The notes below the pieces were generated by a model. It had not been told where the DNA came from. It worked only from the letters and a program-made list of their open reading frames with translations, and made no database searches. A program made the translations under genes and the position numbers. From contig NZ_SMKZ01000013.1 in assembly GCF_004349065.1 (NCBI RefSeq), forward strand, positions 1-64,000: a DNA stretch of 64,000 nucleotides, read 5' to 3'. Shown here piece after piece: positions 1 to 64,000 of the stretch (its first letter is position 1; each line of letters begins with the position of its first letter). This stretch comes from Jiangella asiatica. GTDB taxonomy: Bacteria > Actinomycetota > Actinomycetes > Jiangellales > Jiangellaceae.

Positions 1-110
1 GGCAGTCGCACTGGGATGGGTTCGTCCTCGGCCCAACCGTTCAAGAAAGCGCAGTACGTGTACGCATGCGTGTTATCCGTGCCAATGACACCAACCCGAG
101 CACCAGACAA
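1..110 (-). CDS. Gfo/Idh/MocA-family oxidoreductase, N-terminal part only
   Basis: Cut by the left edge of the window; 36 codons are visible. The frame reads a short lead, then a nucleotide-binding start of the form RVGVIGTDNTHAY followed by FLNGW, which is typical of Gfo/Idh/MocA dehydrogenases (NAD(P)-dependent sugar oxidoreductases with an N-terminal Rossmann fold). The only start in frame after the neuC-like stop is TTG at 110, preceded by GGAGG at 120-124 with 9-nt spacing, so I take TTG as the start. It begins 21 nt after the neuC-like stop and is co-directional, so it is probably the last visible gene of the nonulosonate operon. Substrate unknown. The family call rests on a short stretch. 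Confidence 0.6.
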   Translation of the reverse strand, partial: MSGARVGVIGTDNTHAYTYCAFLNGWAEDEPIPVRL

Positions 111-131
111 CCCAACACACCTCCAGGAATC

Positions 132-1307
132 TCATCCACCGACGTAGGCGGAAGTCAACGACCAGAATCGTTTGCGCAGCAGACCTCGCAGGTCAGCGAT
201 CTTGAGCTGTTCGGCGATGCGTTCGGCGGCGTGGCCGTCGCCGAAGGCTGAGGTGGCGGTGGCGGTCACGGCGGCGTGCTCGGGCGACAGTGCCCGCCGG
301 ATGGCCGCCCCGATGTCGTCGGCCGACTCGCCGCAGTCGATCACGGACGCCGCCCGAGGGCGGCCGTCCTGGCGGCTGCCGATGTTCACCGTCGGCGTCC
401 TCAGGGCGGGGACCTCGGCCAGGCCGCTGGACGAGTTCCCGACCACCACGGCGGCCAGGTCGACCAGGCTGAGGTACCTCTGCGCCCCGAGTGAACTGAC
501 GGCGACGCTTCGGGTCGGGTTCGACGCCACGAACCGGCGGATGGGCTCGTACGTGGCCGCGCCGTTCTGGTCGACGTTGGTGCCGGTGAACACGACGGTC
601 GCCGATGGGAGTTCGTCGAGCGCCGCCACCAGGCCGCGTACCCCGTCGAGGCTGCGGACCGGGTCGGCGGTGGCGGGGTGGTAGGTCACGGCGACGACCG
701 GATCGCGCAGGGAGATTCCCAGCACCTTCGCCAGCGACTCCCGCCCCACGAACGACATGGTCCTGATCGTGTCCAGGCCGGGTGCCCCCGTGACGTACAC
801 CCGCGCGGGGTCCTCCCCCATCTGGATCACCCGCTGCCGGAACTCCTCGTTCGAGGTGAAATGCAGGTGGGCGAGCTTGGTGATGGCGTGACGGACGGAG
901 TCGTCGGTGGACCCGTGGGAGAGCTCACCGCCGCCGATGTGCGCGACGGGCACCAGCCGCAGCGCAGCGGTCACGGCCACCGCGAGTGCCTCGTACCGGT
1001 CCCCCAGCACGACGACGACGTCGGGGGCCAGGCGGTCCAACGCGTCCGCGTATCCGATCACTGCCAAACCGAACGACTTCGCCACAGCCGACGCGGTGTC
1101 GCTCGCCAGTACCACCTCCACCCGCTCGGCGACCCGGAAGCCGTCGGCCTCGATCTGGCCTACGGTCAACCCCTGCGACTTGACCAGGTGGCCACCCGAC
1201 ACCAACACCGACAGGTCGATCGACGGCTCCGCGTCCAGAGCCCGTAGCACCGACAGCAGCGGCCCGTAATCGGCGCGGGACCCGGTGAAGACGCAGACGC
1301 GCCGCAT
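132..1307 (-). CDS. neuC: NeuC/LegG-like hydrolysing sugar-nucleotide 2-epimerase
   Basis: 391 aa, the usual length for UDP-GlcNAc 2-epimerases of the hydrolysing NeuC type. These remove the nucleotide and invert C2, giving a free ManNAc-like sugar for condensation with phosphoenolpyruvate. Visible marks are the N-terminal FTGSRADYGPL, GDRYE at 102-106, HIGGGE at 123-128, the RHAITK block near 139-144 and GNSSSG near 300. The start is ATG at 1307, two bases after the upstream epimerase gene; the longer frame running to 2354 is a shadow of that gene. With LegB-, LegC- and NeuD-like genes upstream in the operon, the likely substrate is the nucleotide-linked 2,4-diacylamido-2,4,6-trideoxyglucose, i.e. 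a LegG role. GDP versus UDP cannot be decided from this protein alone. Confidence 0.9.
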   Translation of the reverse strand: MRRVCVFTGSRADYGPLLSVLRALDAEPSIDLSVLVSGGHLVKSQGLTVGQIEADGFRVAERVEVVLASDTASAVAKSFGLAVIGYADALDRLAPDVVVVLGDRYEALAVAVTAALRLVPVAHIGGGELSHGSTDDSVRHAITKLAHLHFTSNEEFRQRVIQMGEDPARVYVTGAPGLDTIRTMSFVGRESLAKVLGISLRDPVVAVTYHPATADPVRSLDGVRGLVAALDELPSATVVFTGTNVDQNGAATYEPIRRFVASNPTRSVAVSSLGAQRYLSLVDLAAVVVGNSSSGLAEVPALRTPTVNIGSRQDGRPRAASVIDCGESADDIGAAIRRALSPEHAAVTATATSAFGDGHAAERIAEQLKIADLRGLLRKRFWSLTSAYVGG

Positions 1308-1309
1308 CG

Positions 1310-2347
1310 CTAGCCGCCGACCGGCAGGTACGTCGGGTCGACGTGCGGTGCCCGCAGCGCGGTCTCCAGCGTCGCGGCGAAGTCCCAGCGCGGCTCGTAC
1401 CCGAGCACGTCGCGCGCCTTCGCCGGAGAGATCTCGAACGCCAGCCGCATCGGCAGCGCCACCGTCACCGTCTCCAGGTCGAACCGGGCCGCCACGACCC
1501 GCGCACCCGCGGCGAACGTCGTCGTCGACGGGCCGACGATGTTGAAGTGGTCGTCGGCCGCCTTCGGGTGCTCGATGCCGAGCATGAGGCCCGCGACGGC
1601 GTCGCGCACGTCGGTGAGGTGCACGGCCCATGGCGCGCCGTCCGGGCCGATCAGGACGGCGGCGGCGTTGTCGACGCGGGCGGCCACCATCTGGTCGAGG
1701 GCGGCGACGGCGTCGTCGCGGCCGTCGAAGACCTGCCACAGGCTGCCGCGCCGGCCCGCGGCCACCTGACCGGCCACGAAGGCGCGTGCCCAACCCAGCC
1801 GGAACAGCGGGAGCACCTCGTTGGGCGCCACCACCGACCCCAGCCGCATGATCGTGTACTCCAGGCCGTGCAGCTCGCGATGGTTGCGGACCAGCTGCTC
1901 GGCCAGCACCTTCGTCATGCCGTAGTAGTCGCCGGGGTGTTGCGGATGCTCCTCGGTGATCGGGCTGAACCGCGGCCTGGCCGGGCCGTACGTGCCGTCG
2001 GTGCTGGCCAGCACGAACCGCCGCACCCGCCGTCGCCCGGTCACGGCCGCCTCCAGCAGCCGCAGCGTGCCGCCGACATTGACGTCGAGGAGCTCCTCCG
2101 GCGGCACGTCGCCGACGACCATCCGCGCGGCCAGGTGCACGACGACGTCCACGCCGGCGACGGCGCGCCGCACCGCCGCCGCGTCGCTGAGTGGAGCCTC
2201 GACCACCTCGATCCGCCGCGCCAGCGCCGGATGCGGCTGCCGACCGTCCGGCCGGACCGTCCCGCGCACCTCGTAGCCGGCAGCGACCAGCTGCTGCGCC
2301 AGGGTGGACCCCACCCGGCCGGCTACCCCTGTGACCAGTACTTTCAC
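1310..2347 (-). CDS. NAD-dependent epimerase/dehydratase (extended SDR)
   Basis: 345 aa. Extended short-chain dehydrogenase fold with the nucleotide-binding motif TGVAGRVG at 6-13, LASTDGTYG around 113-121, and the catalytic YxxxK as Y142/K146. Such enzymes act on nucleotide sugars as 4-epimerases, dehydratases or reductases. It sits between the SDR gene (19 nt gap) and the neuC-like gene (2 nt gap), so it is surely co-transcribed with the nonulosonate genes. It is not needed in the textbook legionaminic pathway, which already has LegB here, so it may make a stereo-variant or a later modification. The exact reaction cannot be read from sequence. Confidence 0.85.
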   Translation of the reverse strand: MKVLVTGVAGRVGSTLAQQLVAAGYEVRGTVRPDGRQPHPALARRIEVVEAPLSDAAAVRRAVAGVDVVVHLAARMVVGDVPPEELLDVNVGGTLRLLEAAVTGRRRVRRFVLASTDGTYGPARPRFSPITEEHPQHPGDYYGMTKVLAEQLVRNHRELHGLEYTIMRLGSVVAPNEVLPLFRLGWARAFVAGQVAAGRRGSLWQVFDGRDDAVAALDQMVAARVDNAAAVLIGPDGAPWAVHLTDVRDAVAGLMLGIEHPKAADDHFNIVGPSTTTFAAGARVVAARFDLETVTVALPMRLAFEISPAKARDVLGYEPRWDFAATLETALRAPHVDPTYLPVGG

Positions 2348-2366
2348 CCGACATCCTCCCTGCGGA

Positions 2367-3149
2367 TCACCAGCTCGACCAGCCGCCGTCGACCACCCAT
2401 TCGGCGCCAGTCACGAACGACGCCTCGTCCGAGGCGAGGAACTCCACGACGGCGGCCACCTCCTCCGGCCGGCCCAGCCGCCGCAGTGGCGTGGCCTGCG
2501 TGAACAGCGCCACCCGCTCGTCGGTCACCGGACGCTCCGGGGTCCGGATCATCCCGGGCGACACCGTGTTCACCCGCACGTTCCACCGCCCGGCGACGAC
2601 GGAGAGCTCGCGGGTCAGCGCCGCGAGGCCACCCTTCGACGCGTGGTAGGCCGGGGCGCGCTCCGGCCCGCGAGACCCGTCCTGCGGGTACACCCCCGGG
2701 TAATACGCGCTGTTCAGCCCGAGTGAGCCGTAGACGGAGCCGATGTTGACGACGCAGCCGTGCTCGCGCTCGCGCATCCGCTCGATCGCCCACGACGAGA
2801 GCAGTGCCACGGCGACGAGGTTGGTCTCGAGCTCCGCGACCCATTCCGCGGCCGACTGCTCGAACAGCGGCATCGCGGTCGATCGTGCCGCGCAGTTGAC
2901 CAGCAGCTCCAGCGGGAGCGCCTGATCCGCGGCGGCGGCCGCGATGGCCTGCCGGCCCGCCTCCGTAGCGACGTCGCACTCCAGCGTGTCGACGTCGCCG
3001 CCGGCGTCCGCGGCGGTCCGCTTCAGGTCCACCTCCTCCAGCCCGGCGATCAGGCACCGCCAGCCGACCGCCGCCAGCCGCAGGGTGATGGCCCGCCCGA
3101 TACCCCGGCCACCTCCGGTGACGACGGCGTACCCGGCCGCGCCGGTCAT
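2367..3149 (-). CDS. Short-chain dehydrogenase/reductase, possibly PtmA-like
   Basis: 260 aa classical SDR. TGGGRGIG at 11-18, NCAA near 85, catalytic Ser138 in IGSVYG, and Y168/K172 in YHASK. An insertion between the Ser and Tyr motifs (about 142-165, with a YYPGVYP element) recalls the PtmA reductases of Campylobacter flagellin-sugar clusters; that match is from memory and moderate. The start ATG at 3149 overlaps the stop of the aminotransferase gene by 4 nt (ATGA), showing translational coupling; longer in-frame versions would run through that gene. Function within the nonulosonate operon is inferred: reduction of a sugar or of an acyl precursor. Confidence 0.85.
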   Translation of the reverse strand: MTGAAGYAVVTGGGRGIGRAITLRLAAVGWRCLIAGLEEVDLKRTAADAGGDVDTLECDVATEAGRQAIAAAAADQALPLELLVNCAARSTAMPLFEQSAAEWVAELETNLVAVALLSSWAIERMREREHGCVVNIGSVYGSLGLNSAYYPGVYPQDGSRGPERAPAYHASKGGLAALTRELSVVAGRWNVRVNTVSPGMIRTPERPVTDERVALFTQATPLRRLGRPEEVAAVVEFLASDEASFVTGAEWVVDGGWSSW

Positions 3150-4300
3150 CGGGCCGACCACCCGACGGGGACCGCGCCCAGCGCCGTCGCCAGCGCGGTC
3201 GTCACCCGCTGCTGATCGGCCGCCGACAGTCCGGGCGACGACGGCAGCGACAGGCCGCGCCGGTACAGATCCTCCGCGACGGCGCCGCCGAGCCGCTCGG
3301 CCGACCGGTACGGCTGCTGGCGGTGCAGCGGCGGCCACAGCGGGCGCGCCTGGACCCCGTCGCCGGCCAGCACGGCGACGACGGTGTCCAGGGCCGGCCC
3401 GCCCGGGTCGAGCAGCACCGACGAAAGCCAGTGCGACGGCTGCGCCCACGCGGCGGCTGGCGGTAGTGACACCGGCGACCCGCTCAGCGCGGTGCGGTAT
3501 CGGGCCGCGATCCCGCGTTTGGCCAGCAGCAGCTCGGGCAGCCGCTCGAGCTGGGCGAGTCCGACCGCGGCGGCCAGGTTGGTGAGCCGGTAGTTGTAGC
3601 CGACGGTGTCGTGGACGTAGTGAGCGCCGGGCACCTTCGCCTGCGTGGTCAGGTGCTTCGCGGCCGCCGCGAGCTGGGCGTCGTCGGTGACGATCATCCC
3701 GCCACCACCGGTCGTGATGATCTTGTTGCCGTTGAAGGAGTAGCAGCCGAGGTCTCCGACGGTCCCGACCTGCCGCCCGGTGAGCGGTCCGGTCCGCCAC
3801 GACGCGCCGAGCGCCTCAGCGGCGTCCTCGACGATCCGCACGCCGAACCGGCGGCGCAGCTCGAGCAGCGGCTCCATAGCCGCGGGATGTCCCAGCACGT
3901 GCACCACCTCGACGGCGTCCGGCAGCCGCTCCCCGACCGTGGCCCGCCGGATCACCTCGTCATACAGCAGCTCGGTGTTCATGCACCAGGTTTCGGGCTC
4001 ACTGTCGACCAGGAGCACGTCGGCGCCGGCGTAGGCGGCGGCGTTGGCCGAGGCGATGAACGTGAAGTCCGAGACCGCCACCAGCGCACTTGGCCCGGCG
4101 CCGGCCAGCCGTAATGCCACGTGCAGCGCGGCCGTCCCGCTGGCGCAGGCCACCGCGTGCTCCGCGCCCACCGTCGACGCGAATTCCGCCTCGAAACGGT
4201 CCACGAACGGTCCGACCGACGAGACGTAGCCGCTCTCGACACATTCGGCCAGGTAGCGAGCCTCGTTGCCGTCCAGCGACGGTTCGGCCAGCGGGATCAT
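3146..4300 (-). CDS. legC: LegC-like PLP-dependent sugar aminotransferase
   Basis: 384 aa DegT/DnrJ/EryC1/StrS aminotransferase. It puts an amino group on C4 of a 4-keto-6-deoxy nucleotide sugar. The N-terminus (PLAEPSLDGNEARYL followed by SGYVSSVG) matches the LegC/PseC-type signature; the PLP-binding lysine is K193 in SFNGNKIITTGGGG, with D159 in VEDAAEALGA contacting the cofactor. The start ATG at 4300 is inside an ATGA overlap with the legB-like gene, so the longer reading frame from 4384 is rejected. The partner is the 4-keto product of the LegB-like dehydratase immediately upstream; the amino sugar would then be N-acylated by the NeuD-type enzyme. Confidence 0.9.
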   Translation of the reverse strand: MIPLAEPSLDGNEARYLAECVESGYVSSVGPFVDRFEAEFASTVGAEHAVACASGTAALHVALRLAGAGPSALVAVSDFTFIASANAAAYAGADVLLVDSEPETWCMNTELLYDEVIRRATVGERLPDAVEVVHVLGHPAAMEPLLELRRRFGVRIVEDAAEALGASWRTGPLTGRQVGTVGDLGCYSFNGNKIITTGGGGMIVTDDAQLAAAAKHLTTQAKVPGAHYVHDTVGYNYRLTNLAAAVGLAQLERLPELLLAKRGIAARYRTALSGSPVSLPPAAAWAQPSHWLSSVLLDPGGPALDTVVAVLAGDGVQARPLWPPLHRQQPYRSAERLGGAVAEDLYRRGLSLPSSPGLSAADQQRVTTALATALGAVPVGWSAR

Positions 4301-5292
4301 CGCTGGTACCAACCCGCGCGCTCGGTGACCACCCGGGGTGCCAGCCACCGCATGGTCTCGGCCAGACCGTCCACCAATGTCCACGAAGCCTGCCAGCCGA
4401 GCAGGTCCTTCGCCCTACTCGGTTCCGACAGCAGCACTTGGACCTCACTGCCGGCCGGGCGGACGCGTTCCTTGTCGGTCACGACGGTCGCCTCGATCCC
4501 CGTCGCCTCGCAGCAGATCGCGAACAGCTGTCTGATCGACACGGCTTGCCCGGTCCCGAGCTGCACGACGGCGCCGGGTTCCAGGTCCGCGCCGGCCAGC
4601 CGGACGAACCCGTCGACGGTGTCGGCGACGTAGGTCAGGTCTCGGCGGGGCGACAGGCTGCCCAGGCGCACCGTCGTCGCCCCGGAGAGCAGCTGGCCCA
4701 GGATGGTCGGGATGACCGCGCGGGCCGACTGCCGCGGACCGTAGGTGTTGAACGGGCGCAGAGTCAGCACGTCCACCCCGAAGGAACGGGCGTAGGCCTG
4801 GCAGAGCTGGTCCGCGCCGATCTTCGACGCGGCATAGGGCGACTGCCCACACAGCGGGTGCGACTCGGTGATCGGCACCGACTCCGGCGTCCCGTAGACC
4901 TCGCTCGTGGACGTGTGCACCAGGCGGACGTCTCCGGCGTCGCGGACCGCCTCCAGGACGTTCAGGGTCCCGGTGACGTTGGTGTCGACGAACGACTCCG
5001 GCGCCTGGTAGCTGTACGGGATGGCGACCAGCGCGGCCAGGTGGAACACGACGTCGACGTCGTGGACGGCCCGGCGCACCGACCGCGGGTCGCGGATGTC
5101 GCCGAGCTGCAGGTCCACGCCGGCCAGCTGGTCCGGCGCCAGCTGATCCAGCCAGCCGTACGAGCCGTTGGAGTTGTAGACGCAGAACGCCGTCACCCGG
5201 GCGGCCTGGTCGAGCAGCCGCTCGACCAGGTGGCTGCCGATGAACCCGTCGGCGCCGGTCACCAGGACCCGCCGGCCAGCCAGGGCGCCCAT
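4297..5292 (-). CDS. legB: LegB-like nucleotide-sugar 4,6-dehydratase
   Basis: 331 aa extended SDR. TGADGFIGSH at 12-21, the YNSNGSYGWLD segment at 39-49 (a LegB-type hallmark; usually YNSFNSWGWLD), TSTSEVYG at 127-134, and Y153/K157 in SPYAASK. LegB removes water from a nucleotide-linked GlcNAc to give the 4-keto-6-deoxy sugar that LegC aminates. ATG at 5292 shares one base with the stop of the NeuD-like gene (TGATG), so the longer frame running to 5973 is a shadow. This gene, with legC and the neuC-like gene, is the main reason to call the operon a legionaminic-type pathway. Confidence 0.9.
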   Translation of the reverse strand: MGALAGRRVLVTGADGFIGSHLVERLLDQAARVTAFCVYNSNGSYGWLDQLAPDQLAGVDLQLGDIRDPRSVRRAVHDVDVVFHLAALVAIPYSYQAPESFVDTNVTGTLNVLEAVRDAGDVRLVHTSTSEVYGTPESVPITESHPLCGQSPYAASKIGADQLCQAYARSFGVDVLTLRPFNTYGPRQSARAVIPTILGQLLSGATTVRLGSLSPRRDLTYVADTVDGFVRLAGADLEPGAVVQLGTGQAVSIRQLFAICCEATGIEATVVTDKERVRPAGSEVQVLLSEPSRAKDLLGWQASWTLVDGLAETMRWLAPRVVTERAGWYQR

Positions 5293-5939
5293 CACGCCGT
5301 GATCCGGCCGCGCCGCAACGTGGTCTCGCGGGCCGGGACGCCGACGACGCAGGCGCCCGGCGGCACGTCCTTGGTGACGACGGCGCCCGCGCCGACCACC
5401 GCCCCGTCGCCGATGACGACGTCGCCCAGGACGATGCTGCCGATGCCCAGCATGACCGCGTCGCCGATCCGGGCGCGGGCACCGACCGACGCGCCGCCGG
5501 CCATGATGACGTAACTGCCGATCCGCGAGTCGTGGCCGGCGAACGTGTTGACCTCCATCACCACGTGCCGCCCGACTGTCGCGCCGGCGACCACGTGCGC
5601 GGTCTCGAAGATCAGCGAACCCGGGCCGACGGCGGTGTGCTTGCCGATCCAGGCCGCGGAGTGCACCAGCGTGGCGGCCTCGCGGCCCAGGCCGGTGGCC
5701 GCGGCGTCGAGGTCGCGCCGTGCGGCCGGCAGGCCGACGCCGATGACGTAGCGCGCGTCGAGCGCGGCGAGCTGATCGTCGCCGCCGAGGACCGGCACGC
5801 CCCACACGTCCGGCTCGTCGACGCCACCGTCGAGGAACCCGATGAGCTTGTCCGCCGCGGTGTGACGCTCCACCTCCTCGGCAAGTCCGATGATCTGCCG
5901 GCCGAGGCCGCCGGACCCCAGGATGACGAATGGGCGCAC
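5292..5939 (-). CDS. NeuD-family sugar N-/O-acyltransferase (LegH candidate)
   Basis: 215 aa. It starts with a Rossmann-like PglD_N domain (ILGSGGLGRQ at 6-15) and ends in left-handed beta-helix hexapeptide repeats from about 95 to 195. H136 in FAGHDSRIG is in the place of the catalytic histidine of PglD/NeuD acyltransferases. In legionaminic synthesis the enzyme at this step (LegH) acylates the C4 amine with acetyl-CoA. Here the genes just upstream in the operon are acyl-CoA enzymes, so the donor may be something other than acetyl-CoA (inference). Start is GTG at 5939 with AAGGGA upstream; 79 nt separate it from the MaoC gene, the largest gap inside the operon. Confidence 0.85.
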   Translation of the reverse strand: MRPFVILGSGGLGRQIIGLAEEVERHTAADKLIGFLDGGVDEPDVWGVPVLGGDDQLAALDARYVIGVGLPAARRDLDAAATGLGREAATLVHSAAWIGKHTAVGPGSLIFETAHVVAGATVGRHVVMEVNTFAGHDSRIGSYVIMAGGASVGARARIGDAVMLGIGSIVLGDVVIGDGAVVGAGAVVTKDVPPGACVVGVPARETTLRRGRITA

Positions 5940-6018
5940 GGGCCCGTCCCTTCGCTGTGCGGGTGATGATCACGATTCTGGTGTCGGCCCGCCGGACGAG
6001 GCAGGGGGCGCGTTTCGC

Positions 6019-6429
6019 TCACAGCGGCATCGCGACGACCGCCCGTCCCGGCGCGCACAGCTCGCCGCGCTGGTTGTGCTCGGTCAGCTGGACGGTGACC
6101 GACCGCCGGCCGCCTTGGGGGTCGTCGTCGACGGCCGTCACGGTGCCGGTGACCGTGAGCACGTCGCCGGCCACCGCGATGCCGCGGTTCTGCCAGCTGA
6201 ACCGGCGCGGTGTCGCCGCTGGGCCGGCCCAGGCGAGGACGGCGTCGAGGAGGTAGCAGCCGTGCAGGTGCGACTGGACGAGCACGCCCGGGTATCCCTC
6301 GGCGGCGGCGTGCCCGGCGTCGTAGTGGACGCGGTGGGCGTTCCAGGTGGCCGCGCTGAACCGGAACAGCCCGACGGTGCTCGGCCGGACTCGGTAGGGG
6401 GTGATCGGTGTCCCGATGGCGAGGTCCAC
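6019..6429 (-). CDS. MaoC-like enoyl-CoA hydratase (hot-dog, C-terminal type)
   Basis: 136 aa, one hot-dog domain. The segment TWNAHRVHYD (29-37: N30, H32, H35, D37) is the active-site region of MaoC-like/mesaconyl-CoA-hydratase-like proteins, which add water across a 2-enoyl-CoA double bond. It lies 4 nt downstream of a second small hot-dog protein; in actinobacteria such pairs commonly form one heteromeric hydratase. Start GTG 6429 with GAGG upstream. Its place between an acyl-CoA dehydrogenase and a sugar N-acyltransferase suggests it makes a 3-hydroxyacyl-CoA used as acyl donor (inference). Confidence 0.85.
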   Translation of the reverse strand: MDLAIGTPITPYRVRPSTVGLFRFSAATWNAHRVHYDAGHAAAEGYPGVLVQSHLHGCYLLDAVLAWAGPAATPRRFSWQNRGIAVAGDVLTVTGTVTAVDDDPQGGRRSVTVQLTEHNQRGELCAPGRAVVAMPL

Positions 6430-6433
6430 GGCG

Positions 6434-6916
6434 TCACCTCGCGATGAACGACTCGCGGCAGGTGACCAGCGGCCGGCCGCCGTCGTCGGTGAACCGGCGC
6501 AGCACCTCGAGGACCAGGAACGCCCCGGACCGGCCGTCCTTGCGACGCACGTCGGTCAGCCGGGTGTGCACGACGACGGCCGTCCCCGCGCGCACCGGCT
6601 CGTGCAGCTCCAGGTCCTGCCCCGCACCCATGAGCCGGACGCCGTCGAGCGGCAGCCCGCGGGTCTCGGCGACGCCGGAGCCGTCCGGCCGCAGCTCGCC
6701 CTCCGCCGGTCCGACGTCCCAGCCCATCACCGAGCTGACGTACAGCGGCGGCGCGCTGCTCCACGGCGCGGGAGTGCCGGCGGCGACGGCGAAGCGCTCC
6801 AGGTCGCGGGCGTGCACGACGCCGAGGCGCTCGTGTCGCTCGACGTCCAGCTCGCCGCGGAGCCGCTCATAGGCACGGTCGAGGTCCGGCGGGGTCCGCT
6901 CGATGTCAAGGGCCAC
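6434..6916 (-). CDS. FAS1-like/MaoC N-terminal dehydratase partner
   Basis: 160 aa. Resembles the N-terminal half of double-hot-dog hydratases (FAS1-like dehydratase domain): a start with RYERLRG-type helix, a PLYVSSVMGWD stretch, the LDGVRLMGAGQDLELHEPVRAG core, and a RRFTDDGG end. Such subunits pair with a short MaoC protein to make the full active site. Start GTG 6916 is preceded by AGGAGGAG at good spacing, so upstream in-frame methionines, which lie inside the acyl-CoA dehydrogenase gene, are rejected. 17 nt after that gene and 4 nt before its presumed partner. Confidence 0.75.
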   Translation of the reverse strand: MALDIERTPPDLDRAYERLRGELDVERHERLGVVHARDLERFAVAAGTPAPWSSAPPLYVSSVMGWDVGPAEGELRPDGSGVAETRGLPLDGVRLMGAGQDLELHEPVRAGTAVVVHTRLTDVRRKDGRSGAFLVLEVLRRFTDDGGRPLVTCRESFIAR

Positions 6917-6933
6917 GGTCTCCTCCTGAGCCG

Positions 6934-8079
6934 TCAGTCGCGGGCGGACTGGCCGAGCAGGTTCCGGGCGATCATCCAGCGCTGGATCTCGCTGGTGCCG
7001 TGGCCGATCCGCCACACCCTGACCTGCCGGTAGAAGCTCTGCACGGGCAGCTCGCGGGTGTAGCCGAGGCCGCCGAGGATCTGCAGGCACCGGTCGGTGA
7101 CGCGCTGGGCCATCTCGGTGGCGTAGAGCTTGGCCATGTGCGCCTCGTTCTGGATCGGCAGGCCCTCGTCGGCCATCCACGCCGCCCGGTAAACGAGCAG
7201 CCGGGCCGCCTCCAGCTCGGTCACCGAGTCGGCCAGCATCCACTGCACCGCCTGCCGCGACGCGATCGGGCGTCCCCAGGTGGTGCGCTGCCGGGCCCAG
7301 TCAGTGGCGATGTCGATGCAGCGCTGGGCGATGCCGAGCTGGAACGCGGCGATCTTCAGCCGGCCGTGCGTCAACTGCTCGCTCGCCAGCCGCCAGCCGT
7401 CGCCGACCGCGCCGAGCCGGTTCGCATCCGGGACCACGCAGTCCTCGAAGACCAGCTCGTTCGGGTCCCAGTCGTCGCCCATGGTCGGGATCGGCTTGGA
7501 CACGGTGAATCCGGGGGTGCCGATGTCGACGAGGAAGCAGGTGACACCGCGCGCGCCGAGCGACCGGTCGACCGTCGCGAACACAATGACGAAGTCGGCC
7601 CGCTCCACGTAGGAGATGAACGTCTTGGTGCCGCGCAGCCGCCACCCGTCGCCGTCGCGGGTCGCCGTCATGCGGACGGCGGCCACGTCGGAGCCGCCGC
7701 TGGGCTCGGTGAACGCATAGCAGCACCGCAGGTCGCCGTCGATGATCGGGTGCAGGTAGCGCTTGCGCTGCTCCTCCGTGCCGGCGTAGAGGACCGGCTC
7801 CGGGCTGCCGCCGAACTCGAACATGGCCGGGTGTTTGAACAGCTCCTCGCCGACCAGGCAGGCCCCGAGCGTGCCGATGCCCTGCCCGCCGAACTCCTCC
7901 GGCACGTCCAGCGCCCACAGCCCCTGCTTACGGGCCCGCAGCTCCAGGTCGGTGCGGGTCTGCGCGGTGAAGCGGCCGGCCAGCAGGAACTCGTGCTCCA
8001 GCGGCATCAGCTCGCGCTCGCGGAAGCGCCGGACCACATCGACGAACTCGCGCAGCTCGGCGGGGATGGTCAGGTCCAT
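6934..8079 (-). CDS. Acyl-CoA dehydrogenase family protein
   Basis: 381 aa FAD enzyme that oxidises acyl-CoA to 2-enoyl-CoA. Visible are the ACAD signature YAFTEPSGGSD, the FAD/substrate loops, and the C-terminal GGLGYTREL and QIL blocks. The C-terminal position where medium-chain enzymes carry the catalytic Glu in an EGT motif reads HGT here (H360), so the base must be elsewhere, as in isovaleryl- or long-chain types, or the activity is altered. First gene of the operon leading into the nonulosonate genes. No clear Shine-Dalgarno is seen before ATG 8079; instead a 12-bp hairpin sits 22 nt upstream. Confidence 0.9.
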   Translation of the reverse strand: MDLTIPAELREFVDVVRRFRERELMPLEHEFLLAGRFTAQTRTDLELRARKQGLWALDVPEEFGGQGIGTLGACLVGEELFKHPAMFEFGGSPEPVLYAGTEEQRKRYLHPIIDGDLRCCYAFTEPSGGSDVAAVRMTATRDGDGWRLRGTKTFISYVERADFVIVFATVDRSLGARGVTCFLVDIGTPGFTVSKPIPTMGDDWDPNELVFEDCVVPDANRLGAVGDGWRLASEQLTHGRLKIAAFQLGIAQRCIDIATDWARQRTTWGRPIASRQAVQWMLADSVTELEAARLLVYRAAWMADEGLPIQNEAHMAKLYATEMAQRVTDRCLQILGGLGYTRELPVQSFYRQVRVWRIGHGTSEIQRWMIARNLLGQSARD

Positions 8080-8100
8080 GTGAGACCCACGAGCGAGCGC

Positions 8101-8139
8101 CGGAGTGGTCTGCCACGGGAGACACGACAGACCACTCCG
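8101..8139 (-). terminator. 12-bp perfect inverted repeat (terminator or leader hairpin)
   Basis: CGGAGTGGTCTG at 8101-8112 is matched exactly by its complement at 8128-8139 with a 15-nt loop. It lies between the TPP-enzyme stop (8224) and the acyl-CoA dehydrogenase start (8079). There is no T-run. It could end the HBD-TPP transcript, but since only 21 nt remain before the next gene it must also lie in that gene's leader, so attenuation is possible. Confidence 0.55.
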
Positions 8140-8205
8140 CGGCGCTGACGCGCCTCCTCCGCCCCGCTGGCCGAGTGGATCAAGGCTCTCACCTTCCTGA
8201 AATCA

Positions 8206-8228
8206 TGTCAATGAACGGAACGCTCATT
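8206..8228 (-). promoter_or_regulatory. Candidate promoter -35 with overlapping inverted repeat
   Basis: On the minus strand TTGACA (8211-8206) is a perfect -35 hexamer; the -10 is not clear. Overlapping it is an imperfect palindrome AATGAACG-gaa-CGCTCATT at 8210-8228, of the size and style bound by TetR-family regulators of acyl-CoA genes. It overlaps the stop codon of the TPP gene and would drive the ten-gene operon beginning with the acyl-CoA dehydrogenase. Confidence 0.45.
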
Positions 8229-10620
8229 TCGATTCACGTACTCGCCAGCTCCTCCGCGACATCGGCATGATGTCGTCGCCCTCGTTGTCGTGGGCGAGGT
8301 AGACGGAGAAGAGGTTGACCGCGGCCGGCGCCAGCAACCGTTCCGTCAGGTGCTTCGCGTCGACCACCGACATGCGCTCGTGCGTCACCGTCGTGGCGCC
8401 CCACGTCTGCTGCCACGGCGGGTCCACCGGCGTGAGCAGCGACATCTGCGCGTCCGCCGTGGCCGCGTGCTGCAGCTCCCGGTTCGACCGGATGATCGAG
8501 AACCCGCCGTTGAGGAGGAAGAAGATGCTGACGTTGCCGTCGACGCGGCCGCCTTCGTGCCGCAGCTGCTGAGCCAGGCTGGGCAGGCTGGACGGGACCA
8601 GCCGCGCGGCACCGTCACCGATGAAGCCGACGATGTTGCCCGGGCTGGTCAGCGCGACCGCCGGGATGGCCTGCAGCGCGTCGCCCATCAGCGCCCGCCC
8701 GTACCAACCGGAGAACCCCGGCCCGGTGCGAGCGAGGTTGCGGATGGCCGAGATGCCGCCGCGGCCGACGTCGTAGAAGCCGGTGTACTCGTAGCCGTGG
8801 TCGACGATGAGCTGCTCGATCACGGCGTTGAGCTCGGTGAAGAAGTGCTCGTGCGTCATCGGCACCGACGGGACCAGCGCGACCGGGTCGCCGACGGCGT
8901 CACGTACCCGACCGATGGCCTCGCGCCGCCCGCGCACGACGCCGTCGTCGGGCCGCAGCCGCGGCTCCAGCCGGCGCAGGAACGGAAGGAGCTCCTCGAC
9001 GACGGGTAGGTCCGCGAACGGCGCCACGTGCGCCGCGGTGTCGGTGACCTGCACGATCCGGGTGTCCTGATACAGCACCTTGTCCGGGAACGGCGTGGCC
9101 AGGTCGGTGATACGGCTCTTGAGGAAGAACAAGGCCTGGTCGCCGTAGGGCCGGCGCTTCCCCTCGGGGTGCAGGAAGCGCCACACCGCCGGCGAGCATC
9201 CGTAGATGCTCATCGTGCCCAGGAACTCCGGCACGACCTCCCCGCGGTGGTAACGGGCCACCGTGCCGGGCCGGCCCAGCGAGTCCACCAGCGCGGCGCC
9301 GGTGGCGTGGGCGAGGTCGTAGACGTAGTCCCGCTCGGTGTCGGTCAGGTTGCCGCACTGCCACAGCACCGCCGCGGACTCCTCGTTGAGGATGCGGGCG
9401 ACGGCGTCGACGGTGTCCTCGTCGACGCGTGGGTGGGCCGGCGCCACCGCGACCCTGGGCACGTCGACCGGGCCGGTGAGCTTGAGCACCTCGGGCGCGG
9501 CCAGCAGGACGACGGGTCCCTGGCGCCGGTGGTAGGCGCGGAACGCCGCGGCCAGCTCGTCGGCCAGCCGGCCGGGTTCGGTCAGGTAGAAGCAGGCCAG
9601 GCCGTACGCGGCGAAGACCGCACGGGCGTCCTCGTCGTCGTGGACGGTGCCCTGGAACGGCTGCCAGCCGCCGGGCGACGTCTCGCCGAAGACGATGAAG
9701 CCCGGCGCCTGCGAGTCGCGCAGGTTCGCCAGCGTGCCCTTGAGCTCGTCGACCATGCCGGCTGTCGCCACCAGCAGGAACGGCGCCCGCTGGAGCTGCC
9801 AGCGGGCCAGGGCACCGCAGGCCAGGCTGTGCTCGTTGGGCCCGCGCAGCACCGGGTTGCCGGCGCGCCGCGCGATCGCCGTCGTGTCCTGGATGAGCTT
9901 GGCCGGCAGCGTCCCGGTGAAGAAGTGCAGCGCCCAGCGGGCGCCGGCCTGCTCGGTGAGGAAGCCGGTCAGCGCCGAGGCCAGCGTGCAGACCGGCTCG
10001 GTCTCGGTGAGGACCGCCCGCTGGTTGACGTGGCGGGCCTGGACGAGGTCGGTGAAGGTGGTCAGCACCTCCGCGGCGAGCACCCAGTCATCGTCGGGGA
10101 CCTTGCGCGCGGTGCACGTCGTGCGCGAGTACACCTGCTCCTCCTCCAGCTCGTCGTAGACGACGACGGAGTAGGGCGAGACGCCGATGCCCAGACGGTC
10201 TCGCACCGCGGTGAGTGTGTCGACGACGGCGTCCAGCCTGGTGTCGACGTCCCGGCCGGACACCGCGTCGACCGCGTCCACCAGGAACAGGACGGTGGCG
10301 GCGTCGGACCAGCGCCGTGGACCCTCACTCGGCGCAGCGGCGGGTTGTTCGACGAGGCGGCGTAGCCGCTCCTCGGCGAGCTCCAGTCGCGCCACGTCGA
10401 CGATCTCCACCGTCGCGTCGGGCAGCACCTCGTCCAGGTAGGCGGTAGCCCGCTCGGCCAGCGTCACGGCCACGTCCGGCCACGCGGTCGGGAACACGTC
10501 CTTGTCCAGCGCGCCGACGAAGCGGCGGCGCTCCGATGCCAGCTGCCCCAGCGCGGCCGCCACGGTCGCATGGAACGCCGGGCTGGTGCCAGCGACGACG
10601 ACATAGAGCTTCTGGGCCAC
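8224..10620 (-). CDS. TPP-dependent enzyme of the acetolactate-synthase/decarboxylase type, with extra N-terminal domain
   Basis: 798 aa, against about 550-600 for the family. Residues ~210-380 look like the Pyr domain with the TPP-activating Glu as E263 (GPNEHSLACGAL); the middle ~390-560 like the TPP central domain; and the PP domain carries GDGA at 668-671 and an NGG at 704-706 in place of the usual NN of the GDG-X(24-30)-NN motif. Residues 1-205 have no family I recognise. Reactions of this class decarboxylate a 2-oxo acid and may ligate it to an acceptor. 4 nt downstream of the 3-hydroxyacyl-CoA dehydrogenase gene. The substrate is unknown; the setting suggests acyl precursor supply. Confidence 0.75.
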   Translation of the reverse strand: MAQKLYVVVAGTSPAFHATVAAALGQLASERRRFVGALDKDVFPTAWPDVAVTLAERATAYLDEVLPDATVEIVDVARLELAEERLRRLVEQPAAAPSEGPRRWSDAATVLFLVDAVDAVSGRDVDTRLDAVVDTLTAVRDRLGIGVSPYSVVVYDELEEEQVYSRTTCTARKVPDDDWVLAAEVLTTFTDLVQARHVNQRAVLTETEPVCTLASALTGFLTEQAGARWALHFFTGTLPAKLIQDTTAIARRAGNPVLRGPNEHSLACGALARWQLQRAPFLLVATAGMVDELKGTLANLRDSQAPGFIVFGETSPGGWQPFQGTVHDDEDARAVFAAYGLACFYLTEPGRLADELAAAFRAYHRRQGPVVLLAAPEVLKLTGPVDVPRVAVAPAHPRVDEDTVDAVARILNEESAAVLWQCGNLTDTERDYVYDLAHATGAALVDSLGRPGTVARYHRGEVVPEFLGTMSIYGCSPAVWRFLHPEGKRRPYGDQALFFLKSRITDLATPFPDKVLYQDTRIVQVTDTAAHVAPFADLPVVEELLPFLRRLEPRLRPDDGVVRGRREAIGRVRDAVGDPVALVPSVPMTHEHFFTELNAVIEQLIVDHGYEYTGFYDVGRGGISAIRNLARTGPGFSGWYGRALMGDALQAIPAVALTSPGNIVGFIGDGAARLVPSSLPSLAQQLRHEGGRVDGNVSIFFLLNGGFSIIRSNRELQHAATADAQMSLLTPVDPPWQQTWGATTVTHERMSVVDAKHLTERLLAPAAVNLFSVYLAHDNEGDDIMPMSRRSWRVRESK

Positions 10621-10624
10621 GGTG

Positions 10625-11572
10625 TCACTCCGGGGTTGTGTGCACGTGAAAGCCGCGGCCGGTCTTCACGCCGAGCAACCCGGCGTCGACCATGCGGCGC
10701 AACAGCGGCGGCGGCGCGTGATGCGGCTCCCGGAACTCCGCGTGCAGCGACTCACCGATCGCATGGACGACATCGAGCCCGACGAGGTCCGCCAGCCGGA
10801 GCGGCCCCATCGGATGGTTGCAGCCCAGCACCATGGCGTCGTCGATGTCGTCGGCCGAGGCGAAGCCCGACTCCAGCATCCTGATCGCGGACATGATGTA
10901 CGGGAACAGCAGTGCGTTGACGACGAAGCCCGACCGGTCTCGCACCCGCACGACCCGCTTGCCGAGGACGTCGGTGAGGAACGCGGCCAGCCGATCCGCT
11001 TTGGCACGATCGGTGAGCAGCGTCTCGACGACCTCGACCAGCGGCATCCGCGTCGCCGGGTTGAAGAAGTGCGCACCCATCACCCGCTCCGGCCGGGTCG
11101 TAGCGGCGGCCAGCCGCATCACCGGGATCGACGAGGTGTTCGACGCCAGGATCGCGTCAGGATGTTGCACCACTTTGTCGAGGGTCGCGAAGATCTCGGT
11201 CTTCAGCTCCTCGTCCTCCGGTGCTGCTTCGAACACCAGCTCCCGGTCCGCGAGATCCCCCACGTCCGCGGTGATCATCACCCGCCGATGGACGTCCGCG
11301 GCTTCCGCGTGGGTGAGCCGCCCCTTCCGCACGGAGCGATCGAGCGCCGCGCGCAGCCGTCCGCGCCGCAGCTCGACGGAGCTCGTCCCCGACACCACCA
11401 CGACGACGTCCAAGCCCTCCATGGCGCACAGCTGGGCGAGACCAGCACCCATCACCCCACACCCGACCACCCCGATCCGCTCGGGCGCGACGGCCGGCCG
11501 GTCGTCGGGCCGGTTGTCGGGCTGGCGAGCGGGCTCGCCGGACGTCGCCGGCACGCACTGGTCCACCGACAT
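10625..11572 (-). CDS. 3-hydroxyacyl-CoA dehydrogenase (HBD type)
   Basis: 315 aa single-function enzyme converting 3-hydroxyacyl-CoA and 3-oxoacyl-CoA with NAD(P). Rossmann motif GVVGCGVMGAG at 34-44, HFFNPATRMPLVEVV in the catalytic region, and the C-terminal 3HCDH domain with NHPMGPL. About 30 residues precede the Rossmann fold, so a later start is possible; ATG 11572 has AGG upstream. It leads the HBD-TPP pair and is divergent from the glycosyltransferase at 11826. Together with the MaoC and acyl-CoA dehydrogenase genes it would form the enzymes for a hydroxy- or branched acyl-CoA. Confidence 0.9.
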   Translation of the reverse strand: MSVDQCVPATSGEPARQPDNRPDDRPAVAPERIGVVGCGVMGAGLAQLCAMEGLDVVVVVSGTSSVELRRGRLRAALDRSVRKGRLTHAEAADVHRRVMITADVGDLADRELVFEAAPEDEELKTEIFATLDKVVQHPDAILASNTSSIPVMRLAAATTRPERVMGAHFFNPATRMPLVEVVETLLTDRAKADRLAAFLTDVLGKRVVRVRDRSGFVVNALLFPYIMSAIRMLESGFASADDIDDAMVLGCNHPMGPLRLADLVGLDVVHAIGESLHAEFREPHHAPPPLLRRMVDAGLLGVKTGRGFHVHTTPE

Positions 11573-11825
11573 CCTCGTTCACCTGCACCTCGACTCGGCT
11601 GCCGGATCCCGGACGGGCATCCGTCGTCATGCTCGCCACTCGCGCCACACGACGCGCAGAGGACGAGTTCAGGCACGCGCATGAGAACCGTCCGGTGAGC
11701 GCTTCGACGCCGCGAAAGTCGGCCCCTGAGACCGGCTGGCGAAGCTGTCTACGGTGCACGAAACGGCTCCGAGCGACCGCCGTCGAGATCGCAGCCCAGC
11801 AGTCGATCAAGAGGGGGGAACGCGG
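11573..11825. promoter_or_regulatory. Divergent intergenic region
   Basis: 253 nt between the HBD gene (minus) and the glycosyltransferase gene (plus). It must hold promoters for both; I see no strong palindrome or consensus hexamer. A GAGGGGGGAA ribosome-binding site ends it on the plus side. Confidence 0.4.
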
Positions 11826-13094
11826 ATGAAAGCTCTCTTGGTGACGTACGGCAGCGACGGCGATGTCCACCCCTTTGTCGCCCTCGCCGTGGCGTTGATG
11901 GACGCTGGCCACGAAGCCACCCTGTGCGCGCCTGCCGGTTTCTCCGGTCTCGTCCAGAGCTACGGCGTGGAGTTCTTCCCCCTGACCGACTCGTGGGCTG
12001 ACCACATCAACGACGCCGTCGTGCGAGCAGCGATCGAGACGAACTTCCGCGGCTCGATCGCGCTCAAGGTCATGCGTCGTTACCGACGGATGATGCCTGG
12101 TGTGCTTCACGACCTGGCCGAGGCCGCTAATGGCGACAGGTCGTACGACATCGTCGTCCATCATGCAGCTTTTCCTGGCCACGAGGTCGCGGAGCGGCTC
12201 TCCGTCCCCAATGCGCCAGCCTGCCTGGAGCCGATCTGGATTCCGACGCGGGCGTTCCCGAACCCACTGCCCAACTTCCTGCTCCCGTTCCGATGGCCAC
12301 CCGTCTTGAACCGACAGACGTACCTGTGGACACGGTTATGGCATTGGGGGCTTATTGGGAGCACCAGGGGGTGGCGGCGCCGGCATCTCGGTCTGACCTA
12401 CCGATTCAGACACCGCGACGCGATGCGTCGTCCCGACGGCTCCCGTGCCACCGTGCTTCAGGCGTTCAGCGAGCTCACGCTCCCACAGCCGACGCGCTTT
12501 CCCGATCACGTGCACACCACTGGGTACTGGCTTTTGCCCACGCCCCCGTCATGGTCTCCGCCCCCGGACTTGTCCGAGTTTCTGGCCGACGGCGTACCGC
12601 CCGTCTATGTTGGGTACGGGAGCGCCGTAGGGAGCGACCCCGACCACGCCGGCCGTCTGATCTCGGAAGCGATATCACTTGCCGGCGTCAAAGCCGTGGT
12701 TGCCTCAGGATGGGGAGGCATCGCGGCCCACGGTCTGCAAGGGCGAATCCTCCATGTCAAGTACGTGCCGTTCCCGTGGTTGTTCCCCAGGATGGCGGCC
12801 ATCGTGCATCACGGCGGAATGGGAACGACCGGCCTCGCTCTCGTCGCCGGCCGGCCGCAGGTCGTCTGCCCGTATATGACCATTCAGCCGTTCAATGCCG
12901 CGCGCATGCACGCCGCCGGCGTGGCGCCGCAGCCGATTTCCCAGCCCGAACTGACTCCACAACGCCTCGCAGGCGCCATCCATGAGGCCGTAACCAGCAC
13001 ATCCATGCGGGAACGGGCCGAACATCTCGGCAGGCACGTGCGCGACGAGGACGGTGTCGGACAAGCGGTCAAGCTATTGGAGCAGCTCGCGTGA
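11826..13094 (+). CDS. GT1-family glycosyltransferase
   Basis: 422 aa. GT-B glycosyltransferase of the sterol-glucosyltransferase/antibiotic macrolide type: N-terminal YGSDGDVHPFVALA (sugar-acceptor domain) and C-terminal donor-binding block HHGGMGTTGLALVAGRPQ near 340-357, which has the HGG-type diphosphate contact of this family, followed by QPFNAARM. It transfers a sugar from a nucleotide donor to a small-molecule or lipid acceptor in the cytoplasm. ATG 11826 follows GAGGGGGGAAC, so the in-frame extension from 11754 is rejected. It is the only glycosyltransferase in the window and so the prime candidate for attaching the island's sugar (inference). Confidence 0.88.
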   Translation: MKALLVTYGSDGDVHPFVALAVALMDAGHEATLCAPAGFSGLVQSYGVEFFPLTDSWADHINDAVVRAAIETNFRGSIALKVMRRYRRMMPGVLHDLAEAANGDRSYDIVVHHAAFPGHEVAERLSVPNAPACLEPIWIPTRAFPNPLPNFLLPFRWPPVLNRQTYLWTRLWHWGLIGSTRGWRRRHLGLTYRFRHRDAMRRPDGSRATVLQAFSELTLPQPTRFPDHVHTTGYWLLPTPPSWSPPPDLSEFLADGVPPVYVGYGSAVGSDPDHAGRLISEAISLAGVKAVVASGWGGIAAHGLQGRILHVKYVPFPWLFPRMAAIVHHGGMGTTGLALVAGRPQVVCPYMTIQPFNAARMHAAGVAPQPISQPELTPQRLAGAIHEAVTSTSMRERAEHLGRHVRDEDGVGQAVKLLEQLA

Positions 13095-13119
13095 GCACCA
13101 GCCGAGAAGCGGTCGCTTC

Positions 13120-13156
13120 CGCGACGCCATGTGTCGCATGAGCTAGCGGCGTCGCG
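13120..13156. terminator. Bidirectional hairpin between convergent genes
   Basis: CGCGACGCC (13120-13128) and GGCGTCGCG (13148-13156) form a 9-bp stem between the ends of the glycosyltransferase (13094, plus) and dehydrogenase (13178, minus) genes. No T-run on either side, as is common in high-GC genomes. Confidence 0.55.
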
Positions 13157-13177
13157 TGCAGGCGGGTCGGCCGCATC

Positions 13178-14140
13178 TCATAGGTAGAAGCAGATCTTGA
13201 GCGCCTCGCGCGTGCCCAGCAGGGCATGACCCTCCTCGTAGTCGGTGAGAGGCATCGACTGCGTGACGAGGGCGCCGAGATCGAGCCGACCGTCGAGGAC
13301 GTGTCGCAGTGCCACCTCTGCCGCACCTCGATGGTGTTCGCCGTAGCCGAGCAGGCCGAGGCCGATGAAGTGCTTCCAGCCGAAGGCGACATCCTCGCGG
13401 AGGACACCGAACAACGCGACTGCAAGGCGGGTCCGATCCATCAGGTACTGCACCGACGGGGCGCTCCCGACGCAGTCGATGGCAACGTCGAACGGCGCAT
13501 CGCCGGTCCAGCGGTGGCGCGGTTCAGGCAAGTCCTCCGGTCGCACAACACGGTCCGCACCCAGCTCGTGAGCCGCCCGTCGACGACCCGCGACCGGGTC
13601 GATGCCGATCACCTCTGCCGCTCCGTGGACTCGGGCGAGCTGCACGGCGACGAGCCCGGCGGGCCCCAGGCCGCCAATGGCGATGCGCTGACCGGCGATG
13701 GCATCGCGGCGCTCCAAGGACTCGAACGACACCTGGACGCACATCGCGAGCTCGAGGGGGGCGAGCGCCTCCGGTGGCAGGTCCGCCGGCACCGGGAGCA
13801 GATCGTCCTCGGCTCGCACGACGTACTCGGCGTACGATCCGAGTTGATCGTGCCCCGGATCCCGCCAGGCTGCCACCCGCATCCCGAGCCGCAGGCCGCG
13901 CACCCCGTCACCCACCTCCGTGACGGTGCCGACAGCCTCGTGCCCGGGCTGCCCGGGCGGATACGGATATTGGATCGGGACCTCGGGAAACATCTGCTCT
14001 CCCGCCATGAGGTGCAAATCCCACTGCGGGCAGGACGTGACGGCCTCAACCTGGACAAGCACCTCGCCCGATCCAGGACGCGGTGGCTCCACCTCGACGA
14101 TCGCGGCCTTCCCAGGCGCCTGGATCTGGAGTGCCCTCAT
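13178..14140 (-). CDS. MDR-family (zinc-type) alcohol dehydrogenase
   Basis: 320 aa. GroES-like N-terminal domain with possible catalytic-zinc ligands C37 and H67/E68 (PGHEAVG), then a Rossmann domain with GGLGPAGLVAVQLA. The four-cysteine structural zinc loop is absent. Interconverts an alcohol and a ketone or aldehyde with NAD(P). Last gene of the minus-strand operon starting at 21527; 10 nt after the DegT aminotransferase. A pair of such dehydrogenase with an aminotransferase is typical of oxidation-then-transamination of a cyclitol or sugar; substrate not identifiable. Confidence 0.85.
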   Translation of the reverse strand: MRALQIQAPGKAAIVEVEPPRPGSGEVLVQVEAVTSCPQWDLHLMAGEQMFPEVPIQYPYPPGQPGHEAVGTVTEVGDGVRGLRLGMRVAAWRDPGHDQLGSYAEYVVRAEDDLLPVPADLPPEALAPLELAMCVQVSFESLERRDAIAGQRIAIGGLGPAGLVAVQLARVHGAAEVIGIDPVAGRRRAAHELGADRVVRPEDLPEPRHRWTGDAPFDVAIDCVGSAPSVQYLMDRTRLAVALFGVLREDVAFGWKHFIGLGLLGYGEHHRGAAEVALRHVLDGRLDLGALVTQSMPLTDYEEGHALLGTREALKICFYL

Positions 14141-14150
14141 GGCGCCGGGG

Positions 14151-15407
14151 TCACCGCTCGCGGAAGGCCGAGTGCACCTTCTCCATCGCTCGCACGATGT
14201 CGGCGACGTCCTCGTCCGTGTAGTTCTCGTTCCACAGGATGAGGAAAAGACGGCGGTAGATCAGTTCCTCGGCGTTGGGGCAGAGTCCTTCCCGATACCG
14301 CGGGGCCGAGCTGGCCGGCGGCGACGACAGCGGATAGCCGGACGTCCCGTAGGTCTTTCCCTCCGTCAGCACCGGCTCCAGGTAGAACGGCCGGCTCAAG
14401 AAGCCCGCGAATGTAGGCACGCCCTCAGCACCGACCGCATCGGAGAACCGGCGAGCATCCACCCCGAGGAGCTCTGGATCGACTATGACGGGGAACGCCC
14501 AGTAGGACATCCCCTCGGTCTCGCCGGTCTCGACACCGTCGAGGGCCTTCATCGCATGCACCAACGGCTCCGCGGCCTTCTGGCGGCAATCGACGATATC
14601 GTCGAGCTTCTTCAGCTGCTCTCGGGCGACGGCCGCGTGGAGCTCGGTCATCTTGTAGTTCAGTCCCAACATGAGATGCGTTCGGTCGACGCCGCGGGGC
14701 CAACCCTTGTCGGCGAACAGACCTGCCCGGCGGGCCAGATCGGCGTCGTCGGTGATGGTCAGGCCTCCTTCCCCAGCTGTGATGTGCTTCGTCTGCTGCA
14801 GGCTGAAGCAGCCGACGTGCCCGATCGTGCCGGCGAGCGCCCCGTCGGGAGGACAGGGTGTCCGGTAGGCCTGGGCGCAGTCCTCGATGAGCATCAGGCC
14901 GTGCGTGTCAGCCAGCGCGCGCAACTCCGCGACCGGTGCCGGTTGCCCGAAGAGATGCACGACGATGAGGGCCCTGGTCCGCGAGGTGATCCTCGCCGCG
15001 ACGGAGTCAATGTCCAAGTTTCCAGTGTGCGGGTCGACATCGGCGAAGACGGGAACGGCGTTCTGCCAGAGGATGGGGAGGATTGTGCCGCTGTCGGTCA
15101 GCGGTGTCGTGATGACCTCGTCGCCCGGCTCGAGACCGACCGCGGCGACGGCAAGGTGCAGCGCCGCCGTGCCCGAGCTCGTGGCCATGGCGTGTCCGAT
15201 CCCGTAATAGTCGGCGAACTCTGTCTCGAGCGCCCTGGTCTCGGGCCCGACGAGGCTGCTCAGCTTGCCTCGCCGCACGACCCGCTCGACCGCCAGCACT
15301 TCCTCGTCGCCGAGACGCCGGCCGTCCGGCTCGAAGAAGTGGGGAAAGGACTTCGTCCGAATCGGGACTCCGCCGTCGATGGCAAGGACGTTGCGGTTTT
15401 TCGTCAT
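14151..15407 (-). CDS. DegT/DnrJ/EryC1/StrS aminotransferase
   Basis: 418 aa PLP aminotransferase for keto-sugars or keto-cyclitols. PLP lysine K207 in SLQQTKHITAGEGG, cofactor Asp in IEDCAQAY (about 176), SSGTAALHLAV at 78-87. The N-terminal LAIDGGVPIRTKSFP recalls the group acting on inosose-, AHBA- and related substrates rather than on nucleotide sugars. ATG 15407 has AGGAGG 5 nt upstream and overlaps the GH78 stop by 4 nt, so the longer frame from 15536 is rejected. It is distinct from the LegC-like protein at 3146-4300. Confidence 0.9.
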   Translation of the reverse strand: MTKNRNVLAIDGGVPIRTKSFPHFFEPDGRRLGDEEVLAVERVVRRGKLSSLVGPETRALETEFADYYGIGHAMATSSGTAALHLAVAAVGLEPGDEVITTPLTDSGTILPILWQNAVPVFADVDPHTGNLDIDSVAARITSRTRALIVVHLFGQPAPVAELRALADTHGLMLIEDCAQAYRTPCPPDGALAGTIGHVGCFSLQQTKHITAGEGGLTITDDADLARRAGLFADKGWPRGVDRTHLMLGLNYKMTELHAAVAREQLKKLDDIVDCRQKAAEPLVHAMKALDGVETGETEGMSYWAFPVIVDPELLGVDARRFSDAVGAEGVPTFAGFLSRPFYLEPVLTEGKTYGTSGYPLSSPPASSAPRYREGLCPNAEELIYRRLFLILWNENYTDEDVADIVRAMEKVHSAFRER

Positions 15408-18148
15408 AAAGCCTCCTCGGCTCGACGTTGGGTGAAGGATGATGACCTGGCGCGGTGCCCTTTTCCACCCCGAGCATTCGCTAGGGGGGAATCGAACGTG
15501 GCCTCTCCTTGCACGAATTCGATGCGTTTTCCGCACGGCAGAACGACGTCCGCCGTCGTACCGGCCGGCACCAAGACGTTCACGGTGAATCTCTCCCCGT
15601 CAAGCACCCATGACGACTCGATGCGTCCGTATGGTGAGACGTGTACGGCGCGTGCCCAGGTGAGGCCGCCACCGGGTTGGGGAACGATCTGGAACCTGCG
15701 ATACGCCGGGCCATCGTCGAGGAGCTGGATGCCGGCGACGTGCCGATGGAGGAACGAGATCACGGCGCCTTTGCTGTAGTGATTCAGTGACAGGTGTGCC
15801 TCGCCGGTCGTGTCGATACCGTTCCAAGCTTCCCAGATGGTCGTGGCTCCGCGATCAATCATCGTCAACCAGGAAGGCTCGGTGTCTTGGAGGAGCAACT
15901 CGTAGGCCAAGTCGAGCTGCCCATGGTCGGCAAGGACCGGCAGCAGGTAGGGCGTGGCCAGGAAGCCGGTGCCGGGATGGGTTCCGGCAGCGCGCACCAG
16001 CTCGACCAGCCGCCGAACCGCTTTCGTGCGCGCGGTCGGCGGTACGAGTCCGAACGCGAGCGCGCGCACGTGGGCCGCTTGGGTATCGCGCGTCAATGCC
16101 CCGTCGGGGCGGAAGAACTCGGTCATCCAGGCCTTGCGGGTGGCCTCGGCCAGCGCGTGATAGTGGGTCTTCTCCAGACGGTTGCCGAGGACCTCGGCCA
16201 TGTCGCCCAGCCGGCGCGCCGACAGGTGAAGATATGCGGTGGCGACGTCGCCGTGGTCGGCCTCCCGCAGATCGTCGACACCGGCCGATCCAGTCCCCGT
16301 GCCGTCGGGTTCGAGCCACTCTCCCCAGTGGAATCCGGTGTCCCAGAGGAACTGATCGTGCGGAGCCGGCACGGGCCGAGTGGCCGTCCGAGTCGGGTGG
16401 CGTGCGGACCGAGCGGCGTCCGCGGCGAACTCCACCCACGCCGCCATCGAGGTCCACTGCTCCCGAAGGAGCTCCTGGTCACCGTAAGCCCGGTAGACCT
16501 CCCAAGGGACCAGCACCGCGGCGTCGCCCCATCCGGCTGCACCGTGGGCCACGCCGAACTTCTCAACGATGGCATCGGAGAGGGTGTTCGGCACACAGTG
16601 GTTGACCGCTCCGCTGGAGCGCTGTTCCACGGCGAGGTCACGCAGCCACTTGACCGAGAATCCGGCGACGTCGTAGAGGAAGGCTGCCGTTGAGACGAAG
16701 ATCTGCCAGTCACCTGTCCAGCCCGCACGCTCCCGGGTGGGGCAGTCGGTGGGGATGTCGCACACGTTGCTCCGAAGGCTCCACACCGCCGCTTCGTGCA
16801 GTCGGTTGACCCGCTCGTCACTGCACTCGAACCACCCGGTGCGCCGTAGGTCGGTATGAACGACGACTCCGGTCAGGTCGTGTCCAGCGTCCAGGCCCTC
16901 CGCGCCCTCCAGCCGCACGTAACGGAAACCGTGCGTCGTGTGCCTGGGCTCGTAGACGACGTCGGCGCCCGCGAGCGTCACACTGTCGGTCTGGAACGGC
17001 AGAGCGAGGTTTGCGAACTCGGGTTCGTAACTGACGTTCGAATTCCCGGGATCGCTGACCGCCAGGTTCTCGAGCGTGACGTCCCCGTCGTCGCCCAATG
17101 CCTCGCCGTGCGTGAACGTCAAGGTCGCCCCGGAGCGAACACTGCTGGCGAGCCGAATACGCCCGTTGAAGTTCTGCCCGAAGTCGACGACCTGGCGATC
17201 CCCCCGGTCGATGACGGCAACGGGGGCAAGCTCCTCGATCCGCCGCACCGGGGGTGACGGTGACGAACACAGGCGGCTGAAATCGTGGGCGGCAACGCGG
17301 ACCGGGACCCAGTCAGACGGCCTGGTGCCGGGCGTGCACCAGCCCGGCACGTCCAACCGGAGATCCACGACCTCACCCTGAATGAGGTCGGCCTGCCGAA
17401 TGGCGCCGAAGCCTGACAGCCAGTCTGGCCCGGTGCCGAAGTGCACCACATCACCGTTGGTGCTACGAAGCACGAGTTGGGCGAGGAGCGCGACCGCGTC
17501 ACCGTAGTGCCCGCTCAGCCGGGCTCCGCCGACTTGACCGCGAAACCACCCATCCGAGAGGACGGCTCCCAGGACATTCTCACCTGGCTGGAGCATGTCG
17601 GTGACGTCGTAGGTCTGGACCTGGAGGGTCGCCCCATAGCTGGTGAAGCCCGGCGTCAGCTCGAGGTCTCCGACACGCCGTCCGTTGAGGTGACACTCGT
17701 AGATTCCGTGCGCGGTGACGTAGAGCCTCGCCCGCTCGACCGGCTGATCGACGACGAATCCACCGCGTAGAAGATGCGCGGGGTGCGGAGTCTGATGCCG
17801 TTCTTGCGCTGACTCCGACGGCTCGATCCAGGTGGCGAGCCAGTCGGCCTCCTCGAGGAGACCGAGCTCGAAGGACGCCGGCGTGGCCCAGTCGCTAGCA
17901 CCGAGCTCGGTCCAGACCCGGACGGTCCAGGTCACGGTCTCGCCGGATCTCCATGGCGGGCCGCTGTACTGCACCAGGACCGACTGGTCGCTGTCGATCC
18001 GGCCAGAGTCCCACCCGTTCGCCCGCACCTGGTAGCCGACCTGCCCACGAGAACCAGCCGGCAACCGCCATGAGAACCGTGGTCGCGACACCGTAATGCC
18101 CAATGCCACGGCAAGGTGCTCAACCCGTAGTTCCGTCGGCGATGCCAT
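15404..18148 (-). CDS. GH78 family alpha-L-rhamnosidase (copy 1)
   Basis: 914 aa. Domain order as in GH78: N-terminal beta domains (LRVEHLAVALGI..., CHLNGRRVGDLELTPGFTS near 150-170), the (alpha/alpha)6 catalytic barrel with CPTRERAGWTGDWQIF near 468-483 (acid Glu in TRE) and TTIWEAWNG near 765-773 (base Glu), and a C-terminal beta domain. It cleaves terminal alpha-L-rhamnose. No signal peptide: starts MASPTELRVEH, so probably cytoplasmic. 32 nt after the dehydrogenase gene and overlapping the aminotransferase start, within one operon. A paralogue of similar size and the same motifs lies at 41507-44215. Confidence 0.92.
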   Translation of the reverse strand: MASPTELRVEHLAVALGITVSRPRFSWRLPAGSRGQVGYQVRANGWDSGRIDSDQSVLVQYSGPPWRSGETVTWTVRVWTELGASDWATPASFELGLLEEADWLATWIEPSESAQERHQTPHPAHLLRGGFVVDQPVERARLYVTAHGIYECHLNGRRVGDLELTPGFTSYGATLQVQTYDVTDMLQPGENVLGAVLSDGWFRGQVGGARLSGHYGDAVALLAQLVLRSTNGDVVHFGTGPDWLSGFGAIRQADLIQGEVVDLRLDVPGWCTPGTRPSDWVPVRVAAHDFSRLCSSPSPPVRRIEELAPVAVIDRGDRQVVDFGQNFNGRIRLASSVRSGATLTFTHGEALGDDGDVTLENLAVSDPGNSNVSYEPEFANLALPFQTDSVTLAGADVVYEPRHTTHGFRYVRLEGAEGLDAGHDLTGVVVHTDLRRTGWFECSDERVNRLHEAAVWSLRSNVCDIPTDCPTRERAGWTGDWQIFVSTAAFLYDVAGFSVKWLRDLAVEQRSSGAVNHCVPNTLSDAIVEKFGVAHGAAGWGDAAVLVPWEVYRAYGDQELLREQWTSMAAWVEFAADAARSARHPTRTATRPVPAPHDQFLWDTGFHWGEWLEPDGTGTGSAGVDDLREADHGDVATAYLHLSARRLGDMAEVLGNRLEKTHYHALAEATRKAWMTEFFRPDGALTRDTQAAHVRALAFGLVPPTARTKAVRRLVELVRAAGTHPGTGFLATPYLLPVLADHGQLDLAYELLLQDTEPSWLTMIDRGATTIWEAWNGIDTTGEAHLSLNHYSKGAVISFLHRHVAGIQLLDDGPAYRRFQIVPQPGGGLTWARAVHVSPYGRIESSWVLDGERFTVNVLVPAGTTADVVLPCGKRIEFVQGEATFDSPLANARGGKGHRARSSSFTQRRAEEAL

Positions 18149-18180
18149 GCTTACTCCTCACGTGGGATCGGTCACCGTCG

Positions 18181-19212
18181 TCAGAGCACGCCGGAGAGGT
18201 CGTCGGCCCAGTCGAGCACCACGCCCAGGTAGGGCTCGGAGTGTGTCATGATCATCCGCCATGCCTCCGGCGCATGATCCACGGGAAAGTGGTGTGTGAT
18301 CAGGGGGACGGTTTTCAACTGGCCGGTCGCGACGAGCCTGAGCGTGGCATCCATGCGCCTATGCTCCAGACCGGCAACGACGTCCACACCAATCTCCTGG
18401 TCCCTGAGCGGCTGGAGCGCGAGCCGATCACGCACTCCGTAGAAACCCGCCGAGACGATGTGTCCGAATCGACGCAGGTAGGGCACGAGTTCCTCGAGCG
18501 CCTCGATGGTCCCCACGGTGTCGACGACGACGTCGATTCCATCCGGGAAGCGCTTCTCGATCACAGCTCGCGGCGACTGCGTCCCCGTGTCGACGACCAT
18601 GTGAAGGCCGCCGGCCGTGTCGAATCTGGCCAGCCGGTCCGAGTGCCGGCCGAGCATAGCGACGCGTGCGCCGCGTAGCGCCAATGTCTGCGCGGCCCAG
18701 TGTCCGACGAGGCCGTCGCCGATCACGACCGCCACGCCTCCGATCTCGACCGGTGGACGCGACCCACAGTTGTAGCCGACCTGTGCAAGCACAAGTCCGG
18801 AGAACGCTACTTGGTCGCAGCCCTCGGGCAACCTCCAAACCCATGACCTCGGCACCACCGACGGCGAGATGTGCCCGGCCCCCTCGGCGAAGAGGTCGCA
18901 TATGCCGCTCACCCGGCTCGCGACCGCGAAAACCGTCTGGCCGACCTCGAGGTCGTCCACTCGATCTCCCACCCGCAAAACCGTGCCAACCTTCTGATAC
19001 CCCGGCACGACCGGGAACGGCCACGGGTCGCCGTCCCGCCACGGCGTGTCACCGCGAATCCGCTCACCGCGCAGGAAGGAGGACTCGGTTCCGGTGCTGA
19101 TCCACGAGTGCGTGAGTGCGACGACGACGTCGTCGGGCCTGGGTTCCGGGCAGGTCACCTCCTGGACTTCGACGACCCCCGGGGTAGTGAAGACGACCGC
19201 TTTCGCTCGCAT
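18181..19212 (-). CDS. MDR-family dehydrogenase
   Basis: 343 aa medium-chain dehydrogenase. The N-terminus KAVVFTTPGVVEVQEVTCPEP leads to HSWISTGTESSFLRGER, an atypical GroES-like region seen in sugar or bacteriochlorophyllide-a-dehydrogenase-like MDRs; the Rossmann part has VVIGDGLVGHWAAQTLAL. The usual GHE zinc motif is not evident (VVPGYQKVG instead), so it may be zinc-free. ATG 19212 lies 58 nt inside the end of the upstream DMF-amidase-like gene, with GGAGCG upstream; the homology starts at once, so the overlap seems real. Substrate unknown. Confidence 0.82.
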   Translation of the reverse strand: MRAKAVVFTTPGVVEVQEVTCPEPRPDDVVVALTHSWISTGTESSFLRGERIRGDTPWRDGDPWPFPVVPGYQKVGTVLRVGDRVDDLEVGQTVFAVASRVSGICDLFAEGAGHISPSVVPRSWVWRLPEGCDQVAFSGLVLAQVGYNCGSRPPVEIGGVAVVIGDGLVGHWAAQTLALRGARVAMLGRHSDRLARFDTAGGLHMVVDTGTQSPRAVIEKRFPDGIDVVVDTVGTIEALEELVPYLRRFGHIVSAGFYGVRDRLALQPLRDQEIGVDVVAGLEHRRMDATLRLVATGQLKTVPLITHHFPVDHAPEAWRMIMTHSEPYLGVVLDWADDLSGVL

Positions 19213-21527
19213 ACGTCACGCTCCTGGTGGTCAGTGGACAGTCCGCTCTGCCGGTCGGACGTCACGCGCGTGGGTGTCGGCGCCGGCTGTGCGGGGAATG
19301 TGAACGGCTCGGTGGACAGGAAGCGACGCAGCACATTGCGGCTCAGGGTCGCGACGTTGTTGCCGTAGTCGTTGTGGGCGAGCGCACCGGACCACGAGAT
19401 CGAGCCGGTCGCGAAGACGGCTCCACCCGACGCCGTTTCGAAGAACACGAGGTCTGACCGTGCCCGGCGGGTGACCGCGCGCACCTCGGACATGAGAGTG
19501 ACCGCATCCTCCTCGTCGTCGTGTGATGGCGTCCAACGCTTCCGCGGCTCACCGACGGCTGAGGCCAGGACGAGCGCATGGCGTGGCGTGCCTAAGGCGT
19601 GATCGGCACGATCAACTTCGAACCCTGCCGCGCCGTAGCGGTGGATGACATTCGGGAACGCACCGATCAGTTCGTCGTCCTCGATCCCGGCGAAGATGAA
19701 GGCCCCTCGTGGATCGAAACTCCCGGGCTGCCGCCTATATGGCGAACCGGCCGGGGGGCCAGCATCCGGTTCCTCGGAGAACCCGAGCCCGGACATTCCA
19801 ACACCCACGTAACGCTGGGGTGGCCGACCACGCCACCGCCATGCTCCGCCCGGCTCACCCGTGAAACTGATGTGTCCTTCACCCGCCGCGGCGTGGCGCG
19901 CCGCGTCCAGGCCCGAGGCGTCCTGCCTGCGCACCTCAACTGTGTGTCCACCACTGCGCATGGCGGTCACTCGATAGAGGCCGTTGCCCGAGAGGTACAT
20001 GTAACGGCCACCGGCCTCGAGATAGCCGGCGAGCCCGTCGAGCATCGGTGCGCTCCAGTACTCCGCGTGCGCTCCGGAGATGACCACGCGGTATCGGCGA
20101 AGTAGATCCGCGCCCTCGCGATCGAGATCCTCGTCGGTGATCACATCGAAGTGCACGCCCTCGTGCTGGAGCCAGTCGGTGATCAGCAGATCCGCCGTCA
20201 GCTGATGCGGGTCGCCGCCGAGTCGGTAGTCGGGACGGATGTGCAGGTTCGGTCGTAGCCACGACGCGTGGCATACGCTGCTGGCATCGGAGTGCCGATC
20301 GTAGAGCCCGCTCAGGCCGCATTCCACCGCGTACCGGCCACGGTCGGTGTGCTCGGCCGCCGACGCGTAGCTGGCTCGCCAGTTGCCATAGGCGAGCCAG
20401 CTGAACAGCGGGGCGACGAACAGCACCTGAGCCCTCGGACCGTTGGGACGCGGGCGTACGACGATCGGCGCGAAGTCGATCCCGGATGTCGTGCCCTCGA
20501 CTCGGATCGCGTAAATGCCGCTGGAAAGCGCGTCGTCGATGTCGAACGATGCGGTCGGCTCCCACCCCGCGTCGTCGAGGTCGTCGTCGTGGAAGTGGAT
20601 GGCATCGTAGAGCTCCGGCCGCTCGCGCCAGGACAGAGAGCTGCCATCCCATCGCGGACCGGTCACGGCGCGCGTCGGCATTTGCACCGTACGGCCATCC
20701 AGCCCGTTTCCTGACACGTCGACGACACGCTCAGATGGGATGTCCTGCGCGAAGTCCCACGCCGCCACGACGGGCCGGTTGTGGGGCTGAGCGGGCGCCT
20801 CGGCCTCGAGCATGACCTCGTCTTGGGACAGGGGTCGTCCGAACAGCCGCGGCATCGCGATCTTGCCGTTGAAGGTCCGGTTCGTGAGTCCTCTGGCGTC
20901 CCGCCGCCGTGCTCCCGCGATCAACAGCGGCTCCGGGACGCCGGCCACGGATTCGATCCCGGCGGGAGCCTCGGTCCAGACCGCGTCACTCGTCGACACC
21001 GACGGCGTGAGCGCGTCGCCGACAGGTCGCACCAGGAGGCATAACCATCCGTCGACGCCGTCGAAGGTGAAGCCGACGAAATGCCACGCGTGATCCCGCA
21101 GTGCGATCGACGACTCGATGCAACCTTCCCCCTCAGCGCCCGCGATATCGGCCCGGACACGGCCTGCCGCGGTCGTGCCGATCGCCCAGCCGCGGCCGTC
21201 GCGGTCACTCTTCGAGATGAGAGCCTGCGCCCCGGCCGACAGGAGGGTCGGCATTACCCATAGTGTGACGCTGAACCCCCTGTCTATCCGCAACCGCGGG
21301 TCATCCTCGATGACCACGTACGATCCGGACACGATGGACTGCGGACTGGACGCATAGGTGCCGTCGACCGCGCTCTCGCAGGCTTCCGGTTCGCCTCCTG
21401 CGCCAAGGCTCGCGCCCGACAGCCGCACGAGGGAGACCTGTACCTTTGGATCGACCGCACTGACCATCACCGACACACGCTCACCGGCGGCCGCACCCAT
21501 CTTGTCGGTGTAAGCGACAACCTCCAC
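19155..21527 (-). CDS. N,N-dimethylformamidase large-subunit-like protein with LamG-type insert
   Basis: 790 aa. The start (YTDKMGAAAGERVSVMVSA) and the C-terminal two-thirds, with VLFVAPLFSWLAYGNW, DLLITDWLQHEGVHFDVITDEDLD, and GGRYMYLSGNGLYRVTA, follow the pattern of DMF-amidase beta subunits, which hydrolyse N-substituted amides together with a small subunit. Residues ~75-250 look like a concanavalin/LamG beta-sandwich. The small subunit is not in the window. No signal peptide. The gene begins the operon with two dehydrogenases, GH78 and an aminotransferase, so an amide or glycosyl-amide substrate is plausible (inference). The last ~50 residues look low-complexity and overlap the next gene. 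Confidence 0.75.
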   Translation of the reverse strand: MEVVAYTDKMGAAAGERVSVMVSAVDPKVQVSLVRLSGASLGAGGEPEACESAVDGTYASSPQSIVSGSYVVIEDDPRLRIDRGFSVTLWVMPTLLSAGAQALISKSDRDGRGWAIGTTAAGRVRADIAGAEGEGCIESSIALRDHAWHFVGFTFDGVDGWLCLLVRPVGDALTPSVSTSDAVWTEAPAGIESVAGVPEPLLIAGARRRDARGLTNRTFNGKIAMPRLFGRPLSQDEVMLEAEAPAQPHNRPVVAAWDFAQDIPSERVVDVSGNGLDGRTVQMPTRAVTGPRWDGSSLSWRERPELYDAIHFHDDDLDDAGWEPTASFDIDDALSSGIYAIRVEGTTSGIDFAPIVVRPRPNGPRAQVLFVAPLFSWLAYGNWRASYASAAEHTDRGRYAVECGLSGLYDRHSDASSVCHASWLRPNLHIRPDYRLGGDPHQLTADLLITDWLQHEGVHFDVITDEDLDREGADLLRRYRVVISGAHAEYWSAPMLDGLAGYLEAGGRYMYLSGNGLYRVTAMRSGGHTVEVRRQDASGLDAARHAAAGEGHISFTGEPGGAWRWRGRPPQRYVGVGMSGLGFSEEPDAGPPAGSPYRRQPGSFDPRGAFIFAGIEDDELIGAFPNVIHRYGAAGFEVDRADHALGTPRHALVLASAVGEPRKRWTPSHDDEEDAVTLMSEVRAVTRRARSDLVFFETASGGAVFATGSISWSGALAHNDYGNNVATLSRNVLRRFLSTEPFTFPAQPAPTPTRVTSDRQSGLSTDHQERDVCERKRSSSLPRGSSKSRR

Positions 21528-21861
21528 AGGCGAGAACCTTTCTTAGAGCTCGAACGCCGTAACGCATCGCACCTAGGTTCCGCGGCGGCTCGGTTTTGCG
21601 TCGCATCTCAGGAAGCACCGGCGTGCGGAGCGACCAGCACATCTTCAACAGTCGCGCTGTCAGATTTGAACTATAAATTTCTAAGCTTGAAACCAAGGTA
21701 GGTTCGGCCACGCCGATCCGTCAACGCGTGTCAAGCGCTGGGCACCGAAATCGGTCCTCTGCCCAGTCGGGACAGCCTGAAACGACACTTGGTCCACGCT
21801 CGCCAGGTTGTGGCGAACGCAGCGGCCGATCAGGCCTGCGACGGATTGACGGAGCGCGGTG
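21528..21861. promoter_or_regulatory. Divergent intergenic region with AT-rich promoter-like core
   Basis: 334 nt between the amidase-like operon (minus) and the LLM gene (plus). An AT-rich stretch at about 21664-21702 reads, on the minus strand, TTGGTT ... TATAGT/TAGTTC at 15-17 nt spacing, the best promoter candidate for the five-gene operon. No gene is seen here. GGAG at 21851 is the ribosome-binding site of the LLM gene. Confidence 0.45.
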
Positions 21862-22740
21862 ATGGAATTGCAGAGAGATCCTGCGACCCGACCTTTCCGC
21901 TTCGGCGTCTACATGTCGAACGTCACGTCCCGAAAAGACCTGATTGCGAAGTGTCAGCGTGCCGAAGACCTCGGCTACGACGTCATCGGCGTGGCCGACC
22001 ACCTGGACATGTGGGCGCCGTTCCCTGCGGTTATGCTGGCTGCGGAGGTGACGGAACGCCCCAAGGTCGCCACGACGGTCCTCAACGCTGCGTTCTACAA
22101 CCCAAGCCTGCTGGCCCGAGACGTGATGGCCGCACACCGGCTGACCGACGAACGGTTGGAGCTCGGACTCGGGACCGGGTACATGCGATCCGAGTTCGAC
22201 GCGTGCGGGCTCGCCTGGCCGGCCGCGCCACAGCGCGTCGACCACTTGGAGCGCAGCATCGCCGAGATCCGCCGCCGGTTCGCCGGCCCAAACGGCATCC
22301 CGCGACCGCCCCTCTGGGTGACGGGTCGCGGCGACCGCGTACTGCGCATTGCCGCACGGGAGGCCGAAATCATCGGCTTGACGGGATTCGCACCGGGCAA
22401 CGACGGACACAAGGGCGATCTGGCCAATGCCGACGGGCTCGCCGAACGAGTGGCCTACGTGCGAGCACACCTCGGCAAGCGATCCAGCAGGGTGGAGCTC
22501 AATGTTCTCGTGTGGCGCGTCATGGTGACGACCAATCGCATCGCCGCCGCATCAAACCTGGGCCCGGCGCGGTCTCTGACGCCCGATGAGCTTCTCAACG
22601 TTCCGACCGTCCTGATCGGGACGCCGATGCAGATAGGTGAGCAGCTCGTCGAGTTCAGGGAACGGTTCGGCTTCTCGTACATCACCGTTCGTGACTATTT
22701 TCTCGACGAGTTCGCGCCCGTGATCGCTTATCTGCGCTGA
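21862..22740 (+). CDS. LLM-class (F420-type) oxidoreductase
   Basis: 292 aa luciferase-like TIM-barrel protein. FRFGVYMSNV at the start, AEDLGYDVIGVADHLDMW (cofactor-binding N-terminal pattern), LELGLGTGYMRSEFDACG in the middle, and QLVEFRERFGFSYITV at the end match the TIGR03621-like F420-dependent group common in actinomycetes. Likely reduces or oxidises a small substrate with F420 or FMN. ATG 21862 is chosen because GGAG lies 7 nt upstream; GTG one codon earlier is also possible. Convergent with the OppC permease gene (42 nt gap). Confidence 0.88.
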   Translation: MELQRDPATRPFRFGVYMSNVTSRKDLIAKCQRAEDLGYDVIGVADHLDMWAPFPAVMLAAEVTERPKVATTVLNAAFYNPSLLARDVMAAHRLTDERLELGLGTGYMRSEFDACGLAWPAAPQRVDHLERSIAEIRRRFAGPNGIPRPPLWVTGRGDRVLRIAAREAEIIGLTGFAPGNDGHKGDLANADGLAERVAYVRAHLGKRSSRVELNVLVWRVMVTTNRIAAASNLGPARSLTPDELLNVPTVLIGTPMQIGEQLVEFRERFGFSYITVRDYFLDEFAPVIAYLR

Positions 22741-22782
22741 TCGCGGTACGCCCGTCATTGGCATGTGCGAATCGGGCGCGGA

Positions 22783-23664
22783 TCACCGCATCCTGAGCTG
22801 ACGTCCCAGGGACTCCGAGAACCGGTTGAGCCCGAGAACGGTGAGGACGATGGCTAGACCAGGGAAGAGCGATACCCACCAGGCGCCGGCGTGCACAATG
22901 CTGAACCCGTCACGGATGATGTTCCCCCACGACGGCGCCGGCGGCGGCACCCCGGCCCCGAGGAACGACAACGCAGCTTCGGCGAGGATGGCACCAGCCA
23001 TGATGAGTGTGGCGTAGACGAGAATCGGCAGCGCGGCATTGAGGCCTATGTGGTAGCCAACCAGCCGGACCCGCCCGGTGCCCAGCAGCCGGGCGGCGAG
23101 GACATAGTCGTGGGCATACTCGGCGAAGATGGCACCACGGACGACTCGAGTCATGGGAAAGGTGAACAGAACGCCGAGCGCGATGATCGTCGTTGCCATG
23201 CTCGGTCCCATGACAGCGGCGAGCACCAGCGGTAGCAGTATGCCGGGAAAGGCCAGCCCGATGTCGACGAACCGCATCACGATCTCCTGGACCCACGGCC
23301 GCCCGGTTGCGGCCAGTGCACCCAGAATGCTGGCCAGCACCACGGCGATCAGCGTGGACGATGCCGAGACCGCGAGACTTAGCCGGGCGCCGTGGACGAC
23401 GCGCGCCAACACGTCACGACCCAGCTGATCGGTTCCGAACAAGTGTTCTAGGCTGGGCCTCGCGAGCGCATCCTCGGCGTTGATCTCGGTCGGCGAAGTC
23501 GTGATGATCGCGGGCAGGACCACCAGGATCAGGAGTAGCCCTCCTGCAGCACCAACCAACCAGGCCACCATGGCGCCGCGGAGCCACGAACGCGTCGCGG
23601 TGGCATCCTGAATCGACGCATGTGCGGTGACCTTGATTTGCTGGCCAGGCTGGATCGCCGTCAT
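22783..23664 (-). CDS. ABC transporter permease, DppC/OppC type
   Basis: 293 aa inner-membrane protein. One N-terminal membrane segment (about 29-53), then a periplasmic stretch with LFGTDQLGRDVLARVVHGAR, typical of OppC, and five more segments. The EAA loop for the ATPase reads EAALSFLGAGVPPPAPSWGNII near 236-257. Forms a heterodimer with the OppB-type protein whose gene ends 4 nt inside its start. Imports peptides, nickel or glycosides in known cases. No ATPase or binding-protein gene is next to it. Confidence 0.92.
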   Translation of the reverse strand: MTAIQPGQQIKVTAHASIQDATATRSWLRGAMVAWLVGAAGGLLLILVVLPAIITTSPTEINAEDALARPSLEHLFGTDQLGRDVLARVVHGARLSLAVSASSTLIAVVLASILGALAATGRPWVQEIVMRFVDIGLAFPGILLPLVLAAVMGPSMATTIIALGVLFTFPMTRVVRGAIFAEYAHDYVLAARLLGTGRVRLVGYHIGLNAALPILVYATLIMAGAILAEAALSFLGAGVPPPAPSWGNIIRDGFSIVHAGAWWVSLFPGLAIVLTVLGLNRFSESLGRQLRMR

Positions 23665-24722
23665 TGGGCACTCATCTCCACACTTCGCGGGCTGAGGGCC
23701 ACATGCAGGAGGTCCACCACGAGATTCACGACGACGAACACCGCGGCGGCGACGATCGCCACAGCGCGGACGACGCCCAGGTCGCCCTGATTGACACCGG
23801 TGATCAGCAGGGTTCCCATGCCAGGCAGGTTGAAGATGGTCTCCACCAGGACGGCGCCCGACATTAAGGATCCGATTACCACGCCCAGGACCGTGATGGG
23901 GGTGATCAGGGCGTTCCGCAGTACGTTCCGGAACAGCACCACCGGCCAGGACAGTCCGCTACCTCGGGCCGTGATGACGTAGTCCTTCGCCAGTTCGTCG
24001 GCCATCGATGCCCGGACAATCCTCGTCAGCGCCGCCATGATGCCCAAGGCGAGAACGACCGCGGGGCCGATGATCGGCGACAGCCATGGCCCGAAGCCTT
24101 CTGAGATCGGCACGTACCCACCGGACGGGAGAATGCCGAGCGCGACCGCGAAGGTCTGGATGAACAGCAGGCCCAGCCAGAAGTCCGGCGCGGCATACAG
24201 CATTGCGACCAGGCCGCTGATCGCACGATCCGTTGCGCGGCCTTCCTTCCACGCCGCGAGCACCCCGAGGACCAGCCCGAACAGGCACGCCAGCGCGATC
24301 GAGAAGGCCATGAGCTGGAAGGAGACGGGTAGCGCTCGGGAGATCAGCTCACCAACGGTCTCCGGTCGAACGACCGAGTCACCGAAGTCGAACTGGACGA
24401 GGTCACCGAGAAACCGCACGAAACGCACCACGAGCGGATCGTTCAAGCCATTCTCCTCGGCGAACTGCTCGCGCGCCTCCGCGCTGGCGAACATACCGAG
24501 TCGGGCCAGCGCAGGATCGTTGGGCGACAGATCGACCATTACGAAAACAGCGAATGTCACGCCCAGCAACGTCACTGGAGCAAGCACGAGCCGACGGAAG
24601 ACCAGGCGGCCTGCGTTCAGCCTGCTCGGCCCCTTGACCTTTGAGGTCCCGCCGATTCCGGACTCAGGAAGTGTGTCGACCGTCAATACTCCAACACCGC
24701 CTTTCGGCGCCGGTCGTGGCAC
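23661..24722 (-). CDS. ABC transporter permease, DppB/OppB type
   Basis: 353 aa. OppB-type permease: first membrane segment near 50-70, LSPNDPALARLG in the periplasmic loop, then segments with the ATPase-contact region LAKDYVITARGSGLSWPVVLFRNVLRNALITP. The first ~45 residues form an unusual hydrophilic lead, so a later start is possible; GTG 24722 is the longest. Overlaps the OppC gene by 4 nt. The solute-binding protein that usually starts such operons is missing; upstream lies only 0.3 kb of non-coding DNA and an XRE gene pointing away. Confidence 0.9.
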   Translation of the reverse strand: MPRPAPKGGVGVLTVDTLPESGIGGTSKVKGPSRLNAGRLVFRRLVLAPVTLLGVTFAVFVMVDLSPNDPALARLGMFASAEAREQFAEENGLNDPLVVRFVRFLGDLVQFDFGDSVVRPETVGELISRALPVSFQLMAFSIALACLFGLVLGVLAAWKEGRATDRAISGLVAMLYAAPDFWLGLLFIQTFAVALGILPSGGYVPISEGFGPWLSPIIGPAVVLALGIMAALTRIVRASMADELAKDYVITARGSGLSWPVVLFRNVLRNALITPITVLGVVIGSLMSGAVLVETIFNLPGMGTLLITGVNQGDLGVVRAVAIVAAAVFVVVNLVVDLLHVALSPRSVEMSAQ

Positions 24723-25034
24723 AGTGGACCCGACCAGATGGTTACGCAGAGTGGAGAAAAGATAACGGGTAGTGACAGAAGTCCAGCACTGTTCACGCGA
24801 GGTTATGTTTTAAGTCGACCCATCGTCAACCGTGGCACAGTCGAGCCGTCGCCACGACCCACTCACAGTTGTGCACGAGCTTCACCACAGGTTTCATTCG
24901 AACCGCCACGACGTCGCTGCCTCATGGGCCGTGCGACCCCACCGGGGCGCTCCTGCCGACGCAGCGCCCACCAAAGTGGGCGAAGTCCACTATAGTTGGC
25001 TGAGATTCACCAGCGCTCCAGCCAGGCTCGACTC
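24723..25034. other. Intergenic region without a recognised gene
   Basis: 312 nt between the oppB-like gene (minus) and the XRE gene (plus). It holds a TATAGT hexamer at 24991-24996 that could be the -10 of the XRE gene, and just before it AAGTGGGCGAAG (24974-24985), which resembles the AAGTGGACAAG motif upstream of two other XRE genes at 36066 and 41295. Nothing else is seen. Confidence 0.35.
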
Positions 25035-25409
25035 GTGGCACAGCGGCGTGAACTTCCCCGGGACTGGCCTGGCCTAGCTCGCGAGCTCGGCCTGCGCGTA
25101 CGCCAATTCCGTGAGGCCTACGAGACGCCGGACGGGCGCCTGCTGACACAGGAGGATCTCGCGCATCGAGCGGGCTTGAGCCGCAACCACATTCAGAACA
25201 TCGAAAACGCCCGGAACAACGCCCGCGACGCATCGGGCAAGCCCGCGCCTGGGCCTGGAAACCCTGGACTGGCAACCCTCCTCGCGATCGCCCGAGCTCT
25301 CAACGTCCAACTGCTCGACCTGCTCCCTGACCAACTCCTTCCCGAAGACATCAGGGATCGACCCTGGCCTGAAGGCGATGCCCAGCCGGCGGAGATGGAC
25401 AGCGCCTGA
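25035..25409 (+). CDS. XRE-family helix-turn-helix regulator
   Basis: 124 aa from GTG 25035. HTH of the Cro/CI type: GLRVRQFREAY ... LTQEDLAHRAGLSRNHIQNIENARNN, then a linker with LATLLAIARALNVQLLDLLPDQ. The frame is open back to TTG 24996, but that codon overlaps the TATAGT -10-like hexamer, so the shorter start is preferred; neither has a good ribosome-binding site. It stands alone, divergent from the oppBC pair and upstream of a decayed gene fragment. Targets unknown. Confidence 0.7.
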   Translation: MAQRRELPRDWPGLARELGLRVRQFREAYETPDGRLLTQEDLAHRAGLSRNHIQNIENARNNARDASGKPAPGPGNPGLATLLAIARALNVQLLDLLPDQLLPEDIRDRPWPEGDAQPAEMDSA

Positions 25410-25611
25410 ACAGCGTCCGTTGCCGATGCACCGTCGCGCGTGCGAGCAACTCGTGTCGCACGCCCAACTTGTTGGGCACAACCCTACGAGCTGACCCGAT
25501 CTGGCGTCAACCGACTCCACTCACTGCTGGCCGTGGGCGCGGGCGAGCTCATGGGGGCGCGGGGCACCTTGCCCGACGGCTGAAGCGTCGTCGCACGGGC
25601 GCTCCGAAAGG

Positions 25612-26030
25612 CGGTTGGAGTTCTTCAGCGGCGGCCCGGCGGCGGACGCGCGGCCCTACTTCGACCAGTCAGGCCATCACCTTGTCGCGGCCGAGGAGGT
25701 GGTGCCGCGCTCCGCGGGATCGGCATGGGTGCTCATCTGTCCGGCCGCACGACTCATCGGCCGCGACCTACTCGCCGTGCAGGGTCTGCAACCCCGCCGC
25801 GAGCGGCGACAACGTCGTCAGCCAGTGAGTCATGGCACAGTTCGGGCCCGTTCGGTCACGTGGCACTGCTGCGGCAGCGACGGCAGACACTCAACCACCC
25901 GATCGGGCGCGACAACCGAGTCACGGGCGACGACGTCGAGGCACCGACCCACTCGCTGCGGACCCGCTCACCATGGCGAAGGACGTCGTCCCGGAGCTCG
26001 ACCTGTACGCCAGGCCGCAGACGAGTTCCC
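25612..26030 (+). pseudogene. Decayed copy of the C-terminal (HEPN-like) part of the 36.2-kb regulator gene
   Basis: Translation from 25615 gives EFFSGGPAADARPYFDQ and HLVAAEEVVPRSAGSAWVL, nearly matching LELFSGPEADGRPYFD and HLAAAEEVAPDSAGSAFVL of the gene at 36186-37592, and the match continues at DNA level. An in-frame TGA stands at 25826-25828 where the intact gene has a Cys codon (TGT), and about 25 nt later a small deletion shifts the frame; FGHVALLRQRRQTLNHPIGRDNRVT follows in the new frame. The N-terminal two-thirds are missing. This is a relic of a duplicated gene. Confidence 0.8.
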
Positions 26031-26072
26031 GGACATCGGCAGTCCCGGTCGGCGTGTGACACACCACGACCG

Positions 26073-27608
26073 TCAACCACGTTGAGCCTGCCGAAGGAAG
26101 ATCACCGCGACCAGCGCCACCAGCGACAGCGCGGCAGCGACCAGGAACGATGCCGCAGCCGCGTCGCCGTAGGCCTCCGCGACGACCTGCCGCACGCGTG
26201 CGGATGAGTGCGACCATGCGGCGGCTGCGGCGCCGCCGTTGTCGATTCGCACGTCGGCGGCGCCCGCCCCCAGCCGCTCGTCGACGAGCCCCGCCAGACG
26301 GGACGCCGTAACCGCACCGATGACGAGGACCCCGGTCGCGCCTCCGATCGCCTGAGAGAACGCCACAGACGCCGAACCGGCGCCGACCTCTCGGTCGTCC
26401 AGTCCGTCCTGACCGGCCAGGAGGAGAGTCTGCATTGTCGCGCCGACGCCCGCGCCCAGAAGAGTCATGTATGCACCCACGAGCAGGAGGGGCGTTGTGT
26501 GGCCGATCGTGGCCATGAGACCCAGGCCCCCGGTCATGAGCGCGGTTCCAGCGACGAGGATCATTTTCCATCCTCCGGATCGCGACACACGACGACCCGA
26601 CACCGTGGATGCGAGACAGAGGCCAAGCATCATCGGTGACATCAGCAAACCCGCCTGGCTCGGCGTTCTGCCATGGGCGATTTGAAAATAGGGCCCTAAG
26701 AAGACCAGCGCGCCGACCATCGCGCCGCCGGCGCCAACACTCCCAATGACCACCAGGACCATCGTGCGTCGCCTCATCAATCGCGGCGGCAGAATCGGCC
26801 GCGACACCCGGTGCTCGACGAGCACAGCCAGTCCGATCAGGAGGACACCGCCCACGACGATCATCACGCTGGTGAATGAGAGCCACCCGAAGCTCCTGTC
26901 CACCATGGACATCCAGAGCAGCAGAACAGCGACACCGCCCGGGATCAGCAGAGCTCCCAGCCAGTCGATACTGGCCTTCACCCGCGTCACAGGCAGGTCC
27001 AGCGTCCGCTGAAGCACCACGAGGGCACCGACGGCGAGAGGCGCACAGATCCAGAAGCACCACCGCCAGCCCATCGAGGAAGCATCTGCGATCAACCCAC
27101 CCAGCACGGGCCCGCTGACAGTGGCGACGGCCATGACCGCACTCAAATGGCCCAGGTACCGACCACGCGCGCGGTGGGGAACCAGCGAGGCAAGCACGAT
27201 CTGAACCAGGACCTGCAGCCCACCCATGCCCACGCCTTGCAGCAGGCGGAACGCGATCAGCGTCGGCGCGTCCTGCGAGAACCCGGCCAAGATCGACGCC
27301 AGCACGAAGATCGATATCGCGGCTTGCACCAACAGCTTCTTGCTCACCTGGTCAGCCAAGCCGCCCCATAGCGGCATGGCTGCCGTCGCTGTCAGCAGCG
27401 CGGCTGCGACAACCCACGAGTACTGATCCTGGCTGCCACCGAGATCGGCCACGATGGTAGGAAGTGACACGGAGACCATGGTGCCGGCGAACATCGCGAC
27501 GAACGCCGCCATGAGCAGCCCGGTGAACGCCCCCCAAATCCCGTGCTTTGGCTCGGCTTGCCAGCACCGGACATCGCCGTGCCGGACATCACAACCTTGA
27601 CCATTCAC
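26073..27608 (-). CDS. MFS efflux transporter, DHA2 (14-TM) family
   Basis: 511 aa from GTG 27608. About 14 membrane segments; DHA2 marks are LPTIVADLGGSQDQYSWVV after the first segment, the motif-A-like GGLADQVSKKLL, LQGVGMGGLQVL, and SGPVLGGLIAD (motif C). Proton-coupled export of drugs or self-made products. It starts 4 nt after the PapA5-like gene, so the two are co-transcribed; the longer frame to 27704 would overlap that gene and is rejected. The pairing suggests that the acylated product is the export substrate (inference). Confidence 0.9.
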   Translation of the reverse strand: MNGQGCDVRHGDVRCWQAEPKHGIWGAFTGLLMAAFVAMFAGTMVSVSLPTIVADLGGSQDQYSWVVAAALLTATAAMPLWGGLADQVSKKLLVQAAISIFVLASILAGFSQDAPTLIAFRLLQGVGMGGLQVLVQIVLASLVPHRARGRYLGHLSAVMAVATVSGPVLGGLIADASSMGWRWCFWICAPLAVGALVVLQRTLDLPVTRVKASIDWLGALLIPGGVAVLLLWMSMVDRSFGWLSFTSVMIVVGGVLLIGLAVLVEHRVSRPILPPRLMRRRTMVLVVIGSVGAGGAMVGALVFLGPYFQIAHGRTPSQAGLLMSPMMLGLCLASTVSGRRVSRSGGWKMILVAGTALMTGGLGLMATIGHTTPLLLVGAYMTLLGAGVGATMQTLLLAGQDGLDDREVGAGSASVAFSQAIGGATGVLVIGAVTASRLAGLVDERLGAGAADVRIDNGGAAAAAWSHSSARVRQVVAEAYGDAAAASFLVAAALSLVALVAVIFLRQAQRG

Positions 27609-27612
27609 GAAG

Positions 27613-28836
27613 CTAGCCGGCCAACGCCGACACCTGAATCTCGATCGCTTTGGACATTCGTTGCCTGTCCTGAGGTGAATAGACGCTCGCCGAGTACCGA
27701 CCAAGAATGCTGAGGTGACCGTCGTAGGTGTAGACGACGAAGAGCGGCCTATGGCTCATGTGATCCCGGGATTTGAACACTCTCAGCCAATCGGTGATCA
27801 CCATCCCTGGCGGCTGTTCGAATCGGGGAACGCGCCCGAGGTTCGTGATGCTCAGCCCCGGCAGGTCCGCCGACCGCTGCTGATCGCGGGTCCCCTCGGC
27901 CCGCAGCTCCCACATCGGACGTACGGCGCGCTCCTGCAGCGCCGTCGTCAGCTGGGCCTTGACTTGGGAACCAATGGCGATCGGATCGCTGGCCACCGTG
28001 ACGACCACGTTCGCCACGTGTGTCCCCAGCATGCCGACCGCTTCGTCGACCCCCACCGGAGGCGAGAGGTGTTTGCGCAGATCCACCAAGGACGTGCAGG
28101 ACATCCATCCGTAGTGCGCCGACGATGCCGGAGGCGCCTGTCGCCGCATGGCCAGGAGCAGCGCTCCACACACAAGGCCATGGACCGACGTACCGTGCTG
28201 ACGCGCCACCACCGGGAGGGCTGCCGTGATCTCCCTTCCGAACCGCACCCTCTCGTCGACCACATCGCACAGCTCGGGGCCGCTTTCCTCATCGCCTGCT
28301 CCCGTGGGCGGTCCGACGGCTGTGACGTTCCAGCCCCGTTCGGTGAAGAGCTCCAGCGGTGCAGCCGGCAGCGATCGCGTCGTCTGGATCGAGACCTCTG
28401 TTCCCTCGACGATCGCGCTGTACAAGCGCCAGAGTTCCGCGAACGTTGCCGTCCAGTTGAGCCCGTCTATAACCGCGTGGTCCGCGCGCAACGCGACGTA
28501 CACGAACCGACGATCACGCACGATGCTCAGCTCGGCCACCCCGTTGCCTGGGTCCCAGGAACTGTCCGCGAGCTTCCGCAACGTCTCCATGTCACCGTCG
28601 CGGACGACGATCCCCGGCCGGTGGTCGGGATCGACCTCGAGCAGAAACCGCTCGCGATCGGACCTGATGCGCGCCTTGAGAACTGGGTACCGCACACACA
28701 CCAGCTCGTAGGCGCAGGCGAGAGAGCTGACATCCACTTCGCCCTCGATCTCCGCGACTTGAATCGGCGGCGAGACATTGCGCAGAAATACTGTCTCGAT
28801 GTCATCCAAGTAGCGGCATATTTCAGGCATCGCCAT
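27613..28836 (-). CDS. PapA5-like condensation-domain acyltransferase
   Basis: 407 aa. Chloramphenicol-acetyltransferase-like fold of the condensation superfamily; the active-site motif is ADHAVIDGLNW with H120 and D124-G125 (xHxxxDG), and the second half has a SCTSLVDLRKHL segment with the conserved R near 263 and SITNLGRVP. PapA5-type enzymes join an acyl-CoA or carrier-bound acyl chain to an alcohol, as in mycobacterial glycolipids. No adenylation or carrier domains. Upstream gene is a CoA-transferase (134 nt gap); downstream is an efflux pump (4 nt). The first H of HH is replaced by Asp. Confidence 0.8.
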   Translation of the reverse strand: MAMPEICRYLDDIETVFLRNVSPPIQVAEIEGEVDVSSLACAYELVCVRYPVLKARIRSDRERFLLEVDPDHRPGIVVRDGDMETLRKLADSSWDPGNGVAELSIVRDRRFVYVALRADHAVIDGLNWTATFAELWRLYSAIVEGTEVSIQTTRSLPAAPLELFTERGWNVTAVGPPTGAGDEESGPELCDVVDERVRFGREITAALPVVARQHGTSVHGLVCGALLLAMRRQAPPASSAHYGWMSCTSLVDLRKHLSPPVGVDEAVGMLGTHVANVVVTVASDPIAIGSQVKAQLTTALQERAVRPMWELRAEGTRDQQRSADLPGLSITNLGRVPRFEQPPGMVITDWLRVFKSRDHMSHRPLFVVYTYDGHLSILGRYSASVYSPQDRQRMSKAIEIQVSALAG

Positions 28837-28970
28837 GCTTCCAACCCGGTTAGACGAATGTCTCGTTCATCGTCCTTCCGGGGGAAGTTCGGGGCCAGGT
28901 GGCTGCTTCAGCCGCCTCATTCACCGCTCGCCGGATGGTCCTGACCAGCCGATCGCCTGAACGACCGTCG

Positions 28971-30188
28971 TCAGATCACGCCCTCCTCGCTCAGGGCCAT
29001 CATCCGCTCGTTGGTGAATCCAAGAATCCCCTGATAGACGGCCACATTGTCGGCACCGACCTCACGACCAAGATGCTCCACAGCCCCCGGTGTGCGCGAC
29101 AGCCGCATGACGGGTGCTTGTACGGTGACCTGGCCGAGATCGGGATCCTTGATCGGCACGAACGCCTTCCGCTGAACCAGATGCTCGTCCTCGAGAAGCT
29201 CCACGACGTCGTAGACCGGCGCCGCCGCCACGCCGTGATCCGTGAAGGTCTTCATCGCGTCGTCCAGGGTCTTTGCCGAGATCCACTCGGCGACCAGTCG
29301 ATCGATCTCCACCGCGTTCGCCAGCCGGCCCTGAGCGTCCGCGTACGCAGGCTGGCTCAGGAGGTCCTCCCGGTCGATCGCCAGAAAGACTCGTCGCGCG
29401 ATGCTCGGCGCACTTCCCGACATCGCGATCCACTTACCATCGAGCGTGCGATAGGTGTTGCGCGGGACTGACACGTCCCAGCGGTTTCCCATCCGCTGCG
29501 CGACGAGGCCCAGTTGGTCGTAGCTAAGCACCGTATGCTCGAGCAGCCTCGCCAGGGGTTCGATCAGATTGACGTCGATGAGCTGGCCGTCCCCGCCGCC
29601 CACATCGCGGTGGTGCAGGGCCATCATCACACCCGACAGTGCGGTCAGTGCTGCAACGCTGTCCGCGAGCATGAAGGGCGGAAGCGTCGGAGGGCCGCTC
29701 GGCTCGCCGGTGAGATGGGCGAACCCACTCATAGCTTCGCCCAGCGTGCCGAAACCCGGCTGGTCGCTACGAGGCCCACCGGCACCGAACGCGGTGATGT
29801 GCAGCATCACGAGCCCGGCGTTGACGTCACGCAGTTCCTCGTAAGCAAGTCCCCACGTCCGCAGCGTGCTCGGCCGCGTATTCATGATCAATACGTCTGA
29901 GGCCGCGACGAGCTGCTTGAAGACGTCCTGACCCGCTCGGAGGCGGAGGTTTAGGCTTGCCGTCTTCTTGTTGCGGCTCATGCTTTTCCACATCAGCCCG
30001 ACCCCGTTCTTCTGGGGTCCCCAGTGTCGTAGCGGATCTCCAGAGCCGGGCTGCTCGACCTTGATGACCTCGGCGCCGTACTCAGCCATCATGGTGGCCA
30101 CGAACGGGCCCGCACCGAGGGTTGCCGCATCAACGACCCGGACACCGGAAAGCGCGCCCATCGTTGGCGCTCGGTCGGACCTCTTCAT
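28971..30188 (-). CDS. CaiB/BaiF family CoA-transferase
   Basis: 405 aa, the standard length for class III CoA-transferases. GVRVVDAATLGAGPFVATMMAEYGAEVIKVE at the start, then GDPLRHWGP and NKKTASLNLR, and the C-terminal swivel domain. Moves CoA between carboxylic acids. ATG 30188 has GAGGAG upstream. It lies between the CocE-type hydrolase (63 nt gap) and the PapA5-like acyltransferase, so it may activate the acid that the latter transfers (inference). Confidence 0.9.
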   Translation of the reverse strand: MKRSDRAPTMGALSGVRVVDAATLGAGPFVATMMAEYGAEVIKVEQPGSGDPLRHWGPQKNGVGLMWKSMSRNKKTASLNLRLRAGQDVFKQLVAASDVLIMNTRPSTLRTWGLAYEELRDVNAGLVMLHITAFGAGGPRSDQPGFGTLGEAMSGFAHLTGEPSGPPTLPPFMLADSVAALTALSGVMMALHHRDVGGGDGQLIDVNLIEPLARLLEHTVLSYDQLGLVAQRMGNRWDVSVPRNTYRTLDGKWIAMSGSAPSIARRVFLAIDREDLLSQPAYADAQGRLANAVEIDRLVAEWISAKTLDDAMKTFTDHGVAAAPVYDVVELLEDEHLVQRKAFVPIKDPDLGQVTVQAPVMRLSRTPGAVEHLGREVGADNVAVYQGILGFTNERMMALSEEGVI

Positions 30189-30251
30189 CGTTCTCCTCGA
30201 TGTTTCGTGTCGCCATGAGCGACGTTCGCCTGTCAGACTGATCCGTTCGTT

Positions 30252-32216
30252 TCAGCTGCCATAGGAATGGGCAAGTGACGATTCCCATATCTTGGAGAAG
30301 ACGATCAGCCCATTGATGGCAATCTCGCCCTTCGCCCACAGGCTGGCCTGGTTGCAATGGACTACGGCCTCGATTGAGACCTCCTCGCCTGTAGTCAGCA
30401 CCACCCTCGCAGTGTGGCGTCCCCTCGTGATCGCAGCCTCGGGTGCACTCCGCCGCACGGCGGCTCGCGCCTCGCCGCTGATTTCGACTCGATGCCCCGG
30501 ACCCACCTGACTCCGAAGGCCAGGTTCTCTGATCAACACCTCGATCCCGTCGTACACCGGATCCCTGGTGATCAGCCACGGGGGGGCGAACTCCGCGATC
30601 GCCGGGCGAGAGGTGTCCGCGTCCCACCCCGCCGACAGCTCCGCCCCTGGGGCCTCCCACAGGATCGGGACCGTAATCTCGAGGCGGGACACACTGATCG
30701 TCGCCGGAGCGGGCAAAGGCACGAGCCGGGGAAAGTCCGAGTCGCTGAGCACCACGCGAAGGCGATGCCCGGCGCGCACTCTGTAAAACGTGACTCGGAG
30801 CGGGACACGGTGGGACTCTCCCCGAGCGTTCGGGGTGACGACGCCGGCAGCAATGAATGTGGACCGCCCCTGGGGATCGACGTCCGCCAGCTTGATCACG
30901 ATCCGTTGCAACGGTCGACCGATTGTGTCGTCGGCGACGCGTACCACCACCTCCCCGCGCCCGCAGATCAGTACATCGTCAGGAAGCGGTTCGCTGGTCG
31001 CACTCAGGGCCCGGACGTCATCGGAATGCTGGTCCAAGGGGGCACCGAACCCTGGGTTGATGATTCCCCAGAGACCGCTGAGACTGCCCACGGTCGGATC
31101 CGGCTCATAGACGCCGATGGCCCATGGCGACGAGTGCGCCGGCGCGTTCCCCGCACGAAGTGTCAGATCGGCACCGGTCGCAAGGGTCAGCTCGTCAGCC
31201 GTCGACATCGGCGGCCACGACTCATAGGTACGCCAGCCCGGATGGTCGCCCTGGACATAGAGCGCGACCGGTGGCTCGGACATCAGCCCATCGTCGATCC
31301 CGCGGAGCCAGTGGTCCCACCAGCGCAGGGCGATCGTGTAGAAGTCGATCGATCCGTAGATCAGTGCCGTGCCGGGAAAATAGTGGGCCCACGGACCGAT
31401 CATGAGCCTCTTAGGACCTCTCACCCGTTCGTAGACGCGAACCATCGCATCCGCATAGACGTCGCGCCAACCACCGACGCAGAACGTCGGAATCGAGATC
31501 GCTCCGACGTCCACCTTGCGTTCCCGAAGCTCCGGGTCCCCGGCCGGTCTGGCCAGATCGAGAACCAGAGGACTCGAGTCCTGCATCCGCGCGCGCCATC
31601 GGCCTTGCTCATCTGGGGATGTGTAGTTGTTCAACGGTGGTAGCAATTGCTCCATGATCATCTGGCTACCCCACCTGGCCCGCTGATGGAGGTCGGTGCG
31701 GGCACCGTCGTGCTGGAAGGCATCACGCTCAGGGTCGATAGGGCACATCAGCGGCATAATGGCCTTCAACGAAGGACAACCAGCAGCCGCAGCTCGCAGC
31801 GTCGTCACTCCGGCGTAGGAGATGCCCCACATCCCGACGTCACCGGTGGACCACTCCTGCGACGAGGCCCACTCCACGACCGTGCACACGTCCTCGGTTT
31901 CGTCCGGGTGGAACTTCGGCAGCGCGGTACCATCCGACGACCCATGGCCACGCAGTTCGGCGAGCACAACCGCATAGCCGCGCTCAGGCCAACGACGTAG
32001 GAAAGGCTCGTCGTCGGGAATGAAGTCTTTTCGGTATGGAGAGACCGAAACGAGCACGGGGACGGCGTGCGGCGTCACCGGCAAATAGAGATCGGCCGAC
32101 AAGGTTATCCCCGGATCAGCCGTGGGTATCCGCACATCCCGCCGGACCAGGACGTCATAAATGCCGCTGCGATCTTCTGAGGTGATCCCTGAGGCCAGAA
32201 TTTGATGAGAGTCCAT
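30252..32216 (-). CDS. CocE/NonD-type serine hydrolase (X-Pro dipeptidyl-peptidase fold)
   Basis: 654 aa. Alpha/beta hydrolase with catalytic Ser133 in WGISYAG, oxyanion Tyr in SPYRKDF (61), and a helical cap; the C-terminal jelly-roll (about 440-650) contains the typical LRVTFYRVRAGHRLRVVLSDSDFPR. Cleaves esters or amides. No signal peptide. Probably the first gene of an operon with CaiB, PapA5-like and MFS genes, transcribed from the 210-nt gap upstream. Confidence 0.9.
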   Translation of the reverse strand: MDSHQILASGITSEDRSGIYDVLVRRDVRIPTADPGITLSADLYLPVTPHAVPVLVSVSPYRKDFIPDDEPFLRRWPERGYAVVLAELRGHGSSDGTALPKFHPDETEDVCTVVEWASSQEWSTGDVGMWGISYAGVTTLRAAAAGCPSLKAIMPLMCPIDPERDAFQHDGARTDLHQRARWGSQMIMEQLLPPLNNYTSPDEQGRWRARMQDSSPLVLDLARPAGDPELRERKVDVGAISIPTFCVGGWRDVYADAMVRVYERVRGPKRLMIGPWAHYFPGTALIYGSIDFYTIALRWWDHWLRGIDDGLMSEPPVALYVQGDHPGWRTYESWPPMSTADELTLATGADLTLRAGNAPAHSSPWAIGVYEPDPTVGSLSGLWGIINPGFGAPLDQHSDDVRALSATSEPLPDDVLICGRGEVVVRVADDTIGRPLQRIVIKLADVDPQGRSTFIAAGVVTPNARGESHRVPLRVTFYRVRAGHRLRVVLSDSDFPRLVPLPAPATISVSRLEITVPILWEAPGAELSAGWDADTSRPAIAEFAPPWLITRDPVYDGIEVLIREPGLRSQVGPGHRVEISGEARAAVRRSAPEAAITRGRHTARVVLTTGEEVSIEAVVHCNQASLWAKGEIAINGLIVFSKIWESSLAHSYGS

Positions 32217-32426
32217 TCGACGTACCCCCGGCCAGCGCGAATGGTTGGCAGCTCGAGCACCAACCGACGTCGCGGGCCTGGTCCTCGGCGCACACCGGCG
32301 CCAAGAATTAACGAAGAAGGTCTTCGGCAGAAATTATATGTTGGCCACTGGGAAGCTGTCAATGTCACCGAATGAGACGTTCTGCTATGTGCCTCGCGGG
32401 TGATTTGTCGGCTCGATCTCGACCGA

Positions 32427-33302
32427 CTAGTCGACGTTACGGGCGCTGCCTGGATAAGCCAGCATTCGTCTCGCACGGTCGATGATCGGTTTTCCAATGA
32501 GTTCGCCATCGAGAACGGCGACCGATCCGTCTTTTGATGCGGACACAATTTTCTCCGCCCGCTTGAGCTCTTCTGCGGAGGGCGCGAAAACCGCTTGAAC
32601 CGCGGCGACCTGACGGGGGTGTACGCAGAGTTTCCCGGTGAAGCCGATGGCGGCGGCATGCCTGGCATCGGAGACCACGGCGTCCTCATCAGCGATCGTT
32701 GTCGTGATCCCGTCGATCGGAGGAGCGATTCCTGCCGCCGCCGAGGCGAGCACGACCTCGGAACGTGCGTGAACCAGAGCGGACTTGTCCGCATGATCGA
32801 TTCCGAGCTCGCTCGCGAGGTCGATGTTGCCGAACACCGCGCGAATGACGCCGGGCACCGAGCAGACCTCGCGTGCAGCGAGGATCCCAGCGGAGACCTC
32901 GAGCAGCGGCAGGATGCACGATCCCGGCGACAGCCGCCGTAGCACGTGCGAGACCTGTGACTGGTGAGAAACCTTCGGCAAGATCACGGCGCTTCGCCAG
33001 GTACTCAAGGCGGCGACATCGTCGTCATGCCACGGCGTGTCGACCGAGTTGATCCGCACGATACCTTCGCCGCCAGAGGCCAACCAGCGCTCGACGTTCG
33101 CACGGGCCATGGACTTCAGCCCTGGACCAACAGCATCCTCGAGATCCAACATGATCCAGTCCGCACCGCTGCGTGCAGCCTTCTCGAAGCGTTCAGGGCG
33201 ATGGCCGGGCACGGCAAGCAGTGCGGGTGCCTGAGCCAACGATTGCCAGTTCGGATGAGTCTCGCGGTGCGCGTCTGTCTTCATCGGATCGTCCAGGTTC
33301 AC
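32427..33302 (-). CDS. CitE-like HpcH/HpaI aldolase/CoA-ester lyase (copy 1)
   Basis: 291 aa TIM-barrel. LDLEDAVGPGLKSMAR (CoA/metal region), R in VRINSVDTPW, E in PLLEVSAGI, D in FGNIDLASELG (metal ligands), and GKLCVHPRQ at the end. Family members cleave or form malyl-, citramalyl- or 3-hydroxyacyl-CoA. Start GTG 33302; ATG 33284 is also possible. Divergent from a second copy at 33497 across a shared 194-nt promoter region. Confidence 0.88.
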   Translation of the reverse strand: MNLDDPMKTDAHRETHPNWQSLAQAPALLAVPGHRPERFEKAARSGADWIMLDLEDAVGPGLKSMARANVERWLASGGEGIVRINSVDTPWHDDDVAALSTWRSAVILPKVSHQSQVSHVLRRLSPGSCILPLLEVSAGILAAREVCSVPGVIRAVFGNIDLASELGIDHADKSALVHARSEVVLASAAAGIAPPIDGITTTIADEDAVVSDARHAAAIGFTGKLCVHPRQVAAVQAVFAPSAEELKRAEKIVSASKDGSVAVLDGELIGKPIIDRARRMLAYPGSARNVD

Positions 33303-33496
33303 CCGTGGTACGCCGCAGCGTTCTGCTGCCAGCTTGGCCCGTCGCCACGAATACTGCTGGCCTCAATGGTGCCAGACCAGGGGGCGGTTCCAGGCACGAC
33401 CGCCAGGGGTTGTTTCACTCTAAGAGATCGCCCTTTTATGCATGGTGCCATAGGCTGATCCCGAACACGACAGACCTCGTGGAGGGGTGGCGCGGC

Positions 33497-34378
33497 ATGA
33501 CGGTCGGGGGCATCGTGTTGACCAGGCTCTATGTTCCCGCGGACCGCCCTGACCGTGCACGCAAGGCCTTCGCCAGCTCTGCCGACGTGGTCATCCTCGA
33601 CCTGGAGGACGCTGTCACGACGTCAGCCAAGCACGGTGCCAGGCGGTCGATACCAGACCTGCTCGCCGCCTCCGAGGGGCGGCCTCTGGAAGTTCGTGTG
33701 AATGCATTGAGCACCGTCTGGGGTGTACCGGACCTCGAGGCGATCGCACCTCTTCCGGCAGAGGTTGGCGTTCAACTGCCCATGGTGTCCTCCCCCACCG
33801 AGGTCGAATCGGCCCAGCGAATCGTCGGTGATCGCCCGGTGCATGTCCTGGTCGAGACTGCCGCTGGAATAGAGGCGCTCGGTGAGATCGCTGCCGTACC
33901 CGGGGTAGCGTCGATCGGCCTCGGCGAGGTCGACTTGAGCGCCGATCTTGGTGTCACAAGCGACGACGGCCTCGCGTGGTGCCGGCAGCGAGTCATCGTG
34001 GCCGCTCGCGCTGCGGGCTTGCCTCCACCCAACGCGGCTGTCTACCCGAACATCGATGACGTCGAAGGGCTGGCGGAGTCCACGTCACGCGCGCGAGACT
34101 GGGGGTTCGTCGGCCGCGCGGCGATACATCCTCGGCAGCTACCAGTCATCGAGATGGCCTTCGCACCGATGTCCGGCGAGATCCAGCGTGCGCGTCAAGT
34201 CCTGGACACGGTGGCCGCTGCGAGCGCCCGCGGGCACGGTACGTCGACACTGCCAGATGGCAGCTTTCTTGACATCGCGATGATCCGGCAGGCGCGTCGG
34301 GTCCTGGCCTTGCACGAGCGTGCGCAAAGACCAGGCTCAGCCGGCGTCGCCGACAGCTCGAGACCCCCCCGTTTGTGA
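33497..34378 (+). CDS. CitE-like HpcH/HpaI aldolase/CoA-ester lyase (copy 2)
   Basis: 293 aa. Same fold as its divergent neighbour: RLYVPADRPDRARKAFASSADVVILDLEDAV, VRVNALSTVW, LVETAAGI, LGEVDLSADLG and GRAAIHPRQLPVIEMAF. The two differ throughout, so they are old paralogues with probably different substrates. ATG 33497 follows GGAGGGG at 33481, which rules out the in-frame extension from 33173. Ends 5 nt before the convergent small gene at 34384. Confidence 0.88.
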   Translation: MTVGGIVLTRLYVPADRPDRARKAFASSADVVILDLEDAVTTSAKHGARRSIPDLLAASEGRPLEVRVNALSTVWGVPDLEAIAPLPAEVGVQLPMVSSPTEVESAQRIVGDRPVHVLVETAAGIEALGEIAAVPGVASIGLGEVDLSADLGVTSDDGLAWCRQRVIVAARAAGLPPPNAAVYPNIDDVEGLAESTSRARDWGFVGRAAIHPRQLPVIEMAFAPMSGEIQRARQVLDTVAAASARGHGTSTLPDGSFLDIAMIRQARRVLALHERAQRPGSAGVADSSRPPRL

Positions 34379-34383
34379 CCCGG

Positions 34384-34605
34384 CTACTCGGCGATCCAGG
34401 TGCGGTCGGTCCAGACGAAGACAGGGACGGACTCACCGTTGCGCTCAATGAAGTGGTGAAGGTCGAAGTGCTCGTAGCCCGCCCCGAATAGAATTTTCAG
34501 CCGGCCCTCGACGACGGCGGATCGATCGACTGCGATGCGCGGGCCTATGCCCGTACAGCCGACGAGTTCGACCTCCACGTCATGTGCTTCGCCCCGTCCG
34601 GTCAT
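34384..34605 (-). CDS. Small conserved-type protein of unknown function
   Basis: 73 aa. The segment KILFGAGYEHFDLHHF and the end VFVWTDRTWIAE resemble small actinomycete proteins (DUF5988-like, from memory) that often lie in biosynthetic clusters. A strong ribosome-binding site, GAGGAGG, precedes ATG 34605 at good spacing, which supports translation. Co-directional with and 271 nt downstream of the PtmE-like gene. Function unknown. Confidence 0.65.
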   Translation of the reverse strand: MTGRGEAHDVEVELVGCTGIGPRIAVDRSAVVEGRLKILFGAGYEHFDLHHFIERNGESVPVFVWTDRTWIAE

Positions 34606-34876
34606 GATCGGTTCCTCCTCTGACCTCGGCTCATAACGCGTTCACCACGTTCGAGGTGTCGTCGAATGGTGTCTGCTTCGCGGTACGTGAGTCTCAACCT
34701 TTCCGGTGAACAACCTGGGATGGCCAGGGGGCTAATTCTCAAGGCCACTTGTTAGGTGGCGGCTGTTGCGGTTAAGGATGTTGATCCTCGGCTCTGTCGG
34801 GTCGGCATGTGGGGCACACCTCCGATAGGAGATGTCGTCGACCAAGACTCCTCACCACACGGGCGTGGGTCGAGGC
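34606..34876. other. Intergenic region, unexplained
   Basis: 271 nt between the small gene and the PtmE-like gene, both on the minus strand. It must carry the small gene's promoter. It contains an AT-richer stretch (GGGCTAATTCTCAAGG) at about 34729 that looks out of place, but I cannot assign it to an insertion sequence or RNA. Confidence 0.3.
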
Positions 34877-35950
34877 TTAACGCGTGCGCTCACCAATCCC
34901 CCTCGCCTGGGCGAGCTCGTGAGGGCGGCCGATGTCTTGCCACTGGTCGCGTATGGGCCACAGACCCACCGCCTCGCCGCGGGACAGGCAGTGCTCGAAC
35001 AAGTTGGTGATTGGGTACATCTCACCTCGCGGCACCCGCCCCAGCAGCATCGGCGACACCACGTAGATGCCGGCGTTCACGGGCCAGGAGGGCCGCGGCT
35101 TTTCGACGATCCGCATTAGCCGCCCGGACCGGGACTCCAGGACACCGAACGGCACCTGGTGCTCATAGGTGCTCGTCGCGATCGTCGCCACGGCTCCGCT
35201 CTCTGCGTGGGCGGCCAGGAGCTCAGTAACGGGGAACGCGGTGACGAGGTCGCCGTTCATGACGAGTACCGGGGCTGCCGGGGTCTCCCCGAGGTCGCCC
35301 AGGAGGCCCAGTGCTCCGCCCGTCCCGAGAGGACGATCGGGGGTCTCTCGCAGGTACTCGATGTCGCAGCCATACTTAGATCCGTCACCGAAGTACTGCT
35401 CAACGAGACTTCCCAAATAGTTCACCGACAAGAAGAGCCGCCGGATCCCGGAACCGACCAGATGCAGCACGATCCGCTCCAGAATGGGCCGACCCGCCAC
35501 GGGCAACATGGGCTTCGGAATATCGTCGGTCAGCGGTGCGAGACGGGTTCCGCGGCCACCTGCCATGACCACGGCCCAATTCTCCAACGGAAACGAACCG
35601 ACTATTTCGGAATCGCGGTGCACACCGACAATGCGACCTTCGCCGTCGACGATCGGCACCTCACCGACTCTCAACGCGCGCATCACGTCCAGGACCTCCG
35701 CGCGGCCATCGCGCGGTGTCGACGTGGCGGTCGGCGGGTCCACGAAGGCGGCCACCGCGTCGTCCAGCTCGGCGCCTCCTACCAGGGCTTTTCTGATCTC
35801 CCGCTCCCCTACGACGCCCGCCAGCCGGCCTGATTCGTCCACGACGAAGACCGTCGCCACGCCGTGCTTGTCGATGATCGTCAGGCACTCCCGGACGGAC
35901 GATCCGAGAGTGGCGAGCATGTCGTCGAGGTGTATGTTCCGTTCGCCCAT
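34877..35950 (-). CDS. ptmE: PtmE-like sugar-1-phosphate guanylyltransferase with N-terminal CBS pair
   Basis: 357 aa. Two CBS repeats fill residues 1-118 (VFVVDESGRLAGVVGEREIR; EVPIVDGEGRIVGV) and a nucleotidyltransferase domain follows: VVMAGGRGTRLAPLTDDIPKPMLPV from 127, with LGTGGALGLL, VMNGDLV and EKPRPSWPVNAGIYV. This CBS-NTP arrangement is that of Campylobacter PtmE, which makes GDP-glucosamine at the start of legionaminic-acid synthesis. CBS domains often bind adenine nucleotides for feedback. ATG 35950 follows GGAG; the in-frame extension to 36094 is rejected. It is 23 kb from the legB/legC operon but the only candidate for its first step. Base specificity (GTP) is from family knowledge. 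Confidence 0.82.
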   Translation of the reverse strand: MGERNIHLDDMLATLGSSVRECLTIIDKHGVATVFVVDESGRLAGVVGEREIRKALVGGAELDDAVAAFVDPPTATSTPRDGRAEVLDVMRALRVGEVPIVDGEGRIVGVHRDSEIVGSFPLENWAVVMAGGRGTRLAPLTDDIPKPMLPVAGRPILERIVLHLVGSGIRRLFLSVNYLGSLVEQYFGDGSKYGCDIEYLRETPDRPLGTGGALGLLGDLGETPAAPVLVMNGDLVTAFPVTELLAAHAESGAVATIATSTYEHQVPFGVLESRSGRLMRIVEKPRPSWPVNAGIYVVSPMLLGRVPRGEMYPITNLFEHCLSRGEAVGLWPIRDQWQDIGRPHELAQARGIGERTR

Positions 35951-36065
35951 CCCACACTCCATACGCGGCGGCACGCATATCACTCTGATGACGCATGGAG
36001 TCTTCAGCCAGGGGGCGAGTTTCCATCGACCGGTGCCCTTGCGCCCAGTAGGCGCCAGATTCGTG

Positions 36066-36076
36066 AAGTGGACAAG
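36066..36076 (+). promoter_or_regulatory. AAGTGGACAAG motif upstream of XRE-type gene
   Basis: The same 11-mer stands, in the same orientation relative to its gene, upstream of the paralogous XRE gene at 40925-41206 (see 41295-41305). Here it is 110 nt before the ATG at 36186. With flanks, TTCGTGAAGTGGACAAG and TTTCGCAAAGTGGACAAG agree well. A shared operator or activator site is likely. Confidence 0.45.
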
Positions 36077-36185
36077 TCTTGTCGCAAAATGCACCGACCA
36101 CGTGGCTGATTCCGCCGTACCGTCTCCGGTGGCAACCCGTCGCGTATCCCCGGAGCGACGGCACCGAAACGAGGTGTGGCGAAGA

Positions 36186-37592
36186 ATGAATCCCGAAGTT
36201 CAGGAAAACGTCGACCTACCGATCGGCCAGCTCATCAGGTCAGCCCGGCAACGGCTGCACCTGAGCCAGTACGCCCTCGCCGATCAGCTCGCGACCATCT
36301 CCGGCAAGCCGACCATGGGCCGCGACAGGGTCGCCCGGTGGGAACGCGGCCGGCAGATCCCTCGTCGGGAGTGGCGGCAGTGGCTGTCAGTCGTCCTGCA
36401 CGTGCCGCCGGAGCGTCTGGACGCCGGTGCCGTCGCCGCCCGCCGGCAGAACCGTCTCGGCCAAGCCGTCGTCACCACGCCGAGCCCGCGACGAGTGACC
36501 ACCCGGCGCCAACAGGGCACCCCCGCTCTGCTCCCGGTCTTCCGCTCCAGAGTCCAGGCCGGCATCCTGGCCGCCACCCTGCTCAACCCGCACCGGGCGT
36601 TCAGCCTCACCGAGCTGGCCGACCACGCCGGCGGCTCACTGGCGTCGGTGTCCAAGGAGGCCAAGCTGCTGGAGGACGCCGGCATCCTGGTCACCCGCCA
36701 CGACGGCGCCATCCGGCTGATGCGGGCCGCGACCGACAAGCCAACGCTTGGGCCGCTCACCGAGCTCATCCGCGTCACCTACGGCGTGCCACAGATCATC
36801 GGTGAGGAGTTCAGCCGGGTCGCCGCCATCGGCCGCATCGCCCTGGTCGGCACCTGGGCCGAGCGTTTCGCGGGCATCATCGGGCCCGAGCCCGAGGCCA
36901 TCCAGGTGCGGCTCACGCCGCGGCCGAACGCCACACCCGATCAGGATGCGCTACACGCCGCTGCCACCAGGGCTCAGCGCCGCCTCCACCGCCCGGTGCA
37001 CTTCACCATCGCGGCGATCGCCGACCACACCGCGTCACAGCATCACCGAACGGCGAGTGGCGCGGTCCCCCGGCAGCGTAGCGGCCTGCCGATCGTGCGC
37101 ATCGCACCCCTGGACGAACCGACAGCGCCCATCGGGGACGCCTGGCGGCCCGGCGTCGACGTCGTCTCGCGGATGATCGGCAGCGGGCAGCTCGAGCTCT
37201 TCAGCGGACCGGAGGCCGACGGCCGGCCCTACTTCGACGCGGCGATGAACCATCTCGCCGCGGCCGAGGAGGTGGCTCCGGACTCCGCCGGATCGGCTTT
37301 CGTCCTGGTCTGCCAGGCCGCGAACATGGTCGCCTCTGGGCTGCTGGCAGCACAGGGCCTGCGTCCAGCGGCCGGTAGCAACGCCGACGCCGCCAGCCAG
37401 TGTGTCATCGCCCAGTTCGGACCCCAGTTCGGCCATGTCGAGTTGCTGCGTCAGCGTCAGCTCACGCTGAACTTCCCCAACGGACGCGACAACCGAGTCA
37501 CCGCCGAGGACGTCGCCGCGGCTATACCCGCCCTCGAAGCGCTGCTGAAGACGGCGAGAGACCTTTCGCTGGACCTCGACCTCTTCGCCTGA
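36186..37592 (+). CDS. Regulator with XRE HTH, winged helix, degenerate MNT-like and HEPN-like regions
   Basis: 468 aa. Residues ~12-75 are an XRE HTH (LIRSARQRLHLSQYALADQL; DRVARWERG). About 115-180 form a winged helix (FSLTELADHAGGSLASVSKEAKLLEDAGILV). About 190-275 recall nucleotidyltransferase domains fused to such helices (ALVGTWAERFAGIIGPEPEAIQ), but the GS-x-DxD metal motif is lost. About 345-460 is an all-helical, HEPN-like end (YFDAAMNHLAAAEEV, AFVLVCQAANMVA). So it looks like an MNT/HEPN pair joined to DNA-binding domains and turned regulator. ATG 36186 is preceded by a GAAGA stretch only. A decayed piece lies at 25612 and an HTH-only paralogue at 40925. Confidence 0.7.
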   Translation: MNPEVQENVDLPIGQLIRSARQRLHLSQYALADQLATISGKPTMGRDRVARWERGRQIPRREWRQWLSVVLHVPPERLDAGAVAARRQNRLGQAVVTTPSPRRVTTRRQQGTPALLPVFRSRVQAGILAATLLNPHRAFSLTELADHAGGSLASVSKEAKLLEDAGILVTRHDGAIRLMRAATDKPTLGPLTELIRVTYGVPQIIGEEFSRVAAIGRIALVGTWAERFAGIIGPEPEAIQVRLTPRPNATPDQDALHAAATRAQRRLHRPVHFTIAAIADHTASQHHRTASGAVPRQRSGLPIVRIAPLDEPTAPIGDAWRPGVDVVSRMIGSGQLELFSGPEADGRPYFDAAMNHLAAAEEVAPDSAGSAFVLVCQAANMVASGLLAAQGLRPAAGSNADAASQCVIAQFGPQFGHVELLRQRQLTLNFPNGRDNRVTAEDVAAAIPALEALLKTARDLSLDLDLFA

Positions 37593-37612
37593 ACCTGAGC
37601 ATCAGCCTGAGT

Positions 37613-38272
37613 TCACGGGCGAGGCCAGCCGAGCTCTCGCTCCAGGACCTCCGAGTAGGTGTTCGGCTGGGAGCGCAACAGCGCGGAGAGCAGCATGTCC
37701 TCGAGCTGCCGTGCCCGGGCCGGTTCGTTGACCACGCTCTCTTCGTAGTTCAGCTGACGCGCCAACGGCCGCAGGAGCTCCCTGTTCAGGGTGCCGCCGG
37801 GGCCGCTGCGTCCATCCAGCACCAGGTCGAACCGCAGCGGCTCGGTCACCGGCCGCTCCAGCAGCGCACCGAGGTGCCCGATCAGGTGCGGGGCACGGAT
37901 CTGGTAGGCCACCACACCGCAGTCCGCCGACCACCATGTCGTCAGATGCCGGTCCGGTGACAACACGACGACGTCTCCCGCGCCAGCCGTAACCTCTTCG
38001 TCGTCCTGCCGGACGTGGTAGGTCCCCTTGACCACGAGCTGCATCAGGTAGAACGCGATCTCGCCGGGCTCAGTGCGGACGGCAGCCCCGAACTCCAGGT
38101 AGCTGGCGGAGATCCGGTCGATGAGGCGACCGTTGATCCTCGCACGCAGCGTCGCGGTCGGGTCCACGAGCTCGATCGGGTGTTCGCCCATGGCCTGCCA
38201 GATCTTCGCCCGCACGTCGTCGAGGTTCCCCGAGTTGAGCACGGGGAACTGGTCGAGCGGCAGCGAGATCAT
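37613..38272 (-). CDS. AraC-type ligand-binding domain protein lacking the HTH
   Basis: 219 aa. It aligns with the N-terminal two-thirds of the adjacent AraC-family protein: YLEFGAAVRTEPGEIAFYLMQL against YVTYGGAVLIEPGELGSFFVVQ, VVVLSPDRHLTTWWSADC against ATVISPTVPLSMRWSEDC, and LARQLEDMLLSALLRSQPNTYSEVL against AAEFEDWLMTTLLLAQPHNYSHLL. It stops just where the HTH would begin, 20 nt before the end of the convergent 36186-37592 gene. ATG 38272 lies 4 nt after the AraC gene, so both are co-transcribed. It may bind the effector or heterodimerise with its neighbour, or be a truncated relic. Confidence 0.75.
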   Translation of the reverse strand: MISLPLDQFPVLNSGNLDDVRAKIWQAMGEHPIELVDPTATLRARINGRLIDRISASYLEFGAAVRTEPGEIAFYLMQLVVKGTYHVRQDDEEVTAGAGDVVVLSPDRHLTTWWSADCGVVAYQIRAPHLIGHLGALLERPVTEPLRFDLVLDGRSGPGGTLNRELLRPLARQLNYEESVVNEPARARQLEDMLLSALLRSQPNTYSEVLERELGWPRP

Positions 38273-38276
38273 CAGG

Positions 38277-39257
38277 TCACCTGTCCAAGGTCCGCGACGG
38301 CAGCTCACCGTAGCGCTTGCGATAGACCGCGGCGAAACGGCCCGGGTGGCCCAGGCCCCACTTTGCGACGACCCGGCTGACGGTGGTGGTGTCGCGCTGC
38401 GCGGCACGGAGCTCGTCATGAGCACGCTGCATGCGGATGCTGGTGAGGTACTCACGCGGTGTGGTGCCGAGGTGCTGGCGGAAGCCGAGCTGCACGGCGC
38501 GCACGCTCACCCCGGCCGCACCGGCGAGACTCCTGACGGTGTGCTCCCATTCAGGATGATTCTCGATCAACTCCCGGACAAGGGTTACCGCGCGGTTCGG
38601 CACCGACGACTGCTCCGACTCGTCCAGCAGGTGCGAGTAGTTGTGCGGCTGCGCCAGCAGCAGCGTCGTCATCAGCCAGTCCTCGAACTCGGCCGCCGCC
38701 AGCCGGTTGTTGATCATACTGCCGTCGGTCCGGTCCAGCTCCTCGACGAGCGTGCGAAAGTAGCCGACCCAGCTGCGGCCGAAACCCGTGCTGATGTCCA
38801 TACCGGCCTCGAACCGCACGGGCTCGGGCAGCGGGGCGCCGATCAGATCGCGCAGGTGCGCCTCCACGGCCGGGCGCTCCAGCCGGAGGATGAGCTTGGC
38901 GCAGTCCTCCGACCACCGCATGCTCAGTGGCACCGTGGGCGAGATCACCGTGGCGACCTCCGGCGTCGAAACAACCATCTCACCTCCGTAGTTGATCATG
39001 CTGTGGCCTGCCAGCGGAACCTGCACGACGAAGAACGAGCCCAGCTCACCGGGCTCGATCAGTACAGCACCACCGTAGGTCACGTAGTTCGCCGCCACGC
39101 GGCCCAGGCGTTTGGTGTGCATGCGCGCATCGAACCGTGTCGACCCGCCGACGAGGTCCAGCCGATGCGGGACGAACACCTGCCCGACCAGCTCCCGCGC
39201 GTGGTCGAGGTCCTTGGTGTGAAACAGCTCATAACGCTGCAATGGCGGCGTCGTCAT
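38277..39257 (-). CDS. AraC-family transcriptional regulator
   Basis: 326 aa. AraC-binding-like domain (ELFHTKDLDHARELVGQVFVPHRL at 9-32) and a C-terminal double HTH (about 225-326): TVRSLAGAAGVSVRAVQLGFRQHLGTTPREYL and VAKWGLGHPGRFAAVYRKRYGELP. ATG 39257 has AGGGGGAA upstream; the frame open to 39401 has no such site. Divergent from the tryptophanase-like gene, with a 20-bp-spaced direct repeat between them, so it probably controls that gene in response to a small molecule. Confidence 0.9.
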   Translation of the reverse strand: MTTPPLQRYELFHTKDLDHARELVGQVFVPHRLDLVGGSTRFDARMHTKRLGRVAANYVTYGGAVLIEPGELGSFFVVQVPLAGHSMINYGGEMVVSTPEVATVISPTVPLSMRWSEDCAKLILRLERPAVEAHLRDLIGAPLPEPVRFEAGMDISTGFGRSWVGYFRTLVEELDRTDGSMINNRLAAAEFEDWLMTTLLLAQPHNYSHLLDESEQSSVPNRAVTLVRELIENHPEWEHTVRSLAGAAGVSVRAVQLGFRQHLGTTPREYLTSIRMQRAHDELRAAQRDTTTVSRVVAKWGLGHPGRFAAVYRKRYGELPSRTLDR

Positions 39258-39410
39258 GACGTTCCCCCTGCGGATACTCCCGACCTCGAGCGCGCGGACC
39301 ACGACACACCTCGGCCGGCGGGGGAGCTCCACGGTGTCCCCCAAATGGCCCAGGTCGGGCAAGGTGGCCCAAACGATAACGCTTTCCCACGGCTGCGTCA
39401 CGCCTGATCG

Positions 39411-39443
39411 ATGTCACAGATCGAGGCCGTATGTCACAAGATC
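39411..39443. promoter_or_regulatory. Direct repeat ATGTCACA(A)GATCG, 20-bp period: likely AraC operator
   Basis: ATGTCACAGATCG at 39411-39423 and ATGTCACAAGATCG at 39431-39444 start exactly 20 bp apart, two helical turns, the usual layout for AraC-family half-sites. It lies in the 307-nt region between the AraC gene (39257, minus) and the tryptophanase-like gene (39565, plus); no gene is seen in the rest of that region. Confidence 0.6.
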
Positions 39444-39564
39444 GTTCAGGCGTCGAAATTGGCCCCTACCTGCGACGAGGCCGTTCCCACAGACTTGATG
39501 ACATCGAGTCGCAACCACTGGGAACCACCCAAGAACGTCGCCCGGATGGAAAGGGGCCACTCCG

Positions 39565-40941
39565 GTGCCCGTGTACATGGAACCGTTTCGGATCAAGGCC
39601 GTCGAGCCGATCCCGTTCCCGACGCCGGACCAGCGGCGCACGGCGCTGGCCAACGCCGGGTACAACCTGTTCCGGGTACCCGCCCGCGCCATCACCATCG
39701 ACCTGCTGACCGACTCGGGCACGAACGCGATGTCGGCCGCGCAGTGGTCGGCGCTGCTGTCCGGCGACGAGTCGTACGCCGGCGCCACGTCGTTCGAGCG
39801 GTTCGAGGCGGTCGTGCGCCACCTCACCGGGTACGACGAGGTCATCCCCGTCCACCAGGGCCGCGCGGCGGAGCGCATCCTGCTCGGCTCGCTACTGCGA
39901 CCCGGCGACATATCCGTCTCCAACACACACTTCGACACCACCCGGGCAAGCGTGGCGGCGACCGGTGCGACGGCGATCGACCTCCCGGTCGACACATCGA
40001 CCTCGACGTCGTTCGGCGGCGACATCGATCTCGACGCCCTGCATGCCCTGCTGGACGGTCAGGACGGCGCCCACGTCCGCTGCGTCGTCCTGACCGTCAC
40101 CAACAACGCCGGCGGCGGCCAGCCGGTCTCGATGGCCAACGTCGCCGGCGCGCGGGCACTCTGCAACGCCTTCGACGTGCCCCTGCTGCTGGACGCGTCC
40201 CGCTTCGCCGAGAACGCCTACCTGATCACCGAGCGCGACCCCGACCACGCCCACTACAGCCCGCGTGAGGTCGCCCACCTGACGTTCTCACTGGCCGACG
40301 GGTGCTGGGCGAGCCTCAAGAAGGACGGGGTCGGCAACATCGGCGGGATGATCGCACTGCGCGACGCCGAGCTCGCCCGCCGCTGCCGCGACCAGCTGAT
40401 CGCGGTCGAGGGGTTCCCGACCTACGGCGGGCTGGCCGGCCGCGACCTCGACGCGCTGGCCCAGGGCCTGCAGGAGGTCACCGACCCGGCGTACCTGCGC
40501 TACCGCGCCCAGAGCACGCGCTGGTTCGGCGAGCAGCTCCTCGACGCCGGGCTTCCGGTGCTGTTGCCGACCGGCTGTCACGCCGTCTACGTCGACGCGG
40601 CCGCCTTGCTCCCCCACGTCCCGACGCACCAGCTGCCGGCCACCGCGCTGGCCAACGAGCTGTACCTGGCCGGCGCGGTGCGGGTGTCGGAGCTCGGGAC
40701 GCTGGTGTTCGGCCGGCGCGATCCCGGCGGCGGACCCGACCTGCCCGCGCCCCGGGAGCTGGTGCGGCTGGCGCTGCCGCGGCGCGTGTACACGAAGAGC
40801 CACCTCGAGTACGTCGTCGAGGTGGCGGCAGGGGTGGTCGCGAAAGCCGCGGAGATCCCCGGCTACCGGATCGTGGAACAGGCCGACACGCTGCGGCACT
40901 TCAGCGCGGTGCTCGCGCCGGCGCTCACACCGGTTGCGTGA
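39565..40941 (+). CDS. tnaA: Tryptophanase/tyrosine phenol-lyase family beta-eliminating lyase
   Basis: 458 aa PLP enzyme. PVHQGRAAER at 95-104, D210 in LLLDASRFAENAYLI (pyridine contact), PLP lysine K253 in ASLKKDGVGNIGGM, and ALANELYLAGAVRVSELGTLVFG near the C-terminus. In tyrosine phenol-lyases the last block has an Arg (MERG) where tryptophanases have Ile; here it is Leu (SELG), so tryptophanase is the better guess: tryptophan to indole, pyruvate and ammonia. GTG 39565 follows GGAAAGGGG. Its control by the divergent AraC gene is likely. The specificity call is moderate. Confidence 0.85.
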   Translation: MPVYMEPFRIKAVEPIPFPTPDQRRTALANAGYNLFRVPARAITIDLLTDSGTNAMSAAQWSALLSGDESYAGATSFERFEAVVRHLTGYDEVIPVHQGRAAERILLGSLLRPGDISVSNTHFDTTRASVAATGATAIDLPVDTSTSTSFGGDIDLDALHALLDGQDGAHVRCVVLTVTNNAGGGQPVSMANVAGARALCNAFDVPLLLDASRFAENAYLITERDPDHAHYSPREVAHLTFSLADGCWASLKKDGVGNIGGMIALRDAELARRCRDQLIAVEGFPTYGGLAGRDLDALAQGLQEVTDPAYLRYRAQSTRWFGEQLLDAGLPVLLPTGCHAVYVDAAALLPHVPTHQLPATALANELYLAGAVRVSELGTLVFGRRDPGGGPDLPAPRELVRLALPRRVYTKSHLEYVVEVAAGVVAKAAEIPGYRIVEQADTLRHFSAVLAPALTPVA

Positions 40942-41206
40942 CCCGCCGGTCGGCGCCTGACCGCGCGTCACGAGTGACCTTCGCGGCCGCGGCCAGCTCG
41001 CCGGCCGGGACCTGGAGGACCCGGCTGAGCCACTGGCGCCAGTAGGGTCCGGGAATCCGCTTCCCCCGTTCCCACCGCGCCACTTCGTCGCGGGTCAGCG
41101 AGCCGTTCCCGGACACGCGCACCAGCTCGTCGGCGAAGCCGTACTGGCTGTAGCCGAGGACGGCGCGGGCCCGCCGGATGACCTCCCCCACAGGCTCCTG
41201 GTCCAC
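40925..41206 (-). CDS. Small XRE-family regulator, paralogue of the 36.2-kb regulator's HTH
   Basis: 93 aa, HTH only. VIRRARAVLGYSQYGFADEL and DEVARWERGKRIPGPYWRQWLSRVLQVP match the N-terminus of the 468-aa protein at 36186 nearly residue for residue. Its 3' end overlaps the convergent tryptophanase-like gene by 17 nt. Likely binds the same AAGTGGACAAG-type site found upstream of both genes (inference), so the two could cross-regulate. Start ATG/GTG at 41206. Confidence 0.8.
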   Translation of the reverse strand: MDQEPVGEVIRRARAVLGYSQYGFADELVRVSGNGSLTRDEVARWERGKRIPGPYWRQWLSRVLQVPAGELAAAAKVTRDARSGADRRVTQPV

Positions 41207-41294
41207 CGCATCACTCCGTCGTCCACTGGCTGAGCCCCCCGTCCCTCAGCGTCGTGACAACGCTTTCGCCGCGCCAGGACGGCCTGCGAACGAT

Positions 41295-41305
41295 CTTGTC
41301 CACTT
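41295..41305 (-). promoter_or_regulatory. AAGTGGACAAG motif upstream of small XRE gene
   Basis: Reads CTTGTCCACTT on the plus strand, so AAGTGGACAAG toward the XRE gene, 89 nt before its start. Second copy of the motif at 36066-36076. The 300-nt region 41207-41506 also serves the divergent GH78 gene; nothing else is recognised in it. Confidence 0.45.
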
Positions 41306-41506
41306 TGCGAAATGGCCCACGCTCGCCGTGATCGGCCTGCGGGCATCGCCTCGTGCGTGTGTCCGGCGGTTGCCTCGTCTTCGCCAACACGGCACAATCA
41401 ATTCGAAACTGATGTTGCACTAAACAAAACTCCGCCGACTCGTCGGTCGGTCAGTCATGCCGTCGCTACCCGGATCGTGATTCAGCCCAGAGCGCGAGGA
41501 GCCGCC

Positions 41507-44215
41507 GTGAACCAACCGATCCGCCTGCGAGTGGAGCATGTCGACGAGGCGTTGGGCATCCATGTCCGGCGGCCGCGAATGTCGTGGCGACTGCCCGAGG
41601 GAACACGTGAACAGGTGGCGTACCAGCTCCGGGCCGGTAGGTGGGATTCCGGCAGAGTGGAGTCGGACCAGTCGATCCTGGTGCCGTACGACGGGCCGGA
41701 CCTGGCGTCCGGCGAGCGGGTCGAATGGACGGTCCGGGTGTGGACCGATGCGGGCGAGAGCGACTGGGCGGAGCCGTCCTGGTGGGAGATGGGGCTGCTC
41801 GACCCGGCCGACTGGGTGGCCCGGTGGGTGGAGCCGGCCGAGCCCGACCGCGTGCGCGCTCAAGTGGTGCACCCGGCCCACCTGTTTCGCGGCAAGTTCA
41901 CCCTGGACGACGCGGTGGAGCGCGCCCGGCTGTACGTGACGGCGCACGGAATCTACGAGTTCTTCGTCAACGGAGACCGCGTCGGCGATCTGGAGCTGAC
42001 GCCCGGATTCACCAGCTACCGGTCGCGCCTACAGGTGCAGACGTTCGACGTCGCGCCGCTGCTGCGGGCGGGCGAGAACGTGCTCGGCGCAGTGTTGTCC
42101 GACGGCTGGTTCCGCGGCCAGACCAGTGGGTTTCGACACATCCGCTCCTATGGGGACACGCTCGCGCTACTTGCCCAGCTCGACGTCCTTCGTCCGGACG
42201 GCACGCTGCGTCGGGTCGGCACCGGACCGGACTGGCTGTCCACCACCGGATCGATCGTGGCGGCTGACCTGGTCGAGGGCCAGGTCGTCGATCTGCGCCG
42301 CGATCCCGCGGGATGGCACTCGGCCGATGCCGTGCTCGAAGGTTGGTCCCCCGTCACCGTCGTCGATCACGACCTCACCCGGTTGTGCTGGTCGCCGTCG
42401 CCGCCCGTGCGCCGCGTCCAGGAGCTGCGTCCGGTCGCTGTCACCCGCCCGGCGCCGGACCGGCAGGTCATCGATCTCGGCCAGAACCTCAACGGCTGGG
42501 TCCGGGTGACCAGCCTCGGCCCGGCCGGCACCACACTCAGCCTCACCCACGGCGAAGCCCTCGATGCCAGCGGCGACGTCACGCTGGACACCCTTTCCCC
42601 GGACGCCGACGACGTGCCCGGCATCGACGCATGGCCGTGGGACATGTCCATGATCAAGCGGTCCCTCCAGGTCGACCGGGTGACCGCGGCGGGGACAGAC
42701 GGTGAGGTGTTCGAGCCCCGCCACACCACGCACGGGTTCCAGTACGTGCGCGTCGAGGGCCATCCCGACGACCTGACGGCCGACGACGTGACCGGTGTGG
42801 TGGTGCACACGGACCTGCGGCGCACGGGATCGTTCGAGTGCAGCGACGTACGGATCAACAGACTGCACGAGGCGGCGGTGTGGAGCTTCCGCGGCAACGC
42901 CTGCGACATCCCCACCGACTGCCCGACCCGGGAACGCGCCGGCTGGACCGGTGACTGGCAGATCTTCGTGCCCACCGCGGCGTTCCTCTACGACGTCGCC
43001 GGCTTCTCCACCAAGTGGCTGCGCGACCTCGCCGCCGACCAGCGCCCCGACGGCACCGTCGAACACCTCGCCCCAAACTCGGTGCCGACCGACCTGACCG
43101 ACAACCCCGTCCCACCGGGAGCAGCCGGGTGGGCCGACGCGGCGGTCATCGTGCCCTGGGAGATCTACCGCGCCTACGGCGACGTCCGGCTGCTAAAGGA
43201 GCAGTGGCCGTCCATGACCGCCTGGGTCGAGTACGCCGCCACGGCCGCCAAGGACCGCCGTCACCCCGACCGGGCAGCGACCCGGCCCACCCCCGGACCA
43301 CACGAGAGATACCTGTGGGACACCGGCTTCCACTTCGGCGAGTGGCTGGAGCCGGGCGAGCACGAGATGGACATGGCCAAGCGTGCCGCCGCTGATCACG
43401 GCGACCTCGCGACCGCCTATCTCCATCACTCCGCCGACCTCCTCGGGCAGATCGCCGCCGTCCTGGGCGACGTCCCCGGCGTGTGCCGCTACGCCGACCT
43501 CGCCGGCTTCACCCGCTGGGCCTGGCAGGAGGAGTTCCTCCGCCCGGACGGAACCCTGGCGACCGACACGCAGGCCGCCCACGTCCGTGCACTCGCCTTC
43601 GGCCTGGTGCCCGACGACCTACGCGCCCAGGTCGCGGGCCGGCTGGTCGAGCTGATCCGCGACGCCGGCACGCATCTCGGCACTGGCTTCCTCGCCACGC
43701 CGTACCTGCTGCCGGTCCTCGCCGATACCGGTCACCTCGACGTCGCCTACGAGCTGCTGTTCCAGGACACTGAGCCCTCCTGGCTGACCATGATCGACCG
43801 TGGCGCCACGACCATCTGGGAGGCCTGGAACGGCATCGACGAGCACGGCACATCCACTCTCTCCCTCAACCACTACAGCAAGGGCGCGGTCGTCTCGTTC
43901 CTGCACCGCTACGTCGCGGGCATCCAACTCCTCAACGACCACCCCGCCTACCGGCGGTTCCGCATCGCGCCGCGGCCCGGCGGCGGCCTCACCACCGCTC
44001 GCGCCACCCACGACTCCCCATATGGGCGCATCGAGTCCGCCTGGCACCTCGACGGCGACCGGTTCACCCTCGATGTCACGGTCCCACCGGGCACCACGGC
44101 CGAGGTCCACCTGCCCGACGGCCGACGCCACGACGCGGCTCCCGGCACCGCCACCTTCCGCGGCCTGGCCACGCCGGCGCTCGCAGCCGCCACTGCCGGC
44201 GAGGAGGGCCGGTAA
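41507..44215 (+). CDS. GH78 family alpha-L-rhamnosidase (copy 2)
   Basis: 902 aa. Same architecture as the gene at 15404-18148: LRVEHVDEALGIHVRRPRMSW at the start, NGDRVGDLELTPGFTSY, the acid region CPTRERAGWTGDWQIF near 471-486, and TTIWEAWNGID near 768-778. No signal peptide. GTG 41507 has AGGAG upstream; the open frame before it (from 41312) lacks homology. Unlike copy 1 it stands alone, next to an XRE regulator and a radical SAM gene. The pair keep long identical blocks, so a fairly recent duplication or two imports are possible. Confidence 0.92.
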   Translation: MNQPIRLRVEHVDEALGIHVRRPRMSWRLPEGTREQVAYQLRAGRWDSGRVESDQSILVPYDGPDLASGERVEWTVRVWTDAGESDWAEPSWWEMGLLDPADWVARWVEPAEPDRVRAQVVHPAHLFRGKFTLDDAVERARLYVTAHGIYEFFVNGDRVGDLELTPGFTSYRSRLQVQTFDVAPLLRAGENVLGAVLSDGWFRGQTSGFRHIRSYGDTLALLAQLDVLRPDGTLRRVGTGPDWLSTTGSIVAADLVEGQVVDLRRDPAGWHSADAVLEGWSPVTVVDHDLTRLCWSPSPPVRRVQELRPVAVTRPAPDRQVIDLGQNLNGWVRVTSLGPAGTTLSLTHGEALDASGDVTLDTLSPDADDVPGIDAWPWDMSMIKRSLQVDRVTAAGTDGEVFEPRHTTHGFQYVRVEGHPDDLTADDVTGVVVHTDLRRTGSFECSDVRINRLHEAAVWSFRGNACDIPTDCPTRERAGWTGDWQIFVPTAAFLYDVAGFSTKWLRDLAADQRPDGTVEHLAPNSVPTDLTDNPVPPGAAGWADAAVIVPWEIYRAYGDVRLLKEQWPSMTAWVEYAATAAKDRRHPDRAATRPTPGPHERYLWDTGFHFGEWLEPGEHEMDMAKRAAADHGDLATAYLHHSADLLGQIAAVLGDVPGVCRYADLAGFTRWAWQEEFLRPDGTLATDTQAAHVRALAFGLVPDDLRAQVAGRLVELIRDAGTHLGTGFLATPYLLPVLADTGHLDVAYELLFQDTEPSWLTMIDRGATTIWEAWNGIDEHGTSTLSLNHYSKGAVVSFLHRYVAGIQLLNDHPAYRRFRIAPRPGGGLTTARATHDSPYGRIESAWHLDGDRFTLDVTVPPGTTAEVHLPDGRRHDAAPGTATFRGLATPALAAATAGEEGR

Positions 44216-44371
44216 CCAGAGAGCTCCGCCGGACCGCATCGTGGACGCGGGGGCCGATTACACCACGGCGTGACATCCGCCCTGCGACCGCGACCCTCCC
44301 AGCTCGCGTGATGACGGCACCAGCGATCTTGGCCCCTGCACAGGAGCTGCTCCGGCTGCGAGTCTGGAAAC

Positions 44372-46027
44372 GTGAGCAAGATCGTCACCCTGGTCAACCC
44401 AAATCTGGTCCATCCGCCGATCACGCCGTACGCACTGGACGTCCTGACGACGTCGCTGGAGGCCGCCGGCTTCGACGTGGAGGTGGTCGACCTCACGCTG
44501 GACCGCGAACGCTGGCGCTCCGTCCTCGTCGACTACCTCGAGCGGCGCGACCCGCTGCTCGTCGGCGTCACGATCCGCAACACCGACACGATCTACCCGC
44601 AGGAGCAGCGGGTCTTCCTGGACTCGCACCGCGACATCATCCGGGAGATCCGGCGCCGCACGACGGCACCCGTCGTGGCCGGCGGGGTCGGCTTCTCGTC
44701 GATGCCGTTCGCGCTGGTCGACTATTTCGGCATCGACTTCGGGGTCAAGGGACCCGGCGAGGTCACCGTCGTCGAGCTGGCCTTGGCCCTCGAGCAGGGC
44801 AAGCCGGTCGACGACGTCCCCGGCCTGATCGTCAACGACCGCGCCGGGCGGGTGCGCCAGGTGCCGCACGTCAGCCGGCAGGTCTCGGTCGGCCGGGCGG
44901 CTCTGGTGAACCGGACGACGGCGTACGTGCGGCGCTCCGGGACGCCGGGCAAGGTGGACAACCTCGCCTACTACCGCAGGGGCGGGCTGGGCAACATCCT
45001 CACCAAGAACGGCTGCACGTTCGCCTGCGCGCACTGCGTCGAGCCGGACGCGAAAGGCACGCAGTTCGCCCGCCGCGCCGAGACCGCCGTCGTCGACGAG
45101 ATCGAGCTGCTGACCGGGCAGGGCGTGCACCACCTGCACACGACCGACAGCGAGTTCAATCTCAACATCGCGCACAGCAAGGCGGTGCTGCGCGAGATCG
45201 TCCGCCGCAAGCGGTCCGACCTGTCCTCGCCGCTGCACCGGTTGCACCTGTGGATCTACGTCCAGCCCGCGCCGTTCGACGAGGAGTACGCCGAGCTGCT
45301 GGCCGAGGCGGGCTGCGCCGGCATCAACGTCGCGCCCGATCACGTCCGCGACGAGGTGCTCGACGGCTGGAAGATCACCGCCAAGGGCACCCGGTTCTAC
45401 ACCTACGACGACGTCGGCCGGCTGTGCGAGCTGGCCCGTCGCCACGGGATGCTCACCATGGTCGAGGCGCTGCTGGGAATGCCCGGCGAGACGGCGGAGA
45501 CGATGCGCGCCTGCGTCGAAGGGCTGCTCGAGCTGGACGCCACCGTCGTCGGCTACACGCTGGGCATCCGCGCCTTCCCGTACTCCCCGCTCGGGCGTGA
45601 CCTGGCCGCCCGCAGCGGCGGCGAGCGCACGGTGCCGGGGGTGCAGTCCAACACCGCGACGTCGCCGATCCTGCTCAAGCCGCTGGCCGTGTGCGACAGC
45701 CGGGTCGAGTACGAGCGGCAGTTCATGTTCGACGAGCACGGCGAGCTGCGCCCGGTCTACTTCTTCTCCCCCGACCTGCCCGAGGGCCGCACGCCGATGG
45801 GTCCCGGCGACCGCTGGCTGACGAGCCTGGAGCTGCTCTGGGACTGGGTGCCGCTCGAGGACCGGCACCGCGTCATGCTGCCGACGGCGCCCGGCCTCAC
45901 GCCCGAGGACAACAACTATGCCGACAACCCGTTCCTGCTGCGGCTGACCGAGCTGGGCTACAAGGGCGCGTACTGGTCCCACTGGCCGCTGCGCGAGCAG
46001 ATCATGAGTGGTCAGTCGGTGTCCTGA
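44372..46027 (+). CDS. B12-binding-domain radical SAM protein
   Basis: 551 aa. N-terminal Rossmann-like cobalamin-binding domain (VTLVNPNLVHPPITPYALDVL; VVAGGVGFSS at 101-110) without the DxHxxG loop, then a radical SAM barrel with the [4Fe-4S] cysteines C215, C219, C222 (NGCTFACAHCVEP). This is the class-B layout used for methylation of unactivated carbons and for ring rearrangements. C-terminal ~100 residues are family-specific. GTG 44372, weak ribosome-binding site. Its substrate is unknown; the tryptophanase-like gene lies 3 kb upstream. Confidence 0.88.
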   Translation: MSKIVTLVNPNLVHPPITPYALDVLTTSLEAAGFDVEVVDLTLDRERWRSVLVDYLERRDPLLVGVTIRNTDTIYPQEQRVFLDSHRDIIREIRRRTTAPVVAGGVGFSSMPFALVDYFGIDFGVKGPGEVTVVELALALEQGKPVDDVPGLIVNDRAGRVRQVPHVSRQVSVGRAALVNRTTAYVRRSGTPGKVDNLAYYRRGGLGNILTKNGCTFACAHCVEPDAKGTQFARRAETAVVDEIELLTGQGVHHLHTTDSEFNLNIAHSKAVLREIVRRKRSDLSSPLHRLHLWIYVQPAPFDEEYAELLAEAGCAGINVAPDHVRDEVLDGWKITAKGTRFYTYDDVGRLCELARRHGMLTMVEALLGMPGETAETMRACVEGLLELDATVVGYTLGIRAFPYSPLGRDLAARSGGERTVPGVQSNTATSPILLKPLAVCDSRVEYERQFMFDEHGELRPVYFFSPDLPEGRTPMGPGDRWLTSLELLWDWVPLEDRHRVMLPTAPGLTPEDNNYADNPFLLRLTELGYKGAYWSHWPLREQIMSGQSVS

Positions 46028-46053
46028 GGCGTCGGGCTCATTGACGACGAAAA

Positions 46054-46079
46054 CGGCCGCACCGGTGACGGTGCGGCCG
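46054..46079. terminator. Strong hairpin between convergent genes
   Basis: CGGCCGCACC (46054-46063) pairs with GGTGCGGCCG (46070-46079) around a 6-nt loop. On the minus strand it is followed by TTTTCG, so it should end the cold-shock transcript, and it also lies 26 nt past the radical SAM stop. Confidence 0.8.
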
Positions 46080-46095
46080 CTTCGACTGACGACGA

Positions 46096-46299
46096 TCAGA
46101 GGGGGCGGACGTTCTCCGCCTGCGGGCCCTTCTGGCCCTGCGTGACGTCGAACTCCACGCGCTGGTTCTCGTCCAGCGAGCGGTAGCCCTCGGCCGCGAT
46201 GGCCGAGTAGTGCACGAACACGTCCGCGCCGCCGCCGTCCTGTGCGATGAAGCCGAAGCCCTTCTCGCCGTTGAACCACTTCACAGTTCCCTGTGCCAT
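46096..46299 (-). CDS. cspA: CspA-family cold-shock protein
   Basis: 67 aa, the family's exact length. OB-fold RNA/DNA chaperone with RNP1 KGFGFI at 13-18 and RNP2 VFVHYSAI at 27-34. Melts secondary structure in mRNA. Preceded by an AAGGAG ribosome-binding site and a 0.2-kb leader that can fold a hairpin (46331-46351), as is usual for csp genes. Confidence 0.97.
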
Positions 46300-46330
46300 G
46301 TCTTGCTCCTTCTGTGGGGATGGAGAGGTC

Positions 46331-46351
46331 GGATCGGTCTATCACCGATCC
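46331..46351 (-). promoter_or_regulatory. Leader hairpin of the cold-shock gene
   Basis: GGATCGGT (46331-46338) and ACCGATCC (46344-46351), an 8-bp stem with a 5-nt loop, 32 nt upstream of the csp start. Could be a thermosensitive leader element; function not shown by sequence. Confidence 0.4.
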
Positions 46352-46412
46352 GGATTGCCCGGTGCTCGTCATCCCACAGCCGGACACCGATGTTCTTTTG
46401 GCCACGTAGCGA

Positions 46413-46445
46413 GAACGCCCGCCGGAAGTTGATCCGCGGGCGTTC
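46413..46445 (-). terminator. Hairpin downstream of the LigD-type gene
   Basis: GAACGCCCGC (46413-46422) and GCGGGCGTTC (46436-46445) make a perfect 10-bp stem, 75 nt after the stop of the polymerase-domain gene. No T-run. Confidence 0.6.
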
Positions 46446-46519
46446 AGAGTACGTGCCAGAAATCACCATGCAACCGCAGAAGAGCCTACCACGGCGACGC
46501 CCGTCGGACGCAGCGCCCG

Positions 46520-47464
46520 TCAGCCACGGCGCTCGCGGGCTCGGCGTTTGCCCTCGTGCATCGCCTGGACGCGCGCGACGGGGATCGTGTGGCCCTCGGC
46601 GACCAGGTCGGCCGGCAGAGTCTGCGGCTCGGGCATCCGCGCCGCCCACGGGTCGCTGTCGCCGAGCAGGGCCGGCACGGTGCGGATGGTGAAGTCGGCG
46701 GGTGTGACGGAGTCCAGGTCGTCCCACGCGACCGGGAACGACACGGTGACGCCGGGCCGCGCCCGCGGACTGTAGGCGGCCACCACCGTCGCGCCGCCGG
46801 AGCGGGTGGAGTCGAGGAACACCTTCCCGCCGCGGTCCTGCTTGATGTACGCCGTCGTGGCCAGGCCCGGGTCCAGCCGCTCGGCGCGCGCGGCCAGCGC
46901 CCGGGTGGCGGCGGCGACGTCCTCGTGCGACTGCGGCGCGAGCGGGACGAACACGTGCACGCCCTTGGCGCCGCTGGTCTTGACGATCCCGGCCAGCCCG
47001 TCGTTCTCCAGCGCCCGTCGCACCAGGTGGGCGGCAGCGACGACATCGGCGAACGGTCCGCCCTCCGGCGGGTCGAGGTCGAGGATCAGGTGCGTGACCC
47101 AGTCCCAGTGCTCCGCGGTGACCAGGGTCGGGTGGTACTCGACGGCGCGCTGGTTGGCGAACCACAGCAGGGTGCGGCGGTCGTCGCACAGCGCGTAGGC
47201 GACCTCCCGCTTCGAGGTCTGTGCCCACACCGACACCGTCCGGATCCACGACGGCGCGTATTTCGGCACGTTCTTCTGCATGAACGGCTGCTGCCCCGGA
47301 CGCACCCGCAGGACGGTCAGCGGCCGGCCGGCCAGCTCGGGCAGGATGCGCCCGCTCACCGCGTCGAGGTAGTCGACGAGGTCGCGCTTGGTGGCGTCGG
47401 CGCCGTCGAACAGCGGCTGGTCCAGGTTGGTCAGGTCGACCCCGTCGCGCTCCTCGGCACCCAT
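46520..47464 (-). CDS. LigD-type polymerase domain protein (stand-alone)
   Basis: 314 aa, only the primase-like polymerase domain of bacterial NHEJ ligase D. Metal-binding ILDLDPPEGG, SGAKGVHVFVPL, VFLDSTRSGGATVVAAYSPR, and PVAWDDLDSVTPADFTI are all present. Fills gaps with ribo- or deoxynucleotides at broken ends together with Ku and a ligase, which in this case must be encoded elsewhere. ATG 47464 with GAGGAG upstream. Single-domain LigD polymerases are common in actinomycetes. Confidence 0.92.
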   Translation of the reverse strand: MGAEERDGVDLTNLDQPLFDGADATKRDLVDYLDAVSGRILPELAGRPLTVLRVRPGQQPFMQKNVPKYAPSWIRTVSVWAQTSKREVAYALCDDRRTLLWFANQRAVEYHPTLVTAEHWDWVTHLILDLDPPEGGPFADVVAAAHLVRRALENDGLAGIVKTSGAKGVHVFVPLAPQSHEDVAAATRALAARAERLDPGLATTAYIKQDRGGKVFLDSTRSGGATVVAAYSPRARPGVTVSFPVAWDDLDSVTPADFTIRTVPALLGDSDPWAARMPEPQTLPADLVAEGHTIPVARVQAMHEGKRRARERRG

Positions 47465-47639
47465 GGCCACTCTCCTCGTCCGCTGCCGTGTTCGCAGGGT
47501 AGACCCACCGGGTTCGGGGAACTCATCGCCGTTGTCTTGACGATGACGCTGCCCACTCGGGCATCCGCCCCTACTTCCCACGTCGTCTGGCCGCCGCCGG
47601 CCTTTATGGCCCCTTCTCCTGCGTCAGAACAGCCCCGGG

Positions 47640-47723
47640 ATGATCACGTTCAGCACGAAGTCTCGTGTCACACCATGCTCGCAATCATGGTGAGGCTCGG
47701 GGGATCCTGCTGAACGTGATCAT
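47640..47723 (+). repeat. MITE-like element, copy A (84 bp, 16-bp terminal inverted repeats)
   Basis: Begins ATGATCACGTTCAGCA and ends with its exact complement. Inside are CACCATG and CATGGTG, a nested hairpin. Copy B at 51456-51539 is the same element in reverse orientation with about five mismatches in 84. The flanks also agree for several bases (CCCCG on one side, TCGAGGC on the other), so the full unit may be near 100 bp. No coding capacity. The neighbouring 47465-47639 shows nothing else. Confidence 0.85.
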
Positions 47724-48077
47724 TCGAGGCACTCCGACCCGATCCGCCGAGCGACTGGAACGGGCCCGACGACGGCGACGCCTCACCTGGGTGTCTCCAC
47801 GCCGCGGCATGACCCAGGCAGCGCCACCCGACCTCGATGACCAAGCCCACGCCCAGGACCCGAAACCGGAGCCAGTGCGCGTCCGCCGCCATCACGGTCG
47901 ACGCCGGCCATCGACATCACACCGATCCGAACCCGTTCGGTCTGCGCCCTGGCACGCCAAATCATCGCTTGAGCGCGGCGATCTGCCCCAATTGTCGACC
48001 GACGATGCGTGCCAAGCCACGCCGATGCGATCTTCTCGTGATCCTGGCACCACCGCACGGTCGTCGTCCCAACCCGG
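47724..48077. other. 354-nt region with no recognised gene
   Basis: Lies between MITE copy A and the end of the mutarotase gene. Short open frames exist on both strands but show no family pattern or ribosome-binding site. May be a relic of inserted DNA. Confidence 0.4.
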
Positions 48078-48992
48078 TCATCGGCGCAGCCGGATGCCCC
48101 ACGCCGTCGTCCAGGTCTCGCCCGGCTCCAGCCAGCGCAGCGCCTCGCCGCTGCGCAGCGCGTTGGGCGGCGCGGTCATCGGTTCGACCGCGACCGCCGT
48201 CGTCACCCCGTCGGCGCCGGGGAAGCTGTCGGTGACCCACAGCTGGACGTAGCCGAAGTCGGGCTCCTGCCACAGCTCGACGACGGTGCCGTCCGGTGCG
48301 CGCAGCGTGCTGGTGGCGCGCCCGTCGACGACGTCGAGGCCGGTCCAGCAGCCGTGCCGGCCGCCGGGGCCGACGAGGACGCCGTCGCTCAGGTCGTGCA
48401 CGGTGCCGGCGACGTCGACGGTGCCGGTCGGCATGTACCGCTCGTCCAGCTCGATCGCCCGCGCCGCCGGCACGGTCACCGTCAGCTCGGCGACCGGTGC
48501 CGTGCCCACCCGCAGGTACGGGTGGGTGCCGATCGCCACCGGCGCGGGGTGGGCGCCGCGGTTGACGATGGTGTGCCGGACGACGACGCCGTCGGGCTCC
48601 AGCACGTAGGCGACGGAGGTGTCGAGGTGGAACGGGTAGCCCGGCTGCGGGGTGACCGGAGCACCCAGGGTGACGGCGTGCTCGTCGCCGGCGGTCCGGG
48701 AGTAGCGGGTCGCGGCCAGCAGCCCGTGCACGGCGTTGCCCGCTGCCGGCTCGGTCAGCTCCAGCTGCTGTTCGACCCCGTGCAAGCTCCAGCGGCCTCC
48801 GTCGACGCGGTTCGGCCACGGCACCAGGACCGCGCTGGCGTACAGCGCGGGCGGGCCGTCGCCTGCGGGCCGCTGCACCAGGTCGATGCCGTCCACGGTG
48901 AGTGCTCGCAGGCTGGCGGCGTACTCCGAGACGGTGGCCCGGGTCGCGCCGAGCGCCAGGTGGTGGTCGGTGTCGCCAGGGGATGCGTGCAC
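48078..48992 (-). CDS. Aldose 1-epimerase (galactose mutarotase family)
   Basis: 304 aa beta-sandwich. Substrate-binding marks include PWPNRVDGGRW near 79-89, NAVHGLL (catalytic His) near 106-112, GTHPYLRVG (second His) near 175-183, and the late AVEPMTAPPNALRSG with the general-base Glu. Interconverts alpha and beta anomers of aldoses. GTG 48992 follows AGGAG at 7 nt, so the longer frame to 49526 is a shadow of the peptidase gene. Divergent from that gene. Confidence 0.93.
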   Translation of the reverse strand: MHASPGDTDHHLALGATRATVSEYAASLRALTVDGIDLVQRPAGDGPPALYASAVLVPWPNRVDGGRWSLHGVEQQLELTEPAAGNAVHGLLAATRYSRTAGDEHAVTLGAPVTPQPGYPFHLDTSVAYVLEPDGVVVRHTIVNRGAHPAPVAIGTHPYLRVGTAPVAELTVTVPAARAIELDERYMPTGTVDVAGTVHDLSDGVLVGPGGRHGCWTGLDVVDGRATSTLRAPDGTVVELWQEPDFGYVQLWVTDSFPGADGVTTAVAVEPMTAPPNALRSGEALRWLEPGETWTTAWGIRLRR

Positions 48993-49103
48993 GTGAGCGC
49001 TCCTACCCGGGTGGGCGTTCGTCGGTCCGTGACGGTGACTGTAGCGGCCGCGGCCCAGTTCGCGGCACGGGCACCGTCGGGGGTATCGGGTACCGTTCCG
49101 AGC

Positions 49104-51143
49104 ATGTCTGCGAGCCTCCCCGAGAACCCGTTCTTCGCCGCGAGCGACCTGCCCTATCAGCTCCCGCCGTTCGAGCGGATTCGCACCGAGCACTATCGCC
49201 CCGCGTTCGACCGCGGCATGGCCGATCACCTCGCGGAGGTCGAGGCGATCGCCACCAATGCGGAGCCGCCGACGTTCGAGAACACGATCGTGGCGCTGGA
49301 GCGGTCGGGGCAGATCCTGCAGCGGGTGTCGGCGGTCTTCTTCAACCAGACCTCGTCCCACACTGATTCGGCCATCCAGACCATTCAGTCGGAAGTATCG
49401 CCGCGGCTGGCCGCGCACAGCGACGCCATCCACCTGGACGCCCGGCTCTACGCCCGCGTCGCCGCCCTGCTCGACGACGCCGACCGGCTCGACCCGGAGT
49501 CGCGGCGCCTGCTGGAGCGCTACCACCTCGACTTCGTCCGCGCCGGCGCAGGCCTGTCCGAGGAGCAGCAGACGCGGCTACGGGAGATCAACGCGGAGCT
49601 GTCCGCGCTCTCCACCAAGTTCGAGAACGACCTGCTCGACGACACCAACGCCTCCGCCGTCGTCGTCGACGACGTCGCCGAGCTGGACGGGCTGTCCGAC
49701 GGCGCCATCGCCGCGGCGGCCGAGACGGCGAAGGAGCGCGGTCTCGAGGGCAAGTACGTCATCACGCTCGTCCTGCCCACCGGCCAGCCGCCGCTGGCGT
49801 CACTGACCAACCGGTCGCTGCGCGAGCGGCTCTTCCGCGCCTCCATCCAGCGCGGCGCGCACGGCGACGAGCACGACACCTCGGCGACGGCGTCGCGGAT
49901 CGCCTCACTGCGCGCGGAGCGGGCGGCGCTGTTCGGCCACCCCGACCACGCCACGTACGTGCTGGAGGACCGCACCGCCAAGACCCCGGCCGCCGTGCAC
50001 GACATGCTCGGCAAGCTGACGCCCACCGCCGTCGCCAACGCGCACGCCGAGGCGGCCAAGCTGCAGGCGGCCATCGGCGACGAGTTCGAGTTGCGCGCGT
50101 GGGACTGGTCCTTCTACTCCGAGAAGGTCCGCCGCGCCACCTACGACATCGACGCCGCCGAGCTGCGGCCGTACTTCGAGCTCGAGCGGGTGCTCCGCGA
50201 CGGCGTGTTCTACGCCGCGAGCAAGCTCTACGGGCTGTCCTTCACCGAGCGGCCCGACCTCGTCGCCTACCACCCCGACGCGCGTGTGTTCGAGGTGGCC
50301 GACGAGGACGGCTCCGAGATCGGCCTGTACATCGGCGACTTCTTCACCCGCGACAGCAAGCGCGGCGGCGCCTGGATGAACTCGCTGGTCGACCAGTCCA
50401 CGCTGATGGGCACCAAGCCGGTCGTCCTCAACAACCTCAACGTCGTGAAGCCGCCGGCCGGCGAGCCGGCGCTGTTGACCTTCGACGAGGTCACCACCTT
50501 GTTCCACGAGTTCGGGCACGCCCTGCACGCGCTGTTCTCGCAGGTCACCTACCCGAAGTTCAGCGGCACCAGTGTGCTGCGCGACTTCGTCGAGTTCCCG
50601 TCGCAGGTCAACGAGATGTGGTCGGTGTGGCCGGAGGTGCTCGCCAACTACGCCCGGCACCACGTCACCGGCGAGCCGCTGTCGCAGGAGGTCGTGCAGC
50701 GGTTGCGCGACTCCCAGATCTGGGGCGAGGGCTTCGGGACGACGGAGTACCTGGCGGCCACGCTGCTCGACCTCGCCTGGCACGAGCTCCCGCCCGGCAC
50801 CGTCATCGACGACGTCGCCGGGTTCGAGGCCCGCGCCCTGGAACGGGCCGGCGTCGCGCTGGAGACCGTCCCGCCCCGGTATCGCACCACGTACTTCGCG
50901 CACATCTTCGGCGGCGGCTACTCGGCGGGCTACTACTCCTACATCTGGAGCGAGGTCCTGGACGCCGACACGGTCGAGTGGTTCACCGAGAACGGCGGGC
51001 TGAAGCGCGAGAACGGCGACCACTTCCGCCGCGAGCTGCTCTCCAGGGGCGGCAGCGTCGACCCGATGGAGGCGTTCCGCACCTTCCGCGGCCGCGACCC
51101 GCAGATCGAGCCGCTGCTGGAGCGCCGCGGCCTCACCCAGTGA
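49104..51143 (+). CDS. M3-family zinc metallopeptidase (Dcp/oligopeptidase A type)
   Basis: 679 aa, the family's length. Mostly helical, with the zinc motif HEFGHALH near 468-475 and the third ligand Glu in FVEFPSQVNEMW downstream; FAHIFGGGYSAGYYSYIW at ~592 is the substrate-binding loop of Dcp enzymes. Cleaves short peptides in the cytoplasm. ATG 49104 starts at the conserved N-terminus (NPFFAASDLPYQLPPF); the upstream open frame is a shadow of the mutarotase gene. Confidence 0.95.
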   Translation: MSASLPENPFFAASDLPYQLPPFERIRTEHYRPAFDRGMADHLAEVEAIATNAEPPTFENTIVALERSGQILQRVSAVFFNQTSSHTDSAIQTIQSEVSPRLAAHSDAIHLDARLYARVAALLDDADRLDPESRRLLERYHLDFVRAGAGLSEEQQTRLREINAELSALSTKFENDLLDDTNASAVVVDDVAELDGLSDGAIAAAAETAKERGLEGKYVITLVLPTGQPPLASLTNRSLRERLFRASIQRGAHGDEHDTSATASRIASLRAERAALFGHPDHATYVLEDRTAKTPAAVHDMLGKLTPTAVANAHAEAAKLQAAIGDEFELRAWDWSFYSEKVRRATYDIDAAELRPYFELERVLRDGVFYAASKLYGLSFTERPDLVAYHPDARVFEVADEDGSEIGLYIGDFFTRDSKRGGAWMNSLVDQSTLMGTKPVVLNNLNVVKPPAGEPALLTFDEVTTLFHEFGHALHALFSQVTYPKFSGTSVLRDFVEFPSQVNEMWSVWPEVLANYARHHVTGEPLSQEVVQRLRDSQIWGEGFGTTEYLAATLLDLAWHELPPGTVIDDVAGFEARALERAGVALETVPPRYRTTYFAHIFGGGYSAGYYSYIWSEVLDADTVEWFTENGGLKRENGDHFRRELLSRGGSVDPMEAFRTFRGRDPQIEPLLERRGLTQ

Positions 51144-51455
51144 CCCGCTCCCAGCCCCCTCCCCCGAACAGAGGCTCTTCTGTTGCAACCGTGGGTCGGT
51201 ACTGCCCGGATCGCGACGCCCGGTGCGGACAGGTGCCGTGGCCCCGCCGGCCAGGTCAGGGGCACCGCGACGACCCGGTTCGTGCCGGTGGGGCGCTGGG
51301 CCGGGTACCGCGACGCCCAGCGGTGCGAACAGGGCCGCCCTCGGGGAGTTGTCGCAACCGGCTGGAACGACGCGGGATCGCCGCGGCCCCGGGGGTGTCG
51401 TGTCGCTGCCCCCACCGCCCGGTCAGCCGCAGCGGTCTCACAGCGCGGCCTCGAA
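51144..51455. other. 312-nt region without a gene; internal direct repeat
   Basis: After the peptidase stop a weak hairpin AACAGA-ggctct-TCTGTT may end transcription. Further on, a segment of about 25 nt (CGCGACGCCC ... GTGCG.ACAGG) occurs twice, near 51209 and 51308. I see no coding frame with family likeness. Confidence 0.35.
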
Positions 51456-51539
51456 ATGATCACGTTCAGCAGGATCGCCCTAGCCTCACCATGATTGCGA
51501 GCATGGTGTGACACGAAATCTCGTGCTGAACGTGATCAT
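51456..51539 (-). repeat. MITE-like element, copy B (84 bp, 16-bp terminal inverted repeats)
   Basis: Reverse-orientation copy of 47640-47723 with the same perfect 16-bp ends. Together the two copies bracket the mutarotase and peptidase genes as a 3.9-kb block with inverted ends. The stretch 51540-51669 after it holds no gene. Confidence 0.85.
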
Positions 51540-51669
51540 TTCGGGGCCCGCGCACCCACGGAGGCGGCAGATGAGGGTGAACGTGGCTGGGGCCTGCCCG
51601 ACCCGGCGACACCGGGCAACTGGTGAGGAACGGGTGATCGTGGTGACCGCCTTTTCACCGGCCACCCAA

Positions 51670-51691
51670 TTCTGGACAGGGCAGTCCAGAA
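51670..51691. promoter_or_regulatory. TetR-type operator palindrome
   Basis: TTCTGGAC-agggca-GTCCAGAA: perfect 8-bp arms around 6 nt, 19 nt before the TetR gene's ATG, overlapping where its promoter should be. Fits autoregulation of the TetR-MFS operon. Confidence 0.75.
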
Positions 51692-51710
51692 CCGTGCTAC
51701 GGTTTCCACC

Positions 51711-52289
51711 ATGGCCCGGCCCAAGGAGTTCGATCCCGACCACGTCGTCGACGCGGCCATGGACGTCTTCTGGGCCGGCGGGTACGCCGCCACCTCCACG
51801 CAGGACCTCTGCGCGGGCACCGGGCTGGGCCGCAGCAGCCTCTACAACACGTTCACGAGCAAGCACGAGCTGTACGAGCAGGCGCTGCGCCGCTACGGCG
51901 AGCGGACCCGAGCCGACCAGGCCGAGCTGCTGGAGCGTTCCGGGCCGGTGCGCGCCATCATCCGTGACTTCCTGCTGGAGGCAGTCGACCGGCAGCTGGC
52001 CGACCCGAGCCGTCGCGGCTGCCTGGCGCTCAACGCCGCGGTCGAGATCGGCGGTGCCGACGCCGTCGTCGCCGATCTGACCCGGGCGGACTTCGACGCG
52101 ATCGTCGACACCATGCGCGCACTCATCGAGCGGGGCCAGCGCACCGGCGAGCTCGCGCCCGGACGCGACGCCGAGGCCCTGGCTCGGCTGGTGCACGGCG
52201 CGCTGACCGGCATCCACGTGGTCGGCCGGGTCGCGCAGGACCGCGAACGGCTGAGCGACATCGTCGACGCACTCATCGACAGTCTCTGA
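51711..52289 (+). CDS. TetR/AcrR-family repressor
   Basis: 192 aa. N-terminal HTH (ARPKEFDPDHVVDAAMDVFW ... TSTQDLCAGTGLGRSSLYNTFTSKHELY) and a helical ligand domain. 32 nt upstream of an MFS gene in the same direction and just downstream of a 22-bp palindrome, so it most likely represses itself and the pump until a ligand binds. Ligand unknown. Confidence 0.93.
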   Translation: MARPKEFDPDHVVDAAMDVFWAGGYAATSTQDLCAGTGLGRSSLYNTFTSKHELYEQALRRYGERTRADQAELLERSGPVRAIIRDFLLEAVDRQLADPSRRGCLALNAAVEIGGADAVVADLTRADFDAIVDTMRALIERGQRTGELAPGRDAEALARLVHGALTGIHVVGRVAQDRERLSDIVDALIDSL

Positions 52290-52321
52290 TCCGACCCGCT
52301 CGTCACCTGAGGGAGGAACGC

Positions 52322-53560
52322 GTGCGCGTGCCGCCGGCCGTCTACGTCCTTGGCTCCAGCATCTTCGTCCTCGGCACGACGGAGTTCATGATCGCCGGGC
52401 TGCTGCCCACCATCGCGAACGACCTGGACGTCTCGATCCCCGACGCCGGCCTGCTGATCTCCGCCTTCGCGATCGGGATGACGGTGGGCGCGCCGGTGAT
52501 GGCGGTCGCGACGCTGCGGCTGCCGCGCAAGGCGACACTGCTGGCCGCGTCGGCGGTCTTCCTGGCCGGTCACGTGGTGGCCGCGCTGGCGCCGAACTAC
52601 CAGGTGCTGATGGGCGCCCGGGTGGTGACGGCGGTCGCGACCGGGGCGTTCTGGGCGGTCGCCGCGGTCGTCTCGGTGCGGATCTCGCCGCCGGGCACGA
52701 CGGCGCGGGCGCTCGCCGTGCTGGTAGGCGGGCTGACGCTGTCGAACGTCCTGGGCGTGCCAGCGGGAACCTGGGTCGGGCAGCAGCTGGGCTGGCGGGC
52801 GGCGTTCTGGGCGGTCGCGGCGCTCACGGTGGTGACGGCGCTGGCGGTGGTCGCGCTGGTGCCCCGGGCCGCCGGTGCCGCGATCGCGCCGCCGCGGGTC
52901 CGGGACGAGCTGCGGGTGTTCCGGGGACGCCGCATCTGGCTGGCGCTGGCCACCACAGCCACGTTCCAGGCCGCGATGTTCGCGGCGTTCTCGTACTTCG
53001 CCCCACTGCTGACCGACGTCGCCGGGGTCGACGAGGCGGACGTGCCGCTCGTCCTGGCGCTGTTCGGGCTGGGCAGCTTCATCGGCATCACGATCGGCGG
53101 GCGGGTGGCCGACCGCGGGCTGTTCCTCAACATCTTCGGCAGCCTGGTCACCCTGGCGGTGGCGATGTCGGTGCTGGCGCTGGTGTCCGGCAGCACGGCC
53201 GGCGCGGTCGTCGCGGTGTTCGCCGTCGGCGTCGCCGGGTTCTCCATCGCCCCGGGCCTCAACGCCCGGGTGTTCGTCGTCGCCGGCGACGCGCCCACGC
53301 TGGCGTCGTCGGTCAACACGTCGGCGTTCAACGTCGGCAACACGCTCGGCCCGTGGATCGGCGGCGCCGCCATCTCGGCCGGCTGGGGCTACGTCGCGCC
53401 GGTTTGGCTGGCGGCCGGCCTGGCGCTGGCCGCGCTGGGCCTGGCGGTCGCGGCGTGGGCGCACGAGCGGCGCCACGAGCGGGCGCTGACGGCGGACCTG
53501 GAGCCGGTGGGTGGTCCGGCGGTGGCGTGCCCGGCACCGCCGGTCGCCTGCGACGCGTGA
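52322..53560 (+). CDS. MFS transporter (DHA1, Cmx/AraJ-like)
   Basis: 412 aa, 12 membrane segments. VLGSSIFVLGTTEFMIAGLLPTIA at the start and DAGLLISAFAIGMTVGAPVMA are the pattern of chloramphenicol/sugar-efflux type transporters of actinomycetes; the sixth-seventh loop is short, the C-terminus is hydrophilic. GTG 52322 follows GGAGGAA. Exports a drug-like compound, under the TetR gene upstream. Confidence 0.92.
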   Translation: MRVPPAVYVLGSSIFVLGTTEFMIAGLLPTIANDLDVSIPDAGLLISAFAIGMTVGAPVMAVATLRLPRKATLLAASAVFLAGHVVAALAPNYQVLMGARVVTAVATGAFWAVAAVVSVRISPPGTTARALAVLVGGLTLSNVLGVPAGTWVGQQLGWRAAFWAVAALTVVTALAVVALVPRAAGAAIAPPRVRDELRVFRGRRIWLALATTATFQAAMFAAFSYFAPLLTDVAGVDEADVPLVLALFGLGSFIGITIGGRVADRGLFLNIFGSLVTLAVAMSVLALVSGSTAGAVVAVFAVGVAGFSIAPGLNARVFVVAGDAPTLASSVNTSAFNVGNTLGPWIGGAAISAGWGYVAPVWLAAGLALAALGLAVAAWAHERRHERALTADLEPVGGPAVACPAPPVACDA

Positions 53561-53578
53561 CGTCATAGGGTCTGGTCC

Positions 53579-54394
53579 ATGCACAGCGTTCAGCAGGTGG
53601 AACGGTGGCCGGTCGACCACGCGGCGACGGCGGTGGTCGCCGCCGACGGGCGAGTGGCCGGCGCGCACGGCGACCAGGACCGCACGTTCCGGCTGGCCTC
53701 GGTGACCAAACCGCTCACGGCGTACACGACGCTGATCGCCGTCGAGGAGGGCGCCATCGGCCTCGACGACCCCGCCGGGCCGGAGGGGTCCACCGTCCGG
53801 CACCTGCTGGCGCACACGTCCGGCCTGGCGTTCGACGAGCACAAGGTCGTCTGGGCACCCGGCGCGCGGCGGCTGTACTCCAACGCCGGCTTCGAGCAGC
53901 TGGCCGACGCCGTCGCCAAGCGCTCGGGCATCCCGTTCGCCGAGTACGCCCGCGACGGCCTGCTGGTCCCCCTGGGCATGACCGCGACGACGTTCGAGGG
54001 GTCGCCCGCCGCCGGTGCCGTGTCGACGGTGCGCGACCTCGCCCGCTTCGCCGCCGAGCTGCAGGCCCCGACGCTGCTGGACCCGGCCACGGTCCAGGCG
54101 GCGACGACGGTGGCCTTCCCCGGGCTGTCCGGGGTGCTGCCGGGACACGGGCGGCAGGATCCGAACGACTGGGGCCTGGGTTTCGAGATCCGCGACCACA
54201 AGTCGCCGCACTGGACCGGCTCGGCCAACTCGCCGCGCACGTTCGGCCACTTCGGCGGGTCCGGCACGTTCCTGTGGGTCGACCCGGAGCTGGGGGCGGC
54301 CTGCGTGGCCCTCGCCGACCGCGACTTCGGCCCCTGGGCGGCCGAGGCCTGGCCGCCCTTCAGCGACGCCGTCATCGCCGAGCTGCGCGCGTAG
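53579..54394 (+). CDS. Serine hydrolase of the class C beta-lactamase type
   Basis: 271 aa, short for the family. Active-site Ser41 in SVTK (41-44), Tyr100 in YSN (100-102), and HFGGSG as the third motif. No signal peptide, so probably a cytoplasmic esterase or peptidase rather than a lactamase. 18 nt after the MFS gene, so it may be part of the TetR operon; 27 nt before the large regulator gene. Confidence 0.9.
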   Translation: MHSVQQVERWPVDHAATAVVAADGRVAGAHGDQDRTFRLASVTKPLTAYTTLIAVEEGAIGLDDPAGPEGSTVRHLLAHTSGLAFDEHKVVWAPGARRLYSNAGFEQLADAVAKRSGIPFAEYARDGLLVPLGMTATTFEGSPAAGAVSTVRDLARFAAELQAPTLLDPATVQAATTVAFPGLSGVLPGHGRQDPNDWGLGFEIRDHKSPHWTGSANSPRTFGHFGGSGTFLWVDPELGAACVALADRDFGPWAAEAWPPFSDAVIAELRA

Positions 54395-54421
54395 CCGGCG
54401 ACGCGGCGCCGTTGCGGCAGA

Positions 54422-57400
54422 ATGCCTCCGGTGCGCATCGGCATCCTGGGACCGCTGGAGGTCCGCGACGACGACGCGCCGGTCTACGTGGCCGGCGCAC
54501 GGCTGCGCACGCTGCTGATCATCCTGGCGCTGGAGCCCGGCCGGCTGGTACCGGTGGCCCAGCTGGTCGACGGCATCTGGGGCGACGACCCGCCGGCCGG
54601 TGCCACCAATGCGCTGCAGGCGCTGGTGTCGCGGCTGCGGCGGGCGCTGCCGGGGCTCGCGATCGAGTCCCACCCGGCCGGATACCGGCTTGCGCTGGAG
54701 CCGGACGCCGTCGACGCCGCCCGCTTCGAGCGGCAGGTCGCGACCGCGCGGTCCGCGTCCGACGACGCCACGGTGGAGGACGGGCTGCGGGCGGCGCTGG
54801 CACTGTGGCGCGGCCCGGCGCTGCTGGACGTCGCGGAGACGGAGTTCTTCGAGGCGCCTCGGGCGCGACTGGAGGAACTCAGGTTGACGGCGACGGAGGA
54901 CCGCGTCGACGCCGCGCTGCGGCTGGGCCGCGGCGCCGGGTTGACCACCGAGCTGACCACGCTGGTCGCCGAGTACCCGGTGCGCGAACGGCTGGTCGAG
55001 CAGCTCATGCGGGCGCTGGTCGCGGCCGGGCGCCCCGCCGCGGCGCTGGCGGCCTACGAGCGGACCCGAGGGGCGCTGGCCGACGAACTGGGCACCGACC
55101 CCTCCGCCGAGCTGTCCGCCCTGCACACGGCGATCCTGCGGGCCGACCTCACGTCGGCGGCCCCGGCGCCGCCCGCGCGGGTCGCGGACCCGGCGCCCCA
55201 GCCCGCCGCGCCCCGGACCAACCTGCGCGCCGGGCTGAGCAGTTTCATCGGCCGCGACGCCGACGTCGCTCGCGTGCGCGACCTCGTCGGCGAGTACCGG
55301 CTGACGACTCTGACGGGACCGGGCGGGTCGGGCAAGACCCGGCTGGCCAGCGAGGCCTCACGCACGCTGACGGACCAGCTGTCCGCCGGCGTCTGGCTGG
55401 TCGAGCTGGCCCTGGTCGCGGCCGACGCCGACGTACCGTCCGCGGTCCTCGGCGCACTGGACCTGCGCGACCAGGCGTTCGGCGCGACCACCGAGGACGC
55501 CACCGGGCGGCTGGTCGCGGCGCTGCGGACCCGGACCGCCCTGCTCGTGCTGGACAACTGCGAGCACGTCATCGGCGCCGCCGCGACGCTGGCCGACCGG
55601 CTGCTCGGCGAATGCCCTGACCTGCGCATCCTCGCGACCAGCCGCGAGCCGCTCGGCATCACCGGCGAAGCGGTCTGGCCGGTCGAGCCGCTGAGGCTCC
55701 CACCGGAGCACGTCGACGGTGCTGACCTGCTGCGCTTCGACGCCATCCGGCTGCTCGTCGACCGTGCCCGCGCCGTCCGGCCGGGCTTCACCGTCACCGA
55801 CGCCGACGCGCCCGCCGTCGCCCGCATCTGCCGCGCGCTCGACGGCATGCCGCTGGCCATCGAGCTGGCCGCGGCCCGGCTGCGCACCATGACCGTCGAG
55901 CAGCTGGCTGCCCGTCTGGACGACCGGTTCCGGCTGCTCACCGGCGGCAGCCGCACCGCGCTGCCTCGACACCAGACGCTGCGCGCGGTCGTCGACTGGA
56001 GCTGGGGCCTGCTGCCCGAGCCCGAGCGCGTCGTGCTGCGCCGGCTCGCGGTGTTCGCCGGCGGCGCGACGGCGGAGGCCGCGGCGCAGGTGTGCGGCGA
56101 TGGTGCCGACGTGCTCGACGCGCTCATCTCGCTCAGCGACAAGTCGCTGCTGGTGGTCGAGGACGACGGCGAGGCGCCCCGATACCGCCTGCTCGAGACG
56201 ATCAAGGCGTACGGCCTGGAACGGCTGGACGAGGTAGGCGAGCTCGACACCGTCCGGCGGGCGCACATCGGCTGGCTGATCGAGCTGGCCGAGACCGCCG
56301 AGCCGCACCTGCACCGGGCCGAGCAGCTCGTATGGCTGCGGCGGCTGCGCGCGGTGCACGACGACATCACGGTGGCGCTGCGCGGCGCGAGCGCCGCCGG
56401 CGACGCCGAGAACGCGGTCCGGCTGGTGGTGGCCTGCGGCTGGTACTGGTGGCTCAGCGGCCACAAGAACGACGGGATCGAGCTGGCGATCCAGGCGCTG
56501 GCCGTGCCCGGCCCCACCGACCCCGAGGCACGGGCCACCGCGTGCGCCGTCGTCACCTTCCTGATCACCAGCGGCGTGGGCGACCTCAGGGAGGCCGCCG
56601 ACTGGGTACGACAGGCCCGCGAGCTGTCCGCCGGCATCGCGGACCCCGGGCCGTTTCTGCGATTCATGGCCCCGTTGAGCGTGATCCTCGGCGCCGAGGA
56701 CGAGCCCCTCACGACCCTCGCCGACGCCTTGGCGCCGCTGCTGGAGGACCCCGACCCGTGGTTCCGGGCTCAGGCTCGGCTGACCCGGGCACAGATGCTG
56801 CCGACCCGGGAGCGAGAGGCCGACCTCACCCAGGCGCTCACGGAGTTCCGCATGGTCGGCGAGCGGTGGGGCATCTCGTACGCCCTCACCACCCTGGCGG
56901 ACCTGCACGCCCGGCGCGGCGAGCTGGAGCGCGCGATCGAGCAGTACGAGCAGGCCATCGTCGCCATCAGCGAGATCGGCACCGTCGACGACATCGTCAT
57001 GATGCGCAGCCGGCTCGCCCAGCTGCGGTGGCTGACCGGCGACCGGGCCGGCAGCGCGGCCGAGGTCGTGCGGGCCGAGCGCGACGCCGAGCAGGTCGCC
57101 TGGCCCGACGGCCTGGCCATCATGGCGCTCCACCGTGCCGGCCTCGCCGGCTGGGCCGGCGACACCGTCACCGCGCGGCAGCAACTGGTCCGTGCGCAGG
57201 CGCTGCTGCGGGACATCCCGATCCACCCGGTGTTCCAGGCGATCATGCTGGAGATCAAGGCTTCGCTGGACGTCGAGGAAGGCCGGTGGGACGCCGCGGC
57301 CGCCGCCCGCACGCAAGCGCTAACGGCCGTCCTGAGCAGCGAGGACAGCGGCGAGGAGACGGTCGGGGCGGTGCTGGCCGGGATCGCCGACCACGCGCTG

Positions 57401-57670
57401 CGCCAGGGGCGGCCGGCCGACGCCGTCCGGCTGCTGGCCGCCGTCGAAGTGCTGGCCGGCGGGTTGGACCGGTCCGCTCCAGGTGGCGTAAACACCGACG
57501 AGGCCGCCCGCGCCGCACTGGGCGCCAGGTCGGCCTCGAAGCTGCTGGCCGAGACGGAGCGGGAGCTCGCCGGCCTGGACGGCGACGCGGCCAACTCCTG
57601 GTTGCGCGAGCTGGCCGCGTCGGTCCTGGGTCACCCGGTCAGCGAACCGGGGGCCGGCGGAACAGCTTGA
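54422..57670 (+). CDS. AfsR/SARP-type regulator with BTAD, NB-ARC ATPase and helical-repeat domains
   Basis: 1082 aa. OmpR-like DNA-binding domain (about 5-95: ILGPLEVRDDDAPV; ATNALQALVSRLRRAL), BTAD (about 98-243: DAARFERQVATAR; ALAAYERTRGALADELG), an ATPase with Walker A GPGGSGKT at 299-306 and LLVLDNCEHV as Walker B, and a long TPR-like C-terminus (to ~1060). AfsR-type proteins activate secondary metabolism, binding direct heptamer repeats 11 bp apart. Such an array lies at 59504-59559. ATG 54422 or GTG 54431 is the start. Its last 32 nt overlap the convergent ABC permease gene. Confidence 0.93.
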   Translation: MPPVRIGILGPLEVRDDDAPVYVAGARLRTLLIILALEPGRLVPVAQLVDGIWGDDPPAGATNALQALVSRLRRALPGLAIESHPAGYRLALEPDAVDAARFERQVATARSASDDATVEDGLRAALALWRGPALLDVAETEFFEAPRARLEELRLTATEDRVDAALRLGRGAGLTTELTTLVAEYPVRERLVEQLMRALVAAGRPAAALAAYERTRGALADELGTDPSAELSALHTAILRADLTSAAPAPPARVADPAPQPAAPRTNLRAGLSSFIGRDADVARVRDLVGEYRLTTLTGPGGSGKTRLASEASRTLTDQLSAGVWLVELALVAADADVPSAVLGALDLRDQAFGATTEDATGRLVAALRTRTALLVLDNCEHVIGAAATLADRLLGECPDLRILATSREPLGITGEAVWPVEPLRLPPEHVDGADLLRFDAIRLLVDRARAVRPGFTVTDADAPAVARICRALDGMPLAIELAAARLRTMTVEQLAARLDDRFRLLTGGSRTALPRHQTLRAVVDWSWGLLPEPERVVLRRLAVFAGGATAEAAAQVCGDGADVLDALISLSDKSLLVVEDDGEAPRYRLLETIKAYGLERLDEVGELDTVRRAHIGWLIELAETAEPHLHRAEQLVWLRRLRAVHDDITVALRGASAAGDAENAVRLVVACGWYWWLSGHKNDGIELAIQALAVPGPTDPEARATACAVVTFLITSGVGDLREAADWVRQARELSAGIADPGPFLRFMAPLSVILGAEDEPLTTLADALAPLLEDPDPWFRAQARLTRAQMLPTREREADLTQALTEFRMVGERWGISYALTTLADLHARRGELERAIEQYEQAIVAISEIGTVDDIVMMRSRLAQLRWLTGDRAGSAAEVVRAERDAEQVAWPDGLAIMALHRAGLAGWAGDTVTARQQLVRAQALLRDIPIHPVFQAIMLEIKASLDVEEGRWDAAAAARTQALTAVLSSEDSGEETVGAVLAGIADHALRQGRPADAVRLLAAVEVLAGGLDRSAPGGVNTDEAARAALGARSASKLLAETERELAGLDGDAANSWLRELAASVLGHPVSEPGAGGTA

Positions 57671-58430
57671 GCGCCCAGAAGTAGCCGAGCAGGCCGATCA
57701 CGGCGGTCCAGGCGAGCGCCAGGACGGCGTTGTCGCCGATCTCGGTGCCCAGCAGCAAGCCGCGCACCGTCTCGATCACCGGGCTGAACGGCTGGTACTC
57801 GGCGAACCACGCCAGACCGGCCGGCATCGAGTCGGCGGGGACGAACCCGCTGCCCAGGAACGGCAGCAGCACCAGCAGCGTCGGCGTGTTGCTCGCGGTC
57901 TCCACGCTTTTCGCCTGCAGACCCATCGCGACGGCGAGCCAGGTCAGCGCGATGGCGAAGAGGCACAGCAGGCCGATCGTGGCGATCCATTCCGCCGCGT
58001 TCGCGTTTGTCCGGAACCCGATCAGGAAGGCCACGCCGATGACGATCGCGATGCCGACCAGCGTCTGCAGGAAGCTTCCGATCACGTGCCCGGTGAGGAC
58101 CGCGCCACGGGAGATCGCCATGGTGCGGAACCGGGCGATGATGCCTTCGTGCATGTCCATGGCGACGGAGATCGCCGTCCCCTGGATCGATGCGGACACC
58201 GTCATCAGGATGATGCCGGGGACGAGGTAGTCGATGTAGTCGCCCCGGCCGGCGGACGGGCCGCCGAGCCCGGCGCCGAGCGTCTGTCCGAAGACGAAGG
58301 CGAACATCAGCAGCATGATCACCGGGAGGGCGATCAGCTGCACGGTCATCGCGGGATACCGTGCCCACCGGCGCATGTTCCGGCGCAGCATGGTGCGCGA
58401 GTCGCGGGCGGCAAGGGTGAGGGTGCTCAT
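57639..58430 (-). CDS. ABC-2 type permease (DrrB-like)
   Basis: 263 aa, six membrane segments. QLIALPVIMLLMFAFVFGQTLG near the start, DYLVPGIILMTVSASIQGTAISVAMDM, and MAISRGAVLTGHVIGSFLQTLVG are the DrrB/ABC2 membrane pattern. Forms an exporter with the ATPase encoded just upstream (ATGA overlap). The family exports daunorubicin-like drugs or lipids. The 3' end overlaps the convergent regulator gene. Confidence 0.93.
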   Translation of the reverse strand: MSTLTLAARDSRTMLRRNMRRWARYPAMTVQLIALPVIMLLMFAFVFGQTLGAGLGGPSAGRGDYIDYLVPGIILMTVSASIQGTAISVAMDMHEGIIARFRTMAISRGAVLTGHVIGSFLQTLVGIAIVIGVAFLIGFRTNANAAEWIATIGLLCLFAIALTWLAVAMGLQAKSVETASNTPTLLVLLPFLGSGFVPADSMPAGLAWFAEYQPFSPVIETVRGLLLGTEIGDNAVLALAWTAVIGLLGYFWALKLFRRPPVR

Positions 58431-59449
58431 CGGACGGTCTCCTTGGTCGTCGAGTCGGCGGCGGTGTCGGTCGTCTCGGCCGATTGATGACCGGCCCCGG
58501 CTGAGGAGCGCACCTCGGTCGGGCGGCCGGTCAGCGCCAGGAACACGTCGTCGAGGTCGGGGGTGTGCACGGTGAGGTTCGTGACCTCGATCGAGGCGAC
58601 GTCGAGGTGGTCGAGGACGGCGCGCAGCGAGTTGACGTCGCCGTCGCTGGGGACCTGCAGGGCCAGCGCGGCGTCGTCGCGGGTGGAGCCGGCGAACGTG
58701 CGGGCGGCCTGGTCGAGCTCGTCCGGGTCCGCGAACTCGAGCCGGATGTGCCCGCCGGGGATCAGCCGCTTCAGCTCAGCGGAGGTGCCCTCGGCGACGA
58801 TGTGGCCGTGGTCGAGCAGCGCGATCCGATCGGCCAGCTCGTCGGCCTCCTCGAGATACTGCGTGGTGAGGAAGATCGTCACGCCGCCGGCGACCAGCCC
58901 GCGGATGGCGTCCCACATGATGCGCCGGGTGCGCGGGTCCAGCCCGGTCGTCGGCTCGTCCAGGAAGATCACCTTGGGGTCGCCCACCAGGGTCATCGCG
59001 AGGTCGAGCTTGCGCCGCATGCCACCGGAGTAGGTCATCGGGTTCTTCTCCGCCGCGTCCACCAGGTCGAACCGTTCCAACAGCTCGGCCGTCCGGCGCC
59101 GGCCCTCGGCCCGCGGCAGGTGGTTGAGGTCGGCCATGAGGAGCAGGTTCTCCTCGCCGGTGAGCAGGTTGTCGACGGCGGAGAACTGACCGGTGACGCC
59201 GATCGCGCCGCGGATGCCGTCGGCGTCGGTCGCCAGGTCGTGGCCCGCCACGCGGACGGTGCCGCCGTCGGCTTCGATCAGGGTGGAGAGTATCTGGACG
59301 GCGGTGGTCTTGCCGGCGCCGTTCGGGCCGAGCAACGCGAAGACGGTGCCTTCGGGGACGGTGATGTCGATGCCGTCGAGGACGGTCTGTTCGCCGTACG
59401 ACTTGCGCAGGCCGGTCGCGGCGATGGCCGTCGGTTGGTCGGGTGTCAT
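58427..59449 (-). CDS. ABC transporter ATPase (DrrA-like)
   Basis: 340 aa. Walker A GPNGAGKT near 40-47, signature YSGGMRRKLDLA, Walker B VIFLDEPTTGLD, and the DrrA C-terminal domain (LEFADPDELDQAARTF ... DLDDVFLALTGR). The tail (~315-340) is Ser/Thr-rich. Powers the DrrB-like permease. ATG 59449 with GAGG upstream; transcribed away from the SARP-type repeats at 59504. Confidence 0.95.
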   Translation of the reverse strand: MTPDQPTAIAATGLRKSYGEQTVLDGIDITVPEGTVFALLGPNGAGKTTAVQILSTLIEADGGTVRVAGHDLATDADGIRGAIGVTGQFSAVDNLLTGEENLLLMADLNHLPRAEGRRRTAELLERFDLVDAAEKNPMTYSGGMRRKLDLAMTLVGDPKVIFLDEPTTGLDPRTRRIMWDAIRGLVAGGVTIFLTTQYLEEADELADRIALLDHGHIVAEGTSAELKRLIPGGHIRLEFADPDELDQAARTFAGSTRDDAALALQVPSDGDVNSLRAVLDHLDVASIEVTNLTVHTPDLDDVFLALTGRPTEVRSSAGAGHQSAETTDTAADSTTKETVR

Positions 59450-59503
59450 GGTGGCCTCGTTTCAGGAGGTGTCGCCGTGCTGATGCGACAACCGTCGCCG
59501 AGA

Positions 59504-59559
59504 CCGCTGACACCGCTATGACACCCCGCTGACATGGCCGCTGACGCGGCGCTGACACG
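59504..59559. promoter_or_regulatory. Five TGAC(A/G)-centred direct repeats at 11-12 bp: SARP-type binding site
   Basis: TGACAC, TGACAC, TGACAT, TGACGC, TGACAC begin at 59508, 59519, 59530, 59542 and 59553, so the periods are 11, 11, 12, 11 bp; most read GCTGAC(A/G). An inverted GCGTCAGC follows at 59561. The array lies between the DrrA gene (minus) and the operon at 59624 (plus). Heptamers at 11-bp steps are the known site type of SARP/AfsR activators, and such a gene is 1.8 kb away. TAGGCT at 59612-59617 could be a -10 for a nearly leaderless plus-strand transcript. Confidence 0.65.
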
Positions 59560-59623
59560 GGCGTCAGCCCGTACGTCGAGCCCTTCGGATGCCGACAGGA
59601 CGGACGGCGGATAGGCTCGCCCG

Positions 59624-60898
59624 GTGGCCGTCGCTACTGCATCGAAGACCACCCGGTTCCGGTGGCGACGCGCCGTCCGGGTCTGTGCGCTGGCCGCCTT
59701 GGGCGTCGTCCTGAGCGCGGCCGCGCCAGCCGCCGCCGGTGACGTCCCGCACGCCGGCACCGTCGACGAACTGGTCGAACAGTTGCGCGCCGACCCCGTC
59801 CTGGTGCAGCCGTCGATGGCGATGGGCGACTCCCGACGCGCCCACGAGGTGCTCGCCGACGCCGCGGCCGAGGTCGACGTCCCGGTCTACGTCGTGCTGG
59901 CCGACACCCCATCCGACCTGGCGCACGCCGAGCGCGTGGCCGAGCAGGCGGCCATCCTGTTCCGCGCGGAGCTCGGCGACGGGCTCTACCACGTCGAGTT
60001 CCTGGACGGGATCTCCTACACCCAGGCCTGGGGCGACGGCCTGGACGACTTCACCGTCCGTCCCGCGGCCGACGCCATCAGGCGCGCCGAGGCGAACGCA
60101 CCGGGCGAGTATCCGCGGGCGTCGGCGCTGTTGGAGGCGGTTTACACGGTGCGGTCCGCCGCCGAACCCGGCGCCGCGCTGCCCGACGCCGTCGTCGACG
60201 AGTACGCCGGCCAGCCGTGGGCGATCCTCCCAGAGTCGGACCATGACCGAGCCGATGCCACCGCAGCACGCTGGGTGGCGGCGATCGCCACCGGCACCGG
60301 CATCGTCGTCGCCGGGCTCATCGTCAGCCTCGTCGTCGCTCGGACGAAGCCGCTGCCCCGCCGGCACCACGACACCGGGCCGGACCGCGCCGGCCACGCA
60401 CCGGCGCCGGCCGACGTCCGCGCCCAGGCGGAACGGCGGCTCGACGCCGCCCGGCGTGGCCTGGCCAGGCTGCCCGCCGGCTCCCTGTCGACGCCACCCG
60501 CCACGGCGGCCGGACTCGCCATCGAGGCGGCGGACCGGGTGCTGACGTCCGGCGACGACCTCGACGCTGTCGGCGCCCTCGTGCTGGCGCACAGCGCGAA
60601 CCGCGAGCTGGACCGCATGTCCAAGCCGATGCTGGAGGCTTATCGGCCGTGCTTCGTCAACCCCATGCACGGTGAGGCCCAGGACACCGTCCAGGTGGGC
60701 GGGTCGTCGATCGACGCGCCGGTCTGCCGGTCCTGCGCCCGTGACCGCGCGGGGCGACCGTTCCTGTCGGTGCGCCGGCGGCTGCGCGGCTGGGTGCCGT
60801 ACGTCGAGACGTCCACGGTGTGGGCGCGCACCGGCTTCGGCGCCCTGGTCGGCGACCTCGCGGCCCAGGTGCTCGACGATCGGAGCGCCCGCCGATGA
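59624..60898 (+). CDS. Membrane protein of unknown function, first of a three-gene operon
   Basis: 424 aa. N-terminal signal or anchor (about 13-38, LAALGVVLSAAAPAAA), an extracytoplasmic alpha/beta domain to ~220 with VPVYVVLADTPSD that recalls TPM-type domains, a membrane segment at about 223-246, and a cytoplasmic part. Near 345-424 is a Cys/His-containing domain: CFVNPMHG, then CRSCARD, and WARTGFGALVGDL at the end. The third gene of the operon has the same domain. GTG 59624 is nearly leaderless (TAGGCT 7 nt upstream). Its stop overlaps the next start (ATGA). I do not recognise the family. Confidence 0.75.
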   Translation: MAVATASKTTRFRWRRAVRVCALAALGVVLSAAAPAAAGDVPHAGTVDELVEQLRADPVLVQPSMAMGDSRRAHEVLADAAAEVDVPVYVVLADTPSDLAHAERVAEQAAILFRAELGDGLYHVEFLDGISYTQAWGDGLDDFTVRPAADAIRRAEANAPGEYPRASALLEAVYTVRSAAEPGAALPDAVVDEYAGQPWAILPESDHDRADATAARWVAAIATGTGIVVAGLIVSLVVARTKPLPRRHHDTGPDRAGHAPAPADVRAQAERRLDAARRGLARLPAGSLSTPPATAAGLAIEAADRVLTSGDDLDAVGALVLAHSANRELDRMSKPMLEAYRPCFVNPMHGEAQDTVQVGGSSIDAPVCRSCARDRAGRPFLSVRRRLRGWVPYVETSTVWARTGFGALVGDLAAQVLDDRSARR

Positions 60899-61551
60899 GC
60901 CGCCGCCTCCGTGGGCTGCTGATCACGCTGGTCTGCGCACTGGCCGGCGTCGCCGTCGCCTGGTGGGCCGCCACCCGCGGCGTCCCGGCCGAACCCGAGG
61001 TCACCGAGCGAGCCCGGGCGGCCGCTGAGGGGTTGCGGGACTCCCACGTGTACGTCGACCCGAGCGCCGACGGCGTCTTCACCGAGGCGGAACTGAGCCG
61101 GCTCGATGCCGCAGCGGCCGCCTCCGACCCCCAGGCCTTCCTGGTGGTGTGGCCGGACAGCCCCGAGGCGGGATATCGCTTCAGCTCGGACGTGCTGGGC
61201 CAGATCGGCCGCCTGACCAGCCGGCCGGGGCTCTATATCGAGGTCAGCCCGGGCGCCGATCTGTCCAGTGTGGACGTGGGCATCACCGGCGAGTACTTCT
61301 CCGTCTACGGCGCCCTGGACGACGACGGCGAGTGGACCAGCGCCCGCGAGACCGCCCGGCTGCTGGAGGAGATCGAGGCCAACGACGGCCGCGAGTACGA
61401 ACTGGGCGTGGACACCAGCAGCCACTATTGGGGCGGCACCGGCGGCACTATAACCGCCGGCCTGCTCATCGGCGTTCTGAGCGGGGGCGTCGCCGGGCCG
61501 CTGATCCTCGGCGGCTGGTTCGCGGTACGACGACGGAGGACACGGACGTGA
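60895..61551 (+). CDS. Membrane-anchored protein of unknown function, second of the operon
   Basis: 218 aa. Membrane segment near the N-terminus (about 7-26), an extracytoplasmic domain with DSHVYVDPSADGVFTEAELSR and FLVVWPDSP, and a second membrane segment at about 187-210 with an Arg-rich tail (RRRRTRT). The ectodomain resembles those of its two neighbours, but it lacks the cytoplasmic Cys domain. ATGA overlap before and GTGA overlap after show tight coupling. Confidence 0.75.
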   Translation: MSRRLRGLLITLVCALAGVAVAWWAATRGVPAEPEVTERARAAAEGLRDSHVYVDPSADGVFTEAELSRLDAAAAASDPQAFLVVWPDSPEAGYRFSSDVLGQIGRLTSRPGLYIEVSPGADLSSVDVGITGEYFSVYGALDDDGEWTSARETARLLEEIEANDGREYELGVDTSSHYWGGTGGTITAGLLIGVLSGGVAGPLILGGWFAVRRRRTRT

Positions 61552-62708
61552 TCAGGCAGGGTGACGTGGACGAGCCGGTCTATGAGCCCGATCCGGCGGC
61601 CATCGCCGCCGATCTGGCCGACGACGGCGTGCATCTCGACCCGTCCCTCGCCGACGCCGTCACCGCCGAGCAGCTGGACGCCATCACGTCGTTCGTCGCC
61701 GCGGTTGACCATCAGGTATTCGTGCTCGCGGTGCCGCTGGACTACGGCAGCGACATCTCCTCCAACCAGCTCGTCTCCCTGGTGCACCGCGAGCTGCCCG
61801 AGGACGGCGTCTACTTCGTCTCCGCGGGGTCGGATCGCTGGCGCATCGACACCACGACATACCGCGTGTCGACCGACAACGAGAACGCGCTGGCCACGTA
61901 CGTGGCGATGGACCGTTACCCGTCGGATCTCGGCGAGCAGCTGCGTGAAACGCTCGAGATTTACACCAGCGGGAACGCCCGACAGGAGTACGACGAGCAC
62001 TCCCAGGAACGGCAGGACTCCGGCACGACCCAGAGCGACCCGGGCGAGCCGGCCCAGGTCCTCGGCATGGACGCTCCGGTGGCCGTCGGGCTGGGGGCGG
62101 CACTGGTCGCCGTCGTCGTCCTCGGCTGGCTGCTCACGCGCCGCCGGCACCCGCGGGCCGACGTCACGCTGAAGCGACGGGCCCTGCAGCGCATCTCGTC
62201 CGCGCAGACCCGGGAATGGCGCCGGCGGGCCGAGACGGAGAGCGCGGCACTGGGCGAGCGGATCCGGGAGCTCGAGATCGGCCACGGCGCCGACAGCGAG
62301 GCCTGGGCGGCCGCGCTCGACCACTACCAGGCCGCCACCGCCGTGCTGGACCGCTCGGCCGACGCCGCCGACTCCATCGGAGCCATCGTGCTCACCCGCC
62401 GCGGCGACGACGCCCTCGACCACGCCGTGGCCGGCCGGGCCTGGACACCCACGGTGGCGTGCTTCTTCAACCCCCTGCACGGCCCAGCGACGACGACGTC
62501 CCCGTGGAGCACCTCGGCCGGCAGCCGGGACGTGCCGTGCTGCGCGGACTGCCGACGCGACGTCCGCAAACGCCGGGAGCCGGAGATCCTCGACCTGCCG
62601 ACCGAGACCACGGTGATGCACTACATGGACTCCGGCGCGGAGCCGTGGGCGTCGACGGGGTTCGGCGCGCTGGCTCCTGACCTGCTGGACCGGCTGCGTC
62701 AGCGCTGA
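61548..62708 (+). CDS. Membrane protein with C-terminal Cys-rich domain, third of the operon
   Basis: 386 aa. The N-terminal domain (GVHLDPSLADAVTAEQLDAI; VFVLAVPLDYG) is like the ectodomains of the two upstream proteins, yet no signal peptide precedes it; the only membrane segment is at about 184-206. The cytoplasmic part has a helical stretch (about 215-285), then CFFNPLHG, CCADCRRD and WASTGFGALAPDL, the same domain as in the first protein. GTG 61548 follows GGAGGA at 8 nt. Topology with the N-terminus outside would need a reverse signal anchor. Confidence 0.75.
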   Translation: MIRQGDVDEPVYEPDPAAIAADLADDGVHLDPSLADAVTAEQLDAITSFVAAVDHQVFVLAVPLDYGSDISSNQLVSLVHRELPEDGVYFVSAGSDRWRIDTTTYRVSTDNENALATYVAMDRYPSDLGEQLRETLEIYTSGNARQEYDEHSQERQDSGTTQSDPGEPAQVLGMDAPVAVGLGAALVAVVVLGWLLTRRRHPRADVTLKRRALQRISSAQTREWRRRAETESAALGERIRELEIGHGADSEAWAAALDHYQAATAVLDRSADAADSIGAIVLTRRGDDALDHAVAGRAWTPTVACFFNPLHGPATTTSPWSTSAGSRDVPCCADCRRDVRKRREPEILDLPTETTVMHYMDSGAEPWASTGFGALAPDLLDRLRQR

Positions 62709-62765
62709 GAAGCTTCGCGGGGCCATCACCACGGGTTCTCCCGCTTCACGGCCACGCCGACTGGG

Positions 62766-63509
62766 CTAGGTCGTGGTCAGGGTCAGCTCGAAGGTGTAGA
62801 GCGAGGCACGGTAGATGTGCGACCCGTACTCGACCGCCCGGCCGGTGTCGTCATAGGCGATCCGTGTCATGGTGAGCAGCGGGGCGCCAGGGCTCTCGGC
62901 CAGCAGGCGGGCCTCGGCCGCGCGGGCGGCCCGGCCGCCGATGCTCTGGGTGGCGATCTTCAGGTTGATGCCGGCGTTGCGGATCAGCGCGTACAGCCCG
63001 GTCTCGGCCAGCTCGTCGGCCTGGAGCCGGACGAGCTCCGTCGGGACGAAGTTGCTCATGATCGACAGCGGCTCGTCGCCGGTGTAGCGCAGCCGGCGGA
63101 TCGCGTAGACCTCACTCCCCCCGCCCAGCCCGAGCGCTTCGGCGACGACCTCGCTGGGCTGCTGGACCTCGAAGGAGAGGATCTCGGTGCGGGGTTCCTT
63201 GCCGGCCGCGCGCAGGTCGTCGTAGAGGCTGGACAGCTCGACCGGCCGGCGCACCTTGGGCTGGACCACCTGGGTGCCCACGCCGCGCTTGCGCACCAGC
63301 AGCCCGCGGTCGACGAGATACTCGATGGCGCGGCGCATGGTGGGCCGGGACAGGCCCAGCTGGTCGGCGAGCATGATCTCGTTGTCCAGGCGGGTGCCCG
63401 GCGGGTAGGCACCGGACTCGATCAGCTGCTCGAGATGCTGCGCGACCTGGAAGTACAGCGGAACAGGGCTCGTCCGATCGACGACAAGCTGTGGGATTCC
63501 TTCGGCCAC
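62766..63509 (-). CDS. GntR-family regulator, HutC subfamily
   Basis: 247 aa. N-terminal winged helix (PLYFQVAQHLEQLIESGAYPPGTRLDNEIMLADQLGLSRPTMRRAI) and a C-terminal UTRA ligand domain (about 95-245, with RRLRYTGDEPLSIMSNFVPTEL). HutC-type proteins sense small metabolites, often sugars or amino sugars. Divergent from a binding-protein gene, which it most likely controls through sites at 63544 and/or 63632. Confidence 0.93.
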   Translation of the reverse strand: MAEGIPQLVVDRTSPVPLYFQVAQHLEQLIESGAYPPGTRLDNEIMLADQLGLSRPTMRRAIEYLVDRGLLVRKRGVGTQVVQPKVRRPVELSSLYDDLRAAGKEPRTEILSFEVQQPSEVVAEALGLGGGSEVYAIRRLRYTGDEPLSIMSNFVPTELVRLQADELAETGLYALIRNAGINLKIATQSIGGRAARAAEARLLAESPGAPLLTMTRIAYDDTGRAVEYGSHIYRASLYTFELTLTTT

Positions 63510-63543
63510 CCGGCCCCCTCATCTCGCACCTACGGACGTCAGT

Positions 63544-63555
63544 ATGTTAAGACAT
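63544..63555. promoter_or_regulatory. GntR-type half-palindrome ATGT-taag-ACAT
   Basis: The 12-mer ATGTTAAGACAT lies 35 nt upstream of the GntR gene. It contains GT.TA..AC spacing close to the HutC consensus. Likely autoregulatory. Confidence 0.45.
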
Positions 63556-63631
63556 TTGCCAGACTACCGATCGACCTGGACGGGCGCTGAGGTCGCGGTT
63601 GGGTCACTTGTTGCGGCGACATCTGGTCCTC

Positions 63632-63655
63632 GTCAGATGGTCATGACAATCTGAC
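63632..63655. promoter_or_regulatory. 24-bp near-perfect palindrome in the binding-protein promoter
   Basis: GTCAGAT at 63632-63638 and ATCTGAC at 63649-63655 with a centre GTCATGAC; only one base pair of the 12 is mismatched. GACAAT inside it (63645-63650) could be a -10 hexamer. It ends 33 nt before the lipoprotein start, so a bound repressor would block transcription. Confidence 0.65.
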
Positions 63656-63688
63656 AGCCGAACATCGAGGTTCGGCACTGGAGGACGG

Positions 63689-64000
63689 ATGAGGCTCAAC
63701 ACCAGGCTCGGCGGAACGGCCGCCGGCCTCCTCGCAGCGGCGCTCGTCCTGGCCGCGTGCGGGAGTGACGACGACGACGGCGGCTCCGGCGGCGGCGACC
63801 CCTCGCTGAACGCCGACGCGACCGAGGTCACGCTGACCATCACCGACAACTCGATCGTCGGCGGCAAGAACACCGAGGGCGCGGAATGGATCACCAACTG
63901 GGTGATCCCCGAGTTCACCGCGATGCAGGCGGAGAAGGGCGTCGACGTCACCGTCGAGTTCGAGGAGAACGGCGTCGACGACGAAGACTACAAGACCAAG
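63689..64000 (+). CDS. Extracellular solute-binding lipoprotein, N-terminal part
   Basis: Cut by the right edge; 104 codons visible and open. Lipoprotein signal peptide with lipobox LAAC (Cys at about 24) after a hydrophobic run, then an acidic/Gly linker (GSDDDDGGSGGGD) and the start of a type I binding protein (VTLTITDNSIVGG, WITNWVIPEFTA). Family 1 solute-binding proteins carry sugars or peptides to an ABC importer. GGAGG lies 5 nt before ATG. The partner permease genes would follow beyond the window. Confidence 0.8.
   Translation, partial: MRLNTRLGGTAAGLLAAALVLAACGSDDDDGGSGGGDPSLNADATEVTLTITDNSIVGGKNTEGAEWITNWVIPEFTAMQAEKGVDVTVEFEENGVDDEDYKTK

Follow-up and report, generated by a model that had tools for sequence, protein, structure and literature searches.

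The window, a stretch of 64,000 nucleotides of Jiangella asiatica DNA, carries the gene of a large SARP regulator convergent with the genes of a DrrAB-type exporter, beyond which lies a divergent three-gene operon.

54422..57670, plus strand: large SARP regulator, 1082 aa, with a winged-helix DNA-binding domain, a BTAD, an ATPase part, and a TPR-like part; convergent with drrAB
57639..58430, minus strand: DrrB-like ABC-2 permease, 263 aa; PF01061; TIGR01247 (drrB) at 70.7 bits, under the cut-off of 223.05
58427..59449, minus strand: DrrA-type ABC transporter ATPase, 340 aa; PF00005 and PF13732; TIGR01188 (drrA) at 324.4 bits against a cut-off of 312.45
59624..60898, plus strand: first gene of the three-gene operon, with a GTG start; no Pfam or NCBIfam family; beside DrrAB in the window and in 11/11 other genus members

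The regulator opens with an OmpR-type winged helix (PF00486, 32.9 bits versus a cut-off of 26.2) followed by a BTAD (PF03704, 137.1 versus 22.1 bits), and the best PDB match of residues 1 to 293 is AfsR (8k60 and 8jke; 6.7e-37). Its ATPase part matches AAA_22 (PF13401) at 27.9 bits, against a cut-off of 27, and NB-ARC at 19.4 bits, under the cut-off of 23.5; as expected of a large SARP, it holds a Walker A motif, GPGGxGKT at residues 299 to 306, which is invariant in 16 aligned homologs. The C-terminal TPR region stays under the cut-off for both TPR_12 (24.9 versus 30.1 bits) and TPR_2 (22.8 versus 27 bits). Assignment of the protein as the AfsR ortholog was rejected, with 198 bits against the NCBIfam AfsR equivalog cut-off of 1430. 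The genome has eight BTAD matches. A beta-lactamase-fold gene (PF00144; 53579-54394) ends 27 bp before the SARP start and may share its operon; in each of the 10 other genus genomes with enough flanking sequence, this gene and the SARP are no more than about 1 kb apart.

The 174-bp intergenic region between drrA and the operon holds an array of direct repeats. The original prediction had placed TGAC(A/G) cores at 59508, 59519, 59530, 59542, and 59553, and direct reading finds all five exactly there, at successive distances of 11, 11, 12, and 11 bp. The array spans 59506-59557 and is made of five minus-strand heptamers of the type TGTCAGC, each plus 4 bp.

59551..59557, minus strand: heptamer 1, TGTCAGC, read directly; the DrrA-distal end; similar array in relatives
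59540..59546, minus strand: heptamer 2, CGTCAGC, read directly; 11 bp from heptamer 1
59528..59534, minus strand: heptamer 3, TGTCAGC, read directly; 12 bp from heptamer 2
59517..59523, minus strand: heptamer 4, TGTCATA, degenerate, read directly; 11 bp from heptamer 3
59506..59512, minus strand: heptamer 5, TGTCAGC, DrrA-proximal; 11 bp from heptamer 4 and 9 bp upstream of the -10 element
59491..59496, minus strand: -10-like element GACGGT of the drrAB promoter; nAnnnT at a 9-bp gap in related promoters
59484, minus strand: predicted transcription start of drrAB, inferred from the -10 position
59612..59617, plus strand: -10-like element TAGGCT of the three-gene operon, 6 nt before the GTG of its first gene

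Tandem Repeats Finder describes the array as 5.0 copies of period 11, with 68% matches and 10% indels. A five-core chain at 10- to 12-bp spacing arose in none of 20,000 dinucleotide shuffles of the intergenic region, where the longest chain had three members and occurred twice; this rules out a chance origin. Elsewhere in the 64 kb, on both strands, no TGAC(A/G) chain exceeds two members. If one exact 5-mer is demanded, without the A/G choice, the longest chain has only three members and is matched by 14 of 1,500 shuffles, so that much of the weight rests on conservation in relatives. The five-copy array is confirmed as real.

On the DrrA strand, the proximal heptamer TGTCAGC is followed after 9 bp by GACGGT, a gap of 8 bp if the repeat is read as GTCAGCN. 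SARP promoters, as described in the portion of PMC10936776 used here, have direct repeats at 11 or 22 bp and a 3' repeat 8 bp from the -10 element. The window has heptamers in direct repeat, five copies at 11/11/12/11 bp, and a 3' repeat about 8 bp from a predicted -10. Because the 9-bp gap to a -10 element on the DrrA strand agrees with this published geometry, we assign the array to the drrAB promoter.

Close orthologs of drrA, with 85 to 91% identity, occur in 11 other Jiangella genomes. An array of the same word stands upstream of drrA in all of them, with two to five (C/T)GTCA copies each, and the SARP is likewise convergent with and adjoining drrB in 11/11 (in G002, it is cut by the contig end). 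Close relatives that keep both genes without the repeats, which the original prediction had named as the finding that would count against it, did not appear: array, DrrAB, and SARP are all kept in 11/11.

The combination of SARP, DrrAB, and array is shared by other genera. From at least 534 confirmed matches to the SARP, we took the best 80 as named loci, 54 of which have a DrrA match above 200 bits; such a sample gives no measure of frequency in genomes at large. Its array-bearing rows come from ten families by NCBI name, most often Micromonosporaceae, Nocardiaceae, and Streptomycetaceae. Arrays were scored by the matches of three heptamers to TGTCAG (maximum, 18), 10 to 12 bp apart and exactly 9 bp before nAnnnT. 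A score of at least 13 was reached by 81 of the 99 DrrA rows that have a SARP no more than 6 kb away and by 0/5 without one, the 99 and 104 score rows counting three contigs twice (L220 = L066, L221 = L063, L254 = L109; removed from the later promoter, co-variation, and gap counts). The same score was reached by 1/2,080 shuffled and 0/104 reversed sequences. Twenty further DrrA paralogs without a SARP match in the fetched stretch (18 in eight Jiangella genomes, the remaining two in different genera of the same family) scored 6 to 10, with 0/20 reaching 13; over all unlinked DrrA genes examined, the array is present in 0/25. At a score of at least 15, the 80 named loci gave 63 matches, some perhaps of the same array, versus none when reversed.

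The array was not detected (score below 13) in 18 of the 99 SARP-linked rows. Four of these come from tandem DrrA pairs, of which they are the second member (L074, L075, L107, L108), two are of a TGAAAC type (L070, L071), and three belong to more distant SARPs (L122, L123, L135); the other nine are unaccounted for (L228, L248, L253, L280, L285, L292, L293, L298, L299). In a DrrA subgroup (L121, L134, L272, L276, L281, L291), the middle heptamer reads TGTGCG(C/T/G) instead of TGTCAGC at unchanged 11-bp spacing, as if the repeats had acquired different roles.

The gap to the -10 element was also scanned with no gap imposed, by counting nAnnnT hexamers at every gap from 0 to 29 past the last heptamer in the 78 of 91 TGTCAG rows over the array threshold and in all 17 of the TGAAAC rows described below. 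At gap 9, the hexamer is present in 66 of the 78 TGTCAG promoters; the next highest count is 9, at gap 25, and most gaps have 0 to 3. The TGAAAC promoters have it at gap 9 in 15/17. In 37/78 related promoters the start codon follows the -10 element by 6 to 7 nt, as in leaderless transcripts; in the window, the drrA start codon lies 35 nt past the predicted transcription start.

Two members of the family (L070 and L071) combine a close exporter (70 to 73% identity) with a different SARP, of 34 to 35% identity to that of the window, and their drrA promoters bear TGAAACC-like heptamers with the 11-bp period and 9-bp gap unchanged. A search of 296 genomes with this SARP gave 44 matches in 42 genomes. 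We took 16 more neighbourhoods of this second SARP clade, namely, the 15 best besides L070 and L071 plus one lower-ranking; 15 of the 16 had a usable DrrA (L330 has DrrB and no DrrA match), which makes 17 loci with L070 and L071. The TGAAAC array type is present in 17/17, with L334 just at threshold, since a score of 12 (that of L334) sufficed for the TGAAAC label, against 13 for the TGTCAG label.

The residue preceding (A/S)-(L/V/I)-Q of the recognition helix is Asn in the first kind of regulator and Lys in the TGAAAC kind. NAxQ-type starts (n = 81) go with TGTCAG in 71 cases, with no array in 9, and with a TGAAAC label in 1 (the script gave this label to L292 although its regulator is N-type), and KAxQ-type starts go with TGAAAC in 17/17; ten further rows are unreadable at this residue, six of them with TGTCAG arrays. 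The N or K residue itself served to form the groups compared, and the co-variation amounts to few events, not 98, because essentially one regulator clade is involved.

Trees were built by a quick method under a simple model, with a program warning of long branches, from 87 of 111 pairs, 81 of the 87 being labelled. Eleven pairs were left out (three duplicates, four with partial or more distant SARPs, and L248, L260, L280, and L285, which have no clear array), and 13 more were thinned as near copies. The array type changes 2 times on the SARP tree, one of these being the doubtful L292, versus 5 times on the DrrA tree, where at least 3 of the 5 changes are forced by starred branches. As judged from these trees, the heptamer word tracks the regulator better than the exporter, which is the best argument for regarding the adjacent SARP as the putative binder.

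Scanning the 12 genus genomes with a strict three-heptamer pattern gave 41 sites, against 0 for a backwards control. It replaced a loose pattern (two heptamers, 2 mismatches) that was discarded after giving 70 matches in the window's own genome versus 18 in the control. Among the 41 sites, by our reading, 6 belong to set-1 DrrA, 4 to set-2 DrrA, 11 to set-3 DrrA (one a relic), 8 to MMPL transporters, and 2 to DUF4097 genes (G011:C86 and G007:C21); ten are without a nameable target. Three sites lie in the window's own genome: the present array, a relic before a truncated drrA, and a site that has one mismatch, is followed by no clear gene, and looks like a chance match. The second SARP-type array of this genome, at G000:C37:76730-76772 (L185, L209), precedes a drrA remnant that keeps about 13 codons of set-3 drrA and then diverges; the whole SARP-DrrAB pair of set 3 is present in most other genus members.

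The MMPL transporter carries the array in eight genus genomes (PF03176 in the one scanned), and no SARP match was found within the 6 to 14 kb fetched around these loci. G007 and G011 have the MMPL ortholog without a visible array. A close ortholog was not found in the window's own genome or in G003 (best, 29 to 30% identity), so the MMPL transporter is no target in the window's strain. In other actinomycetes, near SARPs of the TGTCAGC kind, array and gap precede genes assigned as cytochromes P450 by sequence likeness at eight loci (that of L225, the one scanned, matches PF00067), and they also precede DUF4097 genes (PF13349 in the two scanned). This set of genes suggests an efflux and detoxification regulon, in which DrrAB and the MMPL, P450, or DUF4097 products would export and modify a toxic compound.

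At one Nocardia abscessus locus (L235), the SARP has array promoters on both flanks, around 9825 and 14800, one for a divergent cytochrome P450 gene upstream and one for a convergent DrrAB downstream. A similar site, GTGAC(C/G)..GTCATCGGAGCGTCAG(A/G)GTGTGAGTCGAAC(C/T)T, is present in five genus genomes (G006:C63:27553, G007:C67:20546, G001:C1:653075, G002:C241:19533, G011:C90:3148) and is perhaps another promoter, on the other strand.

We propose, with a probability of about 0.88, that the array serves the drrAB promoter as its operator and is bound by the SARP encoded at 54422-57670, which would switch on DrrAB. That the array is of SARP type, as originally claimed, is supported by its 11-bp period, the 9-bp gap to the -10 element, its linkage to SARPs in several families, and the co-variation of heptamer and regulator. 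The nomination of the 1082-aa SARP as its binder likewise receives strong, if indirect, support, since the heptamer co-varies with the regulator and the array is linked to the SARP. From the computed array, its -10 geometry, its conservation with SARP and DrrAB, the lack of an array at those DrrA genes examined that have no SARP, and the co-variation of heptamer and clade, we infer the following mode of action. Neighbouring SARP molecules would line up along one face of the DNA, each helical turn offering a TGTCAGC heptamer to one of them. The protomers nearest DrrA would hold region 4 of the RNA polymerase sigma factor, replacing a missing -35 element, over the -10 element GACGGT, as AfsR does at afsS, and the exporter would then be switched on. 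Until it receives a signal, the SARP would be kept inactive by its ATPase and TPR-like part; the signal would most likely be a toxic small molecule or a metabolite exported by DrrAB.

The original prediction had allowed for control of DrrAB, of the three-gene operon, or of both. DrrAB stands: both the repeats and the -10 element at its fixed distance are oriented toward DrrA, and other genera combine array, DrrAB, and SARP at loci where tblastn found none of the three operon genes. The operon as main target was rejected on account of the orientation, the variable gap, and the lack of operon matches in other-genus loci. A two-sided operator, by which the SARP would activate drrAB and also activate or block the divergent operon, seems unlikely to us. 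The operon does share the intergenic region. Its TAGGCT element is present in 11 of the 12 genus genomes (it was not found in L065). In nine of the genus members other than the window's, 20 to 21 bp separate this element from the distal repeat, which lies over the likely -35 region of the operon, so that a side effect on the operon is most plausible there. However, the direct repeats are oriented toward DrrA, TAGGCT stands at varying distances from the array (54 bp in the window, 35 bp in L056), and tblastn matches to the operon genes came from genus members only, with none in the other-genus loci examined that have array, SARP, and DrrAB. At 54 bp, the predicted elements leave the array unsuitably placed for SARP-mode activation of the operon in the window.

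Other readings keep drrAB as the target and change the mode of control or the protein. The SARP could repress drrAB, or the array could merely tune basal transcription; a negative SARP, Atr32, is described in the part of PMC10972967 drawn on here. We give this little credence, as the 9-bp gap to a weak -10 element, kept in the 66/78 and 15/17 promoters counted above, is the geometry of SARP activators. Least probable, by a shade, is that the main binder is another winged-helix regulator of 11-bp direct repeats, such as PhoP, whose site overlaps that of AfsR at afsS in the same source, or another of the eight BTAD proteins of this genome. Against it, the array is tied to the adjacent SARP gene (81/99 versus 0/25), and its word changes with the clade to which that SARP belongs, a pattern not expected from a global regulator.

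On balance, we also lean toward regarding these loci as a recurring, so far undescribed, two-part efflux and detoxification system of actinomycetes. In it, a large SARP would sense a toxic compound and switch on the adjacent DrrAB (and, in some lineages, genes for cytochrome P450, an MMPL exporter, or DUF4097 proteins). It would act through a hard-wired promoter of heptamers at 11 bp, a 9-bp gap, and a -10 element, often followed by the start codon of a leaderless transcript. The system would have at least two recognition classes, TGTCAGC and TGAAACC, that have passed from one exporter lineage to another; Asn or Lys at position 63, where the recognition helix starts, would tell them apart. Searches of open-licence PMC papers, some of them narrow, yielded by title and abstract beginning no report of a recurring SARP-DrrAB pair, of TGTCAG repeats with SARPs, or of SARP-run sets of P450 and exporter; the subscription literature may have one.

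Most of what is known of SARPs concerns the switching of antibiotic biosynthesis. In the loci described here, such a switch seems to be coupled to export, and perhaps also to detoxification, in several actinomycete families. With the promoter rule of heptamers at 11 bp, 9 bp, and a -10 element, sequence alone could suffice to predict the targets of SARPs. Heptamer and recognition-helix residue change together, a clue to a SARP recognition code that can be put to the test and would help to pair orphan SARPs with targets and to find what SARPs sense.

DnrI, a SARP, is said, in a 2017 report attributed to Prija et al., to bind drrAB and drrC of Streptomyces peucetius. The two cases are alike in linking a SARP to drrAB; here, the SARP is a large one, and the SARP-DrrAB pair recurs across families. 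According to the part of PMC10972967 drawn on here, DnrI is the activator of daunorubicin biosynthesis, and SARP sites with two or three heptamers were already known. Among these, the PimR site resembles the present array in its three heptamers with 4-bp spacers; it differs in being described there as free of -35 overlap and in serving a regulator of the SARP-LAL type.

The closest likeness is to AfsR and the afs box of Streptomyces coelicolor, as described in the portion of PMC10936776 used here. AfsR protomers occupy adjacent repeats, and sigma region 4 rests on the protomers instead of on a -35 element; each protomer touches the first 8 bp of an 11-bp repeat, and the afsS -10 element is CACTGT. 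Both systems have a large SARP with ATPase and TPR parts (TPR-like in the SARP of the window), 11-bp direct repeats over the -35 region, an 8-bp distance from repeat to -10 (with the GTCAGCN reading), and, by hand alignment, a TCA core in the same register. In contrast, the window has the word TGTCAGC where the afs box has CGTT(T/C)ATCGNN, and five copies instead of two. The target of AfsR is afsS, whereas that of the window's SARP would be the adjacent exporter.
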